Both the position numbers and the translations under genes were made by a program. The notes below the pieces were generated by a model. The model was not told where the DNA came from. It did not search any database and saw nothing but the letters and a program-made list of their open reading frames with translations. A DNA stretch of 64,000 nucleotides from Acidobacteriaceae bacterium (GTDB taxonomy: Bacteria; Acidobacteriota; Terriglobia; Terriglobales; Acidobacteriaceae), in assembly GCA_003138515.1 (NCBI GenBank), contig PLGG01000047.1:97011-161010 (forward strand), read 5' to 3'. Positions 1-64,000 of the stretch are shown here, one piece after another (positions within the stretch are counted from its first letter, which is position 1; each line of letters opens with the position of its first letter).

Positions 1-216
1 CTCCTTTTCTATACCGACGGCCTGACTGAGGTCTTCAGGGGAGATGAAGAGTTTGGTCCGGAAAGGCTTTTGAATGAATTTTCTACGTGTCCAGTGCAAA
101 AGGCCGATGGTATCCTCGATGCATTGTGGGCAGCCATTCAGGCGTTTGCAGAGGGCGGCCCGCAAGCTGACGATATGACCGCGTTGGCGCTGTGCCGCGG
201 AGAGATGCCGGAATGA
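1..216 (+). CDS. SpoIIE/PP2C-type serine phosphatase, C-terminal end (partial)
   Basis: The reading frame is open from the first base and ends at TGA 214-216, giving the last 71 residues of a protein that begins outside the window. It starts LLFYTDGLTE and ends with a DDMTALAL block, both typical of the metal-binding core of SpoIIE/RsbU-type PP2C phosphatases. Such enzymes dephosphorylate STAS antagonists. The next gene starts inside its stop codon (ATGA overlap) and is the matching kinase, so the family call is firm. Any N-terminal sensor domain cannot be seen. Confidence 0.85.
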   Translation, partial: LLFYTDGLTEVFRGDEEFGPERLLNEFSTCPVQKADGILDALWAAIQAFAEGGPQADDMTALALCRGEMPE

Positions 217-659
217 CCGAGCCGAAAACCACCACCGTCGAGGTCCGTCTGCCAACCAAAATGGGCTACGAGAAGGTGGCCATGAGCACGGCCTCAGCGG
301 TGGCCAAGCTGATGGGTTTCCCTGAGGATCGAATCGAAGATCTAAAAACGGCTGTGGCCGAGGCGTGCATCAATGCCATTGAACACGGCAACCGGCTGAA
401 CGAAAAGCTGTCGGTCGGAGTGGTTCTCCGCGCCGATAACGACGCGTTGGAAGTGAAGGTGATCGACGACGGCAGGGGAATCAAGACCCAACCCGCCAGG
501 CCGGACATCGATCGCAAAATGCACGGCGAAGAAGATCCGCGCGGCATGGGAATGTTCCTCATCCAGGCGTTGGTGGACGAAGCAGAGTGGGTGACCGGAG
601 CCGATGGCAAAAGCAGCTACGTCCGCCTGGTGATCAAGTTGAACAAAGCGGCGGAGTAG
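213..659 (+). CDS. RsbW/SpoIIAB-like anti-sigma factor serine kinase (HATPase_c)
   Basis: A 148-residue GHKL ATPase. The N box (EACINAIEHGN), the G1 box (DDGRGI) and a glycine-rich lid (DPRGMGMFLI) are all visible. Proteins of this class bind a sigma factor or another target and phosphorylate STAS antagonists. The ATG at 213 is chosen because it overlaps the upstream phosphatase stop as ATGA; an in-frame ATG at 192 would add seven unconserved residues. Phosphatase, kinase and antagonist are adjacent and form a complete partner-switching module. The controlled target is not in view. Confidence 0.9.
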   Translation: MTEPKTTTVEVRLPTKMGYEKVAMSTASAVAKLMGFPEDRIEDLKTAVAEACINAIEHGNRLNEKLSVGVVLRADNDALEVKVIDDGRGIKTQPARPDIDRKMHGEEDPRGMGMFLIQALVDEAEWVTGADGKSSYVRLVIKLNKAAE

Positions 660-699
660 GCTAGAACAGGGTCCAATCGAAAGTGGAGGCAATCGACAA

Positions 700-1059
700 G
701 TGGAGAGCGAGACCAAATCGCACGTTGACCAGCTCAAATCCCCATCCGGATACCCGGTAGCCATCCTCCGTTTCGAGGGCGACATCGCCAGCACCTCGAA
801 GGACGCGGTTCTGGGCGCCTACGAAGGCCTGCCCAGGGAGACGACAAAGCTCATCCTGCTGGACTTCACGCGCGTCGACTACATCAACTCCAGTGGCATT
901 GCCTTGATCATCCAACTGCTGATTCAAGCCGCGCACGCTGGGCAAACCGTCTTCGCCTTCGGCCTCTCGGCGCACTTCACCAAGGTCTTCACCATGGTGG
1001 GCATCACGAAGTACGCGCGCCTGTTCCCCAACCAGGCCGAAGCCATGGCCGCGCTGTAA
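700..1059 (+). CDS. STAS-domain anti-sigma factor antagonist
   Basis: A 119-residue single STAS domain starting at GTG, with GGAGG about 11 bases upstream. The segment YINSSGIAL contains the conserved serine that the cognate kinase phosphorylates in the SpoIIAA/RsbV family. It lies 40 bp after the RsbW-like kinase, completing the phosphatase, kinase, antagonist trio. A second STAS gene lies at 21593, so the cell probably has more than one such switch. Family call firm; the downstream output is unknown. Confidence 0.88.
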   Translation: MESETKSHVDQLKSPSGYPVAILRFEGDIASTSKDAVLGAYEGLPRETTKLILLDFTRVDYINSSGIALIIQLLIQAAHAGQTVFAFGLSAHFTKVFTMVGITKYARLFPNQAEAMAAL

Positions 1060-1085
1060 GCGCGCCTATTCCTTATTTAAGTTTG

Positions 1086-1150
1086 AATAGCAATCGAATC
1101 GCTATTAAAGGAAAGCCCCTCAACCTTTAATAACAGGTCCCTTATTAAGG
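1086..1150. terminator. AT-rich double hairpin between convergent genes (candidate bidirectional terminator)
   Basis: An AT-rich spacer in a GC-rich neighbourhood lies between the convergent STAS and NTF2-like genes. Two inverted repeats are visible: AATAGC (1086-1091) with GCTATT (1101-1106), and CCTTTAATAA (1124-1133) with TTATTAAGG (1142-1150). Position and symmetry suit a shared terminator. No long T tract follows either stem, so the call is tentative. Confidence 0.4.
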
Positions 1151-1185
1151 AACCTTCGTTACGGGCAGGAGGCCCGCAGCAGCCG

Positions 1186-1773
1186 CTACTGCGGCCCCCT
1201 ATCGCCCCTCGAGAATGGATTCGGCAGGTGGAACGGCGTCTCCGGCGACGACGCCCTCTTCTTTGAACTTGAGTCCTGCCGCAGCACGGTTCGCTGCGAG
1301 TTAAGGCACAGCCACCCGCCATGGACCCGCTCGAAGACCTGCGTAAAGACGCCCTTTTCGTCCACCAGGCCCGAGGCGGTCTTGTGGTGCAACGTGTACG
1401 TGCCGTTGGCCACCGCAATATCGCCGAGCATGCGCACGGTAATGACCTTCTGCGTCAGGTAGAGCGTCTTGTCTTCGAGGCTGAGCACCTGCGCCACTTG
1501 CTGGTTGCGCGTCGTCACATCGCCGCTCGCGGAAACGTCTACAAACAAGGGAGATAGCACCAGTTCCAAGCCGTACTGGTCGCGCCGGTTCACGGCGTCG
1601 GACCAGCTGTCGTCAATCTTCTGGAATTGAAGGATCTCCGGGCTGACGGTCTCCATCACGCCGGGCTTGTCTGCCGGCGGAACAGCGCTCGCTGCTGGGT
1701 CGGGAGTGGGATTTTGGGCAGCTGCAACGCAGCACAGAAGAGAGCAGGAAAAGAACAAAAGAAAGCGATTCAT
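1186..1773 (-). CDS. Secreted NTF2-like (DUF4440-type) protein
   Basis: A 195-residue protein with a clear Sec signal peptide (MNRFLLFFSCSLLCCVAAAQ) and then a proline-rich spacer. The domain that follows has the pattern of SnoaL/DUF4440 proteins (DDSWSDAVNRRD, later TGTYTLHHKT-like strands and GGWLCLNSQRT near the end). Start at ATG 1773, directly before the hydrophobic signal; a longer in-frame start at 1821 would bury it. No catalytic function can be assigned. It is read in the same direction as the FNR-type regulator, 123 bp downstream of it. Confidence 0.6.
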   Translation of the reverse strand: MNRFLLFFSCSLLCCVAAAQNPTPDPAASAVPPADKPGVMETVSPEILQFQKIDDSWSDAVNRRDQYGLELVLSPLFVDVSASGDVTTRNQQVAQVLSLEDKTLYLTQKVITVRMLGDIAVANGTYTLHHKTASGLVDEKGVFTQVFERVHGGWLCLNSQRTVLRQDSSSKKRASSPETPFHLPNPFSRGDRGPQ

Positions 1774-1896
1774 GCGCAGATTGAGCTCCAACCTTGAAAG
1801 CAGTGTTCCACCAAGAATCATAGCTCTTTCGACTCCACAATCGGGGCGCGGGGGAGCGAAAAAGTCCAGGCTGCGGGCCCTCCCAGGCGATACACC

Positions 1897-2649
1897 CTAT
1901 AGAAGGCCTTCCAGCCGGCTGGGTTGATGAATGGTCACGTTGGAGTCCTCGATCGAGATCCAGCGGTCTTTGCGGAACTGGCCGAGGGTGCGGGTGACCG
2001 TCTCGCGGGTGGTGCAGGTCATCGAGGCCATCTCCTCGTGCGTCAGCAGAAGAGGGAAGCGATATTCTCCGCCCTCGGTGTGCTCGCCGATCTGATGCGC
2101 AAGTTCCGTCAGCAGGCGAGCCAACCGCGCGGCCACGGTTTCAGCCAGAGCGATGCGGCACGCATCCTGCAGCGCAAAGCGGTACTCCTGGCAGATGCAT
2201 TGCACCGCGCGCAGTTGCGCTTCCTTGTGGTTGCGCAAAAAACTCAGAAATCGCTCCCGCTCCACCGGCCGCAACTGGGCGGGCGTCAATGACTCCGCTG
2301 AAACCTCGTAAACGCCGTGCGAGAGCACCGCGTAAAGTCCCAGCATCGATCCGGGGCCGGCAACGCGGACAATCATGTGCCGGTCGTCAGGCCGGCCCGC
2401 AGTCAGCTTCAGATAGCCGTTGCAAATCAGGTAGAGGCAGCGGGCGTCTTCACCCTCAGTAAAGAGCGCAGCCTGCGAGGGCAGCGAAATTGTGCTGGTG
2501 GCGAGTTCCAGATCGGCTAAAACGGCGCTTCCGAGCGAGCAAAACCACCCGGGACGGCGATTCGCGCAGGCCGCGCAGCCCAGCGGCGACGACCGGCCCA
2601 GGTGCGGCGGTCGCGTCTGCTCCTGCACCGAAATCTGCATGTCCGCCAT
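1897..2649 (-). CDS. CRP/FNR-family transcription regulator with N-terminal Cys cluster
   Basis: A 250-residue regulator with an N-terminal cysteine stretch, a cyclic-nucleotide-binding-like beta-roll (about 45-150) and a C-terminal winged helix containing HEEMASMTCTTRETVTRTL (recognition helix TTRETVTRTL). Start ATG 2649 is preceded by GAGGGAG at ideal spacing; the ATG at 2667 is less likely. Cysteines at about 25, 28 and 37 (pattern CX2CX8C), plus others near 71 and 76, suggest an iron-sulfur or redox sensor as in FNR, but the spacing differs from E. coli FNR. It is divergent from the cytochrome cluster, and a CRP/FNR-type palindrome lies between them, so it may control that cluster in response to oxygen or redox state. 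Confidence 0.82.
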   Translation of the reverse strand: MADMQISVQEQTRPPHLGRSSPLGCAACANRRPGWFCSLGSAVLADLELATSTISLPSQAALFTEGEDARCLYLICNGYLKLTAGRPDDRHMIVRVAGPGSMLGLYAVLSHGVYEVSAESLTPAQLRPVERERFLSFLRNHKEAQLRAVQCICQEYRFALQDACRIALAETVAARLARLLTELAHQIGEHTEGGEYRFPLLLTHEEMASMTCTTRETVTRTLGQFRKDRWISIEDSNVTIHQPSRLEGLL

Positions 2650-2935
2650 CGTTCTCCCTCGTTCCATTCCGACGCGGCCCTTCGCCTCTTCCGCATCCCG
2701 GCCTGCATTCCGGTCCAGCCAAGCCGCGGGTAAGATCGAAACGCCTCGCCGCTCCCAGCGGCAGTGGCGCTATGTGGAAGTTTGCTTGATTGAAGGGGCC
2801 TTTGGATGTGATGGGCCTCACGTTTGAGTCCGGTTTCCTGACGATGTGACGGCCAAATCCGACCCTCCAGGACAAGCAACCCGCAAATGACTGCGCCAAT
2901 GGACGTTTGGCCCCAAAATCAACCCTCGCACCACA

Positions 2936-2951
2936 TGTGATAGACATCACC
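2936..2951. promoter_or_regulatory. CRP/FNR-type operator candidate between regulator and cytochrome cluster
   Basis: The sequence TGTGATAGACATCACC holds a perfect 5-bp inverted repeat (GTGAT, 4-bp spacer, ATCAC). That is the geometry of CRP/FNR sites, with CRP-like half sites. It lies 186 bp before the decahaem cytochrome start and 287 bp before the divergent CRP/FNR gene. The rest of this 487-bp spacer (2650-3136) shows no gene. Which protein binds is inference. Confidence 0.5.
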
Positions 2952-3136
2952 GCCGTTATTCATCGCGAAACCTTAATCTTTCGTCCATGTGGTGATGTTC
3001 CGCACCGCCAGGCGTTCGCAAAAGGTTCCTGTGGTGCTCGCGCTCACATTCAGAAAATCCACCACATTCAGCCTGAAACGGCGGCTGAGGTTCGTACTAA
3101 GCAGTGCCACGAAGTTCTTCGAAGGCGGTATTTTGC

Positions 3137-4102
3137 ATGCATACTGATCGGCCGGTAACGCAATGGTTCAAGGGTGCGGTTCCCAGAAAGCAGCCGGGAC
3201 TGCGAGTGTTTTTGATGGTTTTGCTGGGCGCTGGCGTGTTATCCGCAACGGCGCTGGCTGCCGCGCAACAAGGAGCAAAAGCCCCTGACGCGCCAGCCAC
3301 TCCGCCCGGACACGCCGAATTTGTGGGTTCTGACACCTGCGCAACTTGCCACGCAGAGGTGGCCAAGAGTTTCGCCACCAATCCTCACACCAAAATGGCG
3401 TTGATGCATGGGAACGCGAATGGCGTTACCTGCGAGAACTGTCACGGGGCGGGCAGCGAGCACGTAGCGGGCGGCGGCGACGTCACCAAGATCTTCGATC
3501 CCGCCAAGGCCTCGGTCAAAGACGTTGACACCAAGTGCCTGAGCTGCCACGCGGGCGCGCATCCCAACTTCGACCGCTCTCCTCACGCCAAGGCCAATGT
3601 AGGCTGCACCAGTTGCCACAGCATTCACGGCAGCAAGGAAGAGGCGCTGCTCAAGGCTTCGCAGCCGACTCTTTGCTTCCAATGCCATGCCGACCAGAAG
3701 GCGCAGTTTGGCATGCCCTTCCACCACCCGGTCAACGAAGGCACCGTCAAGTGCAGTGACTGCCATGACGTTCACGGCACCTTCCAGAACAGCAACCTGA
3801 AGTCGACGGCCGATCAGAGCATGATCTGCACCAAGTGCCACACAGATGTGCGTGGGCCCTTTGTCTACGAGCACGCCCCGGTTAAAGCGGAAGGCTGCCT
3901 GGCATGCCATTCGCCGCACGGTTCGCAGAATGCTCGGATGCTGAACATGCCGAATGTGAACGTGCTCTGCAACCAGTGCCACAGCGCGGTAGCTTCCGGC
4001 ACGATTCATGGTCAAGGCCAGGGCTCGTCGGATAGCGTGCCCTGCACCAGCTGCCACACCTACATTCACGGTTCAAACATGAATGCGGCGTTTCTCAGAT
4101 AG
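3137..4102 (+). CDS. Decahaem c-type cytochrome, MtrA/MtoA/DmsE family
   Basis: A 321-residue periplasmic cytochrome with a signal segment (LRVFLMVLLGAGVLSATALA) followed by exactly ten CXXCH haem motifs (CATCH, CENCH, CLSCH, CTSCH, CFQCH, CSDCH, CTKCH, CLACH, CNQCH, CTSCH). Ten haems in about 300 residues is the signature of the MtrA/MtoA/PioA/DmsE family. These proteins plug into an outer-membrane porin to conduct electrons across the outer membrane. The next gene is that porin type. Start ATG 3137; an in-frame GTG at 3104 adds eleven residues and cannot be excluded. The direction of electron flow (Fe(II) oxidation or metal reduction) is not shown by the sequence. Confidence 0.88.
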   Translation: MHTDRPVTQWFKGAVPRKQPGLRVFLMVLLGAGVLSATALAAAQQGAKAPDAPATPPGHAEFVGSDTCATCHAEVAKSFATNPHTKMALMHGNANGVTCENCHGAGSEHVAGGGDVTKIFDPAKASVKDVDTKCLSCHAGAHPNFDRSPHAKANVGCTSCHSIHGSKEEALLKASQPTLCFQCHADQKAQFGMPFHHPVNEGTVKCSDCHDVHGTFQNSNLKSTADQSMICTKCHTDVRGPFVYEHAPVKAEGCLACHSPHGSQNARMLNMPNVNVLCNQCHSAVASGTIHGQGQGSSDSVPCTSCHTYIHGSNMNAAFLR

Positions 4103-4223
4103 GAGTGGTGTGGCCCTGCCCCGCCGGATCTTCACCAACGGCGCGGCACGGCTCCCACAAGAGTTTTGCACGGGTTTCAAAGGTTCGATGTTGGCAATGA
4201 GTTTTGTTCAAGTGAGGCTTCAT

Positions 4224-6908
4224 ATGAAGAACGTTGGCTGCTTATCTCGGATTCCCAATCGACAGCCGTCTTTCGCAATGTATCTGGGGATGATCGTGGC
4301 CCTTTTCCTTGCGCTGGCATGTATCGCCGTCGCGCAGAATCCAGCTGAGCCCAGCCCTCCGACGGGCTCAACAATGTCTGTCCCGCAAGGATATTCGGTC
4401 CACGAGTCCGTCGATCTCGGCGGGCGCATGGCCGGCATCTCGGGCAGCAGCGCCATGTACGACACGATGGTGAACCTGCAGTCCGGGCCGCGCGTTCTCG
4501 GCGAGACCTTCAGGCTGCACGCACTGGAAGGCACCAAGAACACCCCGCTCGACGACTTGCAGGTTTTTGCCAGCGGCTTCGGTGGCGAACCCAACAGCTT
4601 TGCCAAGCTCGACTTCTCAAAGGGCAAGTACTACGAGTTTTCCGGCATGTTCCGCCGCGACCGTCAGTACTTTGATTACGATCTGCTCGGCAATCCGGGC
4701 ATCCCCAGCGGGTATTCCATTCCCATCGGGCCCTCCACGGCGCCTACTGGCACGTATGCGTGGCCGCAGGCGACTCATTCGCCGTTCCTGTATAACACCG
4801 TGCGCCGCATGACTGACACCAGCTTGACCCTGCTTCCGCTGTCGAAGTTCACGTTCCGCGTCGCCTATTCGCAGAACATCTTCCAGGGGCCGAGCTTCAC
4901 TCCGAGCGGCAACTCTGTAGCCGGGCAGGAAGTCCTGCTCCAGGAAGTCCAGCGCAACAGCACCGACGATTTTACGGGCACGCTCGATTGGAAGCCGGTG
5001 CAGGGCACCAAGCTCACCTATGAGCAGCAAATCGACCACTACAAGGGTGACTCTTACTTCACCATGGCTCCTCAGTACCTTAATGTGCAGGAGTCGAATG
5101 GAACCAAAGTCTCTCTGCTCGACAGCTACCAGCAGTTCGTGCCGTATGGCTACAGCACGGCCACCGGCGCATTTGCCGCCAGCAGCAACTGCAACAGCAC
5201 CAGCATGATCAGTTCGACCACGATCCTGTATGCCAATCCCAACGGCGGCTTGCCCATCATTGATCCGGCATGCAACGTCATCAGCAGCTATGTCCGGAAT
5301 CAGGCGACGCGCGCCATCTTCCCCACCGAGATCTTCCGGCTGCAAAGCTCCAGCATTAAGAACATCACCATGAACGGCAATGTCCGCTACACCAACGCGA
5401 ACATGAACCTGCCGAACTACAACGAGCAGTTCCAGGGCTTGCAAGGAGCCAACCGCTCAATCTCTTATGCCGGCTATGCAAATGCCAAGCGGGAAGTGGT
5501 GGCCTTCGATTACGGCATTGTCTGGCAGTTGGCCAAGACGATCAGCTTGGAGGACCAGATCACCTACTCCAACGCTCATCAGCCGGGAATCGCAGGAATG
5601 ACCACCGGAACTACCATCACCGTGCCCACGACCGCGGGCCAGGAGACGATCAATTACACGGGGCTGACGAGCTGCACTACGACGAACACCTCGCCGCTGA
5701 CGACCACACCTACGGGCTGCAAACCCACCACGTCGGTTCCTTCGGGTAGCCCCGCGATTGGTACCACGCAGGCCGGCTACTTTGGCCAGCGCTTTACCAC
5801 CAACGATGTCACCGTGAGCTGGGACGCGACGCCGCGCTCCACCTTCTCACTCACCTGGCGCTATCAGGAACACCTGATCTCCGAGGGCCAGGGAACTGGG
5901 CCAGGCACGGCGCACAATGTTCCGATTCCGGCCAACAATACCACCGCCGGCGAGGTAACGATTCACGAAAACGGCGGAATCCTCAGCGCGGCCCTGCATC
6001 CCGCCAGCAACTGGGACCTCAACGCAAGCGCTGAACTCATGTACAACGACAACGCCTTCACTCCCATGGGATTCCGGCAGCTCCAGCACTTCAGGGTGCA
6101 CACGATCTACCGGCCAAAATCCTGGGCCACGGTCTCCGGCGCTTTCAACGACCTTGAGCGGCATAACAATACAAATAACAACCAGAACTTCCCAGGCAAC
6201 ACCACGCCCTACTTCGGCCCGCTCGATCACGTCGATCACTCCCGGACGGTGAGCTTTGGTTCCGAGCTGTTCCCGAACGATCGATATGGGCTTGATCTCA
6301 ACTACACCTATAGCGATGTGTACATGGCAGACAACATCTGCTTCCAGGGCGCAGCCAGCGTTCTGCCCGGTAGCACCGTCGCGCCTGCCGCCGCAATCCA
6401 GAGCGGTTCGCTTTGCGGGGCGGTCGCGGCCGGCCACGGAGCGAACAACATCCTGTTTGGGCCAGCCAGGGATTTCGAAGACGCTCCCACCCAGTTCGCA
6501 TCGGTCGCCTTCATGGTTACGCCGACGAAGAAGCTCCACTCCAACATCGGCTATCGCGTCAATTCCGTCAGCGGCAGCCGGTTCTTCACCGATGCCGGCG
6601 ACGTCAATGGTTCGCTCGTGTCCAAATACCAGACTCCCTTTTTGAGCGCTGATTGGACCATGCACCCAGGGTTGATCTGGAAAGCCGAATACGACTACTT
6701 CGGTTATGGCGAAGGTGGTGGCCGCTCCGGCGCGCAGTGGTGCAACGCCAATCCTGCCCTTGCGCTAGGCAGCACCACCGCGCCGGTCGTGGCTTGCAGT
6801 TCTGTGCCGAATACCGCCATGTCCCCGGGCACGCCGGTTTACGGGTTTACCGCGCCGCGCAACTTCCACGCCAACAACGTGATCCTTGGGCTGCATTACG
6901 ATTTCTGA
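4224..6908 (+). CDS. MtrB/PioB-family outer-membrane beta-barrel porin
   Basis: An 894-residue protein with a signal peptide (YLGMIVALFLALACIAVAQ) followed by a long run of alternating polar/aromatic strands, ending in LHYDF with a terminal phenylalanine as in outer-membrane barrels. Early residues include the GGRMAGISGSSAMYDTMVNL block seen after the signal in MtrB/PioB proteins. Its length is above that of typical MtrB (about 700), from long Thr/Asn-rich loops. Start ATG 4224 follows GTGAGG; an in-frame ATG at 4083 overlapping the cytochrome would put 47 odd residues before the signal. It probably sheathes the decahaem protein to form the transmembrane wire. No CXXC motif is seen near the N-terminus. 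Confidence 0.82.
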   Translation: MKNVGCLSRIPNRQPSFAMYLGMIVALFLALACIAVAQNPAEPSPPTGSTMSVPQGYSVHESVDLGGRMAGISGSSAMYDTMVNLQSGPRVLGETFRLHALEGTKNTPLDDLQVFASGFGGEPNSFAKLDFSKGKYYEFSGMFRRDRQYFDYDLLGNPGIPSGYSIPIGPSTAPTGTYAWPQATHSPFLYNTVRRMTDTSLTLLPLSKFTFRVAYSQNIFQGPSFTPSGNSVAGQEVLLQEVQRNSTDDFTGTLDWKPVQGTKLTYEQQIDHYKGDSYFTMAPQYLNVQESNGTKVSLLDSYQQFVPYGYSTATGAFAASSNCNSTSMISSTTILYANPNGGLPIIDPACNVISSYVRNQATRAIFPTEIFRLQSSSIKNITMNGNVRYTNANMNLPNYNEQFQGLQGANRSISYAGYANAKREVVAFDYGIVWQLAKTISLEDQITYSNAHQPGIAGMTTGTTITVPTTAGQETINYTGLTSCTTTNTSPLTTTPTGCKPTTSVPSGSPAIGTTQAGYFGQRFTTNDVTVSWDATPRSTFSLTWRYQEHLISEGQGTGPGTAHNVPIPANNTTAGEVTIHENGGILSAALHPASNWDLNASAELMYNDNAFTPMGFRQLQHFRVHTIYRPKSWATVSGAFNDLERHNNTNNNQNFPGNTTPYFGPLDHVDHSRTVSFGSELFPNDRYGLDLNYTYSDVYMADNICFQGAASVLPGSTVAPAAAIQSGSLCGAVAAGHGANNILFGPARDFEDAPTQFASVAFMVTPTKKLHSNIGYRVNSVSGSRFFTDAGDVNGSLVSKYQTPFLSADWTMHPGLIWKAEYDYFGYGEGGGRSGAQWCNANPALALGSTTAPVVACSSVPNTAMSPGTPVYGFTAPRNFHANNVILGLHYDF

Positions 6909-6968
6909 CCGCGGAGCTTCCATTCCACGATCGAGATGAAACGAAAGTAAGGCAAGAGGAGACAGGAA

Positions 6969-7286
6969 ATGAAGATCAAGGCTGGAATCACGTTGGTTGC
7001 TCTGATGGCGGCTGCAATCGCGCCCGCCTTTGCGCAAAGCTCGGGAGCAGACATCTACAAGGCCAAATGCCAGAGCTGTCACGGAGCCGAAGGCACGCCG
7101 AATCCGGGCATCGCCAAGATGATGGGCGTCAAGCCCGTCAGCGATCCTTCGGTCAAGTCGCTGAGCGAAGCGCAGATGATTTCCGACACCGCCAACGGCA
7201 AGGGCAAGATGACGGCTTTCAAAGGAAAGCTCACCGACGCCGAGATCAAGGCTTCGGTGGATTACTTCCGCTCCCTCGCCAAGTAA
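6969..7286 (+). CDS. Small class I c-type cytochrome (MtoD-like), copy 1
   Basis: A 105-residue monohaem cytochrome with a signal peptide ending AIAPAFAQ, a CQSCH haem site near residue 34 and a probable Met ligand in the GKMTAF segment. It ends in a helix (AEIKASVDYFRSLAK) typical of class I cytochromes. It is soluble in the periplasm and likely shuttles electrons between the inner-membrane cytochrome and the decahaem conduit, as MtoD is proposed to do in iron oxidisers. A paralogue follows 218 bp downstream and shares the GxKPVSDP block. Confidence 0.85.
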   Translation: MKIKAGITLVALMAAAIAPAFAQSSGADIYKAKCQSCHGAEGTPNPGIAKMMGVKPVSDPSVKSLSEAQMISDTANGKGKMTAFKGKLTDAEIKASVDYFRSLAK

Positions 7287-7504
7287 CGACGGGGATTGCG
7301 AGGTTAAGGAAGTACCAAGTACAAGCCGGCGCGGTCGTCGCTCATAAGAATCCTCGACCGCGCCGGTCCGCGTCAGGTGGTTCCTGCTACTATCGCCATT
7401 GCGGAACCAACGGCCACGAACGCTGGCCGGCGGCACAAACCAAAACCACGCGGCCCGCGCTTGAACGCGTGTACGGGCCTCGAAAAACCCCAAGGAGTTT
7501 CGTT

Positions 7505-7819
7505 ATGACTAAGTGTTTTCGTTCCCATATCGTGCTGGCCGCAACGGTGCTTCTGGCCGGCTCCATGTGCTTCGCTGAAGACGGCGCGGCCACCTACAAA
7601 GCGAAGTGCGCAATGTGCCATGGGCCTACCGGTACTCCGAGTGCGGGCATGGCCAAGGCCATGGGCATCAAGCCCGTCTCCGACCCGGCGATACAGGCTC
7701 TCACGGTGAGTCAGATTGCCGCCACAGTGAAGAACGGCAAAGGCAAGATGAAGCCCATTGCTGGCCTGACCGATGCGCAGGTGAGCGCCGTAGCGGCGTA
7801 TTTTAAGACTCTGAAGTAG
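7505..7819 (+). CDS. Small class I c-type cytochrome (MtoD-like), copy 2
   Basis: A 104-residue monohaem cytochrome, start ATG 7505 after AAGGAG. Signal peptide ends SMCFAED; the haem site is CAMCH, and a GKMKPIAGLTDAQV segment carries the probable Met ligand. It is clearly a duplicate of the gene at 6969 (shared K(C)A/QxCHG, GxKPVSDP and KNGKGKM-type blocks) that has diverged, which suggests different redox partners or potentials. The two together would link periplasmic electron flow to the neighbouring conduit. Confidence 0.85.
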   Translation: MTKCFRSHIVLAATVLLAGSMCFAEDGAATYKAKCAMCHGPTGTPSAGMAKAMGIKPVSDPAIQALTVSQIAATVKNGKGKMKPIAGLTDAQVSAVAAYFKTLK

Positions 7820-7899
7820 GAATTAGAATCAGCGCAGCAGACTGAAAGGCGGGCCTGCCATCCCCCGGCGGGCCGCCTGCACATGGAGGCTGAGGAAAC

Positions 7900-9366
7900 G
7901 TGTCGTTGTTTGAGAGATTCCGCGATAGCTGGGTTCGTCCAGCGCTGTTTTTCGGCAACAACCCCATCAGCCTCGCAGGCGGCGCCATCACCACCGCCTC
8001 CGGCGTCACCATGATCAGTTACTGGCTGGCTGAGCTCTCCGGCCATCTCAGTGACAACCCTTATCTCGGCATCATCTTCTTTCTCTTCCTGCCGTTCATC
8101 TTCCTTCTCGGCCTGGCGCTCATCCCTGTCGGCGTGTTTTTGCGGCGCAGAACCCTGCAAAAAGCCGGCCAGATTCCCGCCACGTTTCCCCGCATCGATC
8201 TCAACGACCGCATCTTCCGCCACGGCCTCGACATTGTGCTCGTTGCCACCATCGTCAACTTTCTTGTCGTGGCCACGGCCAGCTATCACGGCGCGGAGTA
8301 CATGGATTCACCGCAGTTCTGCGGCCGCTCCTGCCATGTGATGACGCCGGAGTACACCGCCTACAGGATTTCCCCGCACTCTCACGTGGCCTGCGTCGAG
8401 TGCCATATCGGCTCCGGCGCTCAGGCTTACGTCAACGCCAAGATCAACGGCACCAGGCAGCTGATCGAAGTCAGCTTTCATCCCTTCGCTCCGCTCGCGC
8501 CCAAAATCATTCCCAACTATCCCACGCCGATTCCCTCGCCGGTCACCAGCCTGCGGCCCGCGCGCTACACCTGCGAAGGCTGCCACACGCCTGCGCGCTT
8601 CGACGGCGACAAGCTGCTGGTCAAGTCGAACTTTGCTGACGACGAGCCCAACACGGAAACGCAGACAGTGCTCATTCTCCACCTCGGCGGCGTTGACTCG
8701 CTCTCTCGCTATACAGGCATTCACGGCGTCCATCTGGGCCACATCGAATACGTCTCTACTGACTCCACGCGAACCACCATTCCCTGGGTGGAGCGGCAAA
8801 ACGCCGACGGCTCATTTACCGAGTACAGCACCCAGCCCGCTGGCAGCGGCGTTCCCAAGGGCGACCGCAGGGTCATGGATTGCATCGACTGCCACAACCG
8901 CGCCGCGCACACCTTTGTTACTGCCGGGGAGGCTATCGACCAGGCTATGGCCAGCCGCGCAATCAGCTCCGACCTGCCCTGGATCCACAAAGAAGGACTG
9001 GCGCTGCTGAACGGCGCCTATTCCAGCCAGGAAGAGGCCGGCGTCCAGATTCCCGAGCAGCTTCAGGCCTTCTATCGCACACAGAATCCCGCCGTGCTCC
9101 CGCAGAAAGCCGCGCTGGTTGACCAGGCCGGGAAGGAACTCGTCACGCTCTACGACCAGAATGTCTTTCCCTTCATGAAGGTCACCTGGGGAACCCATCC
9201 CAACCACATTGGCCACATGGAATATCCGGGTTGCTTCCGCTGTCACGACGGCAACCACGCGGCCAAGAACGGCGACACCATTCCTCAGGACTGTTCCGTC
9301 TGCCACAACCTGCTGGCCGTCGAAGAAGCCAAACCCAAAGTGCTCTCCGACCTCGGCATTCAGTAG
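7900..9366 (+). CDS. NapC/NirT-type multihaem inner-membrane cytochrome (ImcH-like quinone oxidoreductase)
   Basis: A 488-residue protein starting at GTG 7900 after GAGG. Hydrophobic segments near residues 25-45, 52-80 and 108-130 anchor it. Directly after the last comes CGRSCH (a CX3CH haem site), then five CXXCH sites (CVECH, CEGCH, CIDCH, CFRCH, CSVCH). The first haem-rich part matches the NapC/NirT quinol-oxidising fold. The long C-terminal extension and several membrane segments resemble Geobacter ImcH more than tetrahaem CymA. It would exchange electrons between the quinone pool and the small periplasmic cytochromes encoded just upstream. ImcH is recalled to have seven haems; six clear motifs are seen here. 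Confidence 0.82.
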   Translation: MSLFERFRDSWVRPALFFGNNPISLAGGAITTASGVTMISYWLAELSGHLSDNPYLGIIFFLFLPFIFLLGLALIPVGVFLRRRTLQKAGQIPATFPRIDLNDRIFRHGLDIVLVATIVNFLVVATASYHGAEYMDSPQFCGRSCHVMTPEYTAYRISPHSHVACVECHIGSGAQAYVNAKINGTRQLIEVSFHPFAPLAPKIIPNYPTPIPSPVTSLRPARYTCEGCHTPARFDGDKLLVKSNFADDEPNTETQTVLILHLGGVDSLSRYTGIHGVHLGHIEYVSTDSTRTTIPWVERQNADGSFTEYSTQPAGSGVPKGDRRVMDCIDCHNRAAHTFVTAGEAIDQAMASRAISSDLPWIHKEGLALLNGAYSSQEEAGVQIPEQLQAFYRTQNPAVLPQKAALVDQAGKELVTLYDQNVFPFMKVTWGTHPNHIGHMEYPGCFRCHDGNHAAKNGDTIPQDCSVCHNLLAVEEAKPKVLSDLGIQ

Positions 9367-9407
9367 CAGAAGTAGCTTTGCTGGCTCGCCCCGCCCAAGT
9401 CGCACAC

Positions 9408-9426
9408 CGAACCACAGTTTGGTTCG
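9408..9426 (+). terminator. Hairpin after the cytochrome cluster
   Basis: A perfect 7-bp stem CGAACCA (9408-9414) with TGGTTCG (9420-9426) and a 5-base loop lies 42 bp after the last cytochrome gene. There is no T tract, so it is a candidate terminator or mRNA-stabilising structure. Confidence 0.35.
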
Positions 9427-9475
9427 CATCCACCGCTATACAATCGGGCCCAGACGGTAGCGCGCCTGGGTATGA

Positions 9476-9589
9476 CGAGAAATAGGATGCAGCGGCGTAG
9501 CCACGCTCAAAATCACAGCGACAGCGAACGTCGACAACAACGTCACCAGCCAGACCGTGTTCTTCACGGTCAATGTGCAACCGCAGTAG
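9476..9589 (+). pseudogene. Possible C-terminal remnant of a secreted beta-strand (Ig-like) protein
   Basis: A 37-codon open stretch with no start codon of its own ends at TAG 9587. Its last 24 residues (LKITATANVDNN, then VTSQTVFFTVNV) read like the final beta-strands of an Ig-like or adhesin domain. Nothing upstream in frame continues it (stop at 9473), so it may be the end of a decayed gene. Chance cannot be ruled out. Confidence 0.25.
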
Positions 9590-9599
9590 GAGCGACCGG

Positions 9600-10058
9600 A
9601 TGAGAGCGATTTCGCGAATCCTGTTGTCCTTCTGTTCCATGCTTCTGGCAGTCGCCATCTTCAGCGTCGTGCTCGGAAGACTTGGTTCCTGGCTGTTCAT
9701 TTTCAAAATCACGCTGATCTTCGCCCTGCCTGTCTGGCTGATCAATTTGCTTTTCCTGTTTCTGTTCAAGAATGTCGACCGTCATCACGGATGGATCGTT
9801 CCAGTGATCGGGGCACTCATTGGCCCGGTGTGCCTGACCCTCTGGTGCGGCATTCTTGTTCTCAGAGGCGACAATTGGCTCAGCCTTTGGAACGGCGACC
9901 CGGAAGCAGGTGGGCTTGAGTCATCGCTGCTCTTTGCATCTCTCATTGGGCTAGGCACGAATTCGTTCTACGCAGCCGCTCTCATTCTGCATAAACGGCT
10001 TACGGTCCCCGGTGCCCCACACAATGATGGGCCAGGTGCTGACTCGCCGACTCGCTGA
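9600..10058 (+). CDS. Small integral membrane protein of unknown function
   Basis: A 152-residue protein with four predicted membrane helices (about 7-27, 32-54, 66-86 and 106-130) and charged ends. ATG 9600 is preceded by AGGAG at good spacing; an in-frame ATG at 9573 adds nine residues. No family is recognised. The 3' end runs into a low-complexity AGTCCC repeat tract (from 10040), so its last residues (after about VPGAPHND) are probably repeat-derived. Confidence 0.55.
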   Translation: MRAISRILLSFCSMLLAVAIFSVVLGRLGSWLFIFKITLIFALPVWLINLLFLFLFKNVDRHHGWIVPVIGALIGPVCLTLWCGILVLRGDNWLSLWNGDPEAGGLESSLLFASLIGLGTNSFYAAALILHKRLTVPGAPHNDGPGADSPTR

Positions 10059-10110
10059 CCCGCAGTCCCCCAGTCCCGCAGTCCCGTAGTCCCTCAGTCC
10101 CGCGGTCCCC
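10040..10110. repeat. Low-complexity CAGTCCC/GACTCGCTGACC repeat tract, copy 1
   Basis: GACTCGC-type units run into six imperfect 7-8-bp units of the form CAGTCCC/GTAGTCCC. The same two-part tract occurs at 27700-27790. It overlaps the 3' end of the membrane-protein gene and lies just before the RNB gene. Confidence 0.7.
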
Positions 10111-10155
10111 CCTCCGTGTTAGGCTGGCATTTCGCGCGCAGGAGCACGATCCTTC

Positions 10156-11625
10156 ATGCACTCCACTCATCCCGTCCAATTCAATCTTGTGGCTGCAGCC
10201 CACGCCTCCATGATCGAGCACGGTTTTCAGCCCGATTTTCCTCCCGGAACCGACACCGAACTCGCCGCCATCAAAGCGCAGCCCGCCGCTCCCTCCGCCG
10301 ACGGCCTCACGGATTTGCGCAGCCTGCTCTGGTCCTCTATCGATAACGACACCTCCAAAGATCTCGACCAGATTGAATGGGCCGAGCAGTTGCCTGACGG
10401 CCGCATTCGCGTGCTCGTCGGTGTGGCCGATGTAGACTCGCGCGTCCCGCGAGGCACCGTGATCGACAAGCATGCGCAATTCGAGACGACCTCGGTCTAC
10501 ACCGGCGTAACCGTCTTCCCCATGCTGCCCGCGGATCTTTCCGAAGGCATCACATCGCTGAACGAGAACCAGGACCGCGTCGCCGTGGTCATCGAATTCG
10601 CTGTCGACTCCGCGGGAACGGCCTCGGACGGCAAAGCCTACCGCGCGCTCGTGCGCAATCGCGCGCAACTAGCTTATCCAAGCGTAGGCGCGTGGCTCGA
10701 AGAAAAAGGCCAGGTGCCCCCCAAAGTTGCCGCCAGCTCCGATCTCGCCGCGCAGCTCAAATTGCAGGACGCGGCCGCGCAACGCATGGAAGACGGGCGC
10801 TTTCAGCACGGCGCGCTCGATCTTGAAACCATCGAGACGCACCCGGTCACGCTCGGCGATCAGATCGTCGACATCACGCGTCTCGAAAAAAATCGCGCCA
10901 CGTCGCTCATCGAGGAGTTCATGGTGGCGGCCAACGGCGTCATTGCGCGCACTTTTGAAAGTGCGGGCGTGGCCTCCATTCGCCGCATCGTGCGCGTCCC
11001 CAAGCGTTGGGACCGCATCGTCGAGCTGGCCGCTGAAAAAGGCACCACACTGCCCGCCGATCCCGACTCGAAGGCCCTCAACGACTTTCTCATCGCACAA
11101 AAGCAAAAAGATCCCGACCACTTTCCCGATCTCTCGCTAGCCGTGGTCAAGCTCATGGGGCCCGGCGAATATGTGCTGGTCAAGCCCAACGAACCGTCGC
11201 CCGGCCACTTCGGCCTCGCTGTCCAGGACTATACCCACTCCACTGCGCCCAATCGCCGTTTCCCCGACATGGTGACGCAACGATTGCTCAAGGCGCAGCT
11301 CGCTCACTCCGCAGCGCCCTACTCTGAAAACGACCTTGACGCCATCGCGCAACGATGCACCCTGATGGAAGACGCCGCCCGCAAAGTCGAGCGTGAGATG
11401 CAAAAACGCATCGCCGCGGTCGTCCTGCACCCGCGCATCGGCCAAACCTTCCAGGCCATCGTCACCGGCGCCACCGATCACGGAACCTTTGTGCGCACGC
11501 TCGATCCGCACGTTGAAGGCATGCTGGTCCGCGGCGGCAAGGGCCTCGACGTCGGCGATAAAGTCACCGTCAAGCTCGTCTCGACCGATCCCCAGCGCGG
11601 ATATATCGATTTCGAAGCCCAATAG
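10156..11625 (+). CDS. RNB-domain (RNase II/R-type) exoribonuclease
   Basis: A 489-residue protein whose core is an RNB catalytic domain. The metal-binding block reads SIDNDTSKDLDQIEW (residues about 61-75), and HSTAPNRRFPD and the C-terminal S1-like segment (HGTFVRTLDPHVEGMLVRG) are also present. These enzymes degrade RNA 3' to 5'. Compared with RNase II, the second Asp of the usual DD pair is Gln (LDQ), which appears to mark this shorter subclass. It lacks the N-terminal cold-shock domains of full RNase II/R. Start ATG 10156 follows an AGGAG 11 bases upstream. It stands alone, not in an obvious operon. Confidence 0.87.
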   Translation: MHSTHPVQFNLVAAAHASMIEHGFQPDFPPGTDTELAAIKAQPAAPSADGLTDLRSLLWSSIDNDTSKDLDQIEWAEQLPDGRIRVLVGVADVDSRVPRGTVIDKHAQFETTSVYTGVTVFPMLPADLSEGITSLNENQDRVAVVIEFAVDSAGTASDGKAYRALVRNRAQLAYPSVGAWLEEKGQVPPKVAASSDLAAQLKLQDAAAQRMEDGRFQHGALDLETIETHPVTLGDQIVDITRLEKNRATSLIEEFMVAANGVIARTFESAGVASIRRIVRVPKRWDRIVELAAEKGTTLPADPDSKALNDFLIAQKQKDPDHFPDLSLAVVKLMGPGEYVLVKPNEPSPGHFGLAVQDYTHSTAPNRRFPDMVTQRLLKAQLAHSAAPYSENDLDAIAQRCTLMEDAARKVEREMQKRIAAVVLHPRIGQTFQAIVTGATDHGTFVRTLDPHVEGMLVRGGKGLDVGDKVTVKLVSTDPQRGYIDFEAQ

Positions 11626-11920
11626 CCCTTCTTCTCAGCAACTTAAACTCGAATCGCGCAGCGCCGGCGGACCATAATCCGCAATGCCTCCTTTGGGGCA
11701 TGAACGGAGATATTATGTGTCCGCGCGCCTTCGGATCGCGTCTAATGTCGGCTCGTCCGTCCCGCTCCAGCCTTTCTCTTGCTTTAACAACCGCGCCATC
11801 TGGCCTGCGGTATCATTCCTGCATCTCGAAAACGCGGGCCAGAACCAAATCCAATTCGCCGCTCCTGCGCCGGAATCATCCCGCGTCGGAGCCCGCGCCT
11901 CGGAATAAGAAAGGCTCATC

Positions 11921-12835
11921 ATGGACAACTCACCTGTCGTCGTCTTCGCCCTCATCGTTGCCGTCATCGTCGCCATCTTCCTGATCGTCACGATCCTCAA
12001 AACCATGTACACCGTGCGCACCTACTCGGCCGGCGTGGTCGAGCGCTTCGGTAAATTCAACCGCGTCGCGCGCCCCGGCCTGCAATTCCTGCTGCCCTAC
12101 TGCGAGACCGTCCGCCTTGTCGACCTCCAGGTGCGCCAGGCGGTCGTCAACGTCGAAACCAAAACCAAGGACAACGTCTTCGTCACCATCCCCGTCTCCG
12201 TGCAGTACCAGGTCGTCGAAGCAAAGGTCTTTGACGCCTACTACAAACTGAGCAATCCGCAGAGCCAGATCGAGAGCTACGTATTCAACTCCATCCTTGG
12301 CCACGTGCCCACGCTCACCCTCGACGAAGCCTTCGAGCAGATGCAGCAGATCTCCGGTGCAGTCAAGCGCGATCTCGACGAAGTCATGGACACATTCGGC
12401 TACAACATTCTGCGCGCGCTGGTCACCGACATCGTTCCCGACGCCAAAGTGAAAGCGGCCATGAACGACATCAACGCCGCGCAGCGCGAGCAAATTGCGG
12501 CGCAGGCCCGCGGCGAGGCCGAAAAAATCCTGAAAGTGAAGCAAGCCGAGGCTGAAGCGGAATCGAAGGCCCTGCAGGGCGACGGCACCGCCCGCCAGCG
12601 TCAGGCCATTATCAAGGGCCTGCAGCAGTCCGTCGAAGAGTTCAAGGGCGCCGTCGAGGGCTCGACCGCCAAGGACGTGATCGCGATGGTTCTCATGACG
12701 CAGTACTTCGACACCTTGCGCGAAGTGGGCGTTACGGGCAAGGCGAGCACCATCTTCTTGCCCAGCTCGCCCGGCACCGTCAACGACATGATGACGCAGA
12801 TCCTCGCCGGCTTCCAGGGCGCGAAATCATCCTGA
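11921..12835 (+). CDS. SPFH/band-7 membrane protein (slipin/QmcA-type)
   Basis: A 304-residue protein with one N-terminal membrane helix (VVVFALIVAVIVAIFLIVTI). A band-7/SPFH domain follows (AGVVERFGKFNRVARPGLQF, then VQYQV and LDEAFEQ), then a charged coiled coil (AAQREQIAAQARGEAEKILKV) and an oligomerisation tail. Such proteins form large ring assemblies that organise membrane domains and often associate with a protease. No NfeD partner gene is adjacent. RBS AAAGG precedes the ATG. A larger SPFH protein is encoded at 19532. Confidence 0.88.
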   Translation: MDNSPVVVFALIVAVIVAIFLIVTILKTMYTVRTYSAGVVERFGKFNRVARPGLQFLLPYCETVRLVDLQVRQAVVNVETKTKDNVFVTIPVSVQYQVVEAKVFDAYYKLSNPQSQIESYVFNSILGHVPTLTLDEAFEQMQQISGAVKRDLDEVMDTFGYNILRALVTDIVPDAKVKAAMNDINAAQREQIAAQARGEAEKILKVKQAEAEAESKALQGDGTARQRQAIIKGLQQSVEEFKGAVEGSTAKDVIAMVLMTQYFDTLREVGVTGKASTIFLPSSPGTVNDMMTQILAGFQGAKSS

Positions 12836-12949
12836 TTCGCGCTGGGTGGGCCGCCCGCCCGTGCCTGAGCCGGGGGCCGGTGTGGCCAATAATACCGGCC
12901 GCATTTCCTTGCGCCGCATCCGGATTTTAGTGTAGGAGCCAAATAGACG

Positions 12950-13819
12950 ATGAAGTTCGTTCGATCTGATACACCGGAAGTAGTTCGCGGCAGTACCTCC
13001 ACTAGGGTTCGGGCTAGCCGGCGTTTCCCTGCATTTATTTACGGCTGCCCTCTCAACGCACTAATCCTGTTGATCGCCATCGCCGTGAGCCTCATTGTCT
13101 CGGTGCGGGCAGCGGCATGGTTTGGCGTTCCTGTCTTTCTTGCGTGGAACGTGTATGTGCTTTGGTTGCTAAAATTCTCCAGCAGCCGCTGGGTCATAGC
13201 GGCTTCCGCTGAACGGGTCTACGTTCGACTGTTTATGGCGCGTGCGACCGAGCCGCATGTCATCGTGCTCGAAGCTTCCGAAATCACTTCGATTTCGATC
13301 AAAACTGTCGAAGTGTTCGTTTCTGGACCAGATCCAGAATCTGCTGAATGGTTGGTGATTGAACCTGCTCATTCCATCTCGGAGATCGTCCCCGATCAGT
13401 TCCTTTCATTTCTGGAAGACATCTGGACGCACGATTCAGGCAACATGATGCGCGTGGGCATTCTGGAGGGACGTCTCACCATTGGTTGGAAGTGGTGTCA
13501 TCCTGCTTTGCGGATGTTCCTACAGCAAGTTGTACAGGAATGTTCATCCGTTGTCATAGCCCCCGAAGAACGTTCTGAGTTGGATTTGAACGGGATTTGG
13601 AAAGGGAGGGAGAAACCTGATGCGCAACAGCGCCAGATGCTCGTCAAGGCGAAACGCCTTGGTTTCGGTAGCGAATGCGCACAGCGGTTAAGTCAGTATA
13701 AGCACATGTCTCGCCGGGAGGCTGCGGCATACTTGGCGAAGATTGAGCAAGAGGAAGCCGGAGCTGGACACACTCTCAGGACCCGGGAGAGCTTTACGAT
13801 GCAATATCCACATTTATGA
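12950..13819 (+). CDS. Unrecognised membrane-anchored protein
   Basis: A 289-residue protein with two adjacent membrane helices (about 36-55 and 58-76) followed by a soluble region rich in beta-strand patterns. An acidic tail starts near residue 210 and a helical segment (SRREAAAYLAKIEQEE) follows. An AGGAG precedes ATG 12950. I do not recognise the family; the twin-helix-then-strand plan resembles bacterial PH-like or YcxB-like proteins, but that is only a resemblance. It converges on the M3 peptidase gene across a strong hairpin. Confidence 0.6.
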   Translation: MKFVRSDTPEVVRGSTSTRVRASRRFPAFIYGCPLNALILLIAIAVSLIVSVRAAAWFGVPVFLAWNVYVLWLLKFSSSRWVIAASAERVYVRLFMARATEPHVIVLEASEITSISIKTVEVFVSGPDPESAEWLVIEPAHSISEIVPDQFLSFLEDIWTHDSGNMMRVGILEGRLTIGWKWCHPALRMFLQQVVQECSSVVIAPEERSELDLNGIWKGREKPDAQQRQMLVKAKRLGFGSECAQRLSQYKHMSRREAAAYLAKIEQEEAGAGHTLRTRESFTMQYPHL

Positions 13820-13841
13820 CGGGCGGGTGGCCCGGGTGGCC

Positions 13842-13884
13842 GGGTGCCCCATCCTTTCCGCACTTTTCTGCGGAAAGGGTGGGA
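13842..13884. repeat. Dispersed GGGTGCCCC repeat with terminator hairpin
   Basis: The segment starts GGGTGCCCCATCC and contains a perfect 10-bp stem: CCTTTCCGCA (13853-13862), loop CTTTTC, TGCGGAAAGG (13869-13878). It lies between convergent genes and can serve both as a terminator. The GGGTGCCCC head is shared with elements at 19322, 23762 (reverse) and 24753; a fragment of this hairpin type is at 16740. Confidence 0.65.
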
Positions 13885-13898
13885 CCGCCAGCTACCAG

Positions 13899-15917
13899 CT
13901 ACCGGCTACTAGCTACAGGCTGCCCCTCGAACTCCTCGTTCAACCACTTGCTGAACGCCGCAAACTCCTCGTCGCGTCCCAGAAAATCCCTCACCATCTC
14001 GCGCCCCGGTTTTGACCCGCCCTGCTCGAGCACCGCCTTGCGATACCGCGTGCCCGCCTCGCAATCTAACAAATTATCCTGCTCGAACTGCCCAAAGAAA
14101 TCCAGCGCGATCACCTTATCGAACGCATACGTGTAGTAGTTCGACGAGTAGCCGGTCAAATGCCCAAAGCTCGCGTACATCTTGTTGCCCTCGAGCCACG
14201 TCCACGGCTGGAATTGCTTGTAAAGCTCGCGCGTCACCACGTCCGGATCGATCCCCTTGGGATCCTCGTCGTGCAAATTTAGCGAGAGCGTCGTGTAGTA
14301 GAGCTGCGTGCGTATCCAGTCCGCGCGCCCAAACGCCCCCGCCAGCTTCATGGTCCGGATCAGCTTTGATGGCAGCACCTCATCCGTTTCGTAGTGCCGT
14401 GCGAACGCCTGCAGCAGCTTCTCGTCGCGGAAAAACTCCTCGAGCATCTGCGACGGCACTTCGATGAAGTCGCCCTCCGTCGCAAACCCGGAAAGCCCCG
14501 CCCACTCCGTGTGCCCGCCGAGAATCGCGTGCATCAGGTGACCAAACTCGTGGAAAAAAGTCACCACGTCGGAATATTGCAGCAGCCCGGGATCGTTCGC
14601 ATCTCCAGCTGGAAAATTACAAATCAGCGCAGCCTCAGGCATCGTGCGCCCGCGCACGCCCGTCACCACAGGCGCGGCAGAGAACCACTTATCCTTGCCC
14701 TCGCGCGGATGCATGTCGAGATAGAACCGCCCCACAACTCGTCCGCCATCGAAGACCTCGAACACCGACACCGCCGGATCCCACCCCGGCGCATCCGACG
14801 GCCGAAACTCCACCTTGAACAACTTTGCCGCCGTCTTCAGCACGCCGGCCTCAACCCGCGCATAAGGAAAATACGGCCGCACCGACTGCGAATCGAAATC
14901 GAACTTCGCGCGCCGGAACTGCTCGTACCAGTAGCCGCGGCTAACAATGTCAATCGCGCTCAGCCCCGGCTGCCGCCCGCGTGCAAATTCGAGCACCAGC
15001 GCGTGCTCGTGCTTCGCGCCGTCGCGGCTCGCCTCGTCCAGCTTCGCCAAAAACGTGCGCACATTCGCCGCCGACTCCATCATCTGGTCGGCAGTCGCAA
15101 GATCCGCCCAGCTCCGGAATCCGAGAATCGACGCAATCTCCTGCCGCGTCGCCAACAGATCGAGCAGAATCTGCCGGTTCGCGGGATAGGCCCTCGTGTT
15201 GTAGGCCAAAAACATCCGCTCCCTGAGTGCCGCGCTCCCGGCAAACGTCATCACCGGCATCATGTCTGGCGGATCCGTCGTCAGCGTCACGCGTTCCCGG
15301 CCGTCTTCGCCCTTTTGCGCCGGATGCCGCGCAATATAGTCGGCGGGCAGTCCTTCCAACTCCTCGCGCGTCGCCTCAATCGTCTTTCCGCCCTCCTGAA
15401 TGTTGCGGCTGAACTCGAGCGACAGGCCAGTAGCCTTATCGTGCAGTGCGTGCAAACGGTCGCGCGTGGCCTGATCCTTGTCCACGCCAGACAAGCGGTA
15501 ACCGAGCAGCGTGCGCTCCACATAGTGCTTAGTCGCCGGGCTCGCGTCGTCCAGCTTGATCGCCGTCAGCGCGTCATACACCTCGCGGTTCAGGCTCAGC
15601 GCGCTTCCCGTCATCGCCACGCGCTGCGCCTCCATCTGCGCCTGGTCGCGCACACCCTTGTCGGCGGCCACGGAATTCAGAATTCCCGCCTGTGCTCCGG
15701 CCAGGCTCAAATGCTGAATCGCCGTGTCGTAGAGCAGCAGCGAATTCTCGGGCGTGCGCTCGCCCTCGACGGCCAGCAGCGACGCCAATGAACTCTCATG
15801 AGCAGCCAGCCTTGCGCTCACCCACGCGGTCAGCGCCTCGGCCGACCGAGCGCCGCCAGCCTCCCACGCGTGCAGAGATTTGCTTTCGGTGACGCCGGCA
15901 GTAGTTTCTGTCGCCAT
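13899..15917 (-). CDS. M3-family zinc metallopeptidase (oligopeptidase A/Dcp type)
   Basis: A 672-residue cytoplasmic peptidase. The zinc site is VTFFHEFGHLMHAIL (about residue 455), with the third ligand region WAGLSGFATEGDFIEVPSQMLEEF just after, as in oligopeptidase A, Dcp and thimet oligopeptidase. It is expected to degrade short peptides. Start is ATG 15917 with GGAGGG upstream; the in-frame TTG at 15935 overlaps that ribosome site and is rejected. The final codons sit in a short AGCTAC-rich repeat tract (13889-13915). It has the usual length for the family and no sign of damage. Confidence 0.9.
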   Translation of the reverse strand: MATETTAGVTESKSLHAWEAGGARSAEALTAWVSARLAAHESSLASLLAVEGERTPENSLLLYDTAIQHLSLAGAQAGILNSVAADKGVRDQAQMEAQRVAMTGSALSLNREVYDALTAIKLDDASPATKHYVERTLLGYRLSGVDKDQATRDRLHALHDKATGLSLEFSRNIQEGGKTIEATREELEGLPADYIARHPAQKGEDGRERVTLTTDPPDMMPVMTFAGSAALRERMFLAYNTRAYPANRQILLDLLATRQEIASILGFRSWADLATADQMMESAANVRTFLAKLDEASRDGAKHEHALVLEFARGRQPGLSAIDIVSRGYWYEQFRRAKFDFDSQSVRPYFPYARVEAGVLKTAAKLFKVEFRPSDAPGWDPAVSVFEVFDGGRVVGRFYLDMHPREGKDKWFSAAPVVTGVRGRTMPEAALICNFPAGDANDPGLLQYSDVVTFFHEFGHLMHAILGGHTEWAGLSGFATEGDFIEVPSQMLEEFFRDEKLLQAFARHYETDEVLPSKLIRTMKLAGAFGRADWIRTQLYYTTLSLNLHDEDPKGIDPDVVTRELYKQFQPWTWLEGNKMYASFGHLTGYSSNYYTYAFDKVIALDFFGQFEQDNLLDCEAGTRYRKAVLEQGGSKPGREMVRDFLGRDEEFAAFSKWLNEEFEGQPVASSR

Positions 15918-16007
15918 CGTTGCGTAACCCTCCAAACCTCTAGAATATCAAGGCGAATTTGGACACACGTTTAGCCTTGCGCGCTGCGCATGTCCCCAAC
16001 CCAATTT

Positions 16008-16682
16008 CTATTTCGCAGGCCGCACCGCGTAACCGTCCAGCCGCTTCTTATACAGCAGCAGAACGCTCGGCCCGAACGCCAGCAGCATCAAGGCAATCCC
16101 GGTCACGATGCCAAAACTCGTCGCAATGGGCGCGGAGCAATCGCCGCGTCGCCGCACCCACACGTGACAAGGAACCGCAATCAGGAGCTCCAGCACGCTT
16201 CCTTTGAGGAGCCACGAAACGGCACGTGTAGTCAACTGCGCAGAATTCCGGAAATACAAATAAAAGGCAATTCCCCACAACACCCAAAGCGCCGCCCAAA
16301 TGGCGAACATTTGCGCCGCGCTCAGCCAATACCGATCAACGAATTTGTCTCCGTACGCCGCGGCTCCCACGGCAGACAGGCCCGCGAACGCAAGAAGAGC
16401 GAACAGCATCGATGTGACGATGACAGAGACTGCAACGTGCGCCCGGGGTTTTAGTTTCTTGAAGGAGGTGTCGACAGATAAGAAAAGCAGAATCGCCTGG
16501 CCTGCAACGAGCGCCACAATCGGCACCCACACCAGCCACTCCCCAAATAGCTCAAACATGTCTCTCGAGAAGACGAGCCCAAGCGGACTGCCATCTCCGG
16601 CAAGGATCATTCCGGCGGGGACAAGCAGACCGAACACAATTACGGCGTAAACCACGCCGATGACGATGCCCCACTTGCGCAT
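16008..16682 (-). CDS. Multi-spanning membrane protein of unknown function
   Basis: A 224-residue protein with about six hydrophobic helices (for example WGIVIGVVYAVIVFGLLVPAG, LVWVPIVALVAGQAILLFL and IATSFGIVTGIALMLLAFG). No family motif is recognised. AAAGGA precedes ATG 16682; the upstream in-frame extension to 16850 encodes arginine-rich non-conserved sequence and includes a dispersed repeat, so it is rejected. It lies 90 bp downstream of the M3 peptidase start region, read in the same direction. Confidence 0.6.
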   Translation of the reverse strand: MRKWGIVIGVVYAVIVFGLLVPAGMILAGDGSPLGLVFSRDMFELFGEWLVWVPIVALVAGQAILLFLSVDTSFKKLKPRAHVAVSVIVTSMLFALLAFAGLSAVGAAAYGDKFVDRYWLSAAQMFAIWAALWVLWGIAFYLYFRNSAQLTTRAVSWLLKGSVLELLIAVPCHVWVRRRGDCSAPIATSFGIVTGIALMLLAFGPSVLLLYKKRLDGYAVRPAK

Positions 16683-16739
16683 GGCGCGTCCTTTCTTCGC
16701 TTCGCAACCAATTATCCGCCTGCAAAGCGCGCCGGCGCG

Positions 16740-16763
16740 CCCTTTTTCCCGCAAGGGTGGGAT
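16740..16763. repeat. Partial copy of dispersed intergenic repeat
   Basis: A short CCCTTTTTCCCGC/AAGGGTGGGA segment matches the right half of the hairpin repeat at 13842 and lies between the membrane-protein and cupin genes. It is a fragment, so the link is moderate. Confidence 0.35.
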
Positions 16764-16857
16764 CGCTGGCTGAATTTCCAACTCGCTCACCCGCCAACTC
16801 GCTCCTCTTCTAACCGCAATTCGTACGGCTTCTCCGGCGCGGGCGCGCATCGCTTCG

Positions 16858-17253
16858 TCAGCCCCGGTATTGCTCTTCGCTTACATGCTCCATCCAATCG
16901 ACGACTCTCCCGTCGAGCTTCTCCTGGATGGCGATGTGCGTCATGCCAGTCGTCGGGCCGGCCCCGTGCCAGTGCTTCTCGCCCGGCGAGAACCACACCA
17001 CATCACCGGGCCGGATCTCCTCGATCTCGCCACCCCAGCGCTGCGCACGTCCGCAGCCCGCGGTGACGATCAAAGTCTGTCCCAGCGGATGCGTATGCCA
17101 CGCCGTTCGCGCGCCCGGCTCAAAGGTCACGCTCGCGCCTTGCACAAATGCCGGCTCAGGCGCCTGAAAGAGCGGATCGATCCGCACCATCCCGGTAAAC
17201 CAATCTGCCGGTCCCTTCCCTGACGGCTGCGAGCCGCTTCGTTTGATCTCCAT
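16858..17253 (-). CDS. Cupin (R)-hydroxynitrile lyase-like metalloenzyme
   Basis: A 131-residue single cupin. His53 and His55 (HTHPLGQT), Gln59 and His94 (GEKHWHG) fall exactly at the positions of the metal ligands of the manganese cupin hydroxynitrile lyase from Granulicella tundricola. Long blocks ([38 protein letters not shown]) agree with that protein as I recall it. That enzyme splits or makes (R)-cyanohydrins in vitro; the natural substrate is unknown, and related cupins sit near carboxymuconolactone decarboxylases. No substrate clue comes from its neighbours. The family call is strong; activity here is inferred. Confidence 0.85.
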
Positions 17254-17445
17254 CTCCGAATTCCTTTCCGCAACGAATGCCTTCCGGCGCCGACTTCCTT
17301 GCCGTCAATTGACTCGCTCACTGTCTAAAGTACTCGAATCGGTCCGCCAGTTCCGGGCCGCCTTCCCGCGCCCCTTCCACTAAGAGAACCCGACGATTGT
17401 CCAATGTCCACCGTCCGCGATCCTCTGTCCAGCGCCGACGGCCGA

Positions 17446-17555
17446 TCTCAACTCGGCTGCAGCCCAGTCCAAACTCGGCCGCAGCCTGTTCCAAACTTGG
17501 CTGATGCCCAGTCCAAACTCGGCCGAATTCCGGCCCAAACTTGACTGCCGCCCGG
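17446..17555. repeat. Five tandem 22-bp repeats upstream of aroDE
   Basis: Five head-to-tail imperfect 22-bp units begin at 17446, 17468, 17490, 17512 and 17534. Most start TCCAAACTCGGC or a close variant. The array ends 112 bp before the aroDE start, in a 414-bp spacer (17254-17667) with no gene. The period equals about two helical turns, so an operator array is possible, as is a simple slippage repeat. Confidence 0.75.
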
Positions 17556-17667
17556 TCCAGGCCCCCCTCCCACACCCCGGCCCGACCCCCTTCTGGTCTG
17601 ATTCAGCACCGAAATACCGCCCGAATCTGCACATTATCGGTTGCATTAGCAGCAAAACCCCTTTAAT

Positions 17668-19275
17668 ATGCGTCAATTGAAGAGAATGCCTCTCGCCGTC
17701 TCCAGCACGATCGACGCTCGAACCGCTCCGGCTGCGGTTCTGCCCCGTCTGCGCATGGGCAAGCTGTGTATCGCCGTCCAGGGAGCCACGGTCGCCGAAC
17801 TCATCTCTCGCGCCGACGCCGCTATTAAAGACTCTGTTTTCATTGAGTTCCGCCTCGATACTCTGCCCAAGCCCCCCGCCGCTTTGCCCGAGCTCAAGGC
17901 CTTGCTGGCCCGTCGCCGCGACATCACCGCCATCGCCACCTGCCGGCGCAAGCCCTATGGCGGCAAGTTCACGGGCTCCCTCAACTCCGAGCTCGAAATC
18001 TTGCTCAAAGCCGCCGAAACCGGCTGCCATATCGTTGATTTAGAGGTCGAGTCGGCCGAGCAGTGTACCCGGCCTCAACTGGCCAAGTTCCGGGCCGCCC
18101 TTGGCGCAGCCGGAGCCTCGCTCCTCATCAGTTCGCACGACTTCACCCGCACCCGTCGCCCCGAGGGCCTCAATCAAACCGCCCAGCGCATCGCCGCCTA
18201 CGAGCCCGACTTCGTCAAGGTCGTCACCACCGCTCGCAATCTTGCTGACAATCTCTCCGTCTTGCAGATGATCGAGGATCAGTCCCTCAATGCTCAAGTC
18301 ATCGGCATCGCCATGGGCGAGGAGGGCCTCATCAGCCGCGTCTTGAGTCCGCGCGCCGGGGCCGCCTTCACTTTCGCCGCCTCTTCCGATGGCGCCGAGA
18401 CTGCCGCTGGCCAGGTCCCCGCGCGCACGCTCCTCGATATTTATCGCCTCGACCAGCTTGACCAGGCCACCCGCATCTTCGCGGTCGCCGGCAATCCCAT
18501 CGCGCACTCGCTTTCGCCGCTTATGCACTCCACCGCATTCCGCCGCGAAAACGTCAATGCCGTCATGCTGCCGCTCAAGGTCCGTACCCTCGACGACCTG
18601 CTCACCGTCGTCCGCGACCTGCCTCTCGACGGTGTCGCCGTCACCATGCCGCTCAAGCAGGAGGTTCTGCCGCACCTCGCCAACATGGACCCGCTTACTG
18701 GCCGCATCGGCGCATGTAACACCCTGCGCACCGGCGCTGACGGCAAGCTCTATGGCTTCAATACCGATGTTGCCGGCGTCGTTCGTCCCCTCGAACGCCG
18801 CATGAAGCTCCAGGGAGCGCGCATTCTTGTCCTCGGCGCTGGTGGTGCGGCGCGGGCCGCGGTCTTCGGCCTCGTCGAGCAGGGTGCTGAAGTCTTCGTC
18901 GTCAACCGCACCCACGAGAAGGCCGCCGCCCTGGCCCGCAAGGCTAAAGCGCACGTCCTTGGCCAGAGCATGCTCGCCAAGCAGCGCTTTGACGCCATCA
19001 TCAACGCCACGCCCTGCGGCATGACCGGCATCAAGCAGCAGCTCCCCCTCAAGGAGAGCGAGCTCAACGCCTCGCTCGTCTTCGACCTGGTCTACACGCC
19101 GCTTGAAACTCCGCTCCTCAAGCTGGCCAAGGCGCGCGGCCTCGCCGTTATCTCCGGTCTTGAAATGTTCGTCCAGCAGGGCGCTCGCCAGTTCGAAATC
19201 TGGACCGGCAAGGCCGCCCCCGAAGCGGAAATGCTCCGCGTCGTCGACTTCGAGCTCCGCCGCCACCCGCAGTAA
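17668..19275 (+). CDS. aroDE: Bifunctional type I 3-dehydroquinate dehydratase / shikimate dehydrogenase
   Basis: A 535-residue fusion. Residues about 30-245 are type I dehydroquinate dehydratase: substrate-binding EFRLD, catalytic His in SSHDF (about 155) and Schiff-base Lys in FVKVVTTA (about 182). Residues about 265-535 are shikimate dehydrogenase: NPIAHSLSPLMHS, catalytic Lys in MPLKQE (about 328), and the NADP site GAGGAARAA with VNRT. It carries out steps 3 and 4 of the shikimate pathway. The fusion is best known from plants, and occurs in chlamydiae and some other bacteria. Tandem repeats lie upstream. A 45-bp copy of its 3' end survives at 21981. Confidence 0.93.
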   Translation: MRQLKRMPLAVSSTIDARTAPAAVLPRLRMGKLCIAVQGATVAELISRADAAIKDSVFIEFRLDTLPKPPAALPELKALLARRRDITAIATCRRKPYGGKFTGSLNSELEILLKAAETGCHIVDLEVESAEQCTRPQLAKFRAALGAAGASLLISSHDFTRTRRPEGLNQTAQRIAAYEPDFVKVVTTARNLADNLSVLQMIEDQSLNAQVIGIAMGEEGLISRVLSPRAGAAFTFAASSDGAETAAGQVPARTLLDIYRLDQLDQATRIFAVAGNPIAHSLSPLMHSTAFRRENVNAVMLPLKVRTLDDLLTVVRDLPLDGVAVTMPLKQEVLPHLANMDPLTGRIGACNTLRTGADGKLYGFNTDVAGVVRPLERRMKLQGARILVLGAGGAARAAVFGLVEQGAEVFVVNRTHEKAAALARKAKAHVLGQSMLAKQRFDAIINATPCGMTGIKQQLPLKESELNASLVFDLVYTPLETPLLKLAKARGLAVISGLEMFVQQGARQFEIWTGKAAPEAEMLRVVDFELRRHPQ

Positions 19276-19321
19276 TCCGCCAAGCGGCCCAGGCCTGCGG
19301 ATTGTCAATTCTTCCTCTAAA

Positions 19322-19440
19322 AGTGGGTGCCCCAGGCCGGGGTCCCCACGGACAGGTCCTTGTCCGTGGGGTGGAGATCCCTCGCACTTGGGGACCTGGG
19401 AAAGCGCGAACCCTGTCTGGCTCCTTCTCGGCCCGGGAAC
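19322..19440 (+). repeat. Dispersed intergenic repeat with internal hairpin
   Basis: It begins GTGGGTGCCCCAGGCC and includes CTTGGGGACCTGGG near 19387, the same order as the element at 24753 and the reversed copy at 23762. An inserted perfect 11-bp stem, CCCCACGGACA (19344-19354) with TGTCCGTGGGG (19361-19371), is specific to this copy. It can also act as a terminator for aroDE. Confidence 0.65.
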
Positions 19441-19531
19441 GCGGCATTCACGCGCAGATTCTCCAACAGGGGTACAATTCAAGCGACTCAGCCGAGACAA
19501 ATAAAGCTGCTCGATGTCAGAAGGTACCGCC

Positions 19532-21526
19532 ATGACCATGATCCTGCTTCTTCTTTTCGTGTTGGTGTTGTTGTTCGTGCTTGCCACTGCCCTCGCGTCG
19601 GTCTACAGCATCGGCCCCACCCAAATCGGGCTTGTACGAAAAAGAATTGGAAAGAAGTTGCCCGGCGACAACCCCGTGGCCTTCCTGGGCGAAGCCGGTT
19701 ACCAGGCCGACCTCCTCATGCCCGGCCTGCGCTTCAAGTTCAAGCCTTTCTTCACGGTCACAAAACATCCATGGGTGCAGGTGCCCGCGGGACAAATCGG
19801 CGTCGTCATCGCGCAGGTTGGCAAGCCCACGCCCATCGGCGCCAAGTCAGCCCGCTACGATTCCGCTTTCGGCAACTTCACTGACTTTCGCACCTTTGTT
19901 TTGAAGAACGGCGAAAAGGGCGTTCAACGGCCCGTTCTTTCTCCCGGCACTCTGGCGCCAATTCACCCCGTCGCTTTCCTGGTCATCACCAAGCCGCAGG
20001 TCTTCGGTCTGCCCGTGTCCGATGAGTACAGCCGGCTCGCCCGCGGCAACAAGCTCGATTTCCGCGCCTTCGGCCTTGAGGATTGGCAGCTCGATGTCAC
20101 GCGCATAGCGCCCAAGCCCACCAGCGAGAGCGGCAAAGTCGTTGACATGATCGGAGTCGTTACCGCATTGGACGGCGAACCGCTGCCCGCCGGCGCCATT
20201 GCCAGCCGCCTCGGCGAATTCAAAGATGTCAGCGAGTTTGAAGCCAAAGCCGGCATCACCGATTTTGAGCTGATGGCGCTGATTCTCGGCAGCAAGAACG
20301 ATCAGCACAACAACTATCAGGACTTTCAGAAGTTCCTTCAGGCTGGCGGAAAAATCGGTCTCCAGCACGATCCGCTGCTCTACGGCGCATACAACCTCAA
20401 TCCCTTCCTCATCCGCGTGGAGCAGGTTCCCATGCTGGTTGTCGAGCAGGGTCAGGTCGCCGTCATCAAGGCGTATGTTGGATTGCCCACGCAGGACACA
20501 TCCGGCGCAGACTTCAAGTTCGGCAGCCTCGTGCGCCCCGGCCATCAGGGCATCTGGCAGGAGGCGCTCAGAACCGGCAAGTACCCCATCAATCCCCGCA
20601 TCTACGACGCCAAGCTCGTTCTAACCTCCATCCTCAAGCTCGATTGGGCCAAGGACGTCACCGGAGCTCATGGCCTCGACGCGCGCCTTGAGCCAATCAT
20701 CGCCAAGAGTAATGAGGGCTTCGTCTTCAGCATCGATCTCCAGGTTCTCATTCACGTTCCCGATACCAAAGCGCCTCGCGTCATCTCCATGGTTGGTTCC
20801 ATGGAAAATCTCGTGAACGAAGTTCTCCAGGCTGCCGTCGGCAACCTCTTTCGCGACAAGATCGGCGGCATGGAAGCCATTACCTTCATCCAGACGCGCC
20901 AGAGCGTCCAGGAACAGGCCTTCAACTACATCCAGAGCAAACTCGCCGAGTATGAAATCGAGACGCGGGGAGTTTATATCCAGGACGTCGTCTACCCCGA
21001 GCAGTTGGTCACCGTCCTCACCCAGCGCGAAGTCGCGCATCAGGAAGTGGAAACCTTCAAAATGCAGCGCCAGGCCCAGGACCAGCGCATTGAGACGGAG
21101 AAGGCCCGCGGCACTGCCGACATGCAGGTCGACCTCGCCAAGTCAAAGGTCGGCGTCGACATTCAAACCAACCGCACCGAGGCCAGGATGAAGGAGGCCC
21201 AGGGCGAAGCCGCGTTTATTGAGCAAACCGGAACCGCCCGCGGAGCCGAAGTTCGCGCGGTCGGCTTGGCCAACGCCGAGGCCTATGAGCGCCAGGTCGG
21301 AGCGCTTGGCAAGGGGCCCACTGCACTGGTCAACGCCATCAAGGCGCTCTCGGTCGGCAATGTCGCGTTCGTGCCCAAGATCCTTGTCGTCGGCGGCAGC
21401 GGCAATCAGGGAGTTCTCGAGAGTCTGGGCTCGCTCTTGATGGACAAGCTCGACTCGAGCACTGCTGACTCCGCAGGCACAGCGGACTCGGGATACGCCA
21501 GTTCCTCACCCGTCAAGCCGGCGTGA
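19532..21526 (+). CDS. Large SPFH/flotillin-like membrane protein
   Basis: A 664-residue protein: one N-terminal membrane helix (MILLLLFVLVLLFVLATALA), an SPFH domain split by extra sequence (VPAGQIGVVIAQVG, and a second LVVEQGQVAVIKAYVG), a long coiled coil (about 510-600) and a glycine-rich end. It is longer than flotillin. Members of this superfamily scaffold membrane microdomains. Start ATG 19532 follows GAAGG; an in-frame ATG at 19514 lacks a ribosome site. It is 67 bp upstream of a STAS antagonist gene. Confidence 0.82.
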   Translation: MTMILLLLFVLVLLFVLATALASVYSIGPTQIGLVRKRIGKKLPGDNPVAFLGEAGYQADLLMPGLRFKFKPFFTVTKHPWVQVPAGQIGVVIAQVGKPTPIGAKSARYDSAFGNFTDFRTFVLKNGEKGVQRPVLSPGTLAPIHPVAFLVITKPQVFGLPVSDEYSRLARGNKLDFRAFGLEDWQLDVTRIAPKPTSESGKVVDMIGVVTALDGEPLPAGAIASRLGEFKDVSEFEAKAGITDFELMALILGSKNDQHNNYQDFQKFLQAGGKIGLQHDPLLYGAYNLNPFLIRVEQVPMLVVEQGQVAVIKAYVGLPTQDTSGADFKFGSLVRPGHQGIWQEALRTGKYPINPRIYDAKLVLTSILKLDWAKDVTGAHGLDARLEPIIAKSNEGFVFSIDLQVLIHVPDTKAPRVISMVGSMENLVNEVLQAAVGNLFRDKIGGMEAITFIQTRQSVQEQAFNYIQSKLAEYEIETRGVYIQDVVYPEQLVTVLTQREVAHQEVETFKMQRQAQDQRIETEKARGTADMQVDLAKSKVGVDIQTNRTEARMKEAQGEAAFIEQTGTARGAEVRAVGLANAEAYERQVGALGKGPTALVNAIKALSVGNVAFVPKILVVGGSGNQGVLESLGSLLMDKLDSSTADSAGTADSGYASSSPVKPA

Positions 21527-21592
21527 GCCAGCTGCACCCGATTTCGCGAAAAAGAAAATCGCCGCCGCCGGTTCTTCACGTACAATTCCGCC

Positions 21593-21943
21593 ATGCTCAT
21601 GACTGCAACGATCGAGAGGCTGCCGGAAGCAACTGCGGTGGTCACCTTCTCGGGGGCCATGGCCCTTGGAACCTCCCTGAAGATCGCCGATTCCCAGGTG
21701 CGGGCGGCCATTGCCGACGGTGTCACTCGGCTGGTCTTCGACCTCACGGCCGTTGACAATCTCGACAGTGCCGGCCTCGGCATGATTGTGTACACCTTCG
21801 GCGCTCTCCGCGAGAAGAACGGCACCTTACGCCTCTGCGGGGTAGCTCCACGCGTTGCGTCTTTGCTCAAACTGACGAAGACGGACACCTATCTGGCGAT
21901 CGATCCCAGCCGCGAAGAAAGCCTGGCTGCGTTCAAGCAGTAA
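21593..21943 (+). CDS. STAS-domain anti-sigma factor antagonist
   Basis: A 116-residue single STAS domain with the phospho-acceptor region LDSAGLGMIVYTFG (Ser in DSAG). As in SpoIIAA/RsbV, it would be phosphorylated by an RsbW-like kinase such as the one at 213, though no kinase is next to it here. ATG 21593 or 21599 are both possible starts. It follows the large SPFH gene; co-transcription is plausible but not shown. Confidence 0.85.
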   Translation: MLMTATIERLPEATAVVTFSGAMALGTSLKIADSQVRAAIADGVTRLVFDLTAVDNLDSAGLGMIVYTFGALREKNGTLRLCGVAPRVASLLKLTKTDTYLAIDPSREESLAAFKQ

Positions 21944-21980
21944 CTTTCGCCGGGCGCGGCATTCTCGGCTCATCCTTGCC

Positions 21981-22025
21981 GAAATGCTCCGCGTCATCGG
22001 ATTCGAGCCCCGCCGCAGAGGATAA
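21981..22025 (+). pseudogene. Relic of the 3' end of aroDE
   Basis: The last 14 codons plus stop read EMLRVIGFEPRRRG, against EMLRVVDFELRRHPQ at the end of aroDE (19230-19275). The first 15 bases are identical, and the match continues in the same frame to a TAA stop. No further homology is seen upstream, so it is the decayed end of a duplicated or displaced copy of aroDE. Confidence 0.55.
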
Positions 22026-22059
22026 ATGCGAAGATTAGATTCTATGCTGCGAAATCGAT

Positions 22060-23001
22060 TCAGCCGGCTTGGCTCTCTTTGTCACCATCGCCGTTATTTC
22101 CGCCTTCATTCGGGGCCGATTCCCGCTTAGCCGTTCGCGCTTCAGCCCCCGCCAGAAGGGCGATGAAAGCGTCATCCTTCTCAAAGCACTGAAAGCCCTC
22201 TCGCATCCATTCCCCTCGAATCCTCAGGACATGCCCGGGGTCGATTGCGAGCGCTTTCTCTAGAAGCCGCAGACACTCCGTTCGATAATCGTTCCGAGTT
22301 CGGTCGCCCGAAAATAGTCGTCCATAACAATAAGCTAAGTTAAAGATCGTTATTGAATCCTCTGGATACAATTCGAGGTACATATTGCTATATCGGATTG
22401 ACTCGAGGTACTGGCCGGTCTCAAGTAAGTAGTAGCCCAGAAGCTGCATAGCGGTAGCTGGCGGATCACCCCCAGTAATCAAGTCCCGAATAATCTTTGC
22501 TGCTGACGAATAATCCTTCTGCAACGCTTTCAGGTCGGCGTATGCAATCGTCAACGCTGCGTGGAAAGGCTGAATTAACAAGGCCCGCTGTATCCATTGT
22601 TCACCTAGCAGAATCTGGTTATCGCGCGAGCCGGGCCCCTCAAAATAGGCCTTGTAGTACTGGATGTACGCGGCTTTCGAAATGCTATCCCAGTCGAGCG
22701 ATGCTCCGGAGTCTAAGCGTTCCTCGACCAACTCCAAGAACTTATCAACTTCCTTTGAATAAAGGAGCACACGAATCTCTTCGCGTTCATCTTTGCTTAT
22801 CACAGATTCGGACACGTCGTTAACATAGGTCAGAAGGTTGGTTGGCAGCTTGTTCAGCAGTTCATGAACGACGTTGGCTGCGCCTTCAGCGCTTGCGGTC
22901 CGAGCACGAGCCCTTGCAAGCTGCTCGTTTAGATTCAGTTCCCGCTGAAGAAACATGAAGAAGAACCCGGTGCCAAACCCGAGGGCGACGGTGCTGATCA
23001 C
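22060..23001 (-). CDS. TPR-containing protein, C-terminal part of a frameshifted gene
   Basis: A 313-residue product if started at GTG 23001. It has one membrane helix (VISTVALGFGTGFFFMFLQ), then a coiled coil (NLNEQLARARARTASAEGAA). TPR-like helical pairs follow (YYKAYFEGPG, ALTIAYADLKALQKDYSSAAKII, LLGYYLLETGQYLESIRYSNMYLELYPEDSITIFNLAYCYG). Its frame stays open further upstream and overlaps the end of the gene at 23040. The joined reading gives one continuous membrane plus TPR protein, and no ribosome site supports a separate start here. I read it as the second half of one gene broken by a one-base loss near 23062-23066. Confidence 0.6.
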   Translation of the reverse strand: MISTVALGFGTGFFFMFLQRELNLNEQLARARARTASAEGAANVVHELLNKLPTNLLTYVNDVSESVISKDEREEIRVLLYSKEVDKFLELVEERLDSGASLDWDSISKAAYIQYYKAYFEGPGSRDNQILLGEQWIQRALLIQPFHAALTIAYADLKALQKDYSSAAKIIRDLITGGDPPATAMQLLGYYLLETGQYLESIRYSNMYLELYPEDSITIFNLAYCYGRLFSGDRTRNDYRTECLRLLEKALAIDPGHVLRIRGEWMREGFQCFEKDDAFIALLAGAEARTAKRESAPNEGGNNGDGDKESQAG

Positions 23002-23039
23002 GAGAGCGAGATCATTTCCCTCACCCCCAGCCGAAAAGA

Positions 23040-23351
23040 TTAGAAGAAGCCGTTTAACGGACCCCCACGCTCCATTACCTCCGCAGCACCTGCGCCGGTG
23101 ATGCCCGCTATCAACCAGTCCCGAATTTTCCCGATTGTGGCCTCTTCCTCCTTGCCGCTGCTTGTGAAGAGAAACGCAGAGAAAACTCCTAGAACCGTGC
23201 CAAACCCAAGAGATGCCAGCAGCGACACAACATGACCAAGATTCAATGCACCTGCATTGCTTCCCGCAAGAAAGCACCAGAGTATTTCGCAAAGCAAGAT
23301 GCCGCCCCAAAGAAACGGCTTCGAAACAGGCTTCGATCTGTCATCCGCCAT
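23040..23351 (-). CDS. Membrane protein, N-terminal part of the same frameshifted gene
   Basis: A 103-residue product, ATG 23351, with GGAGG six bases upstream. Two membrane helices (PFLWGGILLCEILWCFLAG and VVSLLASLGFGTVLGVFSAFLF) are followed by ATIGKIRDWLIAGITGAGAAEV. The frame ends shortly after a run of five Gs (C5 at 23062-23066 on the plus strand). One added G would continue it straight into the TPR frame as one protein of about 430 residues. It could be a true mutation, an assembly error or a programmed shift. Confidence 0.6.
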   Translation of the reverse strand: MADDRSKPVSKPFLWGGILLCEILWCFLAGSNAGALNLGHVVSLLASLGFGTVLGVFSAFLFTSSGKEEEATIGKIRDWLIAGITGAGAAEVMERGGPLNGFF

Positions 23352-23761
23352 GGTCCCTCCGGACTGAAGATTGGCTATTTCCAGGCGTAAATCCGAGTGT
23401 GGAATCGGAACTACCAACCCCGGCCTTAGCCAGTAGTCCCACTTTTGACGCCATGAAGTTTCTCCGCGAGACTGCTAAGCAGCGTCGAACGCCGGGGACA
23501 AGCATAACCAGAGAATTCACAAGGACTATACAACGAAGATGCACTTTGCGCTCGGCCTTTTTTGCGGGACTGCGGCTGATGCGCGCGTCTCGATTTCGAA
23601 ACAGGCTCACTCAAGCATGAATCAACCCGGACCAGAACTCTACACTACGCGGGGACGGGCACGGTCGAAATTCCGATCGTAGCCACTTCTTCGCCGGTAG
23701 CGATCATCAACTACCGAAAGCTTACCGCTTCAAAGAAAAGGACGGATGAGGTCTGTGCTCT
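23352..23761. other. Intergenic stretch between divergent genes
   Basis: About 410 bp with no convincing coding sequence, between the start of the split membrane/TPR gene (minus) and the proteasome-like gene (plus). It must hold both promoters, but no clear -35/-10 pair stands out. Confidence 0.4.
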
Positions 23762-23800
23762 CTCAGGTCCCCAAATGCAAGGGACCTGGGGCACCCAGGC
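23762..23800 (-). repeat. Dispersed intergenic repeat, reverse orientation
   Basis: Read on the minus strand it gives GCCTGGGTGCCCCAGGTCCC followed by TTGCATTTGGGGACCTGAG, matching the elements at 19322 and 24753. It sits directly before the proteasome-like gene, and the two flanking copies (23762 minus, 24753 plus) bracket that gene. Confidence 0.7.
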
Positions 23801-23855
23801 TCCAGTGTTAGAACAAAAGATGGGCATACGGCCCACCCGCCCCTGGAGGTATCGA

Positions 23856-24689
23856 GTGACACTGTGTATAGCAGCGATTTGCCAACAAAATCGTAGAGAC
23901 CGATTAATCATCGCCACAGATTGGAAGTCATCTACAGGTGAAGCTGGGGCAGAAAACCAGGACAAATTGAAATGGATCACCGACAACCTCCCAGCTTTGT
24001 TGGCGGGAACTGTTTCTCGCGCAATCGAACTTCGGGATACATATCGTCAGTACATTGAGGCCTTGGCGAATCGAACGCCCTCAGTCAGAATCACGCACCT
24101 CAACGTAGCCGACATTATGCGAAAACCACCGATTCTTTTTAAGGAAAAACTAGTCGAGGAGTACATTGGTTTGAAGTTTGGCCTAACCTACAAGGGTTTT
24201 CGCGAAGCTGTGGCGAAGCGGGAAATTCCCGAAGCTATCGCGACTGAAGCCTACACCGACATCGAGAACATCGACCTTGATTGCTGTCTGATAATTCCTA
24301 TCTACATCGACAAGGACGCGTACATATTCAAGGTCGACTCAGACGGGGGCGTAGAACGCTGCGACAATTTTGCCGCCATTGGCTCTGGAAGCTCGATTGC
24401 GGAGGCAACACTGTTCCAAAGGAAACAGGAAGATAGAATGACTCTGGGGCGAAGCGTCTATCACGTTTACGAGGCCATGAAGCTCGGCTCTATCGCCTCA
24501 GATGTTGGCCAAGAACACACCATAGACCTTGTGTATCGTCCCGGCGAAAAGGGAGCGACTGTGGTGCTGGAGACAACTTCAGATAAGGCAGATCGATTCC
24601 TTGCGGCAAAGTTCAAGAAACTCGGGCCTACACCTTTTACGAAGATGCCTCTACCCAATCGATTCTGGACGGCCGACGTACCGGGATAG
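23856..24689 (+). CDS. Proteasome-like Ntn hydrolase
   Basis: A 277-residue protein started at GTG 23856, which GGAGG precedes by six bases. After the start codon it reads TLCIAAIC...LIIATDW...ENQDKLKWI...ALLAGT. This matches the opening of proteasome beta/HslV subunits: N-terminal Thr nucleophile, an Asp in ATD (about 21) and a Lys in DKLKWI (about 36). The second half (CCLIIPIYIDKDAYIFKVDSDGGVER, AIGSGSSIAEATLFQR) resembles the later beta strands and the Gly/Ser-rich segment of that fold. No ATPase or second subunit lies nearby. If the initiator Met is removed, Thr would be exposed. Peptidase activity is inferred. Confidence 0.68.
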   Translation: MTLCIAAICQQNRRDRLIIATDWKSSTGEAGAENQDKLKWITDNLPALLAGTVSRAIELRDTYRQYIEALANRTPSVRITHLNVADIMRKPPILFKEKLVEEYIGLKFGLTYKGFREAVAKREIPEAIATEAYTDIENIDLDCCLIIPIYIDKDAYIFKVDSDGGVERCDNFAAIGSGSSIAEATLFQRKQEDRMTLGRSVYHVYEAMKLGSIASDVGQEHTIDLVYRPGEKGATVVLETTSDKADRFLAAKFKKLGPTPFTKMPLPNRFWTADVPG

Positions 24690-24752
24690 ATATCACGCTG
24701 TCAATTTGGCAGGTGGCTCAGGGAAGGGGACTGCGAGCTCTTCCACCGAATA

Positions 24753-24840
24753 TGGGTGCCCCAGGCCCTTCGCATTTGGGGATATGGGATGGCACAAACC
24801 CCAGCCGGCTCTTTTTTTGTTCCTCCTCGGCATCGGGCGG
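24753..24840 (+). repeat. Dispersed intergenic repeat, forward copy
   Basis: It begins TATGGGTGCCCCAGGCCC, then CGCATTTGGGGATATGGGA, and ends in CGGCTCTTTTTTTG...CCTCGGCA. Its tail also matches the tail of the element at 19322 (CTGGCTCCTTCTCGGC). The T run makes it a possible terminator for the proteasome-like gene. Confidence 0.65.
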
Positions 24841-25225
24841 CACCGACCCCGCAGTCCCCTTTTCAGAAGTCAAGGCCCTCACCAACCACTCACCACCCCA
24901 ACCCACTGAAAACACTCGAAAAAATTCTCGATCAAGTTTGCCGATCATTTCGCCATCTTCCCGCATAATCGCTGCATGAATCCAAATCCAGGCTCTCTTT
25001 GCGGCGGATGTTCTCTGCCGCTACCGCGTCTCTTCGCCGGCTTTCATGGGAAAAATCGACGAAACGGCCAGAGGGCCTCGAAAAAGCACTCGTAACTCCT
25101 TTGGATGGAGGAATTTACGAAATAACCCCTTTGGAATCAATGGGTTGCGGCGAGTGATCGAGGGTACAAGTAACTGAAAACAAACCGCTTAACCCCAAAA
25201 AGGGGTGGGGGGGTAGGGGGAGGTA
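24841..25225. other. Intergenic stretch left of the transposon
   Basis: No gene is seen. A short direct repeat (CCTTTGGA) occurs near 25098 and 25130. A G-rich block at 25202-25220 (GGGGTGGGGGGGTAGGGGG) has the run pattern of a G-quadruplex and ends five bases before the transposon target duplication. Confidence 0.4.
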
Positions 25226-25233
25226 CTAAACGG

Positions 25234-25256
25234 GGTAATTATATACTTGACAAATC
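25234..25256 (+). repeat. Left inverted repeat of the transposon (IRL)
   Basis: It starts GGTAATTATATACTTGAC and matches the reverse complement of the right end at 21 of 23 positions. Directly outside lies the target duplication CTAAACGG (25226-25233). It includes the -35 box of the transposase promoter. Confidence 0.88.
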
Positions 25257-25275
25257 AAATGGATTGTCCTATTCT
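25247..25275 (+). promoter_or_regulatory. Transposase promoter overlapping IRL
   Basis: TTGACA (25247-25252), a 17-bp spacer and TATTCT (25270-25275) form a good sigma-70 promoter. The expected transcription start is at or next to ATG 25282, and no Shine-Dalgarno sequence fits between, so the mRNA may be leaderless. Confidence 0.6.
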
Positions 25276-25281
25276 TAAATT

Positions 25282-26250
25282 ATGAAAGTGCCAAAGACTC
25301 TCCAACAAGCCATCATTCACTTCGCAAACCTTGATAATTGCTTGGCTTACATGGTCTCGCATCGCTGGCCAGCGGGCGTCGAGTGCCCTACCTGTGGCCG
25401 CAAGGATGTGACCTATCTGGCCAACCAAAAGAAGTGGCAGTGCAAAAGCGGCCATGCGAAGCGCCAGTTTACCGCCAAGGTCGGGACCATCTTCGAGGAT
25501 TCCCCTCTGGGCCTCGAAAAGTGGCTTCCTGCGGTGTGGCTCATCGCCACTGCAAAGAACGGTGTTAGCTCCTGCGAAATTGCCCGGTCCCTCGACGTGA
25601 CCCAAAAGACCGCATGGTTCATGCTGCATCGAATCCGCAAGGCAATGGCCAACGGCTCCATGATGAAGATCGGCGGCAATGGCGGAGAAGTCGAAGCGGA
25701 TGAAACCTTCATCGGCGGCAAGGCTCGGAACATGCACAAGGACGTTTACGAGCGCCGCATCACTGGAATGGGACAGAGCTTCCGCGACAAAACCATCGTG
25801 ATGGGGATGCTTGAGCGCGGGGGCCAGGTTCGCACTCAGATCATTCCAGACCGGCAAAAGCACACTTTGCAGCCCATCGTTCGCCAGCATGTCGAAGCTG
25901 GTGCGGCTCTCTTCACTGACGAGATGGGCGGATACAAAGGACTGCACAAAGAGTATCTGCATCAGATCATCGACCATGCCGTTTGCTACGTGAATGGCCG
26001 CATCCACACTAACGGCATGGAGAATTTCTGGAGCCTCTTGAAGCGGGGCATCAATGGAACCTACGTCAGTGTCGAGCCGTTTCATTTGTTCCGCTACCTC
26101 GATGAGCAAGCGTTTCGCTACAATAATCGCGCTACCAAAAAGAACCCGATGAATGATTCCGACCGTTTCTCTGTTGTCTTATCTCAAGTGGCCGGTAAGC
26201 GCCTCACCTATGCCGAAGTCACCGGCAAGGTGGGAGCGACGTGTTTCTAA
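25282..26250 (+). CDS. IS1595-family (ISXO2-like) DDE transposase
   Basis: A 322-residue transposase: N-terminal zinc ribbon (CPTCG, then WQCKSGH), helix-turn-helix region (SSCEIARSLDVTQKTAWFMLHRIR), and an RNase-H-like catalytic core. The core's acidic residues are in EADETFIGGK, LFTDEMGGY and NGMENFWSLLK. These features define the IS1595/ISXO2 group. Full length and undamaged, so the element may still move. It is expressed from a promoter inside the left inverted repeat and converges with the passenger operon. Confidence 0.93.
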   Translation: MKVPKTLQQAIIHFANLDNCLAYMVSHRWPAGVECPTCGRKDVTYLANQKKWQCKSGHAKRQFTAKVGTIFEDSPLGLEKWLPAVWLIATAKNGVSSCEIARSLDVTQKTAWFMLHRIRKAMANGSMMKIGGNGGEVEADETFIGGKARNMHKDVYERRITGMGQSFRDKTIVMGMLERGGQVRTQIIPDRQKHTLQPIVRQHVEAGAALFTDEMGGYKGLHKEYLHQIIDHAVCYVNGRIHTNGMENFWSLLKRGINGTYVSVEPFHLFRYLDEQAFRYNNRATKKNPMNDSDRFSVVLSQVAGKRLTYAEVTGKVGATCF

Positions 26251-26295
26251 TCCTTCACGTTTGAAGCGGGGCCGGAGGCCGAATGAGCTAAAGTC

Positions 26296-26625
26296 CTAGG
26301 CAAAACCAAGCGACTTCCTTACGGATTCCGCCTTTTTGAGCCGTTCAACAGCAGTTTCCAATTCCTTATCGAGCGAGAGTACAGCTTCGATTTTGGTCAC
26401 AGAAACATAGGAGTCGATGTTGTCTTCGATCTCAGCGCGCACTTCCTTGGCGCCGTCTTCGAGATGGGCACTTTCGCGGGTCATTCTAGCCAAAAGCCAA
26501 GTCACTTTCTGATGCAGGCCGCCCCACTGCTGAGCCCTAGCCCTCAGTAATGCCAGAGCCGCCTTTGCTTCCTCGACTTCCAGCAACGCTGCGCCCTGAA
26601 TGGCGCGTTTCGCTTCTCCGCTCAC
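26296..26625 (-). CDS. Transposon passenger: small coiled-coil protein
   Basis: A 109-residue protein with a GTG start and GGGAGG nine bases upstream. It is almost wholly helical and charged, with heptad patterns (LEVEEAKAALALLRARAQQW and LDKELETAVERLKKAES). It is the last gene of the minus-strand passenger operon and overlaps the preceding 72-residue frame by 89 bp, so translation is probably coupled. No family recognised; a partner or antitoxin-like role for the upstream HEPN protein is speculation. Confidence 0.6.
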   Translation of the reverse strand: MSGEAKRAIQGAALLEVEEAKAALALLRARAQQWGGLHQKVTWLLARMTRESAHLEDGAKEVRAEIEDNIDSYVSVTKIEAVLSLDKELETAVERLKKAESVRKSLGFA

Positions 26626-26755
26626 TTCTCGTTACCTCCCGGTTCCGTTTGTCCTCTGCCATCGCTGCTTTGACGGCTTTCGGATCAGCCTTCAGGATCG
26701 TGTCCAGCGCGCGATTGAAGGCTTCAAAGTCGGTGCTCCTGCTGCGATTTGCCAT
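26537..26755 (-). CDS. Transposon passenger: small basic protein
   Basis: A 72-residue protein starting at ATG 26755, nine bases after the stop of the HEPN gene. Residues 1-40 look like a folded helical unit (FEAFNRALDTILKADPKAVKAAM), then a very basic Arg/Ser/Gly tail. Its 3' part overlaps the next gene in another frame. The tail may be unstructured or nucleic-acid binding. Unrecognised; presence in a tight operon supports that it is real. Confidence 0.55.
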   Translation of the reverse strand: MANRSRSTDFEAFNRALDTILKADPKAVKAAMAEDKRNREVTRSERRSETRHSGRSVAGSRGSKGGSGITEG

Positions 26756-26764
26756 GCCCCGATC

Positions 26765-27631
26765 CTACGCTCCTATCAGATTTCCAGTACTCGTGTGACC
26801 CAACACGTGTTCAATAAATGCCACGGTCACTGTGAGCAGATATTCCGCAGTGCGCTTGTCATAGACCTTCTCCAACTCATGCAGTGCAGCATTCCGGTGG
26901 CCTCTGCTGATAGCCTGAATGTCGGTCAAAATCTCCCCATAGAACGGCTCTGAGGCTTTCCAAGCATCGGTCTTATCCCCATGCTTCTCGCGCATCTTCT
27001 TCTCGATGGCCTTGCCAATACCATCCCATGAACGCGCATCGAAATCGACCGCGAGCGACTTGGCAACGAGGCGCAAGCCATAGTCCACAACGCGCATCAA
27101 GTGAAACACACATGCTGTGTCCTCATCGTAGGCATAGCAGCGCCCCGCCGACTCCAATTCAGACCGAATTTCTGGATTCTGGCGGATGCCGGGATAGACG
27201 GAAAGCCACAATCCCAACTCGTAGTCTGGCTTTTCAACGTATCGGAATGCCCGCGTTTTTAGTTCCTCCAAAAGACGCCGCAGGAGTTGGTCGAGTTCCT
27301 GGCTAGCGCTCGACCAATTCTCACGCGCTAAGGCGCTGCGAACCGTCTCAATCTGGTATCGAGTGAGCTGCAAGTTGAACTTATATGTGTGCTCTAAGAG
27401 CTTTTCTAAGCATTCGTCCAACCTCGCCCGAGGCTTTTCATCCTGAAGCCATAGATGCGACATGCTCATCGACGAAATTATTTTCGTGATCTCAATGAAG
27501 TCCTCAGCAGCGTATCTCAGCACGTCCAGTAGGGACACCACCCCAAACCGCAAGCCGGACCATGGGCACACTCCTAGCCCGTCGCTTGGCCCTTCTCGGG
27601 TTAATGGGTAAATCGTCTCAGTTAAGGGCAT
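26765..27631 (-). CDS. Transposon passenger: HEPN-motif protein
   Basis: A 288-residue mostly helical protein. Near the C-terminus it has SRGHRNAALHELEK: the R-N-X3-H pattern (Arg246, His251) of HEPN ribonucleases, followed by the usual final helix (AEYLLTVTVAFIEHVL). The middle part (FHLMRVVDYGLRLVAKSLAVDF) fits the helical core before that motif. HEPN proteins often act in toxin-antitoxin or phage-defence systems by cutting RNA. The start at 27631 abuts the right inverted repeat; starts further in are possible because no clear ribosome site is seen. Nuclease activity is inferred. Confidence 0.65.
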   Translation of the reverse strand: MPLTETIYPLTREGPSDGLGVCPWSGLRFGVVSLLDVLRYAAEDFIEITKIISSMSMSHLWLQDEKPRARLDECLEKLLEHTYKFNLQLTRYQIETVRSALARENWSSASQELDQLLRRLLEELKTRAFRYVEKPDYELGLWLSVYPGIRQNPEIRSELESAGRCYAYDEDTACVFHLMRVVDYGLRLVAKSLAVDFDARSWDGIGKAIEKKMREKHGDKTDAWKASEPFYGEILTDIQAISRGHRNAALHELEKVYDKRTAEYLLTVTVAFIEHVLGHTSTGNLIGA

Positions 27632-27654
27632 GATTCGTCAAGTATATATTTACC
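27632..27654 (-). repeat. Right inverted repeat of the transposon (IRR)
   Basis: On the minus strand it begins GGTAAATATATACTTGAC, differing from IRL at two positions. The second copy of the target duplication CTAAACGG follows at 27655-27662. The TTGACG box inside may serve as -35 for the passenger operon. Confidence 0.88.
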
Positions 27655-27699
27655 CTAAACGGTAAATAGCCGCCAGCGTGACGGCCGGCTCTTTAGCGC

Positions 27700-27790
27700 T
27701 GCTAACTCCGCTGACTCGCTGACCTGCTGACCTGATGCTCCGGTCCTGTAGTCCCGTAGTCCCGCAGTCCCGAGCCGTTGGTCCCGAGTC
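27700..27790. repeat. Low-complexity CTGACTCGCTGACC/AGTCCCG tract, copy 2
   Basis: The same two-part composition and order as 10040-10110: CTGACTCGCTGACC-like units, then AGTCCCGTAGTCCCGCAGTCCCG. It lies just right of the transposon and at the 3' end of the SH3-type gene. Confidence 0.65.
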
Positions 27791-27791
27791 C

Positions 27792-29042
27792 CTATTTCCT
27801 ATGTCTCTGTTTTTTCGCTGCCGGCTTCTTCTCCCCCGGCTCGTGCGTGATCGGAATTGGCGCCATGTCCGGCCCGATGCGCTCGACCCGCGTGTCGATC
27901 ATGTCGTAATTGATCGTGCGCGGAGTCACCGGCCGCGTGATGCCCGTCGCGGCATCGGTTCTTATGTCGTTCGTGCCCGCAATCTGAAAGCTGAACGCGG
28001 GAACGCTTCCCTTCGCCGTGTTCTGCATAAACACGCGAACCGGCATGTAGCCCTGAATCGGATGCAGCCGGAAGGCCGTCTCGTAACGGTGGTGTTTGAT
28101 GCTCCACGTAAACACGCGCACTTCATTAAAGTCGAAAGGCAGCCCCGATTCGAGCGGGTCGAGCACGGTCAGGTATTCCGGAACCTGGTGGTCCGGCGTA
28201 TCGGACTCTGAGTCGTTCACCTTGGTCAGCACCCACGCGCCAACGATGCGCATGCCCTCGGCGTATTGCGCAATCGCATCCGGCGCATCCACATCCAGCC
28301 GGCTCGCGAGCAGCCAGCCCACGCGTCCCTGCGCATCGCGTGCCAGCCACCAGTCTTCCATTACGGGCGGCACAGCCGGCGCCACAGGTTCCGCGCCCGC
28401 GACTGTCGCTTTTGCATTGCCGGGCGGCGCTGGCGTTTTCGGATTCGTGGCCGGCGGCGTCTTGCCGGCTTCGCCGGGCTTTGCGGTTCTTGCTGATGGG
28501 AGCACTACTACCAGCGTCTCCGCTGGATTCTTCAGAGCCGACGCGCGCGCCAAAAGCTGCACCTTGGCGTTCGCCGCGAGCAGGTAGAAGCGCGGCGTCT
28601 CGCGGCCGGGAAGCAAGTGCATCGCGAGGTCGTCGCGCAAAGTCGCCGTGGCTTGTGCCGGATCGTCTTTATGTTGCTGGCTGAGCTGCGCAAACCCGTC
28701 GTAGGTCTTTTCGTCAATCACGGCGCGCTCTTCAATCCAGCCGGTCTGGTTCTTGTCGGTCTTGACCCGCAGAAAGCGCTTGCCATGCTCCAGCACTTCG
28801 AGCGGCTGCCCGTTCGCCACCTCGCACACGCGATTTGACACCGGAGCCACGCGGTCGTGCAGGTAGGTTGTGCGGATCGAAACGTAGACCATTTCATGAT
28901 GCTCGTGCCGGAATCGCGCGCAACCAACGGCGAATACAACACAGAGCAGAATTGCACAGCACAGCACCGCCAAAGGCAGCGCAAGAGCAACTGATATGCG
29001 CCGAAGAGAGCGAACAGGGAGGATTGGCAAACGAGTGAGCAC
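27792..29042 (-). CDS. Membrane-anchored protein with SH3-like domain
   Basis: A 416-residue protein: N-terminal hydrophobic anchor ([22 protein letters not shown], possibly a lipoprotein signal). A bacterial SH3-like segment follows ([20 protein letters not shown]...[19 protein letters not shown]...GWIEERAV). A proline/alanine-rich linker (about 190-235) leads to a second SH3-like unit ([19 protein letters not shown]), and a domain of unknown type ends in a basic tail. SH3-like domains of this sort usually bind cell-wall material. GTG start at 29042; ribosome site weak. Confidence 0.65.
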
Positions 29043-29108
29043 AGCTCGTGGCGTTCAAGTTGAGAATAGCACTTTTGCAGCGAATCAATTGTTCTGTAAC
29101 TGAAGCCC

Positions 29109-30302
29109 CTAGTGGTTTGCGGCGAGTGCGATTCCGGCGTAACTGCTTGAAGAGTTGGTCAAGTCCAGTTGTCCGGCGGTCGTCGTATCGAAGATGTAGG
29201 CGTCGAAATAAGGACTGCCACCTGAATTCTCCGCAAGCACGAAGTGGTCGTCGCTATCCTCGACTAGAGACATCGGCTCAACGCCGGTTGACGCCGTCTC
29301 GCTGAGCTTGGTGAGTGAGAAGGTGGAATTGGAGTCGGAAACGGAAAAACCCGTGATAATACCCGCAGAAGTCGAATTCCAACTTGCAACATACACATAA
29401 TCGCCGGCGGATATGGGCAGGGTCGCATAGGGGCCAGTGCCGCCACTTGAATAGGGTGAGCCTGACACCTCAGCCAGCGCGCCGCCTGTGCCAATGGTGA
29501 AGACGCGCAACCCTCCGCTCGAGCCGGAGCCAGTCGCGCCCTCTTCTCCGATGTACAGCGCGCGGTCGCTGGGGTCGACAGCCACAGAGAGAGCGGATCC
29601 AGTTGTATTCGTAACCGGGTGTTCGGTGGCGTACGCCCCCGATCCAAACGGGTTGCTGCTCCCCGCAGAGAAGGAGAACGCCTCTGTTCCATCTGTGGCG
29701 CACGCAACAAATACGTATTGATTGTTGGGCGCGATCGCCAATTGATGGATGGTGGCGCCCGTGAGCGGAACGGTACAAACAACGCTGTTATTGGCGCAGT
29801 TTGGGCTCGACGAGTTGAGCTTGCCGGTGCTGCTGACAATCGGGACCGCGTTCAGCGTGCCTTGCCCGGACGTCTCCACGAGCCAGGAGTTTGTCGAATC
29901 CACCTGCATTGCCAATGCAGGATCAGAGTCGATAGCCAGCGAGGAATTGCCTAAAGTTAAATTGCCGTTGGAGATCGTATAAAGGTAAATGCCGCCGGTG
30001 ATCGTGCTGACGTACAGGAATTGGTCATTCGGGGCAACCGTGATTGCGATGGGCGTGGCAGGCACGGTAATGGGGGAACCGACAAGGGTCAACGTCCCTG
30101 AACTGATGTCATAAGTGATTACTTGGCTGGTCGATTTGTCCAGAACGTAAAAATAGCCGCTGGAAAGCGTCGTCGTCGTGGTGCCGCCGCCGCCGGTCGA
30201 TGAAGGAAGGTCCCAAAAGCCCTTGCATCCGTTCAGCACAGCAGCGACAACCACGAATGCTGCGATAACCACTCCAAGTGCTGCCCAATACCTGCTCTTC
30301 AT
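29109..30302 (-). CDS. Beta-propeller (lactonase-like) lipoprotein
   Basis: A 397-residue protein. ATG 30302 is preceded by GAGGAG; a lipobox VLNGC lies near residue 26, followed by a Gly/Thr linker. The body is built of repeated propeller blades with recurring AIAPNNQYVFVA, AVDPSDRALYIGE and TVAPNDQFLYVS strands, the pattern of 6-phosphogluconolactonase-like seven-bladed proteins. Such lipoproteins are common in Acidobacteriota, and enzymatic activity is not established. Likely anchored in the envelope. A longer in-frame start at 30374 is rejected because it precedes the lipobox by an odd Cys-rich segment. Confidence 0.75.
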   Translation of the reverse strand: MKSRYWAALGVVIAAFVVVAAVLNGCKGFWDLPSSTGGGGTTTTTLSSGYFYVLDKSTSQVITYDISSGTLTLVGSPITVPATPIAITVAPNDQFLYVSTITGGIYLYTISNGNLTLGNSSLAIDSDPALAMQVDSTNSWLVETSGQGTLNAVPIVSSTGKLNSSSPNCANNSVVCTVPLTGATIHQLAIAPNNQYVFVACATDGTEAFSFSAGSSNPFGSGAYATEHPVTNTTGSALSVAVDPSDRALYIGEEGATGSGSSGGLRVFTIGTGGALAEVSGSPYSSGGTGPYATLPISAGDYVYVASWNSTSAGIITGFSVSDSNSTFSLTKLSETASTGVEPMSLVEDSDDHFVLAENSGGSPYFDAYIFDTTTAGQLDLTNSSSSYAGIALAANH

Positions 30303-30508
30303 CTTCACTCCTCGTGCGTTGCCGTTCGAAAGCCAGTTCGTGCAGACGGAACTGCAGAAAAAGATTCTCCTCAAAGGGTACTGCTTGATTGCGCGGTTTG
30401 TCTTGTCGCCCGACTCAACACGCGTGAACGGCGCGGCGCCGTCTGCAATGGTCAGTGAATAGACGCGATTTGGAGGAATTCCGCTCTTCGCTGAGGGCGC
30501 GGCCGCGA

Positions 30509-31186
30509 TTAAGCCCGTGGAGCCAGCAGCTCCGGATCGTTGTTGCGCACATTCCCCACACGACTGCTCACCGGCCAGGCGCTCATCCGATCCGCTGGAA
30601 AAGGCCGCAGCAAGTCCACCGGGAGCCGCTCCACGGCGGTGGGCTCCAGCCAGCGGCTGTAATCCTTCGGCTCCAGAATCACCGGCATGCGATTGTGGAT
30701 GGGCTCGAGGACCTCGTTGGCATCCGTGGTCAGAATGGTGAAAGTCTCAAGCGCTTCGCCATCTTTAGGCCGCCGTCTCTCCCATAGTCCGGCGAAAGCG
30801 TAGGGTTCGCCGCTCTTCAATGCGATGGCGAACGGCTGTTTGGTCTTGGCGTCGATGTGCGCCCATTCGTAAAAGGCATCGGCGGGAACCAGGCAGCGCC
30901 GCTTGCGCAGTGCGTCGCGAAACGCAGGCTTGTTGGCCACCTCCTCCGCCCGCGCGTTGATCGTCGAATAACCGATCTTTGCGTCCTTGGCCCAGAAGGG
31001 GACCAGGCCCCAGCGCAGCAACGAAAACTCCCTGGCTCCAGAATCCTGGCTTGGCCGCACCACCGGCTGCACACTTTGCGGTGCAATGTTGTAACTGGCA
31101 GAGAAGGCCGGCAAGTCTTCCATGTCCACGCCGAACCAATCAGCAAGAACTTCTCGAGTAGACCTCCGCGCGAATCGTCCGCACAT
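30509..31186 (-). CDS. SRAP-domain protein (YedK/HMCES-like abasic-site DNA-protein crosslinker)
   Basis: A 225-residue SRAP protein. The catalytic Cys2 (MCGRFARR) is exposed after Met removal. Family residues are present: Asn in STINARAEE, Glu in FYEW and His in PIHNRMPVIL. In E. coli YedK and human HMCES these residues link the protein to abasic sites in single-stranded DNA to protect them. It begins five bases after the DUF2203 gene and has no ribosome site of its own, so translation is probably coupled. Confidence 0.9.
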   Translation of the reverse strand: MCGRFARRSTREVLADWFGVDMEDLPAFSASYNIAPQSVQPVVRPSQDSGAREFSLLRWGLVPFWAKDAKIGYSTINARAEEVANKPAFRDALRKRRCLVPADAFYEWAHIDAKTKQPFAIALKSGEPYAFAGLWERRRPKDGEALETFTILTTDANEVLEPIHNRMPVILEPKDYSRWLEPTAVERLPVDLLRPFPADRMSAWPVSSRVGNVRNNDPELLAPRA

Positions 31187-31191
31187 AAGCG

Positions 31192-31632
31192 CTAGTTAGG
31201 CCGGCCGCCGGATGCAGCGCGGCGGCGGAAGCGCTCATCGACAGGCTGGCGGCTTTGAAAACCCCCTTCAACCGTGTGCCAGTGTTCAATCGCCAGCTCG
31301 CCCATGCGCCAGCAAAGCAGAACCACCTCGTCGTCGACGCGGCACGGAAAGTCGAGCAGGCCGGAATCGAGATCCTTCACCTGGACGCCGATCGCGTCGA
31401 TCTCCGCGATGCTCTCGCGAACCTGCTTCAGATGCTCTTCCATTTCGGCGCGCTGCCTGGCAACGTTGGCGGAATTCACCCGCATTCCGCCCGATAGATA
31501 GATCTGCTGCGCCAGACCGTTGAGACTTGACTCCACGGTCTCGGCGGATCGCCTGCCTTCCACCGCGCGCTTGAGCAGCGACTCAAGCACCGGGAGCAGC
31601 GATTGCGCTTCGTCGAGAGTGAAAGTCTTCAT
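31192..31632 (-). CDS. DUF2203-family protein
   Basis: A 146-residue protein with the DUF2203 pattern: FTLDEAQSLLPVLESLL at the N-terminus and DLDSGLLDFPCRVDDEVVLLCWRMGE followed by IEHWHTVEGGF near the C-terminus. Function unknown in the family. AAGGA lies eight bases before ATG 31632. First gene of a two-gene unit with the SRAP protein. Confidence 0.85.
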   Translation of the reverse strand: MKTFTLDEAQSLLPVLESLLKRAVEGRRSAETVESSLNGLAQQIYLSGGMRVNSANVARQRAEMEEHLKQVRESIAEIDAIGVQVKDLDSGLLDFPCRVDDEVVLLCWRMGELAIEHWHTVEGGFQSRQPVDERFRRRAASGGRPN

Positions 31633-32524
31633 AGGCCCAATCCTTTTTGTTACAGCATACGACGATTTGCGTTAAAACAGTGTGCCGGCGACAGTACGGA
31701 GGCATCAGTCCAGCCACCCGGCTTCTGTTTTCCGGGGCAGTCGGAAGATCTGTTGCGGGGCGGCAGGCGGTTCGGCGGAACTCAATGGGTCTGCGTGCCC
31801 TATCAAACGGGTCGCGAAGAGGGTACCAGCGCATCAACCCTGTGGGTAACGGCTGGTTTCTGTGGATAAGTGCGTCAATTCATATTCGCCACATCGATTC
31901 GGAGCCAGTGCGGTATACTTCGTTCTGACGAAGTCGTCGCCTAGAAACTCCCGTTGATCGAAAGAGCCGATCGATAAAGATCGCGAAATCTGCCGGATAC
32001 CCGTAGTGTAGAGAAAGTAAACCCCTCCGGTTACGTTCGCGCGTTACCGGGGCGCACCAGTCATGACCATTGTGCCGTTGACACTCCACTGCTTCTCTCC
32101 TATGTTCGGAACACGAATGTAAAGTTCGAAATCGTGGGCGTGCCTCGTTCGCACCGCTTTTTTGGGGCCTTGATTATTGCTCCTGGTATTGTTCCATGGG
32201 TTCCCCGCTTCCCGTGAATTTTGCCAATTGGCAACGGACGAACGTGCCGTAATGGATTACTGGACGCAACGATAAACAAAAATCCTCAAACGGTTAGTGG
32301 AACAAAAGCCGCACAAGAGGCTTCATTACTCTCCCACCGGCTGGCCGCTTCTCGGGAAACCGCCCAGCTGCCGGGTAGTTTTGTTTTTTAGCTTAAGCGG
32401 CCATGCACCCATCGCATCCTGTGGATGCCGAAGACCCCATATTTTTGTGGCCGGGTGTGGGCGTGCAACGGTTCAGGCTCGCAGAGATTCTCTTGTAAAA
32501 CTGCACTCGAAGAAAGAGGCCTTG
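31633..32524. other. Long non-coding stretch before the exopolysaccharide locus
   Basis: About 890 bp with no convincing gene. An in-frame extension of the first regulator back to 32297 exists, but it has Cys/Arg-rich sequence and no ribosome site. The region separates minus-strand from plus-strand genes and must hold the promoter of the locus. A perfect 14-bp palindrome lies at 32221. Confidence 0.45.
32221..32234. promoter_or_regulatory. Perfect 14-bp palindrome, possible operator
   Basis: TTGCCAATTGGCAA is fully self-complementary and lies 290 bp before the first regulator gene of the locus. The size and symmetry fit a homodimeric regulator site. No known binding protein can be named. Confidence 0.4.
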
Positions 32525-34063
32525 GTGAAACCACTCCTCCTGGTTTTGACTGACATTCAAAACGCAAAAGCGCGCGCCACTGTCAAGATGGTTCTTGAAG
32601 GTGCAGGCCACAGAGTCATCGAGGCCGGCGGAGGCGCACAAGTCAATGCCCTCCTTAGCAATGGCCTGGATCCCGACCTGCTGCTCTGCGAGCCTTCGCC
32701 GGTCAACTCATCGGAGACATCTGCCCTTCGTCAGCATCTGAAATTCGCTCCTGCGGACAAGATTTGCCTAATTACGAGATTGAGCGAACAAGGGCTGCGC
32801 AGAGAAGCCGCTGAGCTCGGTATCAAGCGCACCCTGTCCATGCCAGTCACGCGCGAAGATGTCGAGTCGGTCATCGAATCGTTGACTCCCGCCAAGGCGC
32901 AAATCTGTGCGGCTCGCGACCTGCCCTCCGGTTGCGAAGATCTTGCAGTCGCGACGAGCGGTCCTGCGAATTCAGCGCATATTCCAGACGACATGCCTGC
33001 CCTACCATATGTGGAAGAACTCGGCGGCAGTAACTTCTTTCTGGCTGCGTCGCCGCGGATGCTCGAAATCCGTCGCCAGGTCAGGTTGCTTGCCGACATC
33101 GATGTCAATGTCTTGATCCTCGGTGAAAGCGGCACCGGCAAGGAAGTCATCGCACAACTGATCCATAAGAACTCGCGGCGGTCCAGGGAGAGATTTCTGA
33201 AAGTGAATTGCGCGGCCCTGCCGGCAGACTTGCTCGAGAGTGAGCTTTTCGGCCATCGGCAAGGCGCCTTCACAGGCGCCATCAGCGACAGGGCGGGTAA
33301 GTTCGAGCAAGCGAATCGCGGCACGCTGCTCCTTGACGAGATTGCTGAAATTGGCGTACAGATGCAAGCCAAACTCCTCCATGTTCTTCAGGATGGGCAG
33401 TTTGCTCGCCTTGGAGCCCAGGAAACCTCGAAAGTCGACGTCAGAGTTCTTGCGGCCACGAATGTTCAGATGGAAGATGCGCTGTTCGCAAAGACATTCC
33501 GCGAGGATCTTTATTACCGCCTCAGCGTCTTCACGATCAAAGTTCCCCCGCTCCGCGAACGGCGCGAGGAGATTCCCTACCTTATCGAGGAGTTTATTCG
33601 CCGCTCACCTGTTGAATTGTCGAGCGGATTTGGAAGCAGCCTTCCCTCACGGTTGATGGATGCGGCTCTCCTTTACGATTGGAGGGGAAACCTGAGGGAG
33701 CTCAAGAATTTCGTAACACGCACCATTGTCATGCGCGATGCGGACGCAGCTACGCGAGAACTGGAAGCAAAGGAGACCGCATCAGCCACGCCAGATCCAC
33801 AGGATCTGGCGGCCGATCCGCCGGCGCCGTTCCTGGGAATACGCTCGGTCGTTCGCGATGTAAAAGCACGCACCGAGTCAAAAATGATCCAGAGTGCGCT
33901 GGAGACATTCGGCTGGAATCGCCGCCGCACCGCACAGTATCTCAACATGAGCTACCGCGCGTTGCTTTACAAGATCCAGCAGCATCATCTGCGGCCCTGG
34001 TCAGCCGTGGATCCGAAACAGTCGGTTCCGAACGGCAGTTCCACGCGTCAGAATGCCATATAG
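32525..34063 (+). CDS. NtrC-family sigma-54 activator with degenerate receiver domain
   Basis: A 512-residue regulator: receiver-like domain (1-120), AAA+ domain with Walker A GESGTGKE, intact GAFTGA, Walker B TLLLDEI, and a Fis-type helix-turn-helix at the end (WNRRRTAQYLNMSYRALLYKIQ). Start GTG 32525 follows GAGG. The receiver has Glu56 (LLLCEPSP) where the phospho-acceptor Asp should be, and Met in place of the conserved switch Lys (LSMPV), so it cannot be phosphorylated normally. The Glu may mimic the active state. Its location at the head of the locus resembles PrsR-type regulators of exopolysaccharide clusters. Confidence 0.85.
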   Translation: MKPLLLVLTDIQNAKARATVKMVLEGAGHRVIEAGGGAQVNALLSNGLDPDLLLCEPSPVNSSETSALRQHLKFAPADKICLITRLSEQGLRREAAELGIKRTLSMPVTREDVESVIESLTPAKAQICAARDLPSGCEDLAVATSGPANSAHIPDDMPALPYVEELGGSNFFLAASPRMLEIRRQVRLLADIDVNVLILGESGTGKEVIAQLIHKNSRRSRERFLKVNCAALPADLLESELFGHRQGAFTGAISDRAGKFEQANRGTLLLDEIAEIGVQMQAKLLHVLQDGQFARLGAQETSKVDVRVLAATNVQMEDALFAKTFREDLYYRLSVFTIKVPPLRERREEIPYLIEEFIRRSPVELSSGFGSSLPSRLMDAALLYDWRGNLRELKNFVTRTIVMRDADAATRELEAKETASATPDPQDLAADPPAPFLGIRSVVRDVKARTESKMIQSALETFGWNRRRTAQYLNMSYRALLYKIQQHHLRPWSAVDPKQSVPNGSSTRQNAI

Positions 34064-34151
34064 AGAGAGCTAGCTCGGTCGTTCAGCAAATTACCCCACC
34101 TTCGCCACCGCTTTAACCACTGCTCTAGCAAGGGAATGTGCTGCAAACAAA

Positions 34152-34168
34152 TGGTATTGAGTGTGCAA
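34152..34168 (+). promoter_or_regulatory. Weak sigma-54 promoter candidate
   Basis: TGGTATTGAGTGTGCAA has GG and GC ten bases apart, the -24/-12 spacing of sigma-54 promoters. It matches the consensus only in part (TGGYA...TGCA). It lies 170 bp before the second regulator. The rest of 34064-34334 shows nothing else. Confidence 0.25.
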
Positions 34169-34334
34169 AGTTTTGCATCAATCGGAATCGATGCGGATGC
34201 CCCACTTCCCGCATTCGATCCAGATAGCCCATGGAATCAACGTCAAGGATTCTCGCCGATCCCTGGCGTTTGGGCCGGATAGTGGCTGCCCAAATGCAGA
34301 ACAGTTCTGAAAAAGGTCGTCGGTCTCGCAAAGG

Positions 34335-35378
34335 ATGATGCCTGCGGATTTAGATCGGAGCTTTCGCGTCGACCCTGCGGATTTGCCGGGTGAGGCGATC
34401 GTTTTTGGTTCCACTCCCGCCATGCGCGAGATTCGGAGCAAGATCGACTGCGTCCTTTCCAGCGATCTTCCTGTGTTGATTCAAGGAGAGAGTGGAACAG
34501 GCAAAGAGGTCATCGCAAGGTTTCTGCACACGCGATCCAACCGGCACGATGCTCCGTTTGTCAAGCTGAACTGTGCTGCAATCCCGGCCAGCCTGCTCGA
34601 AAGCGAGCTCTTCGGCTATGAAAGAGGCGCCCGAGATGGAGCCGAAGGGGATCGGCTTGGACTGATTGAGATGGCAGACCGCGGCACCCTCTTCCTCGAT
34701 GAAATCGCCGACATGAGTTGGGAACTGCAGGGAAAGCTGCTTCGATTCTTGCAGGATGGCTCCTTCACGCGCTTGGGTGGCAGCGAAGAGCGGCGTGGGC
34801 GCATTCGAGTCATCTGTGCGTCAAATATTGACCTCCGGAAGGCGGTCGATTCGGGCACCCTTCGCGAGGACCTTTTCTATCGTATTGAAGTCGTCACCTT
34901 GCATCTGTCGGCTCTCCGCGACCGCAAAAGCGATATCCCGCAGATTTGTGAGTACCTGCTTCGGAAATTGTCCCGTCAATTCCGGCGGCGCATACCTCAG
35001 CTCAATCCAGTTACGCTGCGCCTCCTCAAGCAGTGGGACTGGCCAGGCAATCTCCGCGAATTGGAAAACTGGGTTGCGCGAGCCGTCATTCTGGGTGATG
35101 ACGAAGCTTTGAGCGCTGAGCTGAAACGGCAAGTGGAATCGACCGGCAAGAACGACGTCAGGCGTTCCGATTGCGACGGGCCAAAGGACCTCACATCTTC
35201 AGCAGCCTCAACGGCGGCGGCGAATGCAATCTTGCAGGTTTTACAGGCTAACAACTGGGATAAGCGCAAGACTGCCAAAGACTTGAAGGTGAGCTATCAA
35301 GCGTTGTTGGGTGCATTGCGCGACCCTGGAGGGGGCCGGCGGCGCAAGGGAAATCGGGGTTTTCCGTACTTGCAATGA
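34335..35378 (+). CDS. NtrC-like AAA+ regulator lacking GAFTGA and receiver
   Basis: A 347-residue protein with no input domain. It has a sigma-54-type AAA+ module with Walker A GESGTGKE, Walker B TLFLDEI, the arginine-finger region LREDLFYRI and WPGNLRELENW, and a C-terminal helix-turn-helix (WDKRKTAKDLKVSYQALLGAL). The loop that contacts sigma-54 reads GARDGA instead of GAFTGA, so normal sigma-54 activation is unlikely. It may repress, act with sigma-70 as TyrR does, or modulate the first regulator. ATG 34335 or 34338. Confidence 0.8.
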   Translation: MMPADLDRSFRVDPADLPGEAIVFGSTPAMREIRSKIDCVLSSDLPVLIQGESGTGKEVIARFLHTRSNRHDAPFVKLNCAAIPASLLESELFGYERGARDGAEGDRLGLIEMADRGTLFLDEIADMSWELQGKLLRFLQDGSFTRLGGSEERRGRIRVICASNIDLRKAVDSGTLREDLFYRIEVVTLHLSALRDRKSDIPQICEYLLRKLSRQFRRRIPQLNPVTLRLLKQWDWPGNLRELENWVARAVILGDDEALSAELKRQVESTGKNDVRRSDCDGPKDLTSSAASTAAANAILQVLQANNWDKRKTAKDLKVSYQALLGALRDPGGGRRRKGNRGFPYLQ

Positions 35379-35861
35379 TTTGGACACCAAATTCGCGCCA
35401 GGAAGATCATCGACGATCCGGCGGGACGATTTGAGCAGTGATACACGCCCAGGTTGGCGGATGAGCTCTGAGACTGGCAAGAGGGTTTCCGGGTTGAATT
35501 CGTTGTGCTCCCCGGAGTTGTCAGCGCGGAAATGGGCCCGGAGAGGCTCCAAAATCGCGCGCCGATTGAAGTTGGGAATTCAGCACGCGGGGTTACTCGA
35601 GATCGCGGGACTAGGTTACCGGGAGCATTAGTGACTAGCACAATACGGGTATTGTCACTCAGATGACAACCTCTGATGATGAAGACACTTGCAACTCCTC
35701 TGTGCCGAGATGTCGACACGCAAGTCCTGTGAACTGACGTTGAGGATAAAGAACCCCCAGGGGAACCAAGTAAGGGTCACGGGATGTGACTCACAGGGCG
35801 AAGCTATATCGCAATGCGCCTCTCTTGGGATTGCCGCTCACTGAAGAAACGGGAAATCGAA
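35379..35861. other. Intergenic stretch before the antiterminator gene
   Basis: About 480 bp without a gene. An inverted repeat ACAATAC (35640-35646) with GTATTGT (35649-35655) is partly extended by GTGAC/GTCAC arms. It could be an operator or RNA hairpin. An in-frame extension of the next gene to 35814 is not favoured. Confidence 0.4.
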
Positions 35862-36485
35862 ATGCCGGCCGCTGAGAGTTTCGAATCCTCAACGCATGGT
35901 GCCTCCCCTTGGTGGGCCGTCTACACCCGCCACCAGCACGAGAAGGTCGTTGCCGACATGCTCGCCGCTAAGGGCTTTGAGGTCTTCCTGCCGCTTTACG
36001 AATCTACCCGCCGGTGGAAAGACAGGAAAAAGGTACTTTCCCTGCCTTTGTTTCCGTGCTACCTTTTCGTTCGCGGAGGCCTCGATCGCAGGTTGCAAGT
36101 CGTATCAACTCCTGGAATCCACATGATTCTCTATCGCGGAGAACAGGTGGCGATCATTCCAGACCGGGAGATGGAAGCGATTCAAAGGGTGGTTGATGGC
36201 GCTTTTCGCGTTGAGCCATTCCCCTTCCTAAAGTGCGGCACGCGCGTGCGGGTCGCAAAAGGGGCCCTTGAAGGTGTCGAGGGGATCCTGACTCGAAAGA
36301 AGAATTCGTTTCGTCTGATTCTCTCGGTGGACATGCTGGCGCAGTCCGTGGCCGTTGAAGTCCACGCCTCTGATGTAGAACCATGCGCTCCCGTTCAACA
36401 AGAAAGCGAGTTGCGAAGTTCGTCGCTCTATTCGGGCCAGAACCGGACCCAAACAGCAATCCCGCTGCGGGTGACTGCGCCTTAA
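35862..36485 (+). CDS. NusG-like transcription antiterminator (UpxY/LoaP type)
   Basis: A 207-residue NusG paralogue: NGN domain (WWAVYTRHQHEKVVADMLAAKGFEVFLP...LFPCYLFVRG) and KOW domain (GTRVRVAKGALEGVEGILTRKKNSFRLILSVDML). Such proteins (RfaH, UpxY, LoaP) help RNA polymerase read through long polysaccharide operons. It is placed just before the export genes of a plus-strand cluster that continues past the window edge. Start ATG 35862 gives a standard N-terminus. Two hairpins directly downstream might be its RNA target. Confidence 0.85.
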   Translation: MPAAESFESSTHGASPWWAVYTRHQHEKVVADMLAAKGFEVFLPLYESTRRWKDRKKVLSLPLFPCYLFVRGGLDRRLQVVSTPGIHMILYRGEQVAIIPDREMEAIQRVVDGAFRVEPFPFLKCGTRVRVAKGALEGVEGILTRKKNSFRLILSVDMLAQSVAVEVHASDVEPCAPVQQESELRSSSLYSGQNRTQTAIPLRVTAP

Positions 36486-36505
36486 GGACTGGCAGACTTT
36501 ATTCT

Positions 36506-36550
36506 GCGAACAGATCGGTTTGCGCTAAAAAGCCCGGCGAGCATCCGGGC
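36506..36550 (+). promoter_or_regulatory. Tandem hairpins in the leader of the export operon
   Basis: Stem 1: GCGAAC (36506-36511) with GTTTGC (36518-36523). Stem 2: GCCCGG (36532-36537) with CCGGGC (36545-36550). They lie between the antiterminator gene and the Wza-like gene. A terminator/antiterminator site is possible; no T tract follows stem 2. Confidence 0.35.
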
Positions 36551-36588
36551 ATCACTCTTCGAAAATCTGTGTAACCAGGAAATCTTCA

Positions 36589-37323
36589 ATGGGAAACTCT
36601 GAAACAGCAGCAAATTCGCTCCGTCCTACGTGGCTCGGAAGAGTTGTCGCGAGACGCCGGGGCAATCTGGCGCTTGAATTCTGCATCCTAAGCTGTTTGG
36701 CGTTCTCCGCAGCTTTGTGGGGACAAGCCACCGATTCGAACGCGGCCAGTCCCGGACCGGATCAAGCTGCACCGGCCGCATCTTCGCAACAGCCTGATTC
36801 GGCCGCCAAAAGCGCTCGTGCCGACGATACGTACATCATCGGCGATGACGACATTCTGTCGATCAGCGTCTGGAAGGATCAGGACCTGACCAAAGTGCTT
36901 CCGGTGCGATCAGACGGAAGAATCTCTCTCCCGCTTGTGGGGGAAATAATGGCGGCGGGCCGAACACCCGGACAGCTCGAACAAGATCTAACGGCTGCAC
37001 TTCGCGGATACATCTCGGATCCGCAAGTGACGGTGATTGTTCAGGAGATTAAGAGCCGGAAGTTCAACATTCTGGGGCAAGTGACGAAACCTGGCTCCTA
37101 CCCGCTTACCACCGACACTACGATTCTTGATGCGATTGCACTGGCCGGCGGATTCAAGGACTTCGCAAAAAAGAAGGGCGTCTACGTAATCCGCCAGGGC
37201 GCCGATGGGAGGGAGGCTCGCATCCCCTTCAACTATGAGAATTTCATCAAGGCAAAGAACAAAGGAAAGAACACGGCCCAAAACATTAAACTCATACCGC
37301 ACGACACCATTGTGGTGCCCTGA
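36589..37323 (+). CDS. Polysaccharide export protein (Wza/EpsE family)
   Basis: A 244-residue protein with an N-terminal hydrophobic segment (LEFCILSCLAFSAALWG) and a proline/alanine linker. A Poly_export domain follows (DDTYIIGDDDILSISVWKDQDL...VRSDGRISLPLVGEIMAAGRTPGQLE), then an SLBB beta-grasp domain (KFNILGQVTKPGSYPLTTDTTILDAIALAGG). It forms the outer-membrane/periplasmic export channel of Wzx/Wzy-type systems. It is shorter than Wza (about 380), as usual for XrtA-type loci. RBS AGGAAA. Confidence 0.88.
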   Translation: MGNSETAANSLRPTWLGRVVARRRGNLALEFCILSCLAFSAALWGQATDSNAASPGPDQAAPAASSQQPDSAAKSARADDTYIIGDDDILSISVWKDQDLTKVLPVRSDGRISLPLVGEIMAAGRTPGQLEQDLTAALRGYISDPQVTVIVQEIKSRKFNILGQVTKPGSYPLTTDTTILDAIALAGGFKDFAKKKGVYVIRQGADGREARIPFNYENFIKAKNKGKNTAQNIKLIPHDTIVVP

Positions 37324-37333
37324 AGGCGACCCT

Positions 37334-38731
37334 ATGCCCCGACGCGCATATCTGCTTTTCTTTCTCCTCCTGACCGTGCCCGCTTGGTCTCAAGTGGAGC
37401 CGGAGGCAGAGGGCGGCCCGATTCCAGTGGATGACACTCAAATGATGACTCCACCTCCCGTGAGCGGTATGCCGTATGCGAACGCCGCCGCCCCGGAAGA
37501 AGCCCCGAACGTCCTTTCTGCTAGAGTGAGCGTCAACGCGGCGTATATCACCAACGTCGTTTCAACCCAAACCGCGCCCCCTGCACCACCAGTGTCACCT
37601 GTAAATGACGACACGTTTTCCCTGTATCCGACTTTCACGTTTGCTCGATCCACACTTCGCCGGCAAGGGATCGTTACGTACAGCCCGAGCTTTGTGTTCT
37701 ATCAACATACGACAGCTCTGGACACCATAAATCACGGTGCGTCGCTGACTTATCAGGATCGCCTCAGTCCACACGTCACCTTCAACGCGGAAGACTTCTT
37801 CTATCGAACGTCCAATGTTTTCGATCAGTCGTCTTTCTTTTCCGGTGGCGGAGTTAACGGTTCATCGCAGACTTCTGCGACGACGATAGTCGCTCCTTTC
37901 GCGCAACAGTTGACTAACCTGGCCCACGCGTTCTTCAGCTATCAATTTGCGAGAGACGGCATGATCGGTGGCGGGGGATCCGATCAAGTAGTCGACTTTC
38001 CCGCTCCCGCCTCCTCCGCTGGGCCTGCAAGTTCGAACACAGGGCTCGCAAATTCGAACGAAACGGGCGCTTGGGCTTTCTACAACCGGCGTATTTCCCG
38101 CATGCAATATATGGGCTTCTCTTATCAGTGGACGCGAACCGCCGCACAAGCCACGAGTCAACAACAAGCCACGGGTCAACGAACGGATACCCAAATCAAC
38201 TCGCTGCTTCCCTTCTACTCGTTCTATTTTACAAAGACGGCCTCGGTCTCGATCTCCGGAGGCGCGCAGCACGTCAGCGTCACTTCGCCTGATTCGCCGG
38301 CCTCGCCGGCCTCGAATTCGTGGTCGCCCGAAGCCGATGTCAGCGTCGGCTATCAAGGCAAGCGCGGCAATCTTGCAGCCAGTTACTCCCGCACAATTAC
38401 GTCCGGAGAGGGCTTGCTTGGCGCCTTCAATACGAACTCCGCAAACCTCGCTGGAGGCTGGAATCTCTTTCACACCTGGATTGCCAGCCTATCGTTGTCT
38501 TATGCGAGTACAAGCAACGCTACGCCTCAACTCTCTACGTTCGCCGGCGGGAATACGGTTTCGGGGCAGGCGTCGATAACCCATTCGTTCCGTGAGTCGC
38601 TGATTGTCAGGGCTGGTTATCAGCGCCTTCATCAGAACTACTCCGATACTGCGATTGTTTCCGCGATTCCTGACACGAGCCAAGTGTATGGAACGGTCAC
38701 TTACCAATTCAGCAAGCCGCTGGGGAAATGA
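37334..38731 (+). CDS. Outer-membrane beta-barrel protein of the exopolysaccharide locus
   Basis: A 465-residue protein: signal peptide (RAYLLFFLLLTVPAWSQ), an acidic/proline linker, then a barrel of alternating strands (LSVNAAYITNVV..., TVTYQFSKPLGK at the end). Start ATG 37334; a longer frame from 37205 overlaps the export gene. Proteins of this type (EpsL-like) sit next to Wza and chain-length genes and are thought to help pass the polymer across the outer membrane. The next gene overlaps its stop by four bases. Confidence 0.72.
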   Translation: MPRRAYLLFFLLLTVPAWSQVEPEAEGGPIPVDDTQMMTPPPVSGMPYANAAAPEEAPNVLSARVSVNAAYITNVVSTQTAPPAPPVSPVNDDTFSLYPTFTFARSTLRRQGIVTYSPSFVFYQHTTALDTINHGASLTYQDRLSPHVTFNAEDFFYRTSNVFDQSSFFSGGGVNGSSQTSATTIVAPFAQQLTNLAHAFFSYQFARDGMIGGGGSDQVVDFPAPASSAGPASSNTGLANSNETGAWAFYNRRISRMQYMGFSYQWTRTAAQATSQQQATGQRTDTQINSLLPFYSFYFTKTASVSISGGAQHVSVTSPDSPASPASNSWSPEADVSVGYQGKRGNLAASYSRTITSGEGLLGAFNTNSANLAGGWNLFHTWIASLSLSYASTSNATPQLSTFAGGNTVSGQASITHSFRESLIVRAGYQRLHQNYSDTAIVSAIPDTSQVYGTVTYQFSKPLGK

Positions 38732-40338
38732 ACATGGCAGACGAGTCAGAAGAGAAAAAAACAGAAGGCCTCGACATCCAGCGTATCCTGGGAATCTTCC
38801 GCCGCCGGTACTTGCAGTTCCTCGTGCCGCTGTTTCTCGGCTGGCTCCTGGTATGGGGATCGAGCTGGGTGCTATCGCCGCGCTTTAAATCCAGCACCTT
38901 GATCCTGGTCGAGCAGCCGACGATGCCCCAAAACTATGTCGCGCCGAATATCACCGACGATCTGCAGGCAAGGCTGCAGAGCATGACCGAGCAGATACTC
39001 AGCCGGACGCGCTTGCTGGTCATCGTTCAGCGGCTTCACTTGTATGACGGCAACAAGGGAAAGATGAACGACGATCAAAAAGTCGACAAGATGAGAAAGG
39101 ATATCGGAATTGATCTAGTGAGGGACCCGCAAAAGGGCGACGTCACCGCATTTCGAATCTCGTATTCAGCGCGCGATCCTCATCTGGCCCAGCAGGCTAC
39201 GGCTGAAATCAAGGATCTGTTTATCAGTGAGAATTTGAAGGTACGCGAAGAGGAGTCGCAAGGCACCACCGCCTTCCTCGAGCAGCAACTTCAGGAAGCT
39301 CGCGAAAACCTGGCTGAGCAGGAAGCCAAGGTCCAGCAATTTGAAGCACAACACATCGGTGCGCTGCCAACACAGGAACAGAGCAATCTTGCCATTTTGG
39401 CAGGCTTGCAGTCCCAACTGCAAGGCGAGCAGGACGCCCTGAATACGGCAAAGCAGCAGCGTGTCTACCTGGAAACTTTGCTGGCTCAGGAGCAAAGTTC
39501 ACAGTCGAAGTCTCGCTTGAACACGGATGGAACAGACTCGTCGGCGACAGATTTGGCCACGATCGACAAGCAGCTCGACACATTGCGAGCTCAACTTGCG
39601 GAGCTGAGTTCAAAGTACACAGACCGCTATCCTGACGTGCAAAGGGTGAAAGACGAAATAGCGAAGACCGAGGCCATGCGAGAATCGCTCGTCGCGAACC
39701 CGAGGTCCAGAGGCTCAGGCTCCAGACAACCGGGCGACGCCGCTTCGGATCCGGCGCTCAATGCGGGGCGACAGTTGCAGGGACAGTTGCAGGCAAATCA
39801 GTTGGAGATCGCCAACCGGGAAAGTTCGATCGAGAGCCTGAAAGCCAGGATCAACGACTACCAGGGGCGTCTCAATCTTGAGCCCTCGACTGAGCAGCAG
39901 TTGGAAGAGCTGACCCGCGGTTATGAGCAGTCCAAGGCGAATTATGACGACCTTCTCAAGAAGAAAGACGATTCCGAGATGGCCACCAGCATGGAAACGA
40001 TGCAGCAGGGCGAGCGGTTCACCATGCTCGATCCTCCGAGTTTGCCTTCAAAGCCGGATTTCCCTGATCGCCTCAAGTTCTGCGGATTCGGCCTGGCAGC
40101 GGGGCTGGCGTTGGGATTGCTTGTGGTGGCCGGGTTTGAGTTTATGGATGATCGTCTGCACAGTGAACGAGAAATCAAATCGCTTTTGCCGTTCGGGGTC
40201 GTTTCCGAGATTCCAGAGGTCGTGACTTTGTTCGATGAACAGAATACAAAGAGGAAGTTGGTGTTGGGGTGGGCCACAACGGCATTCGTCGTTGTCACAA
40301 TCCTCGCCGGTTCCGCTTTTAGCTTTCTTCAACGCTAG
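38728..40338 (+). CDS. Chain-length determinant / Wzz-type polysaccharide co-polymerase
   Basis: A 536-residue inner-membrane protein: first helix (FLVPLFLGWLLVWGSSWVL), Wzz domain, long periplasmic coiled coil (about 170-450), a GNVR-type segment and a second helix (LAAGLALGLLVVAGFEFMDDRL). It ends with an extra C-terminal helix (WATTAFVVVTILAGSAFSFL). There is no fused kinase; the separate kinase is encoded two genes downstream. It sets polymer length and links the export channel to the polymerase. ATG 38728 overlaps the previous stop as ATGA. Confidence 0.87.
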   Translation: MNMADESEEKKTEGLDIQRILGIFRRRYLQFLVPLFLGWLLVWGSSWVLSPRFKSSTLILVEQPTMPQNYVAPNITDDLQARLQSMTEQILSRTRLLVIVQRLHLYDGNKGKMNDDQKVDKMRKDIGIDLVRDPQKGDVTAFRISYSARDPHLAQQATAEIKDLFISENLKVREEESQGTTAFLEQQLQEARENLAEQEAKVQQFEAQHIGALPTQEQSNLAILAGLQSQLQGEQDALNTAKQQRVYLETLLAQEQSSQSKSRLNTDGTDSSATDLATIDKQLDTLRAQLAELSSKYTDRYPDVQRVKDEIAKTEAMRESLVANPRSRGSGSRQPGDAASDPALNAGRQLQGQLQANQLEIANRESSIESLKARINDYQGRLNLEPSTEQQLEELTRGYEQSKANYDDLLKKKDDSEMATSMETMQQGERFTMLDPPSLPSKPDFPDRLKFCGFGLAAGLALGLLVVAGFEFMDDRLHSEREIKSLLPFGVVSEIPEVVTLFDEQNTKRKLVLGWATTAFVVVTILAGSAFSFLQR

Positions 40339-40350
40339 GCCTCATCAACG

Positions 40351-41196
40351 ATGTACAAAGCCCACTTTCATCTCAAGCGTAACCCGTTCGACCTTACCCC
40401 CGATCCGCATTGCTTCGTGCCGACTCCCCGGCACAATGAGGCGCTCGCGGCGCTGTACTACGGTGTTCGGCGTCACAAGGGTTTCGTCGTCGTTACCGGA
40501 GAAGTTGGCACGGGAAAGACATTGCTCCTCCGCTGCCTCCTTCGCCTCCTGGAGAACAGCAAGGACATTGCCTACGCGTATCTGTTCAATAGCCGTCTCT
40601 CGCCGACGGACTTTCTGCAATACGTTCTCTCCGATTTCGGGCTGCCTGCCTCGGGAAAAAACAAGTGCGAGCTCTTGATCGATCTCAGCAAGTTCCTTGT
40701 CAACCGCGGCTCAAATGGCTTGACAAGCGTTGTGATTGTTGACGAGGCACACGATTTGTCTGCGGATACATTGGAAGAGCTTCGTCTCCTTTCTAACCTG
40801 GAGACAGCGGAAGACAAACTGGTGCAGATCATTCTGGCGGGACAGCCGGAACTTGACCAAAAGCTGGATTCTGTCGAACTACGGCAGCTCAAGCAGCGAA
40901 TCGCCCTCAGAACGCAGCTTGGAGCCCTCAATGCCAAGCAAACACTGGAGTACATCGAGCAGCGCCTGCGCATCGCTGGCGCGGACTCAAGCCAACCGCC
41001 GATCTTTTCTGCGCAAGCCATTGATCAGGTGTACTCGTATTCGCGTGGTTTTCCACGCCTCATCAACACAATCTGCGAAAACGCGTTGATCAGTGCCTAT
41101 GCCAGGCAGTCGTCGACAGTAACGGGGCGGATCATAGAAGATGTCGCCGCCGAGTTCCGTCTCGATGCGTTTGTGCCGGTGCAGCAGAATCCATAA
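40351..41196 (+). CDS. ExeA-like AAA+ ATPase (XrtA/PEP-CTERM-locus type)
   Basis: A 281-residue ATPase with NPFDLTPDP near the start, Walker A GEVGTGKT, Walker B VVIVDEAHDL and sensor segment IILAGQPELDQKL. These match the ExeA/GspA-like ATPase regularly found in exosortase-type exopolysaccharide loci (TIGR03015). It probably energises or regulates export. No exosortase gene is in the window. Confidence 0.87.
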   Translation: MYKAHFHLKRNPFDLTPDPHCFVPTPRHNEALAALYYGVRRHKGFVVVTGEVGTGKTLLLRCLLRLLENSKDIAYAYLFNSRLSPTDFLQYVLSDFGLPASGKNKCELLIDLSKFLVNRGSNGLTSVVIVDEAHDLSADTLEELRLLSNLETAEDKLVQIILAGQPELDQKLDSVELRQLKQRIALRTQLGALNAKQTLEYIEQRLRIAGADSSQPPIFSAQAIDQVYSYSRGFPRLINTICENALISAYARQSSTVTGRIIEDVAAEFRLDAFVPVQQNP

Positions 41197-41235
41197 GCGA
41201 ATTAACCCGCAGTATTGCCGTGAAGGGGAACAATA

Positions 41236-42210
41236 GTGAGCCGAATCTTTGATGCCTTGCAGCGGATGGAAACCGAGCGATCCGGAGCTGACTCCTCTGC
41301 GCTGCCTCAGGGCCCCGAACTGTTGCGGCGTGCGGAACGCCGGGTTTCGGAGAGATGGGAAGGCCCCGATTCGCCTTCGAAGACCGATGTGATGGAAGAC
41401 AGTCGAGAGGATGGACTCCGCGGAATTGCTGTGACTTCGCCTGTTGACGTCAAGCCAGCGACGAGTGTTGCCCAAGGTCCGCCGACGGCCAGCCGCTCGG
41501 AAGTTCGGAAACGATTCCCGTCACTGGAGATTTCGCTCACCCGGCAGAGCCGGTTGGTGTGCCTTACCGATAAGGAAGGCCCGACTGCCGAAGCGATTCG
41601 ACTGCTCGGGGTCCGTTTAAGAGATCTCCGGCGAACCCGGCCGCTGAAGAAAGTGCTCATTACGAGCACGATCCCGCAAGAAGGCAAGAGCACGATTTCT
41701 GCCAATCTCGCATGTGCCCTCGCGCAGGCGCCTGACGAAAAAACATTGCTCATCGAAGGAGACTTGCGACGCCCTTCGCTGTTGCAAATGTTTGGGATCG
41801 AAAGGGTCCGGGGTATCTCTGAATGCGTAAGGGAAGAGGGAGGCCGGCTTGATGGTATTCACTATCTCGAAAATGCGGGTTGCTGGATCCTGCCCGCCGG
41901 TCAATCTCCAAGTAACCCGCTCGAACTCCTGCAATCGCAAAGACTGCATGCGCTGATGGATCAGCTTACCGCGTATTTCGATTGGATAATCATTGACTCG
42001 CCGCCCGTATTGCCTCTGGCAGATACAAGCATCTGGATGCGCATGGCCGACGGGGTTCTTCTCGTTACACGCCAGGGGACGACCCAGAAACACCAGCTGC
42101 AAAAGGGGCTCGAAGCGCTGGATCAGAAAAAGTTGCTCGGCGCGCTCCTGAACGGCGCCGTGGCCTCTGCCTACAGTAGTTACTATGGCGCCCCATCGAT
42201 TTCTGCTTAG
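41236..42210 (+). CDS. CpsD/CapB-type tyrosine autokinase
   Basis: A 324-residue BY-kinase: Walker A TIPQEGKST, Walker A' LLIEGDLRRPSL and Walker B WIIIDSPPVLPLAD, and a short Tyr-rich end (AYSSYY) that can be autophosphorylated. It acts with the Wzz-type protein to control polymerisation. The first 130 residues form a disordered N-terminal extension starting MSRIFDALQRME, which is typical of XrtA-linked kinases. GTG start. Confidence 0.88.
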   Translation: MSRIFDALQRMETERSGADSSALPQGPELLRRAERRVSERWEGPDSPSKTDVMEDSREDGLRGIAVTSPVDVKPATSVAQGPPTASRSEVRKRFPSLEISLTRQSRLVCLTDKEGPTAEAIRLLGVRLRDLRRTRPLKKVLITSTIPQEGKSTISANLACALAQAPDEKTLLIEGDLRRPSLLQMFGIERVRGISECVREEGGRLDGIHYLENAGCWILPAGQSPSNPLELLQSQRLHALMDQLTAYFDWIIIDSPPVLPLADTSIWMRMADGVLLVTRQGTTQKHQLQKGLEALDQKKLLGALLNGAVASAYSSYYGAPSISA

Positions 42211-42444
42211 CAAGTACCGTTTCACCGTAAAGTGATCATCCAATCTGGCGGATTCCATTTGTCTACGTTTCTGTGATGGAACCCCACTTAGCAACCGTAG
42301 AACACCGTTGCAGCCGGTCTGCTCCCACTTCGTTCGCAAACTTTCCTTAACCGGAATCCGGGATGGGCAAGACGCGCATCGGTTTTTCGTCCAGCACACT
42401 GGCCACCACGAACACACCCGTTAAAGGCACAAGAGGAGTCTGTC

Positions 42445-43599
42445 GTGACACGATTGCATCAGCCCAAACCATCGAACTCCCCTGATCCGCTACTGGAGGG
42501 CGCGCCGGCTGTTAATCGCACGCCCCTTGACGAGACCACGTTCCAGCGCATGATTGCGATCGAGCGCAAGCGAACGGAACGCTCCAAGGCTCCATTTGTC
42601 CTCATGTTGCTCGAAGCGGTGAGCGATCGCGGCCAGAAGGGCAGCAGCGTTACGCTCAGGCGCATTGCATCCGCTTTGCTTGCATCCAGCAGAGATACGG
42701 ACTTGGTCGGTTGGTACAAGGACGACGCTATCGTCGGCACCATCTTCACGGGCCTCATCGTGAATGACAAGCGGGCCGTCCTCGACACATTTCTAGCCAA
42801 AGTCAGCGCCACGCTCCAGGAGGAGCTGACCGCCGACGAGTTCAATCAGGTGCGCATATCCTTTCACCTGTTCCCGGATGATTGGGATCATGAAAAGCCG
42901 GGCCGGCCGACCAATGCAGCCCTGTATCCCGACCTGGTGAGCGATGACAAAGGACGCCGCACGGTGCTCATCGTCAAACGCGTACTTGACATTGCCGGAA
43001 GCACGACGATGCTTATCCTGTTTGCACCCATCTTTCTCGTGATCGCTCTCGCTATCAAACTTACTTCCAGGGGCCCAGTGTTCTATCGCCAGCAAAGAGT
43101 CGGGCGTTACGGTCAAACCTTCACATTCCTGAAATTCCGCTCCATGTTTGCAAACAACGACACCAGCGTGCATAAGGAGTTTGTCACGCGGCTCATTGCC
43201 AGCAAGCCTGGCGAAGCAAAACAAAGCAAGAGTGGCAGCAGCGTCTACAAGCTTACCGACGACAAAAGGATCACGCGCGTGGGCAGAATTCTGCGTAGAA
43301 CCAGTCTCGATGAGCTTCCTCAGTTCATCAATGTGCTTAAGGGAGACATGTCTCTCGTTGGTCCGCGTCCTCCCATTCCCTACGAGCTGGCTGCCTATCA
43401 GACGTGGCACCGGCAGCGACTCCTGGCGGTGAAGCCGGGGATCACTGGCCTGTGGCAAGTGATGGGCCGAAGCAGCATCCGGTTTGACGAGATGGTGCGC
43501 CTTGATCTGCGTTACGCATCAACCTGGACACCGTGGCTGGACCTTAAGATATTGCTGCGCACACCGGGGGCAGTCATTAAAGGCACCGGAGCGTATTGA
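42445..43599 (+). CDS. Initiating sugar transferase with unusual N-terminal domain
   Basis: A 384-residue protein. The C-terminal part (from about 180) is a WbaP/WecA-like phosphoglycosyl transferase: membrane helix (STTMLILFAPIFLVIALAIK), GPVFYRQQRVG, KFRSM, TSLDELPQ and SLVGPRPP. It transfers the first sugar phosphate to undecaprenyl phosphate. The first 175 residues are soluble, not the usual membrane/CoA-like region. They look like a degenerate GGDEF-type fold (ERSKAPFVLMLLE, SRDTDLVGWYKDDAIVGTIF) without GGDEF residues. GTG start after GAGGAG. Confidence 0.86.
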   Translation: MTRLHQPKPSNSPDPLLEGAPAVNRTPLDETTFQRMIAIERKRTERSKAPFVLMLLEAVSDRGQKGSSVTLRRIASALLASSRDTDLVGWYKDDAIVGTIFTGLIVNDKRAVLDTFLAKVSATLQEELTADEFNQVRISFHLFPDDWDHEKPGRPTNAALYPDLVSDDKGRRTVLIVKRVLDIAGSTTMLILFAPIFLVIALAIKLTSRGPVFYRQQRVGRYGQTFTFLKFRSMFANNDTSVHKEFVTRLIASKPGEAKQSKSGSSVYKLTDDKRITRVGRILRRTSLDELPQFINVLKGDMSLVGPRPPIPYELAAYQTWHRQRLLAVKPGITGLWQVMGRSSIRFDEMVRLDLRYASTWTPWLDLKILLRTPGAVIKGTGAY

Positions 43600-43827
43600 A
43601 CTCTGTACCCCGCGGTCTTCTCGGGCCGCGCGCTTGGGGAGTCAATGCGGCGAGCATTTGCTGCTGCCGCATCGGCCGGATCCCATCGACGAGATGCTCT
43701 CGAGCACTCGTTCACTGAAGAAAAAGACCTTCGCTGCGCGATTCTGGTTGCACTCGGAGCAGGAACAATTCTTGTGCCCTGCCGGTGAACCTGGCAGCTC
43801 GGATCGATAAATAGGAGAGAGGAACTC

Positions 43828-44826
43828 ATGGACTTCGGCGTAATCGGATACGGATACTGGGGTCCGAACATTGTCAGAAATCTTGCAGGTCTGGATGGCG
43901 CCCAGGTACGCGCAATCTCCGACATGAGTCCCGCGGCGCAGGCGCGCGCCCGCAAGGCCTATCCCGGTGTGACAGTAACTGCCAGCGCGATGGAGGTCAT
44001 CACCTCGCCTGACATCGACGCTATCGCAATCGTCTCGCCCGTTTGGACCCACTATGAGCTGACCAAAGCCGCGCTGGAGAACGGGAAACACGTTTTTGTA
44101 GAAAAGCCATTTACAAGCACGGTCGCTCAAGGCGAGGAATTGGTCAATCTCGCGGAACAGAAACACCTGAAACTCATGGTTGACCACACGTTTCTTTTCA
44201 CGGGGGCGGTCAGGCGGATTGCCCGGCTCATCGACGAAGGCGCGTTGGGAAATCTGTATTACTACGATTCAACTCGCGTAAATCTTGGCCTTTTTCAACA
44301 TGACGTCAATGTGCTTTGGGACCTGGCCCCGCACGATCTTTCGATCATGGATCATCTCATCAAGGCCAGCCCTGAAGCCGTTGTGGCGACGGGACAAGGT
44401 CATTTGAACGGGCACGAAGATGTCGCGTTCATGACGCTTTATTTTCCCGACAAGATCATCGCCCACATCAACGTGAACTGGCTGTCCCCGGTCAAGGTAA
44501 GGACGACGCTGATTGGCGGCGAGAAACGAATGATCGTCTGGAACGATCTTGAAGCGGACGAAAAAGTAAAGGTCTATGACAAGGGAGTTAAGATCACCAG
44601 CCGGGAAGGCGTTTACGATCTCCTGGTAAGTTACCGGTCAGGAGATATGTGGTCGCCGCAGTTGGAGCAAATCGAAGCCCTGCGCCAGGAGCTCGGCTAC
44701 TTCGTGGAGTGCATTACAAGCGGGCAGGAGCCATTCAACAACGGCCACGCTGGCCTGAGGGTCGTTCGGATGCTTGAAGCCGCCAGCCAGTCGTTGAACA
44801 AGAAGGGAGCGTTTGTCCGCCTATGA
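43828..44826 (+). CDS. Gfo/Idh/MocA sugar-nucleotide dehydrogenase (WlbA-like)
   Basis: A 332-residue oxidoreductase: Rossmann motif GYGYWGPN, EKPFTST substrate/cofactor lysine motif, and a catalytic region around DLAPHDLSIMDHL. With the two following genes it forms the dehydrogenase, aminotransferase and acetyltransferase set used to make UDP-2,3-diacetamido-2,3-dideoxy sugars (WlbA/B/E in Bordetella, WbpB/D/E in Pseudomonas). GAGAGAGGAAC precedes ATG. The exact sugar is not determined. Confidence 0.85.
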   Translation: MDFGVIGYGYWGPNIVRNLAGLDGAQVRAISDMSPAAQARARKAYPGVTVTASAMEVITSPDIDAIAIVSPVWTHYELTKAALENGKHVFVEKPFTSTVAQGEELVNLAEQKHLKLMVDHTFLFTGAVRRIARLIDEGALGNLYYYDSTRVNLGLFQHDVNVLWDLAPHDLSIMDHLIKASPEAVVATGQGHLNGHEDVAFMTLYFPDKIIAHINVNWLSPVKVRTTLIGGEKRMIVWNDLEADEKVKVYDKGVKITSREGVYDLLVSYRSGDMWSPQLEQIEALRQELGYFVECITSGQEPFNNGHAGLRVVRMLEAASQSLNKKGAFVRL

Positions 44827-45329
44827 GCGAGTTCAACTCAGTCACGGCAGACGTAAAGCTTGGCGCAAATGTCAGGCTGTCGAAGTTTATCAATCTCTAC
44901 GGATGCGAAATTGGAGACGAGACGAAGATCGGTGCTTTTGTTGAAATTCAGAAGAACGCCCGGATTGGGAAGCGCTGCAAAGTGTCGAGCCATTCGTTCA
45001 TCTGCGAGGGCGTGGACATAGAGGACAACGTCTTCATCGGTCATGGAGTGACGTTTACAAATGACATTTTCCCGCGCGCCACAAACAGCGATGGTACTCT
45101 GCAGAGCGCCGTCGACTGGGACGTCCGGCCGACGATCGTGCGCCAGGGTGCGTCGATCGGCTCGGGCGTTACTCTTTTGTGCAATCTCAGCGTAGGGGAA
45201 AACGCCATTGTCGGTGCCGGGAGCGTCGTGACCAAAGATGTCCCGCCCAACGCAGTCGTGGCTGGAAATCCGGCCCGGGTTCTGCGCTTTATTGAAGCCA
45301 AAACAGAGGAGTCCAATGTCAGAGGCTAA
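44823..45329 (+). CDS. Left-handed beta-helix N-acetyltransferase (WlbB/WbpD-like)
   Basis: A 168-residue hexapeptide-repeat acetyltransferase with repeats such as VRLSKFINLYGCEIGDETKIGAFVEIQKNARIG and IGSGVTLLCNLSVGENAIVGAGSVVTKDVPPNAVVAGNPARVL. It probably acetylates the 3-amino group made by the next enzyme. Overlaps the dehydrogenase stop (ATGA) and runs 14 bases into the aminotransferase gene, showing tight coupling. Confidence 0.87.
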   Translation: MSEFNSVTADVKLGANVRLSKFINLYGCEIGDETKIGAFVEIQKNARIGKRCKVSSHSFICEGVDIEDNVFIGHGVTFTNDIFPRATNSDGTLQSAVDWDVRPTIVRQGASIGSGVTLLCNLSVGENAIVGAGSVVTKDVPPNAVVAGNPARVLRFIEAKTEESNVRG

Positions 45330-46545
45330 CAACGTACCTTTCCTTGATCTCATTACGCCGCATGTGGAAATGGAGCAGGAACTCACCGAAGTCTTTCGCC
45401 GTGCTTTGCGCACCGCGGGGTTCATCGGCGGCCCGATGGTGGAGGAGTTCGAGACCACCTTCGCGGAATTCTGTGCTGCGAAACACGCCGTGGCCGTGAG
45501 CAGCGGTACCGACGCGCTTCGCTTCGCTTTGATGGCCTGCGGTGTCGGGCCGGGCGATGTCGTGGTGACGGTACCGAACACGTTTATCGCAACCACGGAG
45601 GCAATCTCGCAAGCGGGCGCCATTCCCGAATTCGTGGATGTCGATGAGCGCACCTACAACATCTCCGTGCGAATGCTCGAGCGGTTCCTGGAAAAGCAAT
45701 GCGTCAAGAACAGTGCGGGAAAACTAATAAGCCTCAGGAACGGCAGGCCAGTCGTGGCTGTGGTTCCGGTGCATCTCTATGGGCAGATGGCGGACATGGA
45801 TCCGATTCTGGAATTGGCCGATCGCTTCGGGCTTATCGTTGTCGAGGATGCGTGCCAGGCCCACGGGGCGCAGTTCTTTTCGCGCAAGCTTGATCGCTGG
45901 TGTACGGCCGGTTCAATGGGCCGCGCTGCGGCCTTCAGCTTCTATCCCGGGAAGAACCTCGGCGCATGCGGCGAGGCCGGTGCCGCAACGACGAACGATC
46001 CGGCGATCGCGGCAAAGATCCGGATGCTGCGCGATCATGGACAGGCGCGCAAGTATTATCACGACATCGAAGGTTATAACGGGCGGCTGGATTCCATTCA
46101 GGCTGGCTTGCTGCAAGTGAAGCTGACGCATCTGGCCGGATGGAACCAACTGCGGCGAGATCGCGCCGTGGACTATAACCGTCTACTCGCCGAGAACGAG
46201 GCGGTAGTCTGTCCGCACGAGCCGTCATGGTCGCGAGCCGTGTATCACCTTTACGTCATCCGCACGCAGGATCGCGATGGATTGATGAAGCAACTGAAGG
46301 AGGCCGGCATTGCCACAGGCATTCATTACCCGATTCCCCTTCACCAGCAGAAGGCATACGCCTCACTGGGCTACGAGGCAGACGAACTGCCAGTGAGCAC
46401 GCGGTTGGCGGCCAGGATTCTTTCATTGCCCATGTTCCCGCAACTCACCGCGGCGCAGCAGGCGCGCGTGGCCGAGGAGATCGAGAACTTTACGAGACCG
46501 GGACGCGCGTCGGCTGAGCCGAAAGTTCTGGCCGTGCGGAGCTGA
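45316..46545 (+). CDS. DegT/DnrJ/EryC1 sugar aminotransferase (WlbC/WbpE-like)
   Basis: A 409-residue PLP enzyme: N-terminal VPFLDL motif, SSGTDALRFAL cofactor loop, VEDACQAHGA and the Schiff-base lysine in FSFYPGKNLGACGEAG. It aminates a keto-sugar nucleotide, presumably the 3-keto product of the WlbA-like enzyme. Start ATG 45316 with AGAGGAG upstream; a longer frame from 45238 lies inside the acetyltransferase gene. Confidence 0.9.
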   Translation: MSEANNVPFLDLITPHVEMEQELTEVFRRALRTAGFIGGPMVEEFETTFAEFCAAKHAVAVSSGTDALRFALMACGVGPGDVVVTVPNTFIATTEAISQAGAIPEFVDVDERTYNISVRMLERFLEKQCVKNSAGKLISLRNGRPVVAVVPVHLYGQMADMDPILELADRFGLIVVEDACQAHGAQFFSRKLDRWCTAGSMGRAAAFSFYPGKNLGACGEAGAATTNDPAIAAKIRMLRDHGQARKYYHDIEGYNGRLDSIQAGLLQVKLTHLAGWNQLRRDRAVDYNRLLAENEAVVCPHEPSWSRAVYHLYVIRTQDRDGLMKQLKEAGIATGIHYPIPLHQQKAYASLGYEADELPVSTRLAARILSLPMFPQLTAAQQARVAEEIENFTRPGRASAEPKVLAVRS

Positions 46546-46595
46546 AGCATGCACAGCAGCGCTCGGACCGGCGGGCCGCGCTGGCGGACACAGCC

Positions 46596-47450
46596 ATGAG
46601 TCTGCGGTTCGATCGTGCCGGCACGCTGTACTTCGCCGCGCCGCTGCTCGGGGTGCTGGCCGGGTGGCGCGACGGCAGAATTCCAATCCTCATGTACCAC
46701 AGCGTGGCCGACGAGGATGAATCGGCCCTGCAACCGTACTATCGGATCGCAACGACGCCGGCTCAGTTTATGCAGCAGATGAGGTGGCTGCACGAGCACG
46801 GCTACCGAACAGCAAGCCTCGTTTCGGCAGTGGGCCTGCTGCAGGCGGGCGGGGACACGGTCGAAAAGACGGTGGTCATCACCTTCGACGACGGCTATCG
46901 GAACTTCTGCCAGCAGGCCTTTCCGGCACTTGGGCAGTTCGGGTTTACCGCCACCATGTTTCTGCCCACGGCGTCAATCGGCGATCGGCCGCAGGTCTTC
47001 AACCGGCGGGAGTGCATGACCTGGAGCGAGGTGCGGGAGCTGCAGCAGCGGGGCATCTCTTTCGGATCGCATACGGTAAACCATCCTCAGCTCCACGGAC
47101 TGGAGCCGGATCGCATCCGCCAGGAGATCCTGGGGTCGCGGCAGACGATTGAGGACAAAACGGGCGGCGCCGTCAATTCCTTCGCCTATCCGTATGCCTT
47201 TCCGCAGACGGATCGACCGTTCAAAACGATGCTGCGGGCGATTCTGGAAGAGAGCGGCTATCGCTATGGGGTCTGCACGCAGATCGGGCGGGCGGGGGCG
47301 GCGAGCGATCCTATGTTTCTGGAACGACTTCCGGTCAACAGCGCGGACGATCCGGCGCTGTTAAAAGCCAAATTGGCTGGGGCTTACGATTGGGTGGGTG
47401 GCCTGCAGTCGCTTACCAAGAGGATCACAAAACCTCGCACGAGAGCTTGA
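46596..47450 (+). CDS. Polysaccharide deacetylase (NodB family)
   Basis: A 284-residue protein: ILMYHSV start of the fold, TFDDGYRNF metal/catalytic motif and SHTVNHPQL zinc-binding histidines. The N-terminus has no signal peptide, so it may act in the cytoplasm or at the membrane. Such enzymes remove N-acetyl groups from hexosamines, fitting a polymer that contains acetamido sugars made by the genes just upstream. Confidence 0.88.
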   Translation: MSLRFDRAGTLYFAAPLLGVLAGWRDGRIPILMYHSVADEDESALQPYYRIATTPAQFMQQMRWLHEHGYRTASLVSAVGLLQAGGDTVEKTVVITFDDGYRNFCQQAFPALGQFGFTATMFLPTASIGDRPQVFNRRECMTWSEVRELQQRGISFGSHTVNHPQLHGLEPDRIRQEILGSRQTIEDKTGGAVNSFAYPYAFPQTDRPFKTMLRAILEESGYRYGVCTQIGRAGAASDPMFLERLPVNSADDPALLKAKLAGAYDWVGGLQSLTKRITKPRTRA

Positions 47451-47760
47451 ACCCAAAAGTACTCTGCCCAAAAGTACTCGGCGGACGCACCTTTTTACAT
47501 GGTTCAGAGGGAAGCCCATGTAGATTCGGCTAATAAAGATCCTCACTGGACTCGTATACGGATGCAAAGACGACAACCAGATCCTCCGTGCATTACAGTT
47601 GCAGGTATTATAATCAATTAGATAGGGCGTATGTGACTATAGTTCGCACCCCACGTTACTTTCCCCTTGCGACTGGTCTTCGGATTGCAGAGAATTAAGC
47701 ACACACTAGCGCCGCATAGTTGGCATAGAGTTCGGTGCAATCCTCTGAGGAGGCCTGTCG
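47451..47760. other. Intergenic stretch before the beta-helix pair
   Basis: About 310 bp of lower GC content than its surroundings, with no gene. It ends with GAGGAGG before the first beta-helix gene and may hold an internal promoter; no clear match is visible. Confidence 0.4.
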
Positions 47761-49413
47761 ATGTTTAGCAAGTCCCGTTTTATCGGTGCCGCGTCCTTCA
47801 ACGCATCCTTATTTGGTATTCTTTCACTTTTCTTAATGGCACATCCGGCATTCGCGAACGACATTTACATCGCCCAAGCCGCTTCCGGATCAGCCAACGG
47901 GTCGAGTTGCGCGAATGCCTATGCTTATTCCTACTTCAACACCAGCGGGAACTGGACCTCCAGCGTTGCCAGCGGTGCGCAGATCGGTCCGGGAAGCACA
48001 GTCCATGTGTGTGGAGTGATCACGGTTGGCGCTAACACCGAGGCGCTCGTCTTTCAACAGAGCGGTACCTCCGGGAATCCGATCACGTTGTACTTTGAAA
48101 GCGGCGCGGCTATTAAGGCACCGACATTTCCCCCTCAGGGATCAGGCGGCGCCATCGACGCCAGCAACAACAGCTGGATCGTGATCAACGGGAATGGCGG
48201 CTCCGGCGGAGCAACACAAGGCGTAATCGAAGCAACGGCAACCGGGGATTCCGGGGCGGCGTGTCCCGGCGGATCGTGCACATATAACGGAGACAGCAAC
48301 GGGATTGAGGCCGACGGCAGCAATAACCTGACGGTAGAAGGGCTCGCCATCATTGATATGTACGTTACTGCCTCTGGGGTACCGAACGGGGGCGGCGGTT
48401 CCTGCATTTGGGATCATGGCCAGGCCACCAACTGGACGATCACGAATAATCTGATGCACGACGTGAGCTGGTGTATCAATCTCCAGTTCGACAGTGGCAC
48501 CTCCTCGGGCATCACGATCTCGAACAACCAGATCTATAACATTGACCATGGAATTGCGATTGGCGGTCCGCACTCAGGCAATACACTGAGCAACGTCTAT
48601 GTTTTCGGCAACAATATCCATGACTACTCCAACTGGGACACTCCCGGCGACGTATGGCATCACGACGGCATCCACATCTGGGGCTATAACAACGACGGCT
48701 CCGATACCATAACCGGCGTAAATATCTACGACAACAAGTTCGGCGGGTGCATCGGGCAAAACGTGACCGCTCATATCTTCATAGAGACAAACAGCGGCAA
48801 CACGAACAATGTAAAGATCTACAACAACACACTCATCGACACTTGCAACGGGGCCGACAATGACGGGCTGCTCACCGCCAGCGACCCCGGCTACCAGGTC
48901 TATAACAACACCTTTATCGGCACCTCTGGAGACGTTTGTGTTGGTCTCTCGGGCTCCTCGAACAGTACATTTGTCAACAATGTTGTCAGTGGCTGCGGCA
49001 TACTGCAATACGTCACGTCCGGTGGCGGGTTCGCGTCCGGCGGTTTGCACAACAACATCTACGCGAACTGCACAAGCAGCAACTGCTTCGCCTTCCCTGG
49101 GGGCTACACGACATCGTTCGCCGCGTGGCAGAGCTATACCAATCAGGACGCGAGTCCTTCGGCATACGTCGCAAATGCGGACCTCTCTTCTGCCGGTGTG
49201 CCTCAGTCCGGTTCACCCGCCATCGGTGTGGGGGCGAACCTGACATCCCTCAGTCTCGGTTCGCTTCTTAACGGCCTCATCGGTACGCTTGATACCGACA
49301 TCCTCGGCAATCCGCGTCCCGTGATCGGCCCGTGGGTGGCGGGCGCCTATGCCAATTCCGGTACCGGTCCTCAGCCTCCGACAGGCCTGACGGGTACGGT
49401 CGCCGCAAATTAG
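47761..49413 (+). CDS. Secreted parallel beta-helix protein, copy 1
   Basis: A 550-residue protein with a signal peptide (FGILSLFLMAHPAFAND) and a right-handed parallel beta-helix built from repeated turns (NWTITNNLMHDVSWCINL, GITISNNQIYNIDHGIAIGG, NVKIYNNTLIDTC, NSTFVNNVVSGCG). WHHDGIHIWGYNNDG may form an active-site cleft. Such folds include polysaccharide lyases and epimerases, so a role in trimming or modifying the exopolysaccharide is plausible. No PEP-CTERM sorting tail: it ends PPTGLTGTVAAN. A close paralogue follows. Confidence 0.8.
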   Translation: MFSKSRFIGAASFNASLFGILSLFLMAHPAFANDIYIAQAASGSANGSSCANAYAYSYFNTSGNWTSSVASGAQIGPGSTVHVCGVITVGANTEALVFQQSGTSGNPITLYFESGAAIKAPTFPPQGSGGAIDASNNSWIVINGNGGSGGATQGVIEATATGDSGAACPGGSCTYNGDSNGIEADGSNNLTVEGLAIIDMYVTASGVPNGGGGSCIWDHGQATNWTITNNLMHDVSWCINLQFDSGTSSGITISNNQIYNIDHGIAIGGPHSGNTLSNVYVFGNNIHDYSNWDTPGDVWHHDGIHIWGYNNDGSDTITGVNIYDNKFGGCIGQNVTAHIFIETNSGNTNNVKIYNNTLIDTCNGADNDGLLTASDPGYQVYNNTFIGTSGDVCVGLSGSSNSTFVNNVVSGCGILQYVTSGGGFASGGLHNNIYANCTSSNCFAFPGGYTTSFAAWQSYTNQDASPSAYVANADLSSAGVPQSGSPAIGVGANLTSLSLGSLLNGLIGTLDTDILGNPRPVIGPWVAGAYANSGTGPQPPTGLTGTVAAN

Positions 49414-49460
49414 AACCTCCACTTTTCCCGAGTAGCCGGGCAGCTCATCGCCGGTATTCA

Positions 49461-49532
49461 ATGACCGTCAGGTTTTCTGCGCCTTCCGCAATTTCGTTGG
49501 AGACGGCAGCGGCTCCGGTATCCCACGGATAA
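49461..49532 (+). pseudogene. Truncated copy of the flippase 5' end (duplication scar)
   Basis: A 23-codon fragment, MTVRFSAPSAISLETAA..., matches the start of the flippase at 51195 (MTSKFSAPSSSRALTAS). The non-coding bases before it (CCCGAGTAGCCGGGCAGCTC) also match those before the flippase (CCCGAGTAACCAGGTTGCTC). It then stops. This marks the junction of a tandem duplication that copied a beta-helix gene plus the first bases of the flippase. Confidence 0.8.
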
Positions 49533-49550
49533 GAAATAGCTGAGAAGTCC

Positions 49551-51077
49551 ATGAAGAAGCTAATCCCGCTTCTTGCTTTCGCAGGGGCATTGGTTATCGT
49601 TCTTGTTTTCGTAGCGATACGTCCGGCATTCGGAGGCACTCGTTACATTGCGCAGTTTGCGGGAACCTTCCACGGCGGAAAGGCCTGCGACGGGCATACA
49701 ACGATCACCCCGGCCATGTTCAACCTCCTGCCTAACTCTCCGGGGGACGCAAATTATATTTGTGGAACCATAACAGTCCCCATTAATACTCCAGGCTTAA
49801 TCGTCCGCGGCAGCGGAACCAACAGCAAACCTATTACGATCAATTTTGACAGCGGTGCGGTACTCGCATCTCCGGAGTGGCCTGCTGAAGGCACGGGCGG
49901 CGCCATCGAAATCGGCGACAACAGCTATATCACCATCAATGGAAATGGCGGCTCCGGCGGAGCGGTTCAGGGTGTAATCGAAGCGACCTCAAACGGAGAC
50001 GCCGGCGCTGCATGTCTCAGCGGGGCCTGCCAAAATCATGGGCACAGCAATGGGATTGAGGCCGGCGACGGAGCATCGAACATAACCATAGATGGGCTTG
50101 CCATCATCGATATGTATGTCGCTACCAATCCGAGCCCTGGCGGCGGCACCTGCATTTACGATCATGGCGCCATCAACAACTGGACGATCACCAATAATCT
50201 CATGCATGACATGGGCTGGTGTATCAGCCTCCAGTATGACAGTGGGACTTCTTCCGGCATCACGATCTCGAATAACCAGATTTATAACATTGACCACGGA
50301 ATCGCACTAGGCGGCCCGCATCCGGGGAACACGCTGACAAGCGTCAATATTTATGGCAACACCATCCACGACTACTCGAACTGGGACACCGCGGCCGACG
50401 TATGGCATCACGATGGAGTTCACATCTGGGGCTACAACGATGACGGCTCCGACACCATCGACGGCGTGAATATCTACAGCAACAAGTTTGGCGGCTGCAT
50501 CGGCAAGAATGTGACTGCGCACATTTTCGTGGAAGGGAACAAAGGAAGCACCTCGAATGTCGCGATCTATAACAACACGCTCATCGATACCTGCAACGGT
50601 AACGATAACGATGGCCTGATTAATATCGACGATCCCGGTGAAGCGATCTATAACAACACCTTCATCGGCGCCTCTACGGACACGTGCATGGGCGTATCGA
50701 ACGCGACCAAAGTGACATTCGTCAACAACATTGCGAGCGGTTGCGGGACCCTGATTTGGGTTGACAAGAACGGGAACTTCTCTTCAGGCGCTTTGCACAA
50801 CAACATCTACACCAACTGTTCAGGAGGCAATTGCTTCGCATACCGCGGGAACTATTCTGGATCGTTCTCCTCCTGGCAGAAGGAGACCGGGCAGGACCCG
50901 AGCCCTTCGGCCTTCGTCTCGAAAACGAAACTTTCTCCTGCCGGTGTGCCTCAGTCCCGTTCAGCCGTCATCGGCGCCGGGGCGAACCTCACATCCCTTC
51001 GCATCCCCGCTCTGCAAACCGATCTTGCCGGCGATCCACGTCCAACGACCGGGGCCTGGACCGTCGGCGCTTATTAG
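49551..51077 (+). CDS. Secreted parallel beta-helix protein, copy 2
   Basis: A 508-residue paralogue of the preceding beta-helix gene, with signal segment IPLLAFAGALVIVLVFVAIRPAFGG and the same ordered blocks (NWTITNNLMHDMGWCISL, GITISNNQIYNIDHGIALGG, WHHDGVHIWGYNDDG, NVAIYNNTLIDTC). It ends at TVGAY; the bases after its stop still match the C-terminal codons of copy 1, so a stop codon has shortened this copy by about 20 residues. Probably the same kind of polysaccharide-acting protein. Confidence 0.8.
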   Translation: MKKLIPLLAFAGALVIVLVFVAIRPAFGGTRYIAQFAGTFHGGKACDGHTTITPAMFNLLPNSPGDANYICGTITVPINTPGLIVRGSGTNSKPITINFDSGAVLASPEWPAEGTGGAIEIGDNSYITINGNGGSGGAVQGVIEATSNGDAGAACLSGACQNHGHSNGIEAGDGASNITIDGLAIIDMYVATNPSPGGGTCIYDHGAINNWTITNNLMHDMGWCISLQYDSGTSSGITISNNQIYNIDHGIALGGPHPGNTLTSVNIYGNTIHDYSNWDTAADVWHHDGVHIWGYNDDGSDTIDGVNIYSNKFGGCIGKNVTAHIFVEGNKGSTSNVAIYNNTLIDTCNGNDNDGLINIDDPGEAIYNNTFIGASTDTCMGVSNATKVTFVNNIASGCGTLIWVDKNGNFSSGALHNNIYTNCSGGNCFAYRGNYSGSFSSWQKETGQDPSPSAFVSKTKLSPAGVPQSRSAVIGAGANLTSLRIPALQTDLAGDPRPTTGAWTVGAY

Positions 51078-51194
51078 ACTTCCGGGTCCCGTCTCAGCCC
51101 CCGTCCCAGACATCGACCGGCCTGACTGGTGCGGTCGTCATAAACGAAAACCCCGCTTTCCCCGAGTAACCAGGTTGCTCTTCGTCGCTATTCC

Positions 51195-52769
51195 ATGACC
51201 TCTAAGTTCTCTGCACCTTCTTCCAGCCGTGCGCTCACCGCTTCCATTGGGAAGAACACGCTCTTCGGCGTGGTTGGAAATATTGTGCATGTACTGGCCC
51301 GGATCGTCGTGGTCCCGGTGATGATCCGACACCTGGGGCTGGATGGTTACGGCATCTGGGCGGTTCTCATGTCGATAGCCGCCTACATCACTCTGGGCGG
51401 AGCAGGTGTCAAATCTGCATTCCAGAAGTACGTGGCGGAAGCGACCGGCACCGGCGATTTCGATCGGGCCAGTCGGTTGCTGAGCACGGGCACCGCTGCG
51501 GTCCTGGGGCTCTCCGTTGTTGTTCTCGTGCCCCTCGCTGTCTTCTCCCATTCCCTGGCAATTGCGGTTGGAGTGCCGCAAGTCTTTCTCACCCCTGCCT
51601 CCCGGGCGATTCAGTACCTGGCGATCACGGCGATCGTGGCCAATGTGAGTCAGACCTATCAAAGCATCCTGATGGGTGCGCACCGCATTGACTTGCGGGA
51701 GAAGCTAAACGTCGTTATCGATCTCCTCAACGCAGCAGCAACCATCGTTCTTCTTTATCTTGGATTCGGATTGCTGGCGATGTGCGTTGTGTTTTGCGCG
51801 TATCAGTTGGCCGGCGGTATGTTGTGGTATTTTTATTCCCGCCGCGTCCTTCCCGACGTCCATATCAGGCCAAGACTCGTCTCGCGATCGGTGGTGAAAG
51901 AGCTTGTTCGGTTCGCCGCAAGCTATCAACTGGTGAGCATGCTCGAGTTGCTGTATGCAGCGGTCCTGCCGGTGGCCATCCTGAAATTCTTCGGCGCGAA
52001 TGCAGCCGGCGTCTTTGCGCTTGCTGCCCGCCTGGTGAGTTTTGCGACGCTTATCCAGGGCTCGTACCTTCAGGCCATACTCTCGGGTGGGAGCCTGGTT
52101 TACGCTTCTGGGTCGGTGGAACAAACCAATGCTTTTATCGTCAAGTCGTTCAAAGCAATGGCTGTGCTCTCCATCCTTCCTCTGGCCTTCATCGCCCTCT
52201 ATGGAGCAAAGATCGCTTTTGCCTGGACCGGTAAAACCGATCCTCTTTTGGCTGGAGCGGTCTGTCTCCTATGTGCCGGTGGCGTATGCCGATCCCTGAG
52301 TTCCTTGTTTCGTGTACTCTATCGAGTCTCCGGGGGAGCCGTGATGGACAATGCGCAACTGCTCCTGGGGCTGGGTGTCGCATTCGTACTCTGGCCCTTT
52401 GCCCCCAAAATCGGGTTCTTCGGCATGGTGGGTGGTGTGAACTTCCTGGGACAATTTCTCGGGCTGATCCTGATGAGCCTGAGCCTTACATCTCGATTCA
52501 AAGGATTCCATGCAAGCACCCTGGCGCCCAATCTCCTCAGATTCTGCGTCGCCACCGCCGTGATCCTCGGCGCTTCTGTTTTAGCTCGCTACATGGGAGC
52601 GTCCTGGGAAATCAACCCCCGCGTACTCGACACGATTCGAATCATGACGGCTGCCGCGATTAGCCTGCTGGTCGCCGTGCCCGCTCTGCTTTTCACAGGC
52701 TCGGTATCGCGCTCTGAAGCACGAGCTATGTTAAATACGGTTTCTCGCAAGTTTGCATCGCCCGCCTAA
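51195..52769 (+). CDS. Wzx-type polysaccharide flippase (MATE/MOP superfamily)
   Basis: A 524-residue protein with about 12-14 membrane helices, starting KNTLFGVVGNIVHVLARIVVVPVMIRHLGLDGYGIWAVLMS, typical of RfbX/Wzx flippases. It moves undecaprenyl-linked repeat units across the inner membrane. The first 23 codons were copied upstream in a tandem duplication (49461-49532). The adjoining ligase-like gene (55074) would act on the flipped units. Confidence 0.9.
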   Translation: MTSKFSAPSSSRALTASIGKNTLFGVVGNIVHVLARIVVVPVMIRHLGLDGYGIWAVLMSIAAYITLGGAGVKSAFQKYVAEATGTGDFDRASRLLSTGTAAVLGLSVVVLVPLAVFSHSLAIAVGVPQVFLTPASRAIQYLAITAIVANVSQTYQSILMGAHRIDLREKLNVVIDLLNAAATIVLLYLGFGLLAMCVVFCAYQLAGGMLWYFYSRRVLPDVHIRPRLVSRSVVKELVRFAASYQLVSMLELLYAAVLPVAILKFFGANAAGVFALAARLVSFATLIQGSYLQAILSGGSLVYASGSVEQTNAFIVKSFKAMAVLSILPLAFIALYGAKIAFAWTGKTDPLLAGAVCLLCAGGVCRSLSSLFRVLYRVSGGAVMDNAQLLLGLGVAFVLWPFAPKIGFFGMVGGVNFLGQFLGLILMSLSLTSRFKGFHASTLAPNLLRFCVATAVILGASVLARYMGASWEINPRVLDTIRIMTAAAISLLVAVPALLFTGSVSRSEARAMLNTVSRKFASPA

Positions 52770-52794
52770 TCCTGATCGAGGATCTATCGAGTTT

Positions 52795-53778
52795 ATGGTC
52801 ACAAACGAAGCCGCCGCTCTGCCTGTCGCTCCATCCAAACACGCCGACCCGCAAGTGTGTCCGATTTGTGGAACTCCGAGCCTTCTGAACTGGCTTGCCG
52901 CGCCGGACCGGTTCCATGGACGCACGAAGAAGTATCAGCTGTTGCGTTGCTCCTCGTGTTCTTTGGTGTGGCTCAAAGACCCGCCATCCCCTTCCGAGAT
53001 GGGCGAACATTACGGCGAGGCTTATGACCGAGCTATTTCGACCGCCTCGAAGACCTCCGAGCACTGGTTCGGCCGCCGCGACGCAGTTCTTCATTTTAAG
53101 GCCAGCGGGGTTCTTCTCGATCTCGGTTGCGGGTCGGGAGGCTTTCTAAGTGCGTTCAAAGGGCCTTCCTGGCAACTCTACGGCGTGGAAATGTCTGAGC
53201 ACGCTGCCGCTATCGCACATGACCGTTGTGGCGCGCAAGTCTTCGTCGGCGATGTGCTCGATGCGCCGTTTCAGCCAAACAGCTTCGATGCGATCACCTG
53301 CTTTAACGTTTTTGAACACATGTACGAACCAGATGCAGTGCTTGCCCAGGTGGCGAAATGGCTCAAGCCGGGCGGCGTGTTCTACACAATGATGCCGAAT
53401 ATTGACTCGGCAGCAACGCGCATCTTTCGCTCTTACTGGTACGCGCTCGAATTGCCGCGTCACCTCTATCACTTTTCTCCGGCCACTCTCAAGATGCTCG
53501 GCGAGAACTCCGGGCTCACGGTAGTTTCAATCAAAACGCATCGTGAGCTCTATTTTGAAACGAGCATCAGGTACGCGGTCGACGATCTTCTTCGGAAACT
53601 TGGCATTCCACGTAAGAGTGTTGCCGACTCTTATCCAGACAATTCAAGCATTCCCTGGAGAGCGGTGCGCAAAGTCTTCCGAGTTGCCGCGTTGCCGGTC
53701 ATCAATGCTGCGGCGTCGCTCTATGGCGATGGCGAAACCATCACCGCCGTCTTTACTAAGAACGCCGCCTCAGCCTGA
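52795..53778 (+). CDS. SAM-dependent methyltransferase with zinc-finger-like N-terminus
   Basis: A 327-residue class I methyltransferase: SAM motif LLDLGCGSGGFLSAF, then DVLDAPFQPNSFDAITCFNVFEHM, and a preceding CPICG...CSSC four-cysteine knuckle, as in many sugar methyltransferases of polysaccharide loci. It likely methylates a sugar of the repeat unit. Start ATG 52795; an in-frame ATG at 52753 overlaps the flippase gene. Confidence 0.85.
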   Translation: MVTNEAAALPVAPSKHADPQVCPICGTPSLLNWLAAPDRFHGRTKKYQLLRCSSCSLVWLKDPPSPSEMGEHYGEAYDRAISTASKTSEHWFGRRDAVLHFKASGVLLDLGCGSGGFLSAFKGPSWQLYGVEMSEHAAAIAHDRCGAQVFVGDVLDAPFQPNSFDAITCFNVFEHMYEPDAVLAQVAKWLKPGGVFYTMMPNIDSAATRIFRSYWYALELPRHLYHFSPATLKMLGENSGLTVVSIKTHRELYFETSIRYAVDDLLRKLGIPRKSVADSYPDNSSIPWRAVRKVFRVAALPVINAAASLYGDGETITAVFTKNAASA

Positions 53779-53811
53779 GGCTGTCATCATAGGAGTCCGC
53801 GAAAACGCGCC

Positions 53812-55023
53812 ATGACGCTCCCACGCCAATCCATCCGCGTCTTGTACAGCTTTCCGAATAAGCTCGGTGCCTCACGTATCTGCTATACGGCTTGGGAGCA
53901 GGTGCGTGGCATTGTTGCTGCGGGCGCACAAGTCATCCTTTATACCGGTGCCCTTGTGCGTGAAGTTCCGGAATCCGTCGAGGTGCACACAACCCTATCG
54001 CGGGTCAACATTCAAATTCCGTACCGCCTGATCGGCAATCTCCGCGCCCTCGCGCTGCACGACTGGATCGTCTCCAGGCAACTCCCAAAGCTCAAGGACC
54101 GGATAGATGTGGTCCATGTCTGGCCGTCGGGCGCTCTGCGGACAATCCAGGCCGCCAGGAGACTCGGCATTCCCACTGTTCTCGAGCGGCCCAATGCCGA
54201 CACGCGGTTTGCGTTGGAAGCAGTTGACGCTGAACGCCAGCGGATCGGTGTCGAATCTCCTCACTATGACTATCGGCCCAGGGAATCCAATGTGCTCCTC
54301 GAAGAGGCCGAGTTTGGAGCATGTGACTATCTGCTCTGCGCTTCGGACTTTTCGGTGAAGACTTTTACAGACCGCGGGTACCCGGCTTCGAAGATCGTGC
54401 GGCATCGGTATGGCTTCGACGACACGAAATACTTCCCCTTGCCTGAAAATCGAAAGCAACCCAGAAAATTCACAGCTCTCTACGTGGGTGTGGATGCCGT
54501 GAGGAAAGGACTGCATCTAGCCCTCGAAGCATGGCTTTCCTCTCCGGCAAGCAAAGATGGTCTTTTCAGAATTGCTGGAGATGTCCAGGAAGAATTCAAG
54601 AAGAAGTTCGCAACTTATCTTGCTCATCCGAGTGTGGAGCAACTCGGCATGCGCAGTGATATCCCGCAGCTGATGCAGAATTCCGACATCCTTATTCTGC
54701 CGACGATTGAAGAAGGTTTCGCTCTGGTCTGCGCAGAAGCCATCGGGGCGGGATGCGTGCCGCTTGCGTCCACCGCGTGCACTGAGATGTGCCAGCACGG
54801 AGTGAATGCATTGGTCCACAACGTCGGCGACGTCGAAACTCTGCGGCGTCAGATCGCGCAGGTTTATTCTGATCCCGGGTTTCTGGCACAGCTTCGTTCC
54901 GGCGCAATCGCCACCCGTTCGGAATGGACCTGGCGCAAGGCTGGCGACCATCTGGTTGCAGCATATGCTCAGGCCCTGGCGGCATACGCCGAAAGAGAAA
55001 CCATTGCCGTCGCAAGCTCGTAG
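53812..55023 (+). CDS. Glycosyltransferase family 4 (GT-B)
   Basis: A 403-residue GT-B enzyme: N-terminal Rossmann part (DVVHVWPSGALRTIQAARRLGIPTVLERPN), C-terminal donor-binding part with YVGVDAVRKGLHLALEAW and the EX7E motif region EEGFALVCAEAIGAGCVPLAS. It adds a sugar to the lipid-linked repeat unit. Specificity unknown. Confidence 0.88.
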   Translation: MTLPRQSIRVLYSFPNKLGASRICYTAWEQVRGIVAAGAQVILYTGALVREVPESVEVHTTLSRVNIQIPYRLIGNLRALALHDWIVSRQLPKLKDRIDVVHVWPSGALRTIQAARRLGIPTVLERPNADTRFALEAVDAERQRIGVESPHYDYRPRESNVLLEEAEFGACDYLLCASDFSVKTFTDRGYPASKIVRHRYGFDDTKYFPLPENRKQPRKFTALYVGVDAVRKGLHLALEAWLSSPASKDGLFRIAGDVQEEFKKKFATYLAHPSVEQLGMRSDIPQLMQNSDILILPTIEEGFALVCAEAIGAGCVPLASTACTEMCQHGVNALVHNVGDVETLRRQIAQVYSDPGFLAQLRSGAIATRSEWTWRKAGDHLVAAYAQALAAYAERETIAVASS

Positions 55024-55073
55024 AGAGTGAAGCGCCTGCGCATGATTCACCGCTCTTCGTTCGCAGAGAAGCA

Positions 55074-56501
55074 ATGCTAGCTCCCTTACAATTCAACCAG
55101 CGGGACTTAGGCCACGGTGCATCGGACACGGTACTGCACCCCGTAGTCGCGGTAGCGTTGCTGGTCACGATCGTGCTGATGCTGTGGCGGCCGCGAAAAT
55201 ACGCGATCGTCCCGCTGCTTCTTTGCACTTTCCTGGTTCCACGCGGCCAGGAGGTTATGCTGGCAGGCGCGCACGTCTACGTTCGCCTCATTTTGGCTCT
55301 CGCCGGTTTCATCTGTGTTGTGAAGGACAAGTTTCGCATTGTCGACCGACTCAACATCGTCGACAAGATATTCATCGTGTGGGCTTGCTATCGTGTCTTT
55401 GCGACCGTGGTCACAAACTGGCCGAGCGGCGTCATGGAGCAGTTGTCGTTCCTGCTGTCGGCCTTGTGCGGTTACTTCCTTCTTCGTTATTTGATCGCGA
55501 ATGAAGAAGACGTGGCCCGGGCGGCAAAGACCCTGGCGGTCGTTGCTTTGGTCTTAGGCGCGTGCATGGTGTACGAACACCACTTCCGGGTCAATCCTTT
55601 TGGAACCTATCTGGGTGGAGCGCCGACCGCCCCGGAAATCAGAGACGGAACCGCCCGAGCTCAGGCCACGTTTGGTCACTCGATTCTCGCGGGGTGTTTT
55701 GGAGGCACGCTCATCCCTCTCTTCGTCTGGTTATTGAGCAAGAAGAGCTGGGTTGCTGCCGTCGCAGGGATCGTGGGATCGACGTTGATGGTGCTGACGG
55801 CCAATTCCAGTACACCGATATTGGCGTATGTGGCCGGCATTCTCGGCCTCCTTTTGTGGCCGGTTCGGCGGAAGATGAAGGCGGTCCGCTGGCTAATCGT
55901 GATCACTCTCGCGGTTCTCGCGCTTGTGATGAACGCTCCCGTGTGGTTCTTGATCGCTCATATCAATGTGGTCGGCGGTTCCGGAGGATATGACCGCGCC
56001 TTCCTGATCGATATGTGCATGCGGCATATCAGGGACTGGTGGCTCATCGGCACCAATCAGAATGGCAACTGGGGCTATGACATGTGGGACATGTCGGACC
56101 AATTCGTGGCCGAAGCGGAGACGGGCGGCATTCTTGGGTTGGCTTGCTTCATTGCCATCATCGCGAAGTCTTTCAGCCGTCTTGGAAGCATGAGGAAGCG
56201 GGTAAAACCGAAACAGCAGTGGCTGTTCTGGTGCCTTGGTTCCATAATGCTCGCGAACATCTTTGCCTATTTTGGCGTAGCCTATTGGGATCAGACGCAG
56301 GTCTGGTGGTTCGCATTGTTGGCCATGATCTGCGCCGTCACGGTTCCGCACGTGCCGCACGAATTGACAAAAACTGGTCCAGCAGTTTCGGAAGGGGAGA
56401 TGATCCCGGACTTGGTAGAAACCGCTCCAGAGGCTCGCGCAGCGGTGCTGTTTCCGGGCCTTCGAAAGACAGTTCGGCTCTGGGGTGGCCCCGAGCTGTG
56501 A
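55074..56501 (+). CDS. O-antigen ligase/polymerase-like membrane protein (Wzy/WaaL type)
   Basis: A 475-residue protein with about 11 membrane helices and a large periplasmic loop (FGTYLGGAPTAPEIRDGTARAQATFGHSILAG) typical of the O-antigen ligase family. Later segments SDQFVAEAETGGILGLACFI and the NANSSTPILAY-type region fit as well. It probably polymerises or transfers the repeat units. ATG 55074 is preferred; the longer frame from 54924 overlaps the glycosyltransferase. The next gene overlaps the stop as GTGA. Confidence 0.82.
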   Translation: MLAPLQFNQRDLGHGASDTVLHPVVAVALLVTIVLMLWRPRKYAIVPLLLCTFLVPRGQEVMLAGAHVYVRLILALAGFICVVKDKFRIVDRLNIVDKIFIVWACYRVFATVVTNWPSGVMEQLSFLLSALCGYFLLRYLIANEEDVARAAKTLAVVALVLGACMVYEHHFRVNPFGTYLGGAPTAPEIRDGTARAQATFGHSILAGCFGGTLIPLFVWLLSKKSWVAAVAGIVGSTLMVLTANSSTPILAYVAGILGLLLWPVRRKMKAVRWLIVITLAVLALVMNAPVWFLIAHINVVGGSGGYDRAFLIDMCMRHIRDWWLIGTNQNGNWGYDMWDMSDQFVAEAETGGILGLACFIAIIAKSFSRLGSMRKRVKPKQQWLFWCLGSIMLANIFAYFGVAYWDQTQVWWFALLAMICAVTVPHVPHELTKTGPAVSEGEMIPDLVETAPEARAAVLFPGLRKTVRLWGGPEL

Positions 56502-57478
56502 CCGACTTGTCGATCATTATCGTCAATTGGAACTCCACCGCATATCTTCTGAAATGCCTTGAGAGCATCTACGCGCAGACTTACGAGACGGCGTTTGAGA
56601 TTATCGTCGTCGATAACGCTTCGCCCGATGGCAATATCGGGATCGTGAAGCAGCAGTACCCGGACGTCGTCCTGATTGAGAGTCCGGTGAACCTGGGATT
56701 TGCTGGCGCGAACAATCTTGGTTTCCGCGCGTCAAGGGGCGAATATGTAGTTTTCCTGAACCCTGACACCGTGCTGCGCAACGCCGCTTTCGACCTTATG
56801 CTCCGGCAGGTATGCTCGTTGCCATCTGTTGGCGCGGCGGGTTGCACTCTGCTGAATGAAGATCAGTCCCTTCAAACGGCCGCCATCCAGACCTTTCCAA
56901 CGATAGTGAACCAGCTTCTGGATCTGGATGTTCTTCGAAACCGCTTTCCTGCCTGCTCCTTATGGAACATTGCGCCGCTGTTCGCAGGCGGCACGGAACC
57001 GAGCCGCGTAGAAGTCATTTCCGGCGCCTGCGTCCTGTTCAGGCGAGACGTGTTTGCCGAGATCGGGCAGTTCAGCGAAGAGTACTTCATGTACGCCGAG
57101 GACCTGGACCTGTGTTACAAGGCAGCGCAGGGTGGTTTCACTAACTATTACATTCCCCAGGGGCAAATTATCCATTACGGCGGCAAAAGTAGTGTCCGGC
57201 GGCGAGCCGTCGTGATGAAGTGGAGATCGATTCTGCGGTATGTAGCCAAACACCGCGGATATAGTTACCAATTAGTCTTTCGCGCCGCGATGGCGTGCGG
57301 CGCCCTCGGTCGCCTGGCTCTGTTGGTGGCCGCTGTGGCTGTAAGCCGGGGAGCGCGCAGAAACTCCGCCCGCGATGCATTATTGAAATGGTGGCTGATC
57401 CTGGGGACAATGGTGACTCATTTTGCGCCAAAGCAGCAGGTTGAGAGCCTTTCGGCAGAGGGAGCGCGAGGGCGTTAG
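56498..57478 (+). CDS. Glycosyltransferase family 2 (rhamnosyltransferase-like)
   Basis: A 326-residue GT-A enzyme starting at GTG 56498, overlapping the ligase stop. Motifs: LSIIIVNWNS, EIIVVDNASPDG, GFAGANNLGFRASRGEYVVFLNPDT (DXD-type) and ISGACVLFRRDVFAEIGQFSEEYFMYAEDLDLCYKA. The pattern matches rhamnosyltransferase-type GT2 enzymes. A hydrophobic C-terminal helix (GALGRLALLVAAVAVSRG) may attach it to the membrane. Confidence 0.88.
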   Translation: MTDLSIIIVNWNSTAYLLKCLESIYAQTYETAFEIIVVDNASPDGNIGIVKQQYPDVVLIESPVNLGFAGANNLGFRASRGEYVVFLNPDTVLRNAAFDLMLRQVCSLPSVGAAGCTLLNEDQSLQTAAIQTFPTIVNQLLDLDVLRNRFPACSLWNIAPLFAGGTEPSRVEVISGACVLFRRDVFAEIGQFSEEYFMYAEDLDLCYKAAQGGFTNYYIPQGQIIHYGGKSSVRRRAVVMKWRSILRYVAKHRGYSYQLVFRAAMACGALGRLALLVAAVAVSRGARRNSARDALLKWWLILGTMVTHFAPKQQVESLSAEGARGR

Positions 57479-57526
57479 CATATCGCGTGCAATAGCGCGG
57501 AACGATGTTGAGGGCGAGAACAATCT

Positions 57527-59440
57527 ATGTGCGGAATCTGCGGTAAATTGAACTTCGAGCGGGAGAAGCCGGTCTCCGGCGGCCTGTTGAAACGAATGGC
57601 CGACACGATCGCTCATCGTGGGCCCGACGATGAAGGCTACTACCTGTCCGGCCCGGTGGGCCTCGGTTTTCGCCGCCTTTCCATCATCGACCTGGCAACG
57701 GGTCATCAGCCGCTTTCGAACGAGGATGGGACTGTCTGGATTGTCTTTAACGGGGAAATCTATAATTTCGAGGAACTCCGTGACGATCTCCTGGCCCGAG
57801 GTCACATCTTCCGCACGCGTACGGATACCGAGGTGATCGTTCACCTTTATGAGGAATTTGGGCCGGCCTGTGTAGACCGGCTCCGGGGAATGTTCGGATT
57901 TGCGATTTGGGATGAGCGCCAGCAGACTCTGATGCTGGCCAGGGACCGGGTAGGAATCAAGCCTGTCTATTATTCGATCGGAGCGGATTCCGTTGTCTTT
58001 GGGTCAGAAATCAAGGCCATTCTGGCCGATCCGGAGATCGGCGCTCGGGTGCGGCCGGAAGTCGTCGATCGCTTTCTTACCTTTTATTTCGTTCCTGGCG
58101 AGGACACTCTCTTTGAGAACATCTTCAAGCTAAGACCTGGGTCGTACATGATCGTACGAGAGGGTAACGCGGAAATCCATCAGTACTGGGATCTGGCTTT
58201 CAATCCCACTCCGAGATCCATTGCAGACGCGGAAAATGAACTCCTCGAACTCCTGGATGAATCCGTCCGGCTGCACATGATTAGCGATGTGCCGGTCGGC
58301 ATTCTGCTGAGCGGTGGCGTGGATTCCACGGCGATGGTCAGTTTTGCGAGCAGCAGAACAGATCGAACCCTGGGCAGTTTCACCCTGGGATTCGAATCAG
58401 CGGAGGTTCCCGATGAGCGTCCGTACGCTCGGATCGCCGCGCAGCGCTACGGCACTGACCACCACGAGATGTCGATTTCGGCGGGTGACTTCAAAGACTT
58501 CCTGCCCCAGTATGCGTGGTACATGGAAGAGCCTGTCTGCGAGGCGCCCGCGATCGCGCTTTATTACATCACCAAGCTGGCCCGGGAATCTGTGAAGGTC
58601 CTGATCTCCGGCGAAGGTGGCGATGAGGCATTTGCGGGCTATCAGACCTACCGCGGTGTTTTGTGGGCGGAGCGGCTCAAGAGCGCCCTTGGGCCATTGA
58701 AGGGCTCGGTCTCTTTCGCCGCCGGCGCTGCCAACCGGCTCCTGAAGAATCAGCGAATTGCCAAGTATGCGCCACTCTTCGCCCGCTCATTCGAGGGCTA
58801 CTACTATAGCCGCAGTTCGGGTCCTGATTCCTTCTTTAATCAAAATCACAACACGCTTTACTCCAGCGATTTCGCGAACCTGAGCGATGAGGGCTTCGCC
58901 ACTCGCCCCATGAGAGATGTCATGGCGAGCTCACGGGGCGTTGGCCTTGTCAACCGGATGTTATATGTAGACACGAAAACCTCGCTTCCCGATGATCTGT
59001 TGTTAAAAGCGGACAAGATGACAATGGCCAATTCCATCGAACTTCGTGTCCCATTCCTCGATCACAAATTGCTGGAATTTGCCGCTTCTCTGCCGGAGAA
59101 CCTGAAAGTTCGCGGCCTTACGACGAAATATCTTGCCAAGCGGGCACTCTCAAGCCGCATTCCTGAGCCAATCCTGAAGCGCCGGAAGGCCGGTTTCCCG
59201 GTGCCGTTCGGCGCCTGGCTGCGAACCGACCTTAAAGAGTTTGTCCATGAAGTGTTGCTCGATCGCACGACGATCGAGCGTGGCTATTTCAACACCGCCT
59301 GCATCGAACGACTGCTTCGAGCCAATGCCGAATCCGGCCTCTATGCAAAGGAAGTTCTGTCGCTGCTAACCCTGGAATTGTGGCACCGGGCTTTCCTGAC
59401 ATCCAATGCAGGAGTCAGCCCCGAGCCCGTCCAAGTCTGA
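57527..59440 (+). CDS. asnB: Glutamine-hydrolysing asparagine synthase-like amidotransferase
   Basis: A 637-residue enzyme. Cys2 (MCGICGKLN) starts the class II glutaminase domain (1 to about 210: HRGPDDEGYY, NGEIYNF). The synthetase domain has the PP-loop LLSGGVDSTAM (about 262), GEGGDEAFAGY and DTKTSLPDDLLLKADKMTMANSIELRVPFLD. Members in exopolysaccharide loci of the XrtA type may amidate sugar acids rather than make free asparagine; a uronic-acid-type sugar from the Wlb-like genes would be a candidate substrate. That role is inferred. Confidence 0.88.
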   Translation: MCGICGKLNFEREKPVSGGLLKRMADTIAHRGPDDEGYYLSGPVGLGFRRLSIIDLATGHQPLSNEDGTVWIVFNGEIYNFEELRDDLLARGHIFRTRTDTEVIVHLYEEFGPACVDRLRGMFGFAIWDERQQTLMLARDRVGIKPVYYSIGADSVVFGSEIKAILADPEIGARVRPEVVDRFLTFYFVPGEDTLFENIFKLRPGSYMIVREGNAEIHQYWDLAFNPTPRSIADAENELLELLDESVRLHMISDVPVGILLSGGVDSTAMVSFASSRTDRTLGSFTLGFESAEVPDERPYARIAAQRYGTDHHEMSISAGDFKDFLPQYAWYMEEPVCEAPAIALYYITKLARESVKVLISGEGGDEAFAGYQTYRGVLWAERLKSALGPLKGSVSFAAGAANRLLKNQRIAKYAPLFARSFEGYYYSRSSGPDSFFNQNHNTLYSSDFANLSDEGFATRPMRDVMASSRGVGLVNRMLYVDTKTSLPDDLLLKADKMTMANSIELRVPFLDHKLLEFAASLPENLKVRGLTTKYLAKRALSSRIPEPILKRRKAGFPVPFGAWLRTDLKEFVHEVLLDRTTIERGYFNTACIERLLRANAESGLYAKEVLSLLTLELWHRAFLTSNAGVSPEPVQV

Positions 59441-59496
59441 CCGGGCAGGCATTCGCTGGATAGTAGTCAACTACAACCGATTTCGCAGTCAGAGCT

Positions 59497-60372
59497 ATGT
59501 CAACCAACGCCATAAAATACGTGATCATCTCGCCAGTCCGAGATGAAGAAGCCAATCTCGCGCGGACGATCGAGAGCGTAATCGGTCAGTCCCTGCGGCC
59601 ATGCGAGTGGATAATCGTGAACGACGGTTCGACCGACGGGACTGCTGCGATCGCCGACAGCTATGCCCGGCAGCACGACTGGATCAGGGTTTGCCATCGG
59701 GATAACCGTGGCTTTCGCAAAGCCGGCGGGGGCGTGGTGGATGCATTCAACGATGGCTATCTCGATCTGCGAACGAATGACTGGGGCTTTATTGTCAAAC
59801 TCGACGGCGATCTCTCATTTAGTCCCGAATACTTCCAGTCGTGTTTCCGCGCTTTTGAGGAAGAGGAAAAACTCGGGATAGCTGGGGGCACAATTTACAA
59901 CCTTATCAATGGGCAGGCGTATCCGGAGGTCTGTCCGGCCTTTCATGTTCGGGGCGCCACCAAGATCTACCGCCGTGCCTGCTGGGACGCCATCGGCGGT
60001 TTCTGGCCGGCGCCAGGCTGGGATACGATGGATGAGGTCAAGGCGCAGATGCTTGGCTGGACTACACGAACACTGCCCGAATTGCATGTCCTTCATCATC
60101 GGCCGACCGGCAAGAACGACGGAACATGGGGCGCGGGGTTCAAGAACGGAAGGGCGAATTACATCTGCGGCTATCACCCTCTCTTCATGTTATTGAAATG
60201 CGCCAAGCGGCTAAAAGAGAAGCCTTATCTGATCCAATCCGCCGCTCTGTTCTGGGGATTTATCTCGGGATATTTAAATGGCATTCGCCAGGTGGATGAT
60301 CGGGCAACGATCAAGTATTTGAGACGTCAGCAGCTCGGCCGCCTCCTCGGACAGGAGACGATATGGCGATAG
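59497..60372 (+). CDS. Glycosyltransferase family 2
   Basis: A 291-residue GT-A enzyme: YVIISPVRDEEANLARTIESVIGQSLRPCEWIIVNDGSTDGT, FIVKLDGDLSF (DXD) and AGGTIYNLI, with a late GAGFKNGRANYICGYHPLFMLLKCAKRL segment. No membrane region. It adds one sugar to the repeat unit. The next gene starts ten bases before its stop. Confidence 0.87.
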   Translation: MSTNAIKYVIISPVRDEEANLARTIESVIGQSLRPCEWIIVNDGSTDGTAAIADSYARQHDWIRVCHRDNRGFRKAGGGVVDAFNDGYLDLRTNDWGFIVKLDGDLSFSPEYFQSCFRAFEEEEKLGIAGGTIYNLINGQAYPEVCPAFHVRGATKIYRRACWDAIGGFWPAPGWDTMDEVKAQMLGWTTRTLPELHVLHHRPTGKNDGTWGAGFKNGRANYICGYHPLFMLLKCAKRLKEKPYLIQSAALFWGFISGYLNGIRQVDDRATIKYLRRQQLGRLLGQETIWR

Positions 60373-61514
60373 CCGCTTCGTCTGCGACTCAGTGGGACGA
60401 GACAATCTCAGAGCAGAACAGCGCCACGAAGGAGGGCAGTGACGACTCGTCGCGAAACGCCATGCCCCGGGCGCTGAGGCAGGTTTACAAACTAGACCCC
60501 CTCTCTGACTCGCGGTGGACCGCTCTGGTGGCCACGCATCCGCAGGCTTCGGTGTTTCACACACACGCGTGGCTCAGCGCGCTGCAGGCGACATATGGAT
60601 ACCGGCCGCTCGTTCTGACGACCTGCGCGCCGCAGGCTCCGCTGACCGACGCCATCGTATTCTGCGAGGTCGACTCCTGGCTGACCGGGCGGCGCTTGGT
60701 CTCGCTGCCGTTCTCCGATCATTGCGAGCCGTTGTTAAACGAGCCCGCGGCGCTGGAAGCGTTGCTGACGCACGCGCGCAGCGCAGTGGAAGCGGGCAAA
60801 TACAAGCGGATCGAGATTCGGCCGCACTCGGCCCAGAGTGCGGAAGTCCATGGTTTCCTGCCCAAAAGCGACGCCGTTCTGCACCGGCTGGACCTGACCG
60901 CGCCGGCCGACCAGTTGTTTCGCAGCTTTCACAAAGACTGCATCCAGCGGAAGATCCGCCGTGCCGAGCGTGAGCACCTCGCATACGAGGAAGGGAACTC
61001 CGAGGCGCAGCTTCTGGACTTCTATCGTCTGATGACGATGACGCGCAGACGTCATGGGCTGCCACCCCAGCCGCTGCATTGGTTCCGTGCGCTGATCGCC
61101 GCGTTCGGTCCCAACCTGAAGTTTCGGCTCGTCCGCAAGGACAGCGCCGCGGTGGCCAGTATTCTCACTCTTTCGCACCGCCAAACCATGTTCTATAAGT
61201 ATGGCTGCAGCGATGCCGCCGCGAATAAGTTTGGGGGCACACCTATGTTGTTCTGGCAAACCATTCAGGAAGCGAAGGACCATGGACAGAACGAGTTGGA
61301 TATGGGACGCTCCGATCTCGACGATCCGGGTCTGAGCGTCTTTAAGGAGCACTGGGGAAGCGTCCCTACCCCACTGACGTACTGGAAATATCCCGCCGAA
61401 GGGTCGCGAACGAGACCGGCGTGGCAAAAGCACTTGGCGAATCGAGTGGTTTCAGCCAGTCCTGATCGCGTCCTGCAACTTGCGGGGAATGTTCTCTACC
61501 GCCACATGGGCTGA
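60363..61514 (+). CDS. FemAB-like / GNAT-fold protein of XrtA-type loci
   Basis: A 383-residue protein with the FemAB-related pattern: VFHTHAWLSALQATYGYRP, VSLPFSDHCEPLL, FHKDCIQRKIRRAEREHLAYEE and YKYGCSDAAANKFGGTPMLFWQTI...LDMGRSD. Proteins of this kind (TIGR03019-like) regularly lie in PEP-CTERM/XrtA exopolysaccharide loci. FemAB enzymes move amino acids from aminoacyl-tRNA to peptidoglycan; here the acceptor may be the polysaccharide, which is speculative. A second member begins at 63758. Confidence 0.82.
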   Translation: MAIAASSATQWDETISEQNSATKEGSDDSSRNAMPRALRQVYKLDPLSDSRWTALVATHPQASVFHTHAWLSALQATYGYRPLVLTTCAPQAPLTDAIVFCEVDSWLTGRRLVSLPFSDHCEPLLNEPAALEALLTHARSAVEAGKYKRIEIRPHSAQSAEVHGFLPKSDAVLHRLDLTAPADQLFRSFHKDCIQRKIRRAEREHLAYEEGNSEAQLLDFYRLMTMTRRRHGLPPQPLHWFRALIAAFGPNLKFRLVRKDSAAVASILTLSHRQTMFYKYGCSDAAANKFGGTPMLFWQTIQEAKDHGQNELDMGRSDLDDPGLSVFKEHWGSVPTPLTYWKYPAEGSRTRPAWQKHLANRVVSASPDRVLQLAGNVLYRHMG

Positions 61515-61571
61515 AGCTGGGATGGCCCTAAAAATAACCTTCATTTCATCAACTATCGGTCTAGGCTCATT

Positions 61572-63722
61572 ATGCTCTTTGAATTGTACTATCTCGTGAA
61601 ACCGATTCTGCCATGGCGTCTTCGTGTGTCGTTGCGCCGGATGCGCGCCGAGCGCCGGCGCCGGGAATTTTCTGCGATTTGGCCCATCGACCCTGGAGCA
61701 GCCACGGTTCCTCCGCGCTGGCCAGGCTGGCCGGGTGGCAAACGGTTCAGCTTGGTTCTGACACACGATGTGGAAGGGAAAAAGGGATTTGACCGCGTTC
61801 CGCGCCTGGTGGAACTGACGCAGAAGTATGGTTTCCGCTCCTGCTTCAATTTCGTTCCGGAAGGCGAATACCAGGTCACCCCGGCGATGCTGGAACTGCT
61901 CGATCGCGCGGGGTTTGAGGCCGGCGTCCATGGGCTGACGCACGACGGGAAGTTGTACCAGTCGCCGAAGAAATTCGCGGCCAGCGCCGCACGGATTCGG
62001 GAAGTCCTGCACCAGTGGGGCGCGGTGGGCTTCCGTTCGCCGCTCATGCAGCACCGTCTGGGGTGGCTGCACGAGCTAGGCAGCGAGTATGACGCCTCCA
62101 CCTTCGACGTCGACCCGTTCGAGCCGGAACCCGATGGCATGCGCACCATCTTTCCCTTCTGGGTACAGGCTCCCGGAACCGAGGGTTTCGTCGAGCTGCC
62201 CTACACGCTCATCCAGGATTTCAACCTTTTTAAGGTTCTCGAAGAACAGAACATCGACATCTGGAAGAAGAAACTGGACTGGCTTGTGGAACAGGGAGGG
62301 ATGGCCCTGTTGAATACGCATCCTGATTACATGTGCATGAACGGTTCGCCGCAACGGGATGAGTTTCCCGTCGCTCGATACGAGGAGTTCCTGTGCTACG
62401 TGCGTGACAACTACGGCGGCCAGTGCTGGCATGCCCTGCCGCGCGAGGTCTCCCGCTATTATTGCGAGAAACTGCCAGCCGCCTCGCGCAACACCCGCCG
62501 TCGCATCTGCATGGTGGCCTACTCCGGATATGAAACCGACGGCCGCGTCCGCCGCTATGCCGAAGCACTGGCCACGCGCGGCGACATGGTCGACGTGATT
62601 GCCCTGGAGGGGCCGCTGAGTAGCGGAAAGGAAGTCAGCACGCTGAACGGAGTCACCATCTATCACATTCAGCGCCGCGACCATAACGAATTGGGCCCCT
62701 GGAGCTATGCCACACGGCTGCTGCGTTTCCTGTTCCGGTCATCCGCCGTTCTCACCCGGCTGCACGAACTCAATCGCTACGACGTGGTGCACATCCATAA
62801 CATGCCGGATTTCCTGGTCTTCGCGGCCTGGTACCCGAAAATGAAGGGGGCGCGCCTGATCCTCGACATTCATGACATCGTTCCGGAACTCTTCGCCAAC
62901 AAATTTAAAACCGGACTGAAGCAGTTCTATGTAACCGGCCTGCGCTTTATGGAGAAGTTGTGCTGCCGTTTCGTCGACCACGTTATTGTCTCCAATCACA
63001 TCTGGGTCGAGAAGCTCGTGGCCCGGTCCGCCCGGGCGGCCCAATGCTCGGTTGTCCTCAACCTTCCCGATCCCCGGGTCTTTTCCCGGCGGCAGCGCAC
63101 TCGTCAGGACGGCCGTTTTATCGTGATTTTCCCGGGTACTTTCCAGTGGCATCAGGGCCTCGATATCGGCATCAAAGCCTTCGCCGAGTTCAGGAAGAAG
63201 GTGCCCAACGCCGAGTTCCATCTCTACGGCGCGCAGGACGAGAAGCTCACCAATTGGCTGAAAGACCTTGTGCGCGAGCTCGGACTCGAGCACGCAGTGA
63301 AGTTCTGCGGAATTGCGTCGCTCGATGACATCCCGGAAATCATTGCCAATGCGGATCTCGGCATAGTGCCCAAGCGCGCGGATTCGTTCGGCAATGAGGC
63401 TTACAGCACCAAGATTATGGAATTCATGTCCCAGGGCATTCCGGTCGTGGCGTCGCGGACCAGGATCGACAGTTACTATTTCGATGAGGACACGGTCCGT
63501 TTCTTTCCCTCGGGCGACAGTGCGGCCATGGCTGAGGCCATGTATGAAGTGGCCCGGAATCCGGCGCTGCGGGAATCTCTCATTCGGCGCGGCCTGGAAT
63601 ATGTCGAACTCCACGGCTGGGAGCGGACCAAGCAGCAGTACTTCGATCTCATCGACAACCTCTCCACCCAGAGGTTTGATTATGACCTGAAGCGGGGAAT
63701 GACTTCGGTCGTCGAAGGGTGA
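61572..63722 (+). CDS. Fusion of polysaccharide deacetylase and GT4 glycosyltransferase
   Basis: A 716-residue two-domain protein. Residues about 55-300 are a polysaccharide deacetylase-like domain (LTHDVEGKK, FNFVPEGEY, GVHGLTHDGKLY, VGFRSPLMQHRL). Residues about 310-700 are a GT-B glycosyltransferase (RRICMVAYSGYETDGRVRRYAEAL, DVVHIHNMPDFLVFAAW, VIFPGTFQWHQGLDIGIKAF, EIIANADLGIVPKRADSFGNEAYSTKIMEFMSQGIPVV). The frame runs through without a stop, so it is one polypeptide. It may deacetylate and extend the same sugar chain. Confidence 0.85.
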   Translation: MLFELYYLVKPILPWRLRVSLRRMRAERRRREFSAIWPIDPGAATVPPRWPGWPGGKRFSLVLTHDVEGKKGFDRVPRLVELTQKYGFRSCFNFVPEGEYQVTPAMLELLDRAGFEAGVHGLTHDGKLYQSPKKFAASAARIREVLHQWGAVGFRSPLMQHRLGWLHELGSEYDASTFDVDPFEPEPDGMRTIFPFWVQAPGTEGFVELPYTLIQDFNLFKVLEEQNIDIWKKKLDWLVEQGGMALLNTHPDYMCMNGSPQRDEFPVARYEEFLCYVRDNYGGQCWHALPREVSRYYCEKLPAASRNTRRRICMVAYSGYETDGRVRRYAEALATRGDMVDVIALEGPLSSGKEVSTLNGVTIYHIQRRDHNELGPWSYATRLLRFLFRSSAVLTRLHELNRYDVVHIHNMPDFLVFAAWYPKMKGARLILDIHDIVPELFANKFKTGLKQFYVTGLRFMEKLCCRFVDHVIVSNHIWVEKLVARSARAAQCSVVLNLPDPRVFSRRQRTRQDGRFIVIFPGTFQWHQGLDIGIKAFAEFRKKVPNAEFHLYGAQDEKLTNWLKDLVRELGLEHAVKFCGIASLDDIPEIIANADLGIVPKRADSFGNEAYSTKIMEFMSQGIPVVASRTRIDSYYFDEDTVRFFPSGDSAAMAEAMYEVARNPALRESLIRRGLEYVELHGWERTKQQYFDLIDNLSTQRFDYDLKRGMTSVVEG

Positions 63723-63757
63723 GCTGCGCTTCCATTTCCTAAACGTCAGCGGCAACA

Positions 63758-64000
63758 ATGATGCTCAATCATACGGTTCAAATCACGTCGTCCCTCGAAA
63801 TGCCATCTCCAGACACCACGATCGTGGAAGTCGATCCCTGGAAGGACCCACGCTGGGAGGCCTTCGTTCTGGGTCATTCCGATGCCACGATCTATCACCA
63901 TCCTGCCTGGCTGAAGGCCCTCGAGAGCGAATACCGCCAGCGATCGCTCTATCTGGCCTGTCAGGATCAGGAGGGAACGCTGCAGGGCGTTTTTCCGCTG
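63758..64000 (+). CDS. FemAB-like protein, N-terminal part (runs off the window)
   Basis: 81 codons, open to the last base. The sequence (VDPWKDPRWEAFVLGHSDATIYHHPAWLKALESEY) matches the beginning of FemAB/GNAT-type proteins and resembles the gene at 60363 (DSRWTALVATHPQASVFHTHAWLSAL). A second ATG at 63761 is possible. The cluster therefore continues beyond the window. Confidence 0.75.
   Translation, partial: MMLNHTVQITSSLEMPSPDTTIVEVDPWKDPRWEAFVLGHSDATIYHHPAWLKALESEYRQRSLYLACQDQEGTLQGVFPL

Follow-up and report, generated by a model that had tools for sequence, protein, structure and literature searches.

The ISNwi1 subgroup of the IS1595 family consists of elements of 1750-4750 bp with GGC ends. 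Within this family, tIS elements (tISCpe8 and MTnSag1/tISSag10) were reportedly described by Siguier et al. 2009. IS1595-type elements are characterized by inverted ends and an 8-bp target duplication, as outlined in passages of PMC5704250, and an IS that carries passenger genes is termed a tIS in parts of PMC7986276. The tIS elements of the family, as portrayed in the same passages of PMC5704250, share with the element analyzed here a presumed DDE transposase, inverted ends of about 25 bp, the 8-bp duplication and passenger genes. Published IS1595 tIS have been of interest for resistance or mobilization, whereas the present elements, as a clade, show a fixed slot and a conserved small gene, and their cargo is mainly of the defence type. 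This small basic gene is named sbp here; it usually converges on the transposase gene so that the two stops meet. Tn7-like transposons likewise possess a transposition module that moves varied cargo including defence systems, and 96% of them carry cargo (sections of PMC8649781), but they have several core genes, while the elements described here measure 1.6-5.9 kb and have a single transposase gene beside one small gene. In Tn3, too, the transposition module contains fixed small extra genes, namely toxin-antitoxin pairs, whose types include HEPN (excerpts of PMC7157771); sbp differs in being a single small gene that is conserved where the cargo varies and belongs to no recognised pair. A literature search gave no mention of a small gene conserved among IS1595 elements, which is weak evidence as Siguier et al. 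2009 was outside its scope. Cargo-bearing IS1595 elements are already known; the novelty appears to lie in the shared sbp-containing chassis, and the sbp-bearing clade may overlap with the ISNwi1 subgroup.

The window, a 64,000-nucleotide stretch of DNA from an Acidobacteriaceae bacterium, contains at positions 25234-27654 an IS1595 element of 2421 bp whose ends match and which is bordered by an exact 8-bp duplication, both features of the family. It is probably a member of an IS1595 transposon clade with a fixed chassis and one exchangeable cargo slot, as suggested by its ends, duplication and gene order, the conserved sbp and the differing cargo on homologous chassis, all of them evident from the sequences. 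Comparison of both sides located the two copies of the target duplication, CTAAACGG, at 25226-25233 and 27655-27662. The left terminal inverted repeat (IR-L; 25234-25257, plus strand) consists of GGTAATTATATACTTGAC and the element-specific AAATCA, and its 24-bp counterpart IR-R occupies 27631-27654 on the minus strand. The inverted arms (25233-25257 and 27631-27655) comprise 25 nt and are 92% complementary. Thus both the inverted ends, which an earlier note on this DNA had matched at 21 of 23 positions, and the perfect duplication that it reported were borne out. Genome-wide, the end pattern was found with up to 3 mismatches at just these two places and its reverse nowhere; elsewhere in the window, sequences similar to the ends at 22437, 48607 and 50355 show 2 to 5 mismatches and are each partnerless. 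An immobile defence island was ruled out by the ends and the duplication.

The transposase gene (25282-26250, plus strand) is free of internal stops and encodes 322 aa with matches above cut-off to PF12762 (1.7e-41), PF12760 (8.7e-10), which represents an N-terminal zinc ribbon, and NF033547 (2.4e-53), so that the assignment to the IS1595 type and the intactness of the frame were confirmed. Among candidate residues for a DD(E/N) catalytic site, D140, D213 and N248 are invariant in nine aligned transposases, and E247 is replaced by D in some of them. A promoter-like site, TTGACA-17-TATTCT (25247-25275, plus strand), has its first hexamer inside IR-L. In the window it occurs at chance level, with one site found and 1.8 expected from shuffled sequences; over the set of 61 elements, its second hexamer matches on average at 4.1 of 6 positions versus 2.6 in shuffled DNA. 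The -10-like fit in IR-R across elements (3.3 versus 2.2 of 6) is weaker than that on the left side, and a cargo promoter in IR-R was dropped, as the window contains no notable -10-like match there.

The other half of the element harbors minus-strand ORFs of 288, 72 and 109 aa, the latter two overlapping. From the proposed three-gene operon the three ORFs remain; instead of an operon, they represent a main cargo gene and a conserved small gene that is split by DNA with the 109-aa ORF. The main cargo, a 288-aa ORF for a probable HEPN-type protein, extends over 26765-27631 (minus strand), with an uncertain start and an ATG at the inner edge of IR-R. The 72-aa ORF (26537-26755, minus strand) matches the front part of sbp (STDFEAFNRALDTILKADPKAVKAAMAEDKRNRE) with the sbp model (1.9e-12) and in comparison with L053, and continues into an out-of-register tail. 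About 365 bp at 26284-26648 interrupt sbp and have no counterpart in L053, the nearest relative, where 36 bp are found (net insert about 330 bp). Within this stretch lies the 109-aa ORF (26296-26625, minus strand, GTG start), for which searches in Pfam, NCBIfam, PADLOC and PHROG yielded no family over cut-off. Beyond it, comparison with L053 revealed the remnant of the sbp tail (26247-26282, minus strand; SASGPASNVKD stop), whose stop TAG overlaps the transposase stop TAA in the four bases CTAA. These alignments indicate that the 72-aa ORF is the front of the conserved small gene, interrupted by the DNA of the 109-aa ORF. Genes other than those for transposition are thus present between the ends, as in a tIS, and no relaxase family was found among the proteins of the element in Pfam.

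The insertion had also been regarded as recent and perhaps active, which was not borne out: the element is single-copy in its genome, where other matches are 65-74% identical, and an empty site with a single CTAAACGG was not found in 59 genomes of the genus. A right-flank search located the neighbouring gene in 56 of these, and the lack of an empty site is explained by the intergenic DNA at the insertion point, which is not conserved among them. In the best relative, G013, the sequence breaks off 542 bp before the match, on its upstream side. Among nine right-flank loci compared, G067 and G025 join the window's gene at 18-19.3 kb to that at 27.8 kb. This junction shows that about 8.5 kb are variable there, so that an empty site of the element itself cannot be isolated. 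Such a variable stretch would also suit an accidental composite, in which two unrelated adjacent insertions mimic one element. This explanation is highly improbable, since there is a single matching pair of ends with one exact duplication, and dozens of relatives are built in the same way. The earlier note had further tied its interpretation to the presence of the ends at other copies of this IS. In that form the condition does not apply, since a second copy is missing from the genome; nine further elements with ends of the same type are present in it.

Relatives, which occur in soil bacteria, were picked by their transposase alone, and their borders were tested by ends plus an exact 8-bp duplication. 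This test bounded 51 of the 80 named loci and, in the genome of the window itself, 9 of 10 close relatives, the window element included. When the right-hand 8-mer was displaced (5 shifts at 80 loci), a single match was obtained, which was a true element read one base off. This shows that the combination of ends and duplication exceeds chance. At positions 19-24, which played no part in locating the ends, the two ends of one element agree at 5.59 of 6 positions, compared with 2.81 for ends of different elements (0 of 10000 permutations). The common layout consists of an end, the transposase, sbp, the cargo slot and a 24-bp end. Of 54 convergent elements, 35 have transposase and sbp stops that share 4 nt, and sbp lies on the transposase strand in 3 of 60. 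Two elements of the same genome (C55 and C62) have longer left parts and are off-layout, a third (own_C49) contains sbp without a convincing main cargo ORF, and own_C66 and L102 are without sbp. Among the 29 unbounded loci, the contig ends less than 930 bp past the transposase in five (L063, L076, L078, L079 and L131). Candidates for a bare IS at L065, L079 and L109 are at chance level, with mismatches at 8 of 24 positions in the ends and 4-6 of 8 in the duplication, and with the left end located far upstream.

All 60 bounded elements carry at least 545 bp besides the transposase. The earlier description of a mobile module beyond a bare IS holds, although calling the cargo its "own" understates the finding, since every bounded relative has cargo in a defined slot. 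This also bears on the view that the window contains an ordinary IS1595 element with chance passenger genes, a tIS in which the small ORF is one more passenger. Published tIS, including tISCpe8 and MTnSag1 of this family (as presented in parts of PMC5704250 and PMC7986276), are in line with this view, as is the existence of bare elements (1191, 1150 and 1027 bp) among more distant IS1595 members. However, the presence of cargo in every bounded clade member, the detection of sbp by its model in 89 of 96 clade rows of the transposase tree (3 of 111 transposases were left out) and the location of the breakpoints at one place make it rather improbable.

At E<=0.01 the sbp model recovered 60 of the 61 elements used for its training (58 at 1e-3), and it matched 28 of the 29 loci that had been held out. 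In 467 kb of flanks it gave two matches, one of which adjoins the end of another element with the shared duplication CTAATTTG. Of another 15 transposase loci in the genus just 5 matched, and three of the 10 negative ones have a look-alike found by eye. In the phylum, 19 genomes contain an IS1595 transposase, and 15 of these lack sbp at E<=1e-6. Apart from any transposase, sbp occurs in G002 and at 2 of 7 places in G147. No family match was obtained in Pfam or NCBIfam. In all 11 close pairs, which are not independent, pN of sbp is lower than pS. The most likely reading of sbp, albeit a tentative one, is a protein with an accessory or regulatory role for the transposase, followed by a partner of the cargo protein, which we consider less probable. 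In a rival view, sbp would be an antitoxin or chaperone of the cargo and each element an addiction or defence cassette, to which the transposase is a late-comer. Among 43 cases with an upstream cargo gene on the same strand, sbp begins at most 61 bp from that gene, or overlaps it, in 35. In-frame fusions join sbp to a Dam-like methyltransferase in L091 and to a DUF3800-like ORF in L177, and sbp accompanies cargo without a transposase in a cassette on contig C26 and next to a RelA/SpoT-type ORF at C73. Despite these associations the antitoxin or chaperone role appears unlikely, as one small protein would need to serve unrelated types of cargo, and near pairs keep sbp with the transposase when the cargo changes. 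For example, L086 and L098 are 89% identical over positions 1-1128, with sbp staying beside the transposase and different cargo beyond.

Exchange of cargo on a fixed chassis was also evident in the two nearest relatives of the window element, whose cargo is unrelated to its own. The chassis of L053 is 80% identical, and past it the shared DNA is limited to part of sbp and the 24-bp IR-R; that of L054 is 72% identical, with only the 24-bp IR-R shared beyond. In 13 of 14 hand-picked pairs homology ends shortly past the transposase, inside sbp or directly behind it, and the remaining pair, with the same cargo on both sides, is collinear throughout. On the transposase tree the class of cargo requires 21 changes among 42 elements (maximum possible 22) and 13 among 34 (maximum 14). 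PADLOC assigned 325 families to 87 cargo ORFs versus 30 to 87 flank ORFs; overlapping models inflate these counts, which are not numbers of proteins. The cargo ORFs stem from 58 of 61 elements (L097, L100 and L120, where the pattern missed the transposase frame, were omitted), and the controls were 87 of 100 flank ORFs sampled from a pool of 226. The tallies list 25 of 325 and 25 of 30 families for PADLOC and 25 of 28 and 25 of 100 for Pfam, so that a family missing from them may still be present. Judged by such similarity, the cargo resembles defence genes far more than the flanking ORFs do.

Mobile insertion cassettes are a named class of mobile elements. A 913-bp piece in the same genome (G000:C26:159396-160308) likewise has both ends and an exact duplication, CGATTTTG, and is without transposase, but unlike these cassettes it has retained cargo together with a truncated sbp from the present chassis. 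Such a piece is expected if the ends suffice in cis. In the proposed mechanism the chassis would comprise IR-L, into which the transposase promoter extends, the DDE transposase, the stop-to-stop sbp and the 24-bp IR-R. The cargo is located between sbp and IR-R; it mostly shares the strand of sbp and stands close to that gene or overlaps it. The transposase presumably binds both ends, whose positions 19-24 agree within an element, and the whole unit would insert at a C[TA]AATT[AT]G-like site and generate the 8-bp duplication. Cargo of mostly defence kind may favour retention of the element. In the window, the slot is filled by the 288-aa protein, with sbp split by inserted DNA.

More speculatively, sbp-bearing IS1595 elements might represent an undescribed one-slot shuttle, widespread in Acidobacteriota and found in a few other phyla, which moves solo defence genes from one bacterium to another, with sbp as a dedicated component joining transposition and cargo, and with a new HEPN-type effector as cargo in the window. 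Small defence genes are scattered through genomes without a clear vehicle, and a compact transposon is one such vehicle with exact borders. As the chassis is recognisable, all DNA between sbp and IR-R can be regarded as mobile cargo. Cargo of unknown function, such as the 288-aa protein, could thereby be turned into a ranked list of candidate defence genes, and the conservation of a small protein beside the transposase raises the question of its role.

The 288-aa protein was analyzed for its potential to be a HEPN ribonuclease. It contains the HEPN signature R-x4-6-H as R246-x4-H251 (26879-26896, minus strand), invariant in 8 of 8 IS1595-borne homologues; both residues are among only eight invariant ones in homologues that are 15-23% identical to the window protein. 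In a comparison with the four-helix HEPN fold, residues 148-283 of the structure model (pLDDT 68) fit 2hsb with Z 10.5 and rmsd 3.5 over 119 aligned residues, although a Z of about 10 is common for helical bundles, and also fit the HEPN structures 3o10, 2q00, 1wol and RnlA 6y2p. HEPN chains top the structural list for this half, where unrelated rhodopsins score 9.5. On balance, this slightly favours a putative HEPN-fold RNase-type effector. There is a substantial chance that the protein is instead another all-helical protein with a chance R-x4-H: nothing above cut-off was found in Pfam, NCBIfam or PADLOC, the PHROG match, of unknown function, is weak (8.7e-5), and Foldseek gave no match at E<=0.001. 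The invariance of R and H at such low identity and the lead of HEPN chains in the structural list argue against this alternative. A sequence search of solved structures with the homologue alignment reached a best E of 0.11. A first scan of the genome contigs for relatives gave 19 pattern matches and no relative. In 60 related genomes, weak partial matches were detected in four besides the genome itself, and the one in G011 adjoins sbp and an IS1595 transposase.

The element of the window ends at positions 25234 and 27654, is flanked on each side by an exact 8-bp duplication, CTAAACGG, and encodes a transposase that matched IS1595 models above their cut-offs, which bears out its earlier description as a complete IS1595-type transposon with a perfect 8-bp duplication. 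The ends were also to be compared with those of other copies; the end pattern occurs at no further site in the assembly (4.23 Mb, 90 contigs, up to 3 mismatches), and the genome has no other copy, as the remaining matches are 65-74% identical and cover only parts of the element. The genome harbors 13 IS1595 transposases, 10 of which, including that of the window, have related ends. An exact 8-bp duplication surrounds nine of these 10 elements (contigs C37, C26, C55, C72, C62, C16, C89, C66 and C49) and is absent from the one on C22; their lengths range from 1583 to 4405 bp. The C16 transposase is shortened to 275 aa, and the smallest relative, on C49, has 545 bp past the transposase, with a small gene described below and no convincing main cargo. 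More distant, bounded IS1595 elements of 2040, 2033 and 2625 bp are located on C58, C88 and C79 (loci L050, L051 and L052); they form another subgroup, with different cargo in each.

A search of genome contigs with an alignment of nine own-genome transposases yielded 80 loci, mainly from Acidobacteriota, with single records labelled Planctomycetota, Deltaproteobacteria and Acidimicrobiia. Closest to the transposase of the window, at 80% identity, is that of L053 in Terracidiphilus, followed at 74% by that of L054 in Acidicapsa. Both ends and the duplication were identified in 51 of the 80 loci (1727-5899 bp, median 2649), which extend 738-4894 bp past the transposase match; a control with displaced duplication gave one match in 400 tests. 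No credible bare element was seen among the 29 unbounded loci, five of which lie on contigs that end soon past the transposase. All 60 bounded elements (51 loci and nine from the own genome) carry cargo in a defined slot behind a common unnamed small gene. IS1595 elements with passengers are an ordinary family; the clade of the window is a variation on this known theme, with an unusual design. Distant IS1595 elements on alphaproteobacterial plasmids (L151, from Roseomonas, and L153) also have cargo, a PIN-domain gene in L151, and terminate in a small ORF of similar appearance.

The small gene, here called sbp (small basic protein), lies opposite to the transposase strand in most elements. A profile trained on 61 elements recovered sbp in 60 at E≤0.01, 58 of which also pass 1e-3 (no match in C66 of the own genome, weak matches in L126 and own-genome C49), with 57 matches on the minus and three on the plus strand, and found two matches in 467 kb of flanks. 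Outside the training set, sbp was present in 28 of 29 loci, at most about 2.4 kb from the transposase. The stop codons of transposase (TAA) and sbp (TAG) overlap in the four bases CTAA in 35 of 54 convergent elements and are within 60 bp in 42. The product, mostly 45-75 aa long, is rich in F at the front, VPHSEIK-like in the middle and composed of Lys/Arg/Ser at the tail; AlphaFold models it as a pair of helices with a loose tail (pLDDT 77), and none of 38 members matched Pfam or NCBIfam at E≤0.01. Since pN was below pS in 11 of 11 close pairs, sbp is read as a protein.

Among 108 transposases placed in a tree, that of the window belongs to a starred clade of 96 rows, 89 of which have sbp by model, versus none of the 12 rows outside (counted by hand). 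Further transposase loci of the genus have sbp by model in only five of 15 cases, with a look-alike seen by eye in three more. Across 15 genus genomes, seven of eight sbp matches from outside the own genome adjoin an IS1595 transposase, either whole or as a fragment where the contig stops; the copy in genome G002 has no transposase beside it. The phylum survey detected sbp in four of 70 genomes, all four with an IS1595 transposase, which itself occurs in 19. Six of eight matches in genomes G139 and G147 adjoin a transposase or fragment, the exceptions being G147 C7 and C15:105639. The five of 15 genus loci, and the copies in G002 and G147 that lie away from a transposase, count against sbp as a universal part of these elements. 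In-frame fusions join sbp to a Dam-like methyltransferase ORF in L091 (6995-8161) and to a DUF3800-like ORF in L177, which lies at the end of a contig (G013:C28); the start of sbp lies within 61 bp of, or overlaps, same-strand upstream cargo in 35 of 43 cases. These fusions and close starts support a link of sbp to the cargo as well as to the transposase, and both readings are kept.

The sbp of the window is, to judge from comparison with L053, damaged: about 365 bp replace 36 bp within the gene. Its front third corresponds to a 72-aa ORF, the old tail (SASGPASNVKD-stop, 26247-26282) abuts the transposase stop and a 109-aa ORF occupies the gap between them. Therefore, genes 2 and 3 of the three-gene operon proposed in the earlier note represent one split sbp and inserted DNA.

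Homology between related elements is interrupted at the slot. The window and L053 align over positions 1-1050 (80%), over 72 bp within sbp (76%) and over the terminal 24 bp, with a 288-aa gene as cargo in the former and a DUF3800-like gene in the latter; homology to L054, whose cargo is presumably RusA-like based on a GDIDN-K-DAL-DD pattern recognized by eye, covers 1-1045 (72%) plus the terminal 24 bp. In 13 of 14 hand-picked near pairs homology is lost shortly past the transposase, inside sbp or directly behind it, and the right end aligns again (24-52 bp) in five of these 13. L086 and L098, for instance, are 89% identical over 1-1128, lack homology onward and match again in the last 27 bp, whereas L067 and L071, which share the same cargo, are collinear along the whole element. 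A second slot may exist in L124 and L064, as about 400 bp separate sbp from the transposase there. On the transposase tree, cargo class changes 21 times in 42 labelled elements, where by our own arithmetic 22 is the maximum, and 13 times among 34 (maximum 14).

Cargo content was analyzed for 87 ORFs of at least 140 aa from 58 elements, with 87 flank ORFs as controls. Among the Pfam matches listed, cargo comprised DUF3800 (12), GmrSD (3), N6/N4 methylase, RelA/SpoT and Mrr (two each), plus one case each of C5 methylase, D12 methylase, AIPR, MmeI, AAA_15, DUF3226, HEPN_RiboL-PSP, DUF4145, SIR2_2 and Trypsin_2. Flank ORFs matched 100 families, the best 25 of which are metabolic, regulatory or transposase families. 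PADLOC families numbered 325 in cargo, a figure inflated by overlapping methylase models, versus 30 in flanks, with one protein each among the matches listed. Nine of ten hand-picked long cargo proteins, all except that of L094, matched a PADLOC model at E≤1e-8: PDC-S33 (two), type II methylase (two), NsnA / PD-T4-2_A, PD-Lambda-5_A, type IIG restriction enzyme, AbiU and HEC-06, names that denote models and predicted functions.

Family searches with the 288-aa protein of the window gave nothing above cut-off; PHROG 32483, of unknown function, matched at 8.7e-5. Seven homologues occur in other elements of the set, and their alignment contains eight invariant residues, including R246 and H251, spaced R-x4-H as in HEPN RNases. 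The predicted model is wholly helical (pLDDT 68) and had no Foldseek match at E≤0.001. For residues 148-283 the top structural matches are HEPN chains (Z scores: 2hsb 10.5, 3o10 10.1, 2q00 9.7, RnlA 6y2p 9.3, 1wol 9.2), with rhodopsins reaching 9.7 over the same half. The protein is probably HEPN-type, from which we infer RNase activity. Its ATG at 27631 lies on the inner edge of the right inverted repeat; because the homologues begin further in, the true start may be later.

End positions 19-24, left out of end finding, agree at 5.59 of 6 within an element versus 2.81 when different elements are compared (0 of 10000 permutations), which fits an element's own transposase keeping its two ends matched. 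The 60 duplications lean towards C[TA]AATT[AT]G (1.98 of 4 complementary pairs). TTGACT or TTGACA occurs in the left inverted repeat of 52 of 61 elements, followed after 16-18 bp by a -10-like hexamer (fit 4.1 of 6 versus 2.6 in shuffled DNA); the window site, TTGACA-17-TATTCT (25247-25275), taken alone is no more than chance. In L077 and L116 the 8-mers at the left and right ends form a reverse-complementary pair (CAAATTAG / CTAATTTG) rather than direct repeats, a pattern that might stem from inversion. Two abutting elements in L070 have one CTAATTTG in common (4129-4138), and therefore the second inserted directly beside the first.

A 913-bp cassette on C26 of the own genome (159396-160308; L133:3397-4309) has both ends, with CGATTTTG as the exact duplication; it contains a truncated sbp and an ORF of 249 aa but no transposase. 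This suggests that it moved in trans or lost its transposase after arrival. On C73 (L134:3415-4735), one IS1595-type end, sbp and a 371-aa ORF that by eye resembles a RelA/SpoT-type synthetase were seen, with neither transposase nor second end visible. Left of the window element, positions 22063-24689 encode two proteins, one with TPR and one proteasome-like (PF00227). The search detected no IS1595 ends around this pair, and in genomes G067 and G025 the stretch that holds it is missing from between the corresponding neighbours. C88 and C55, too, have proteasome-like genes that look like cargo.
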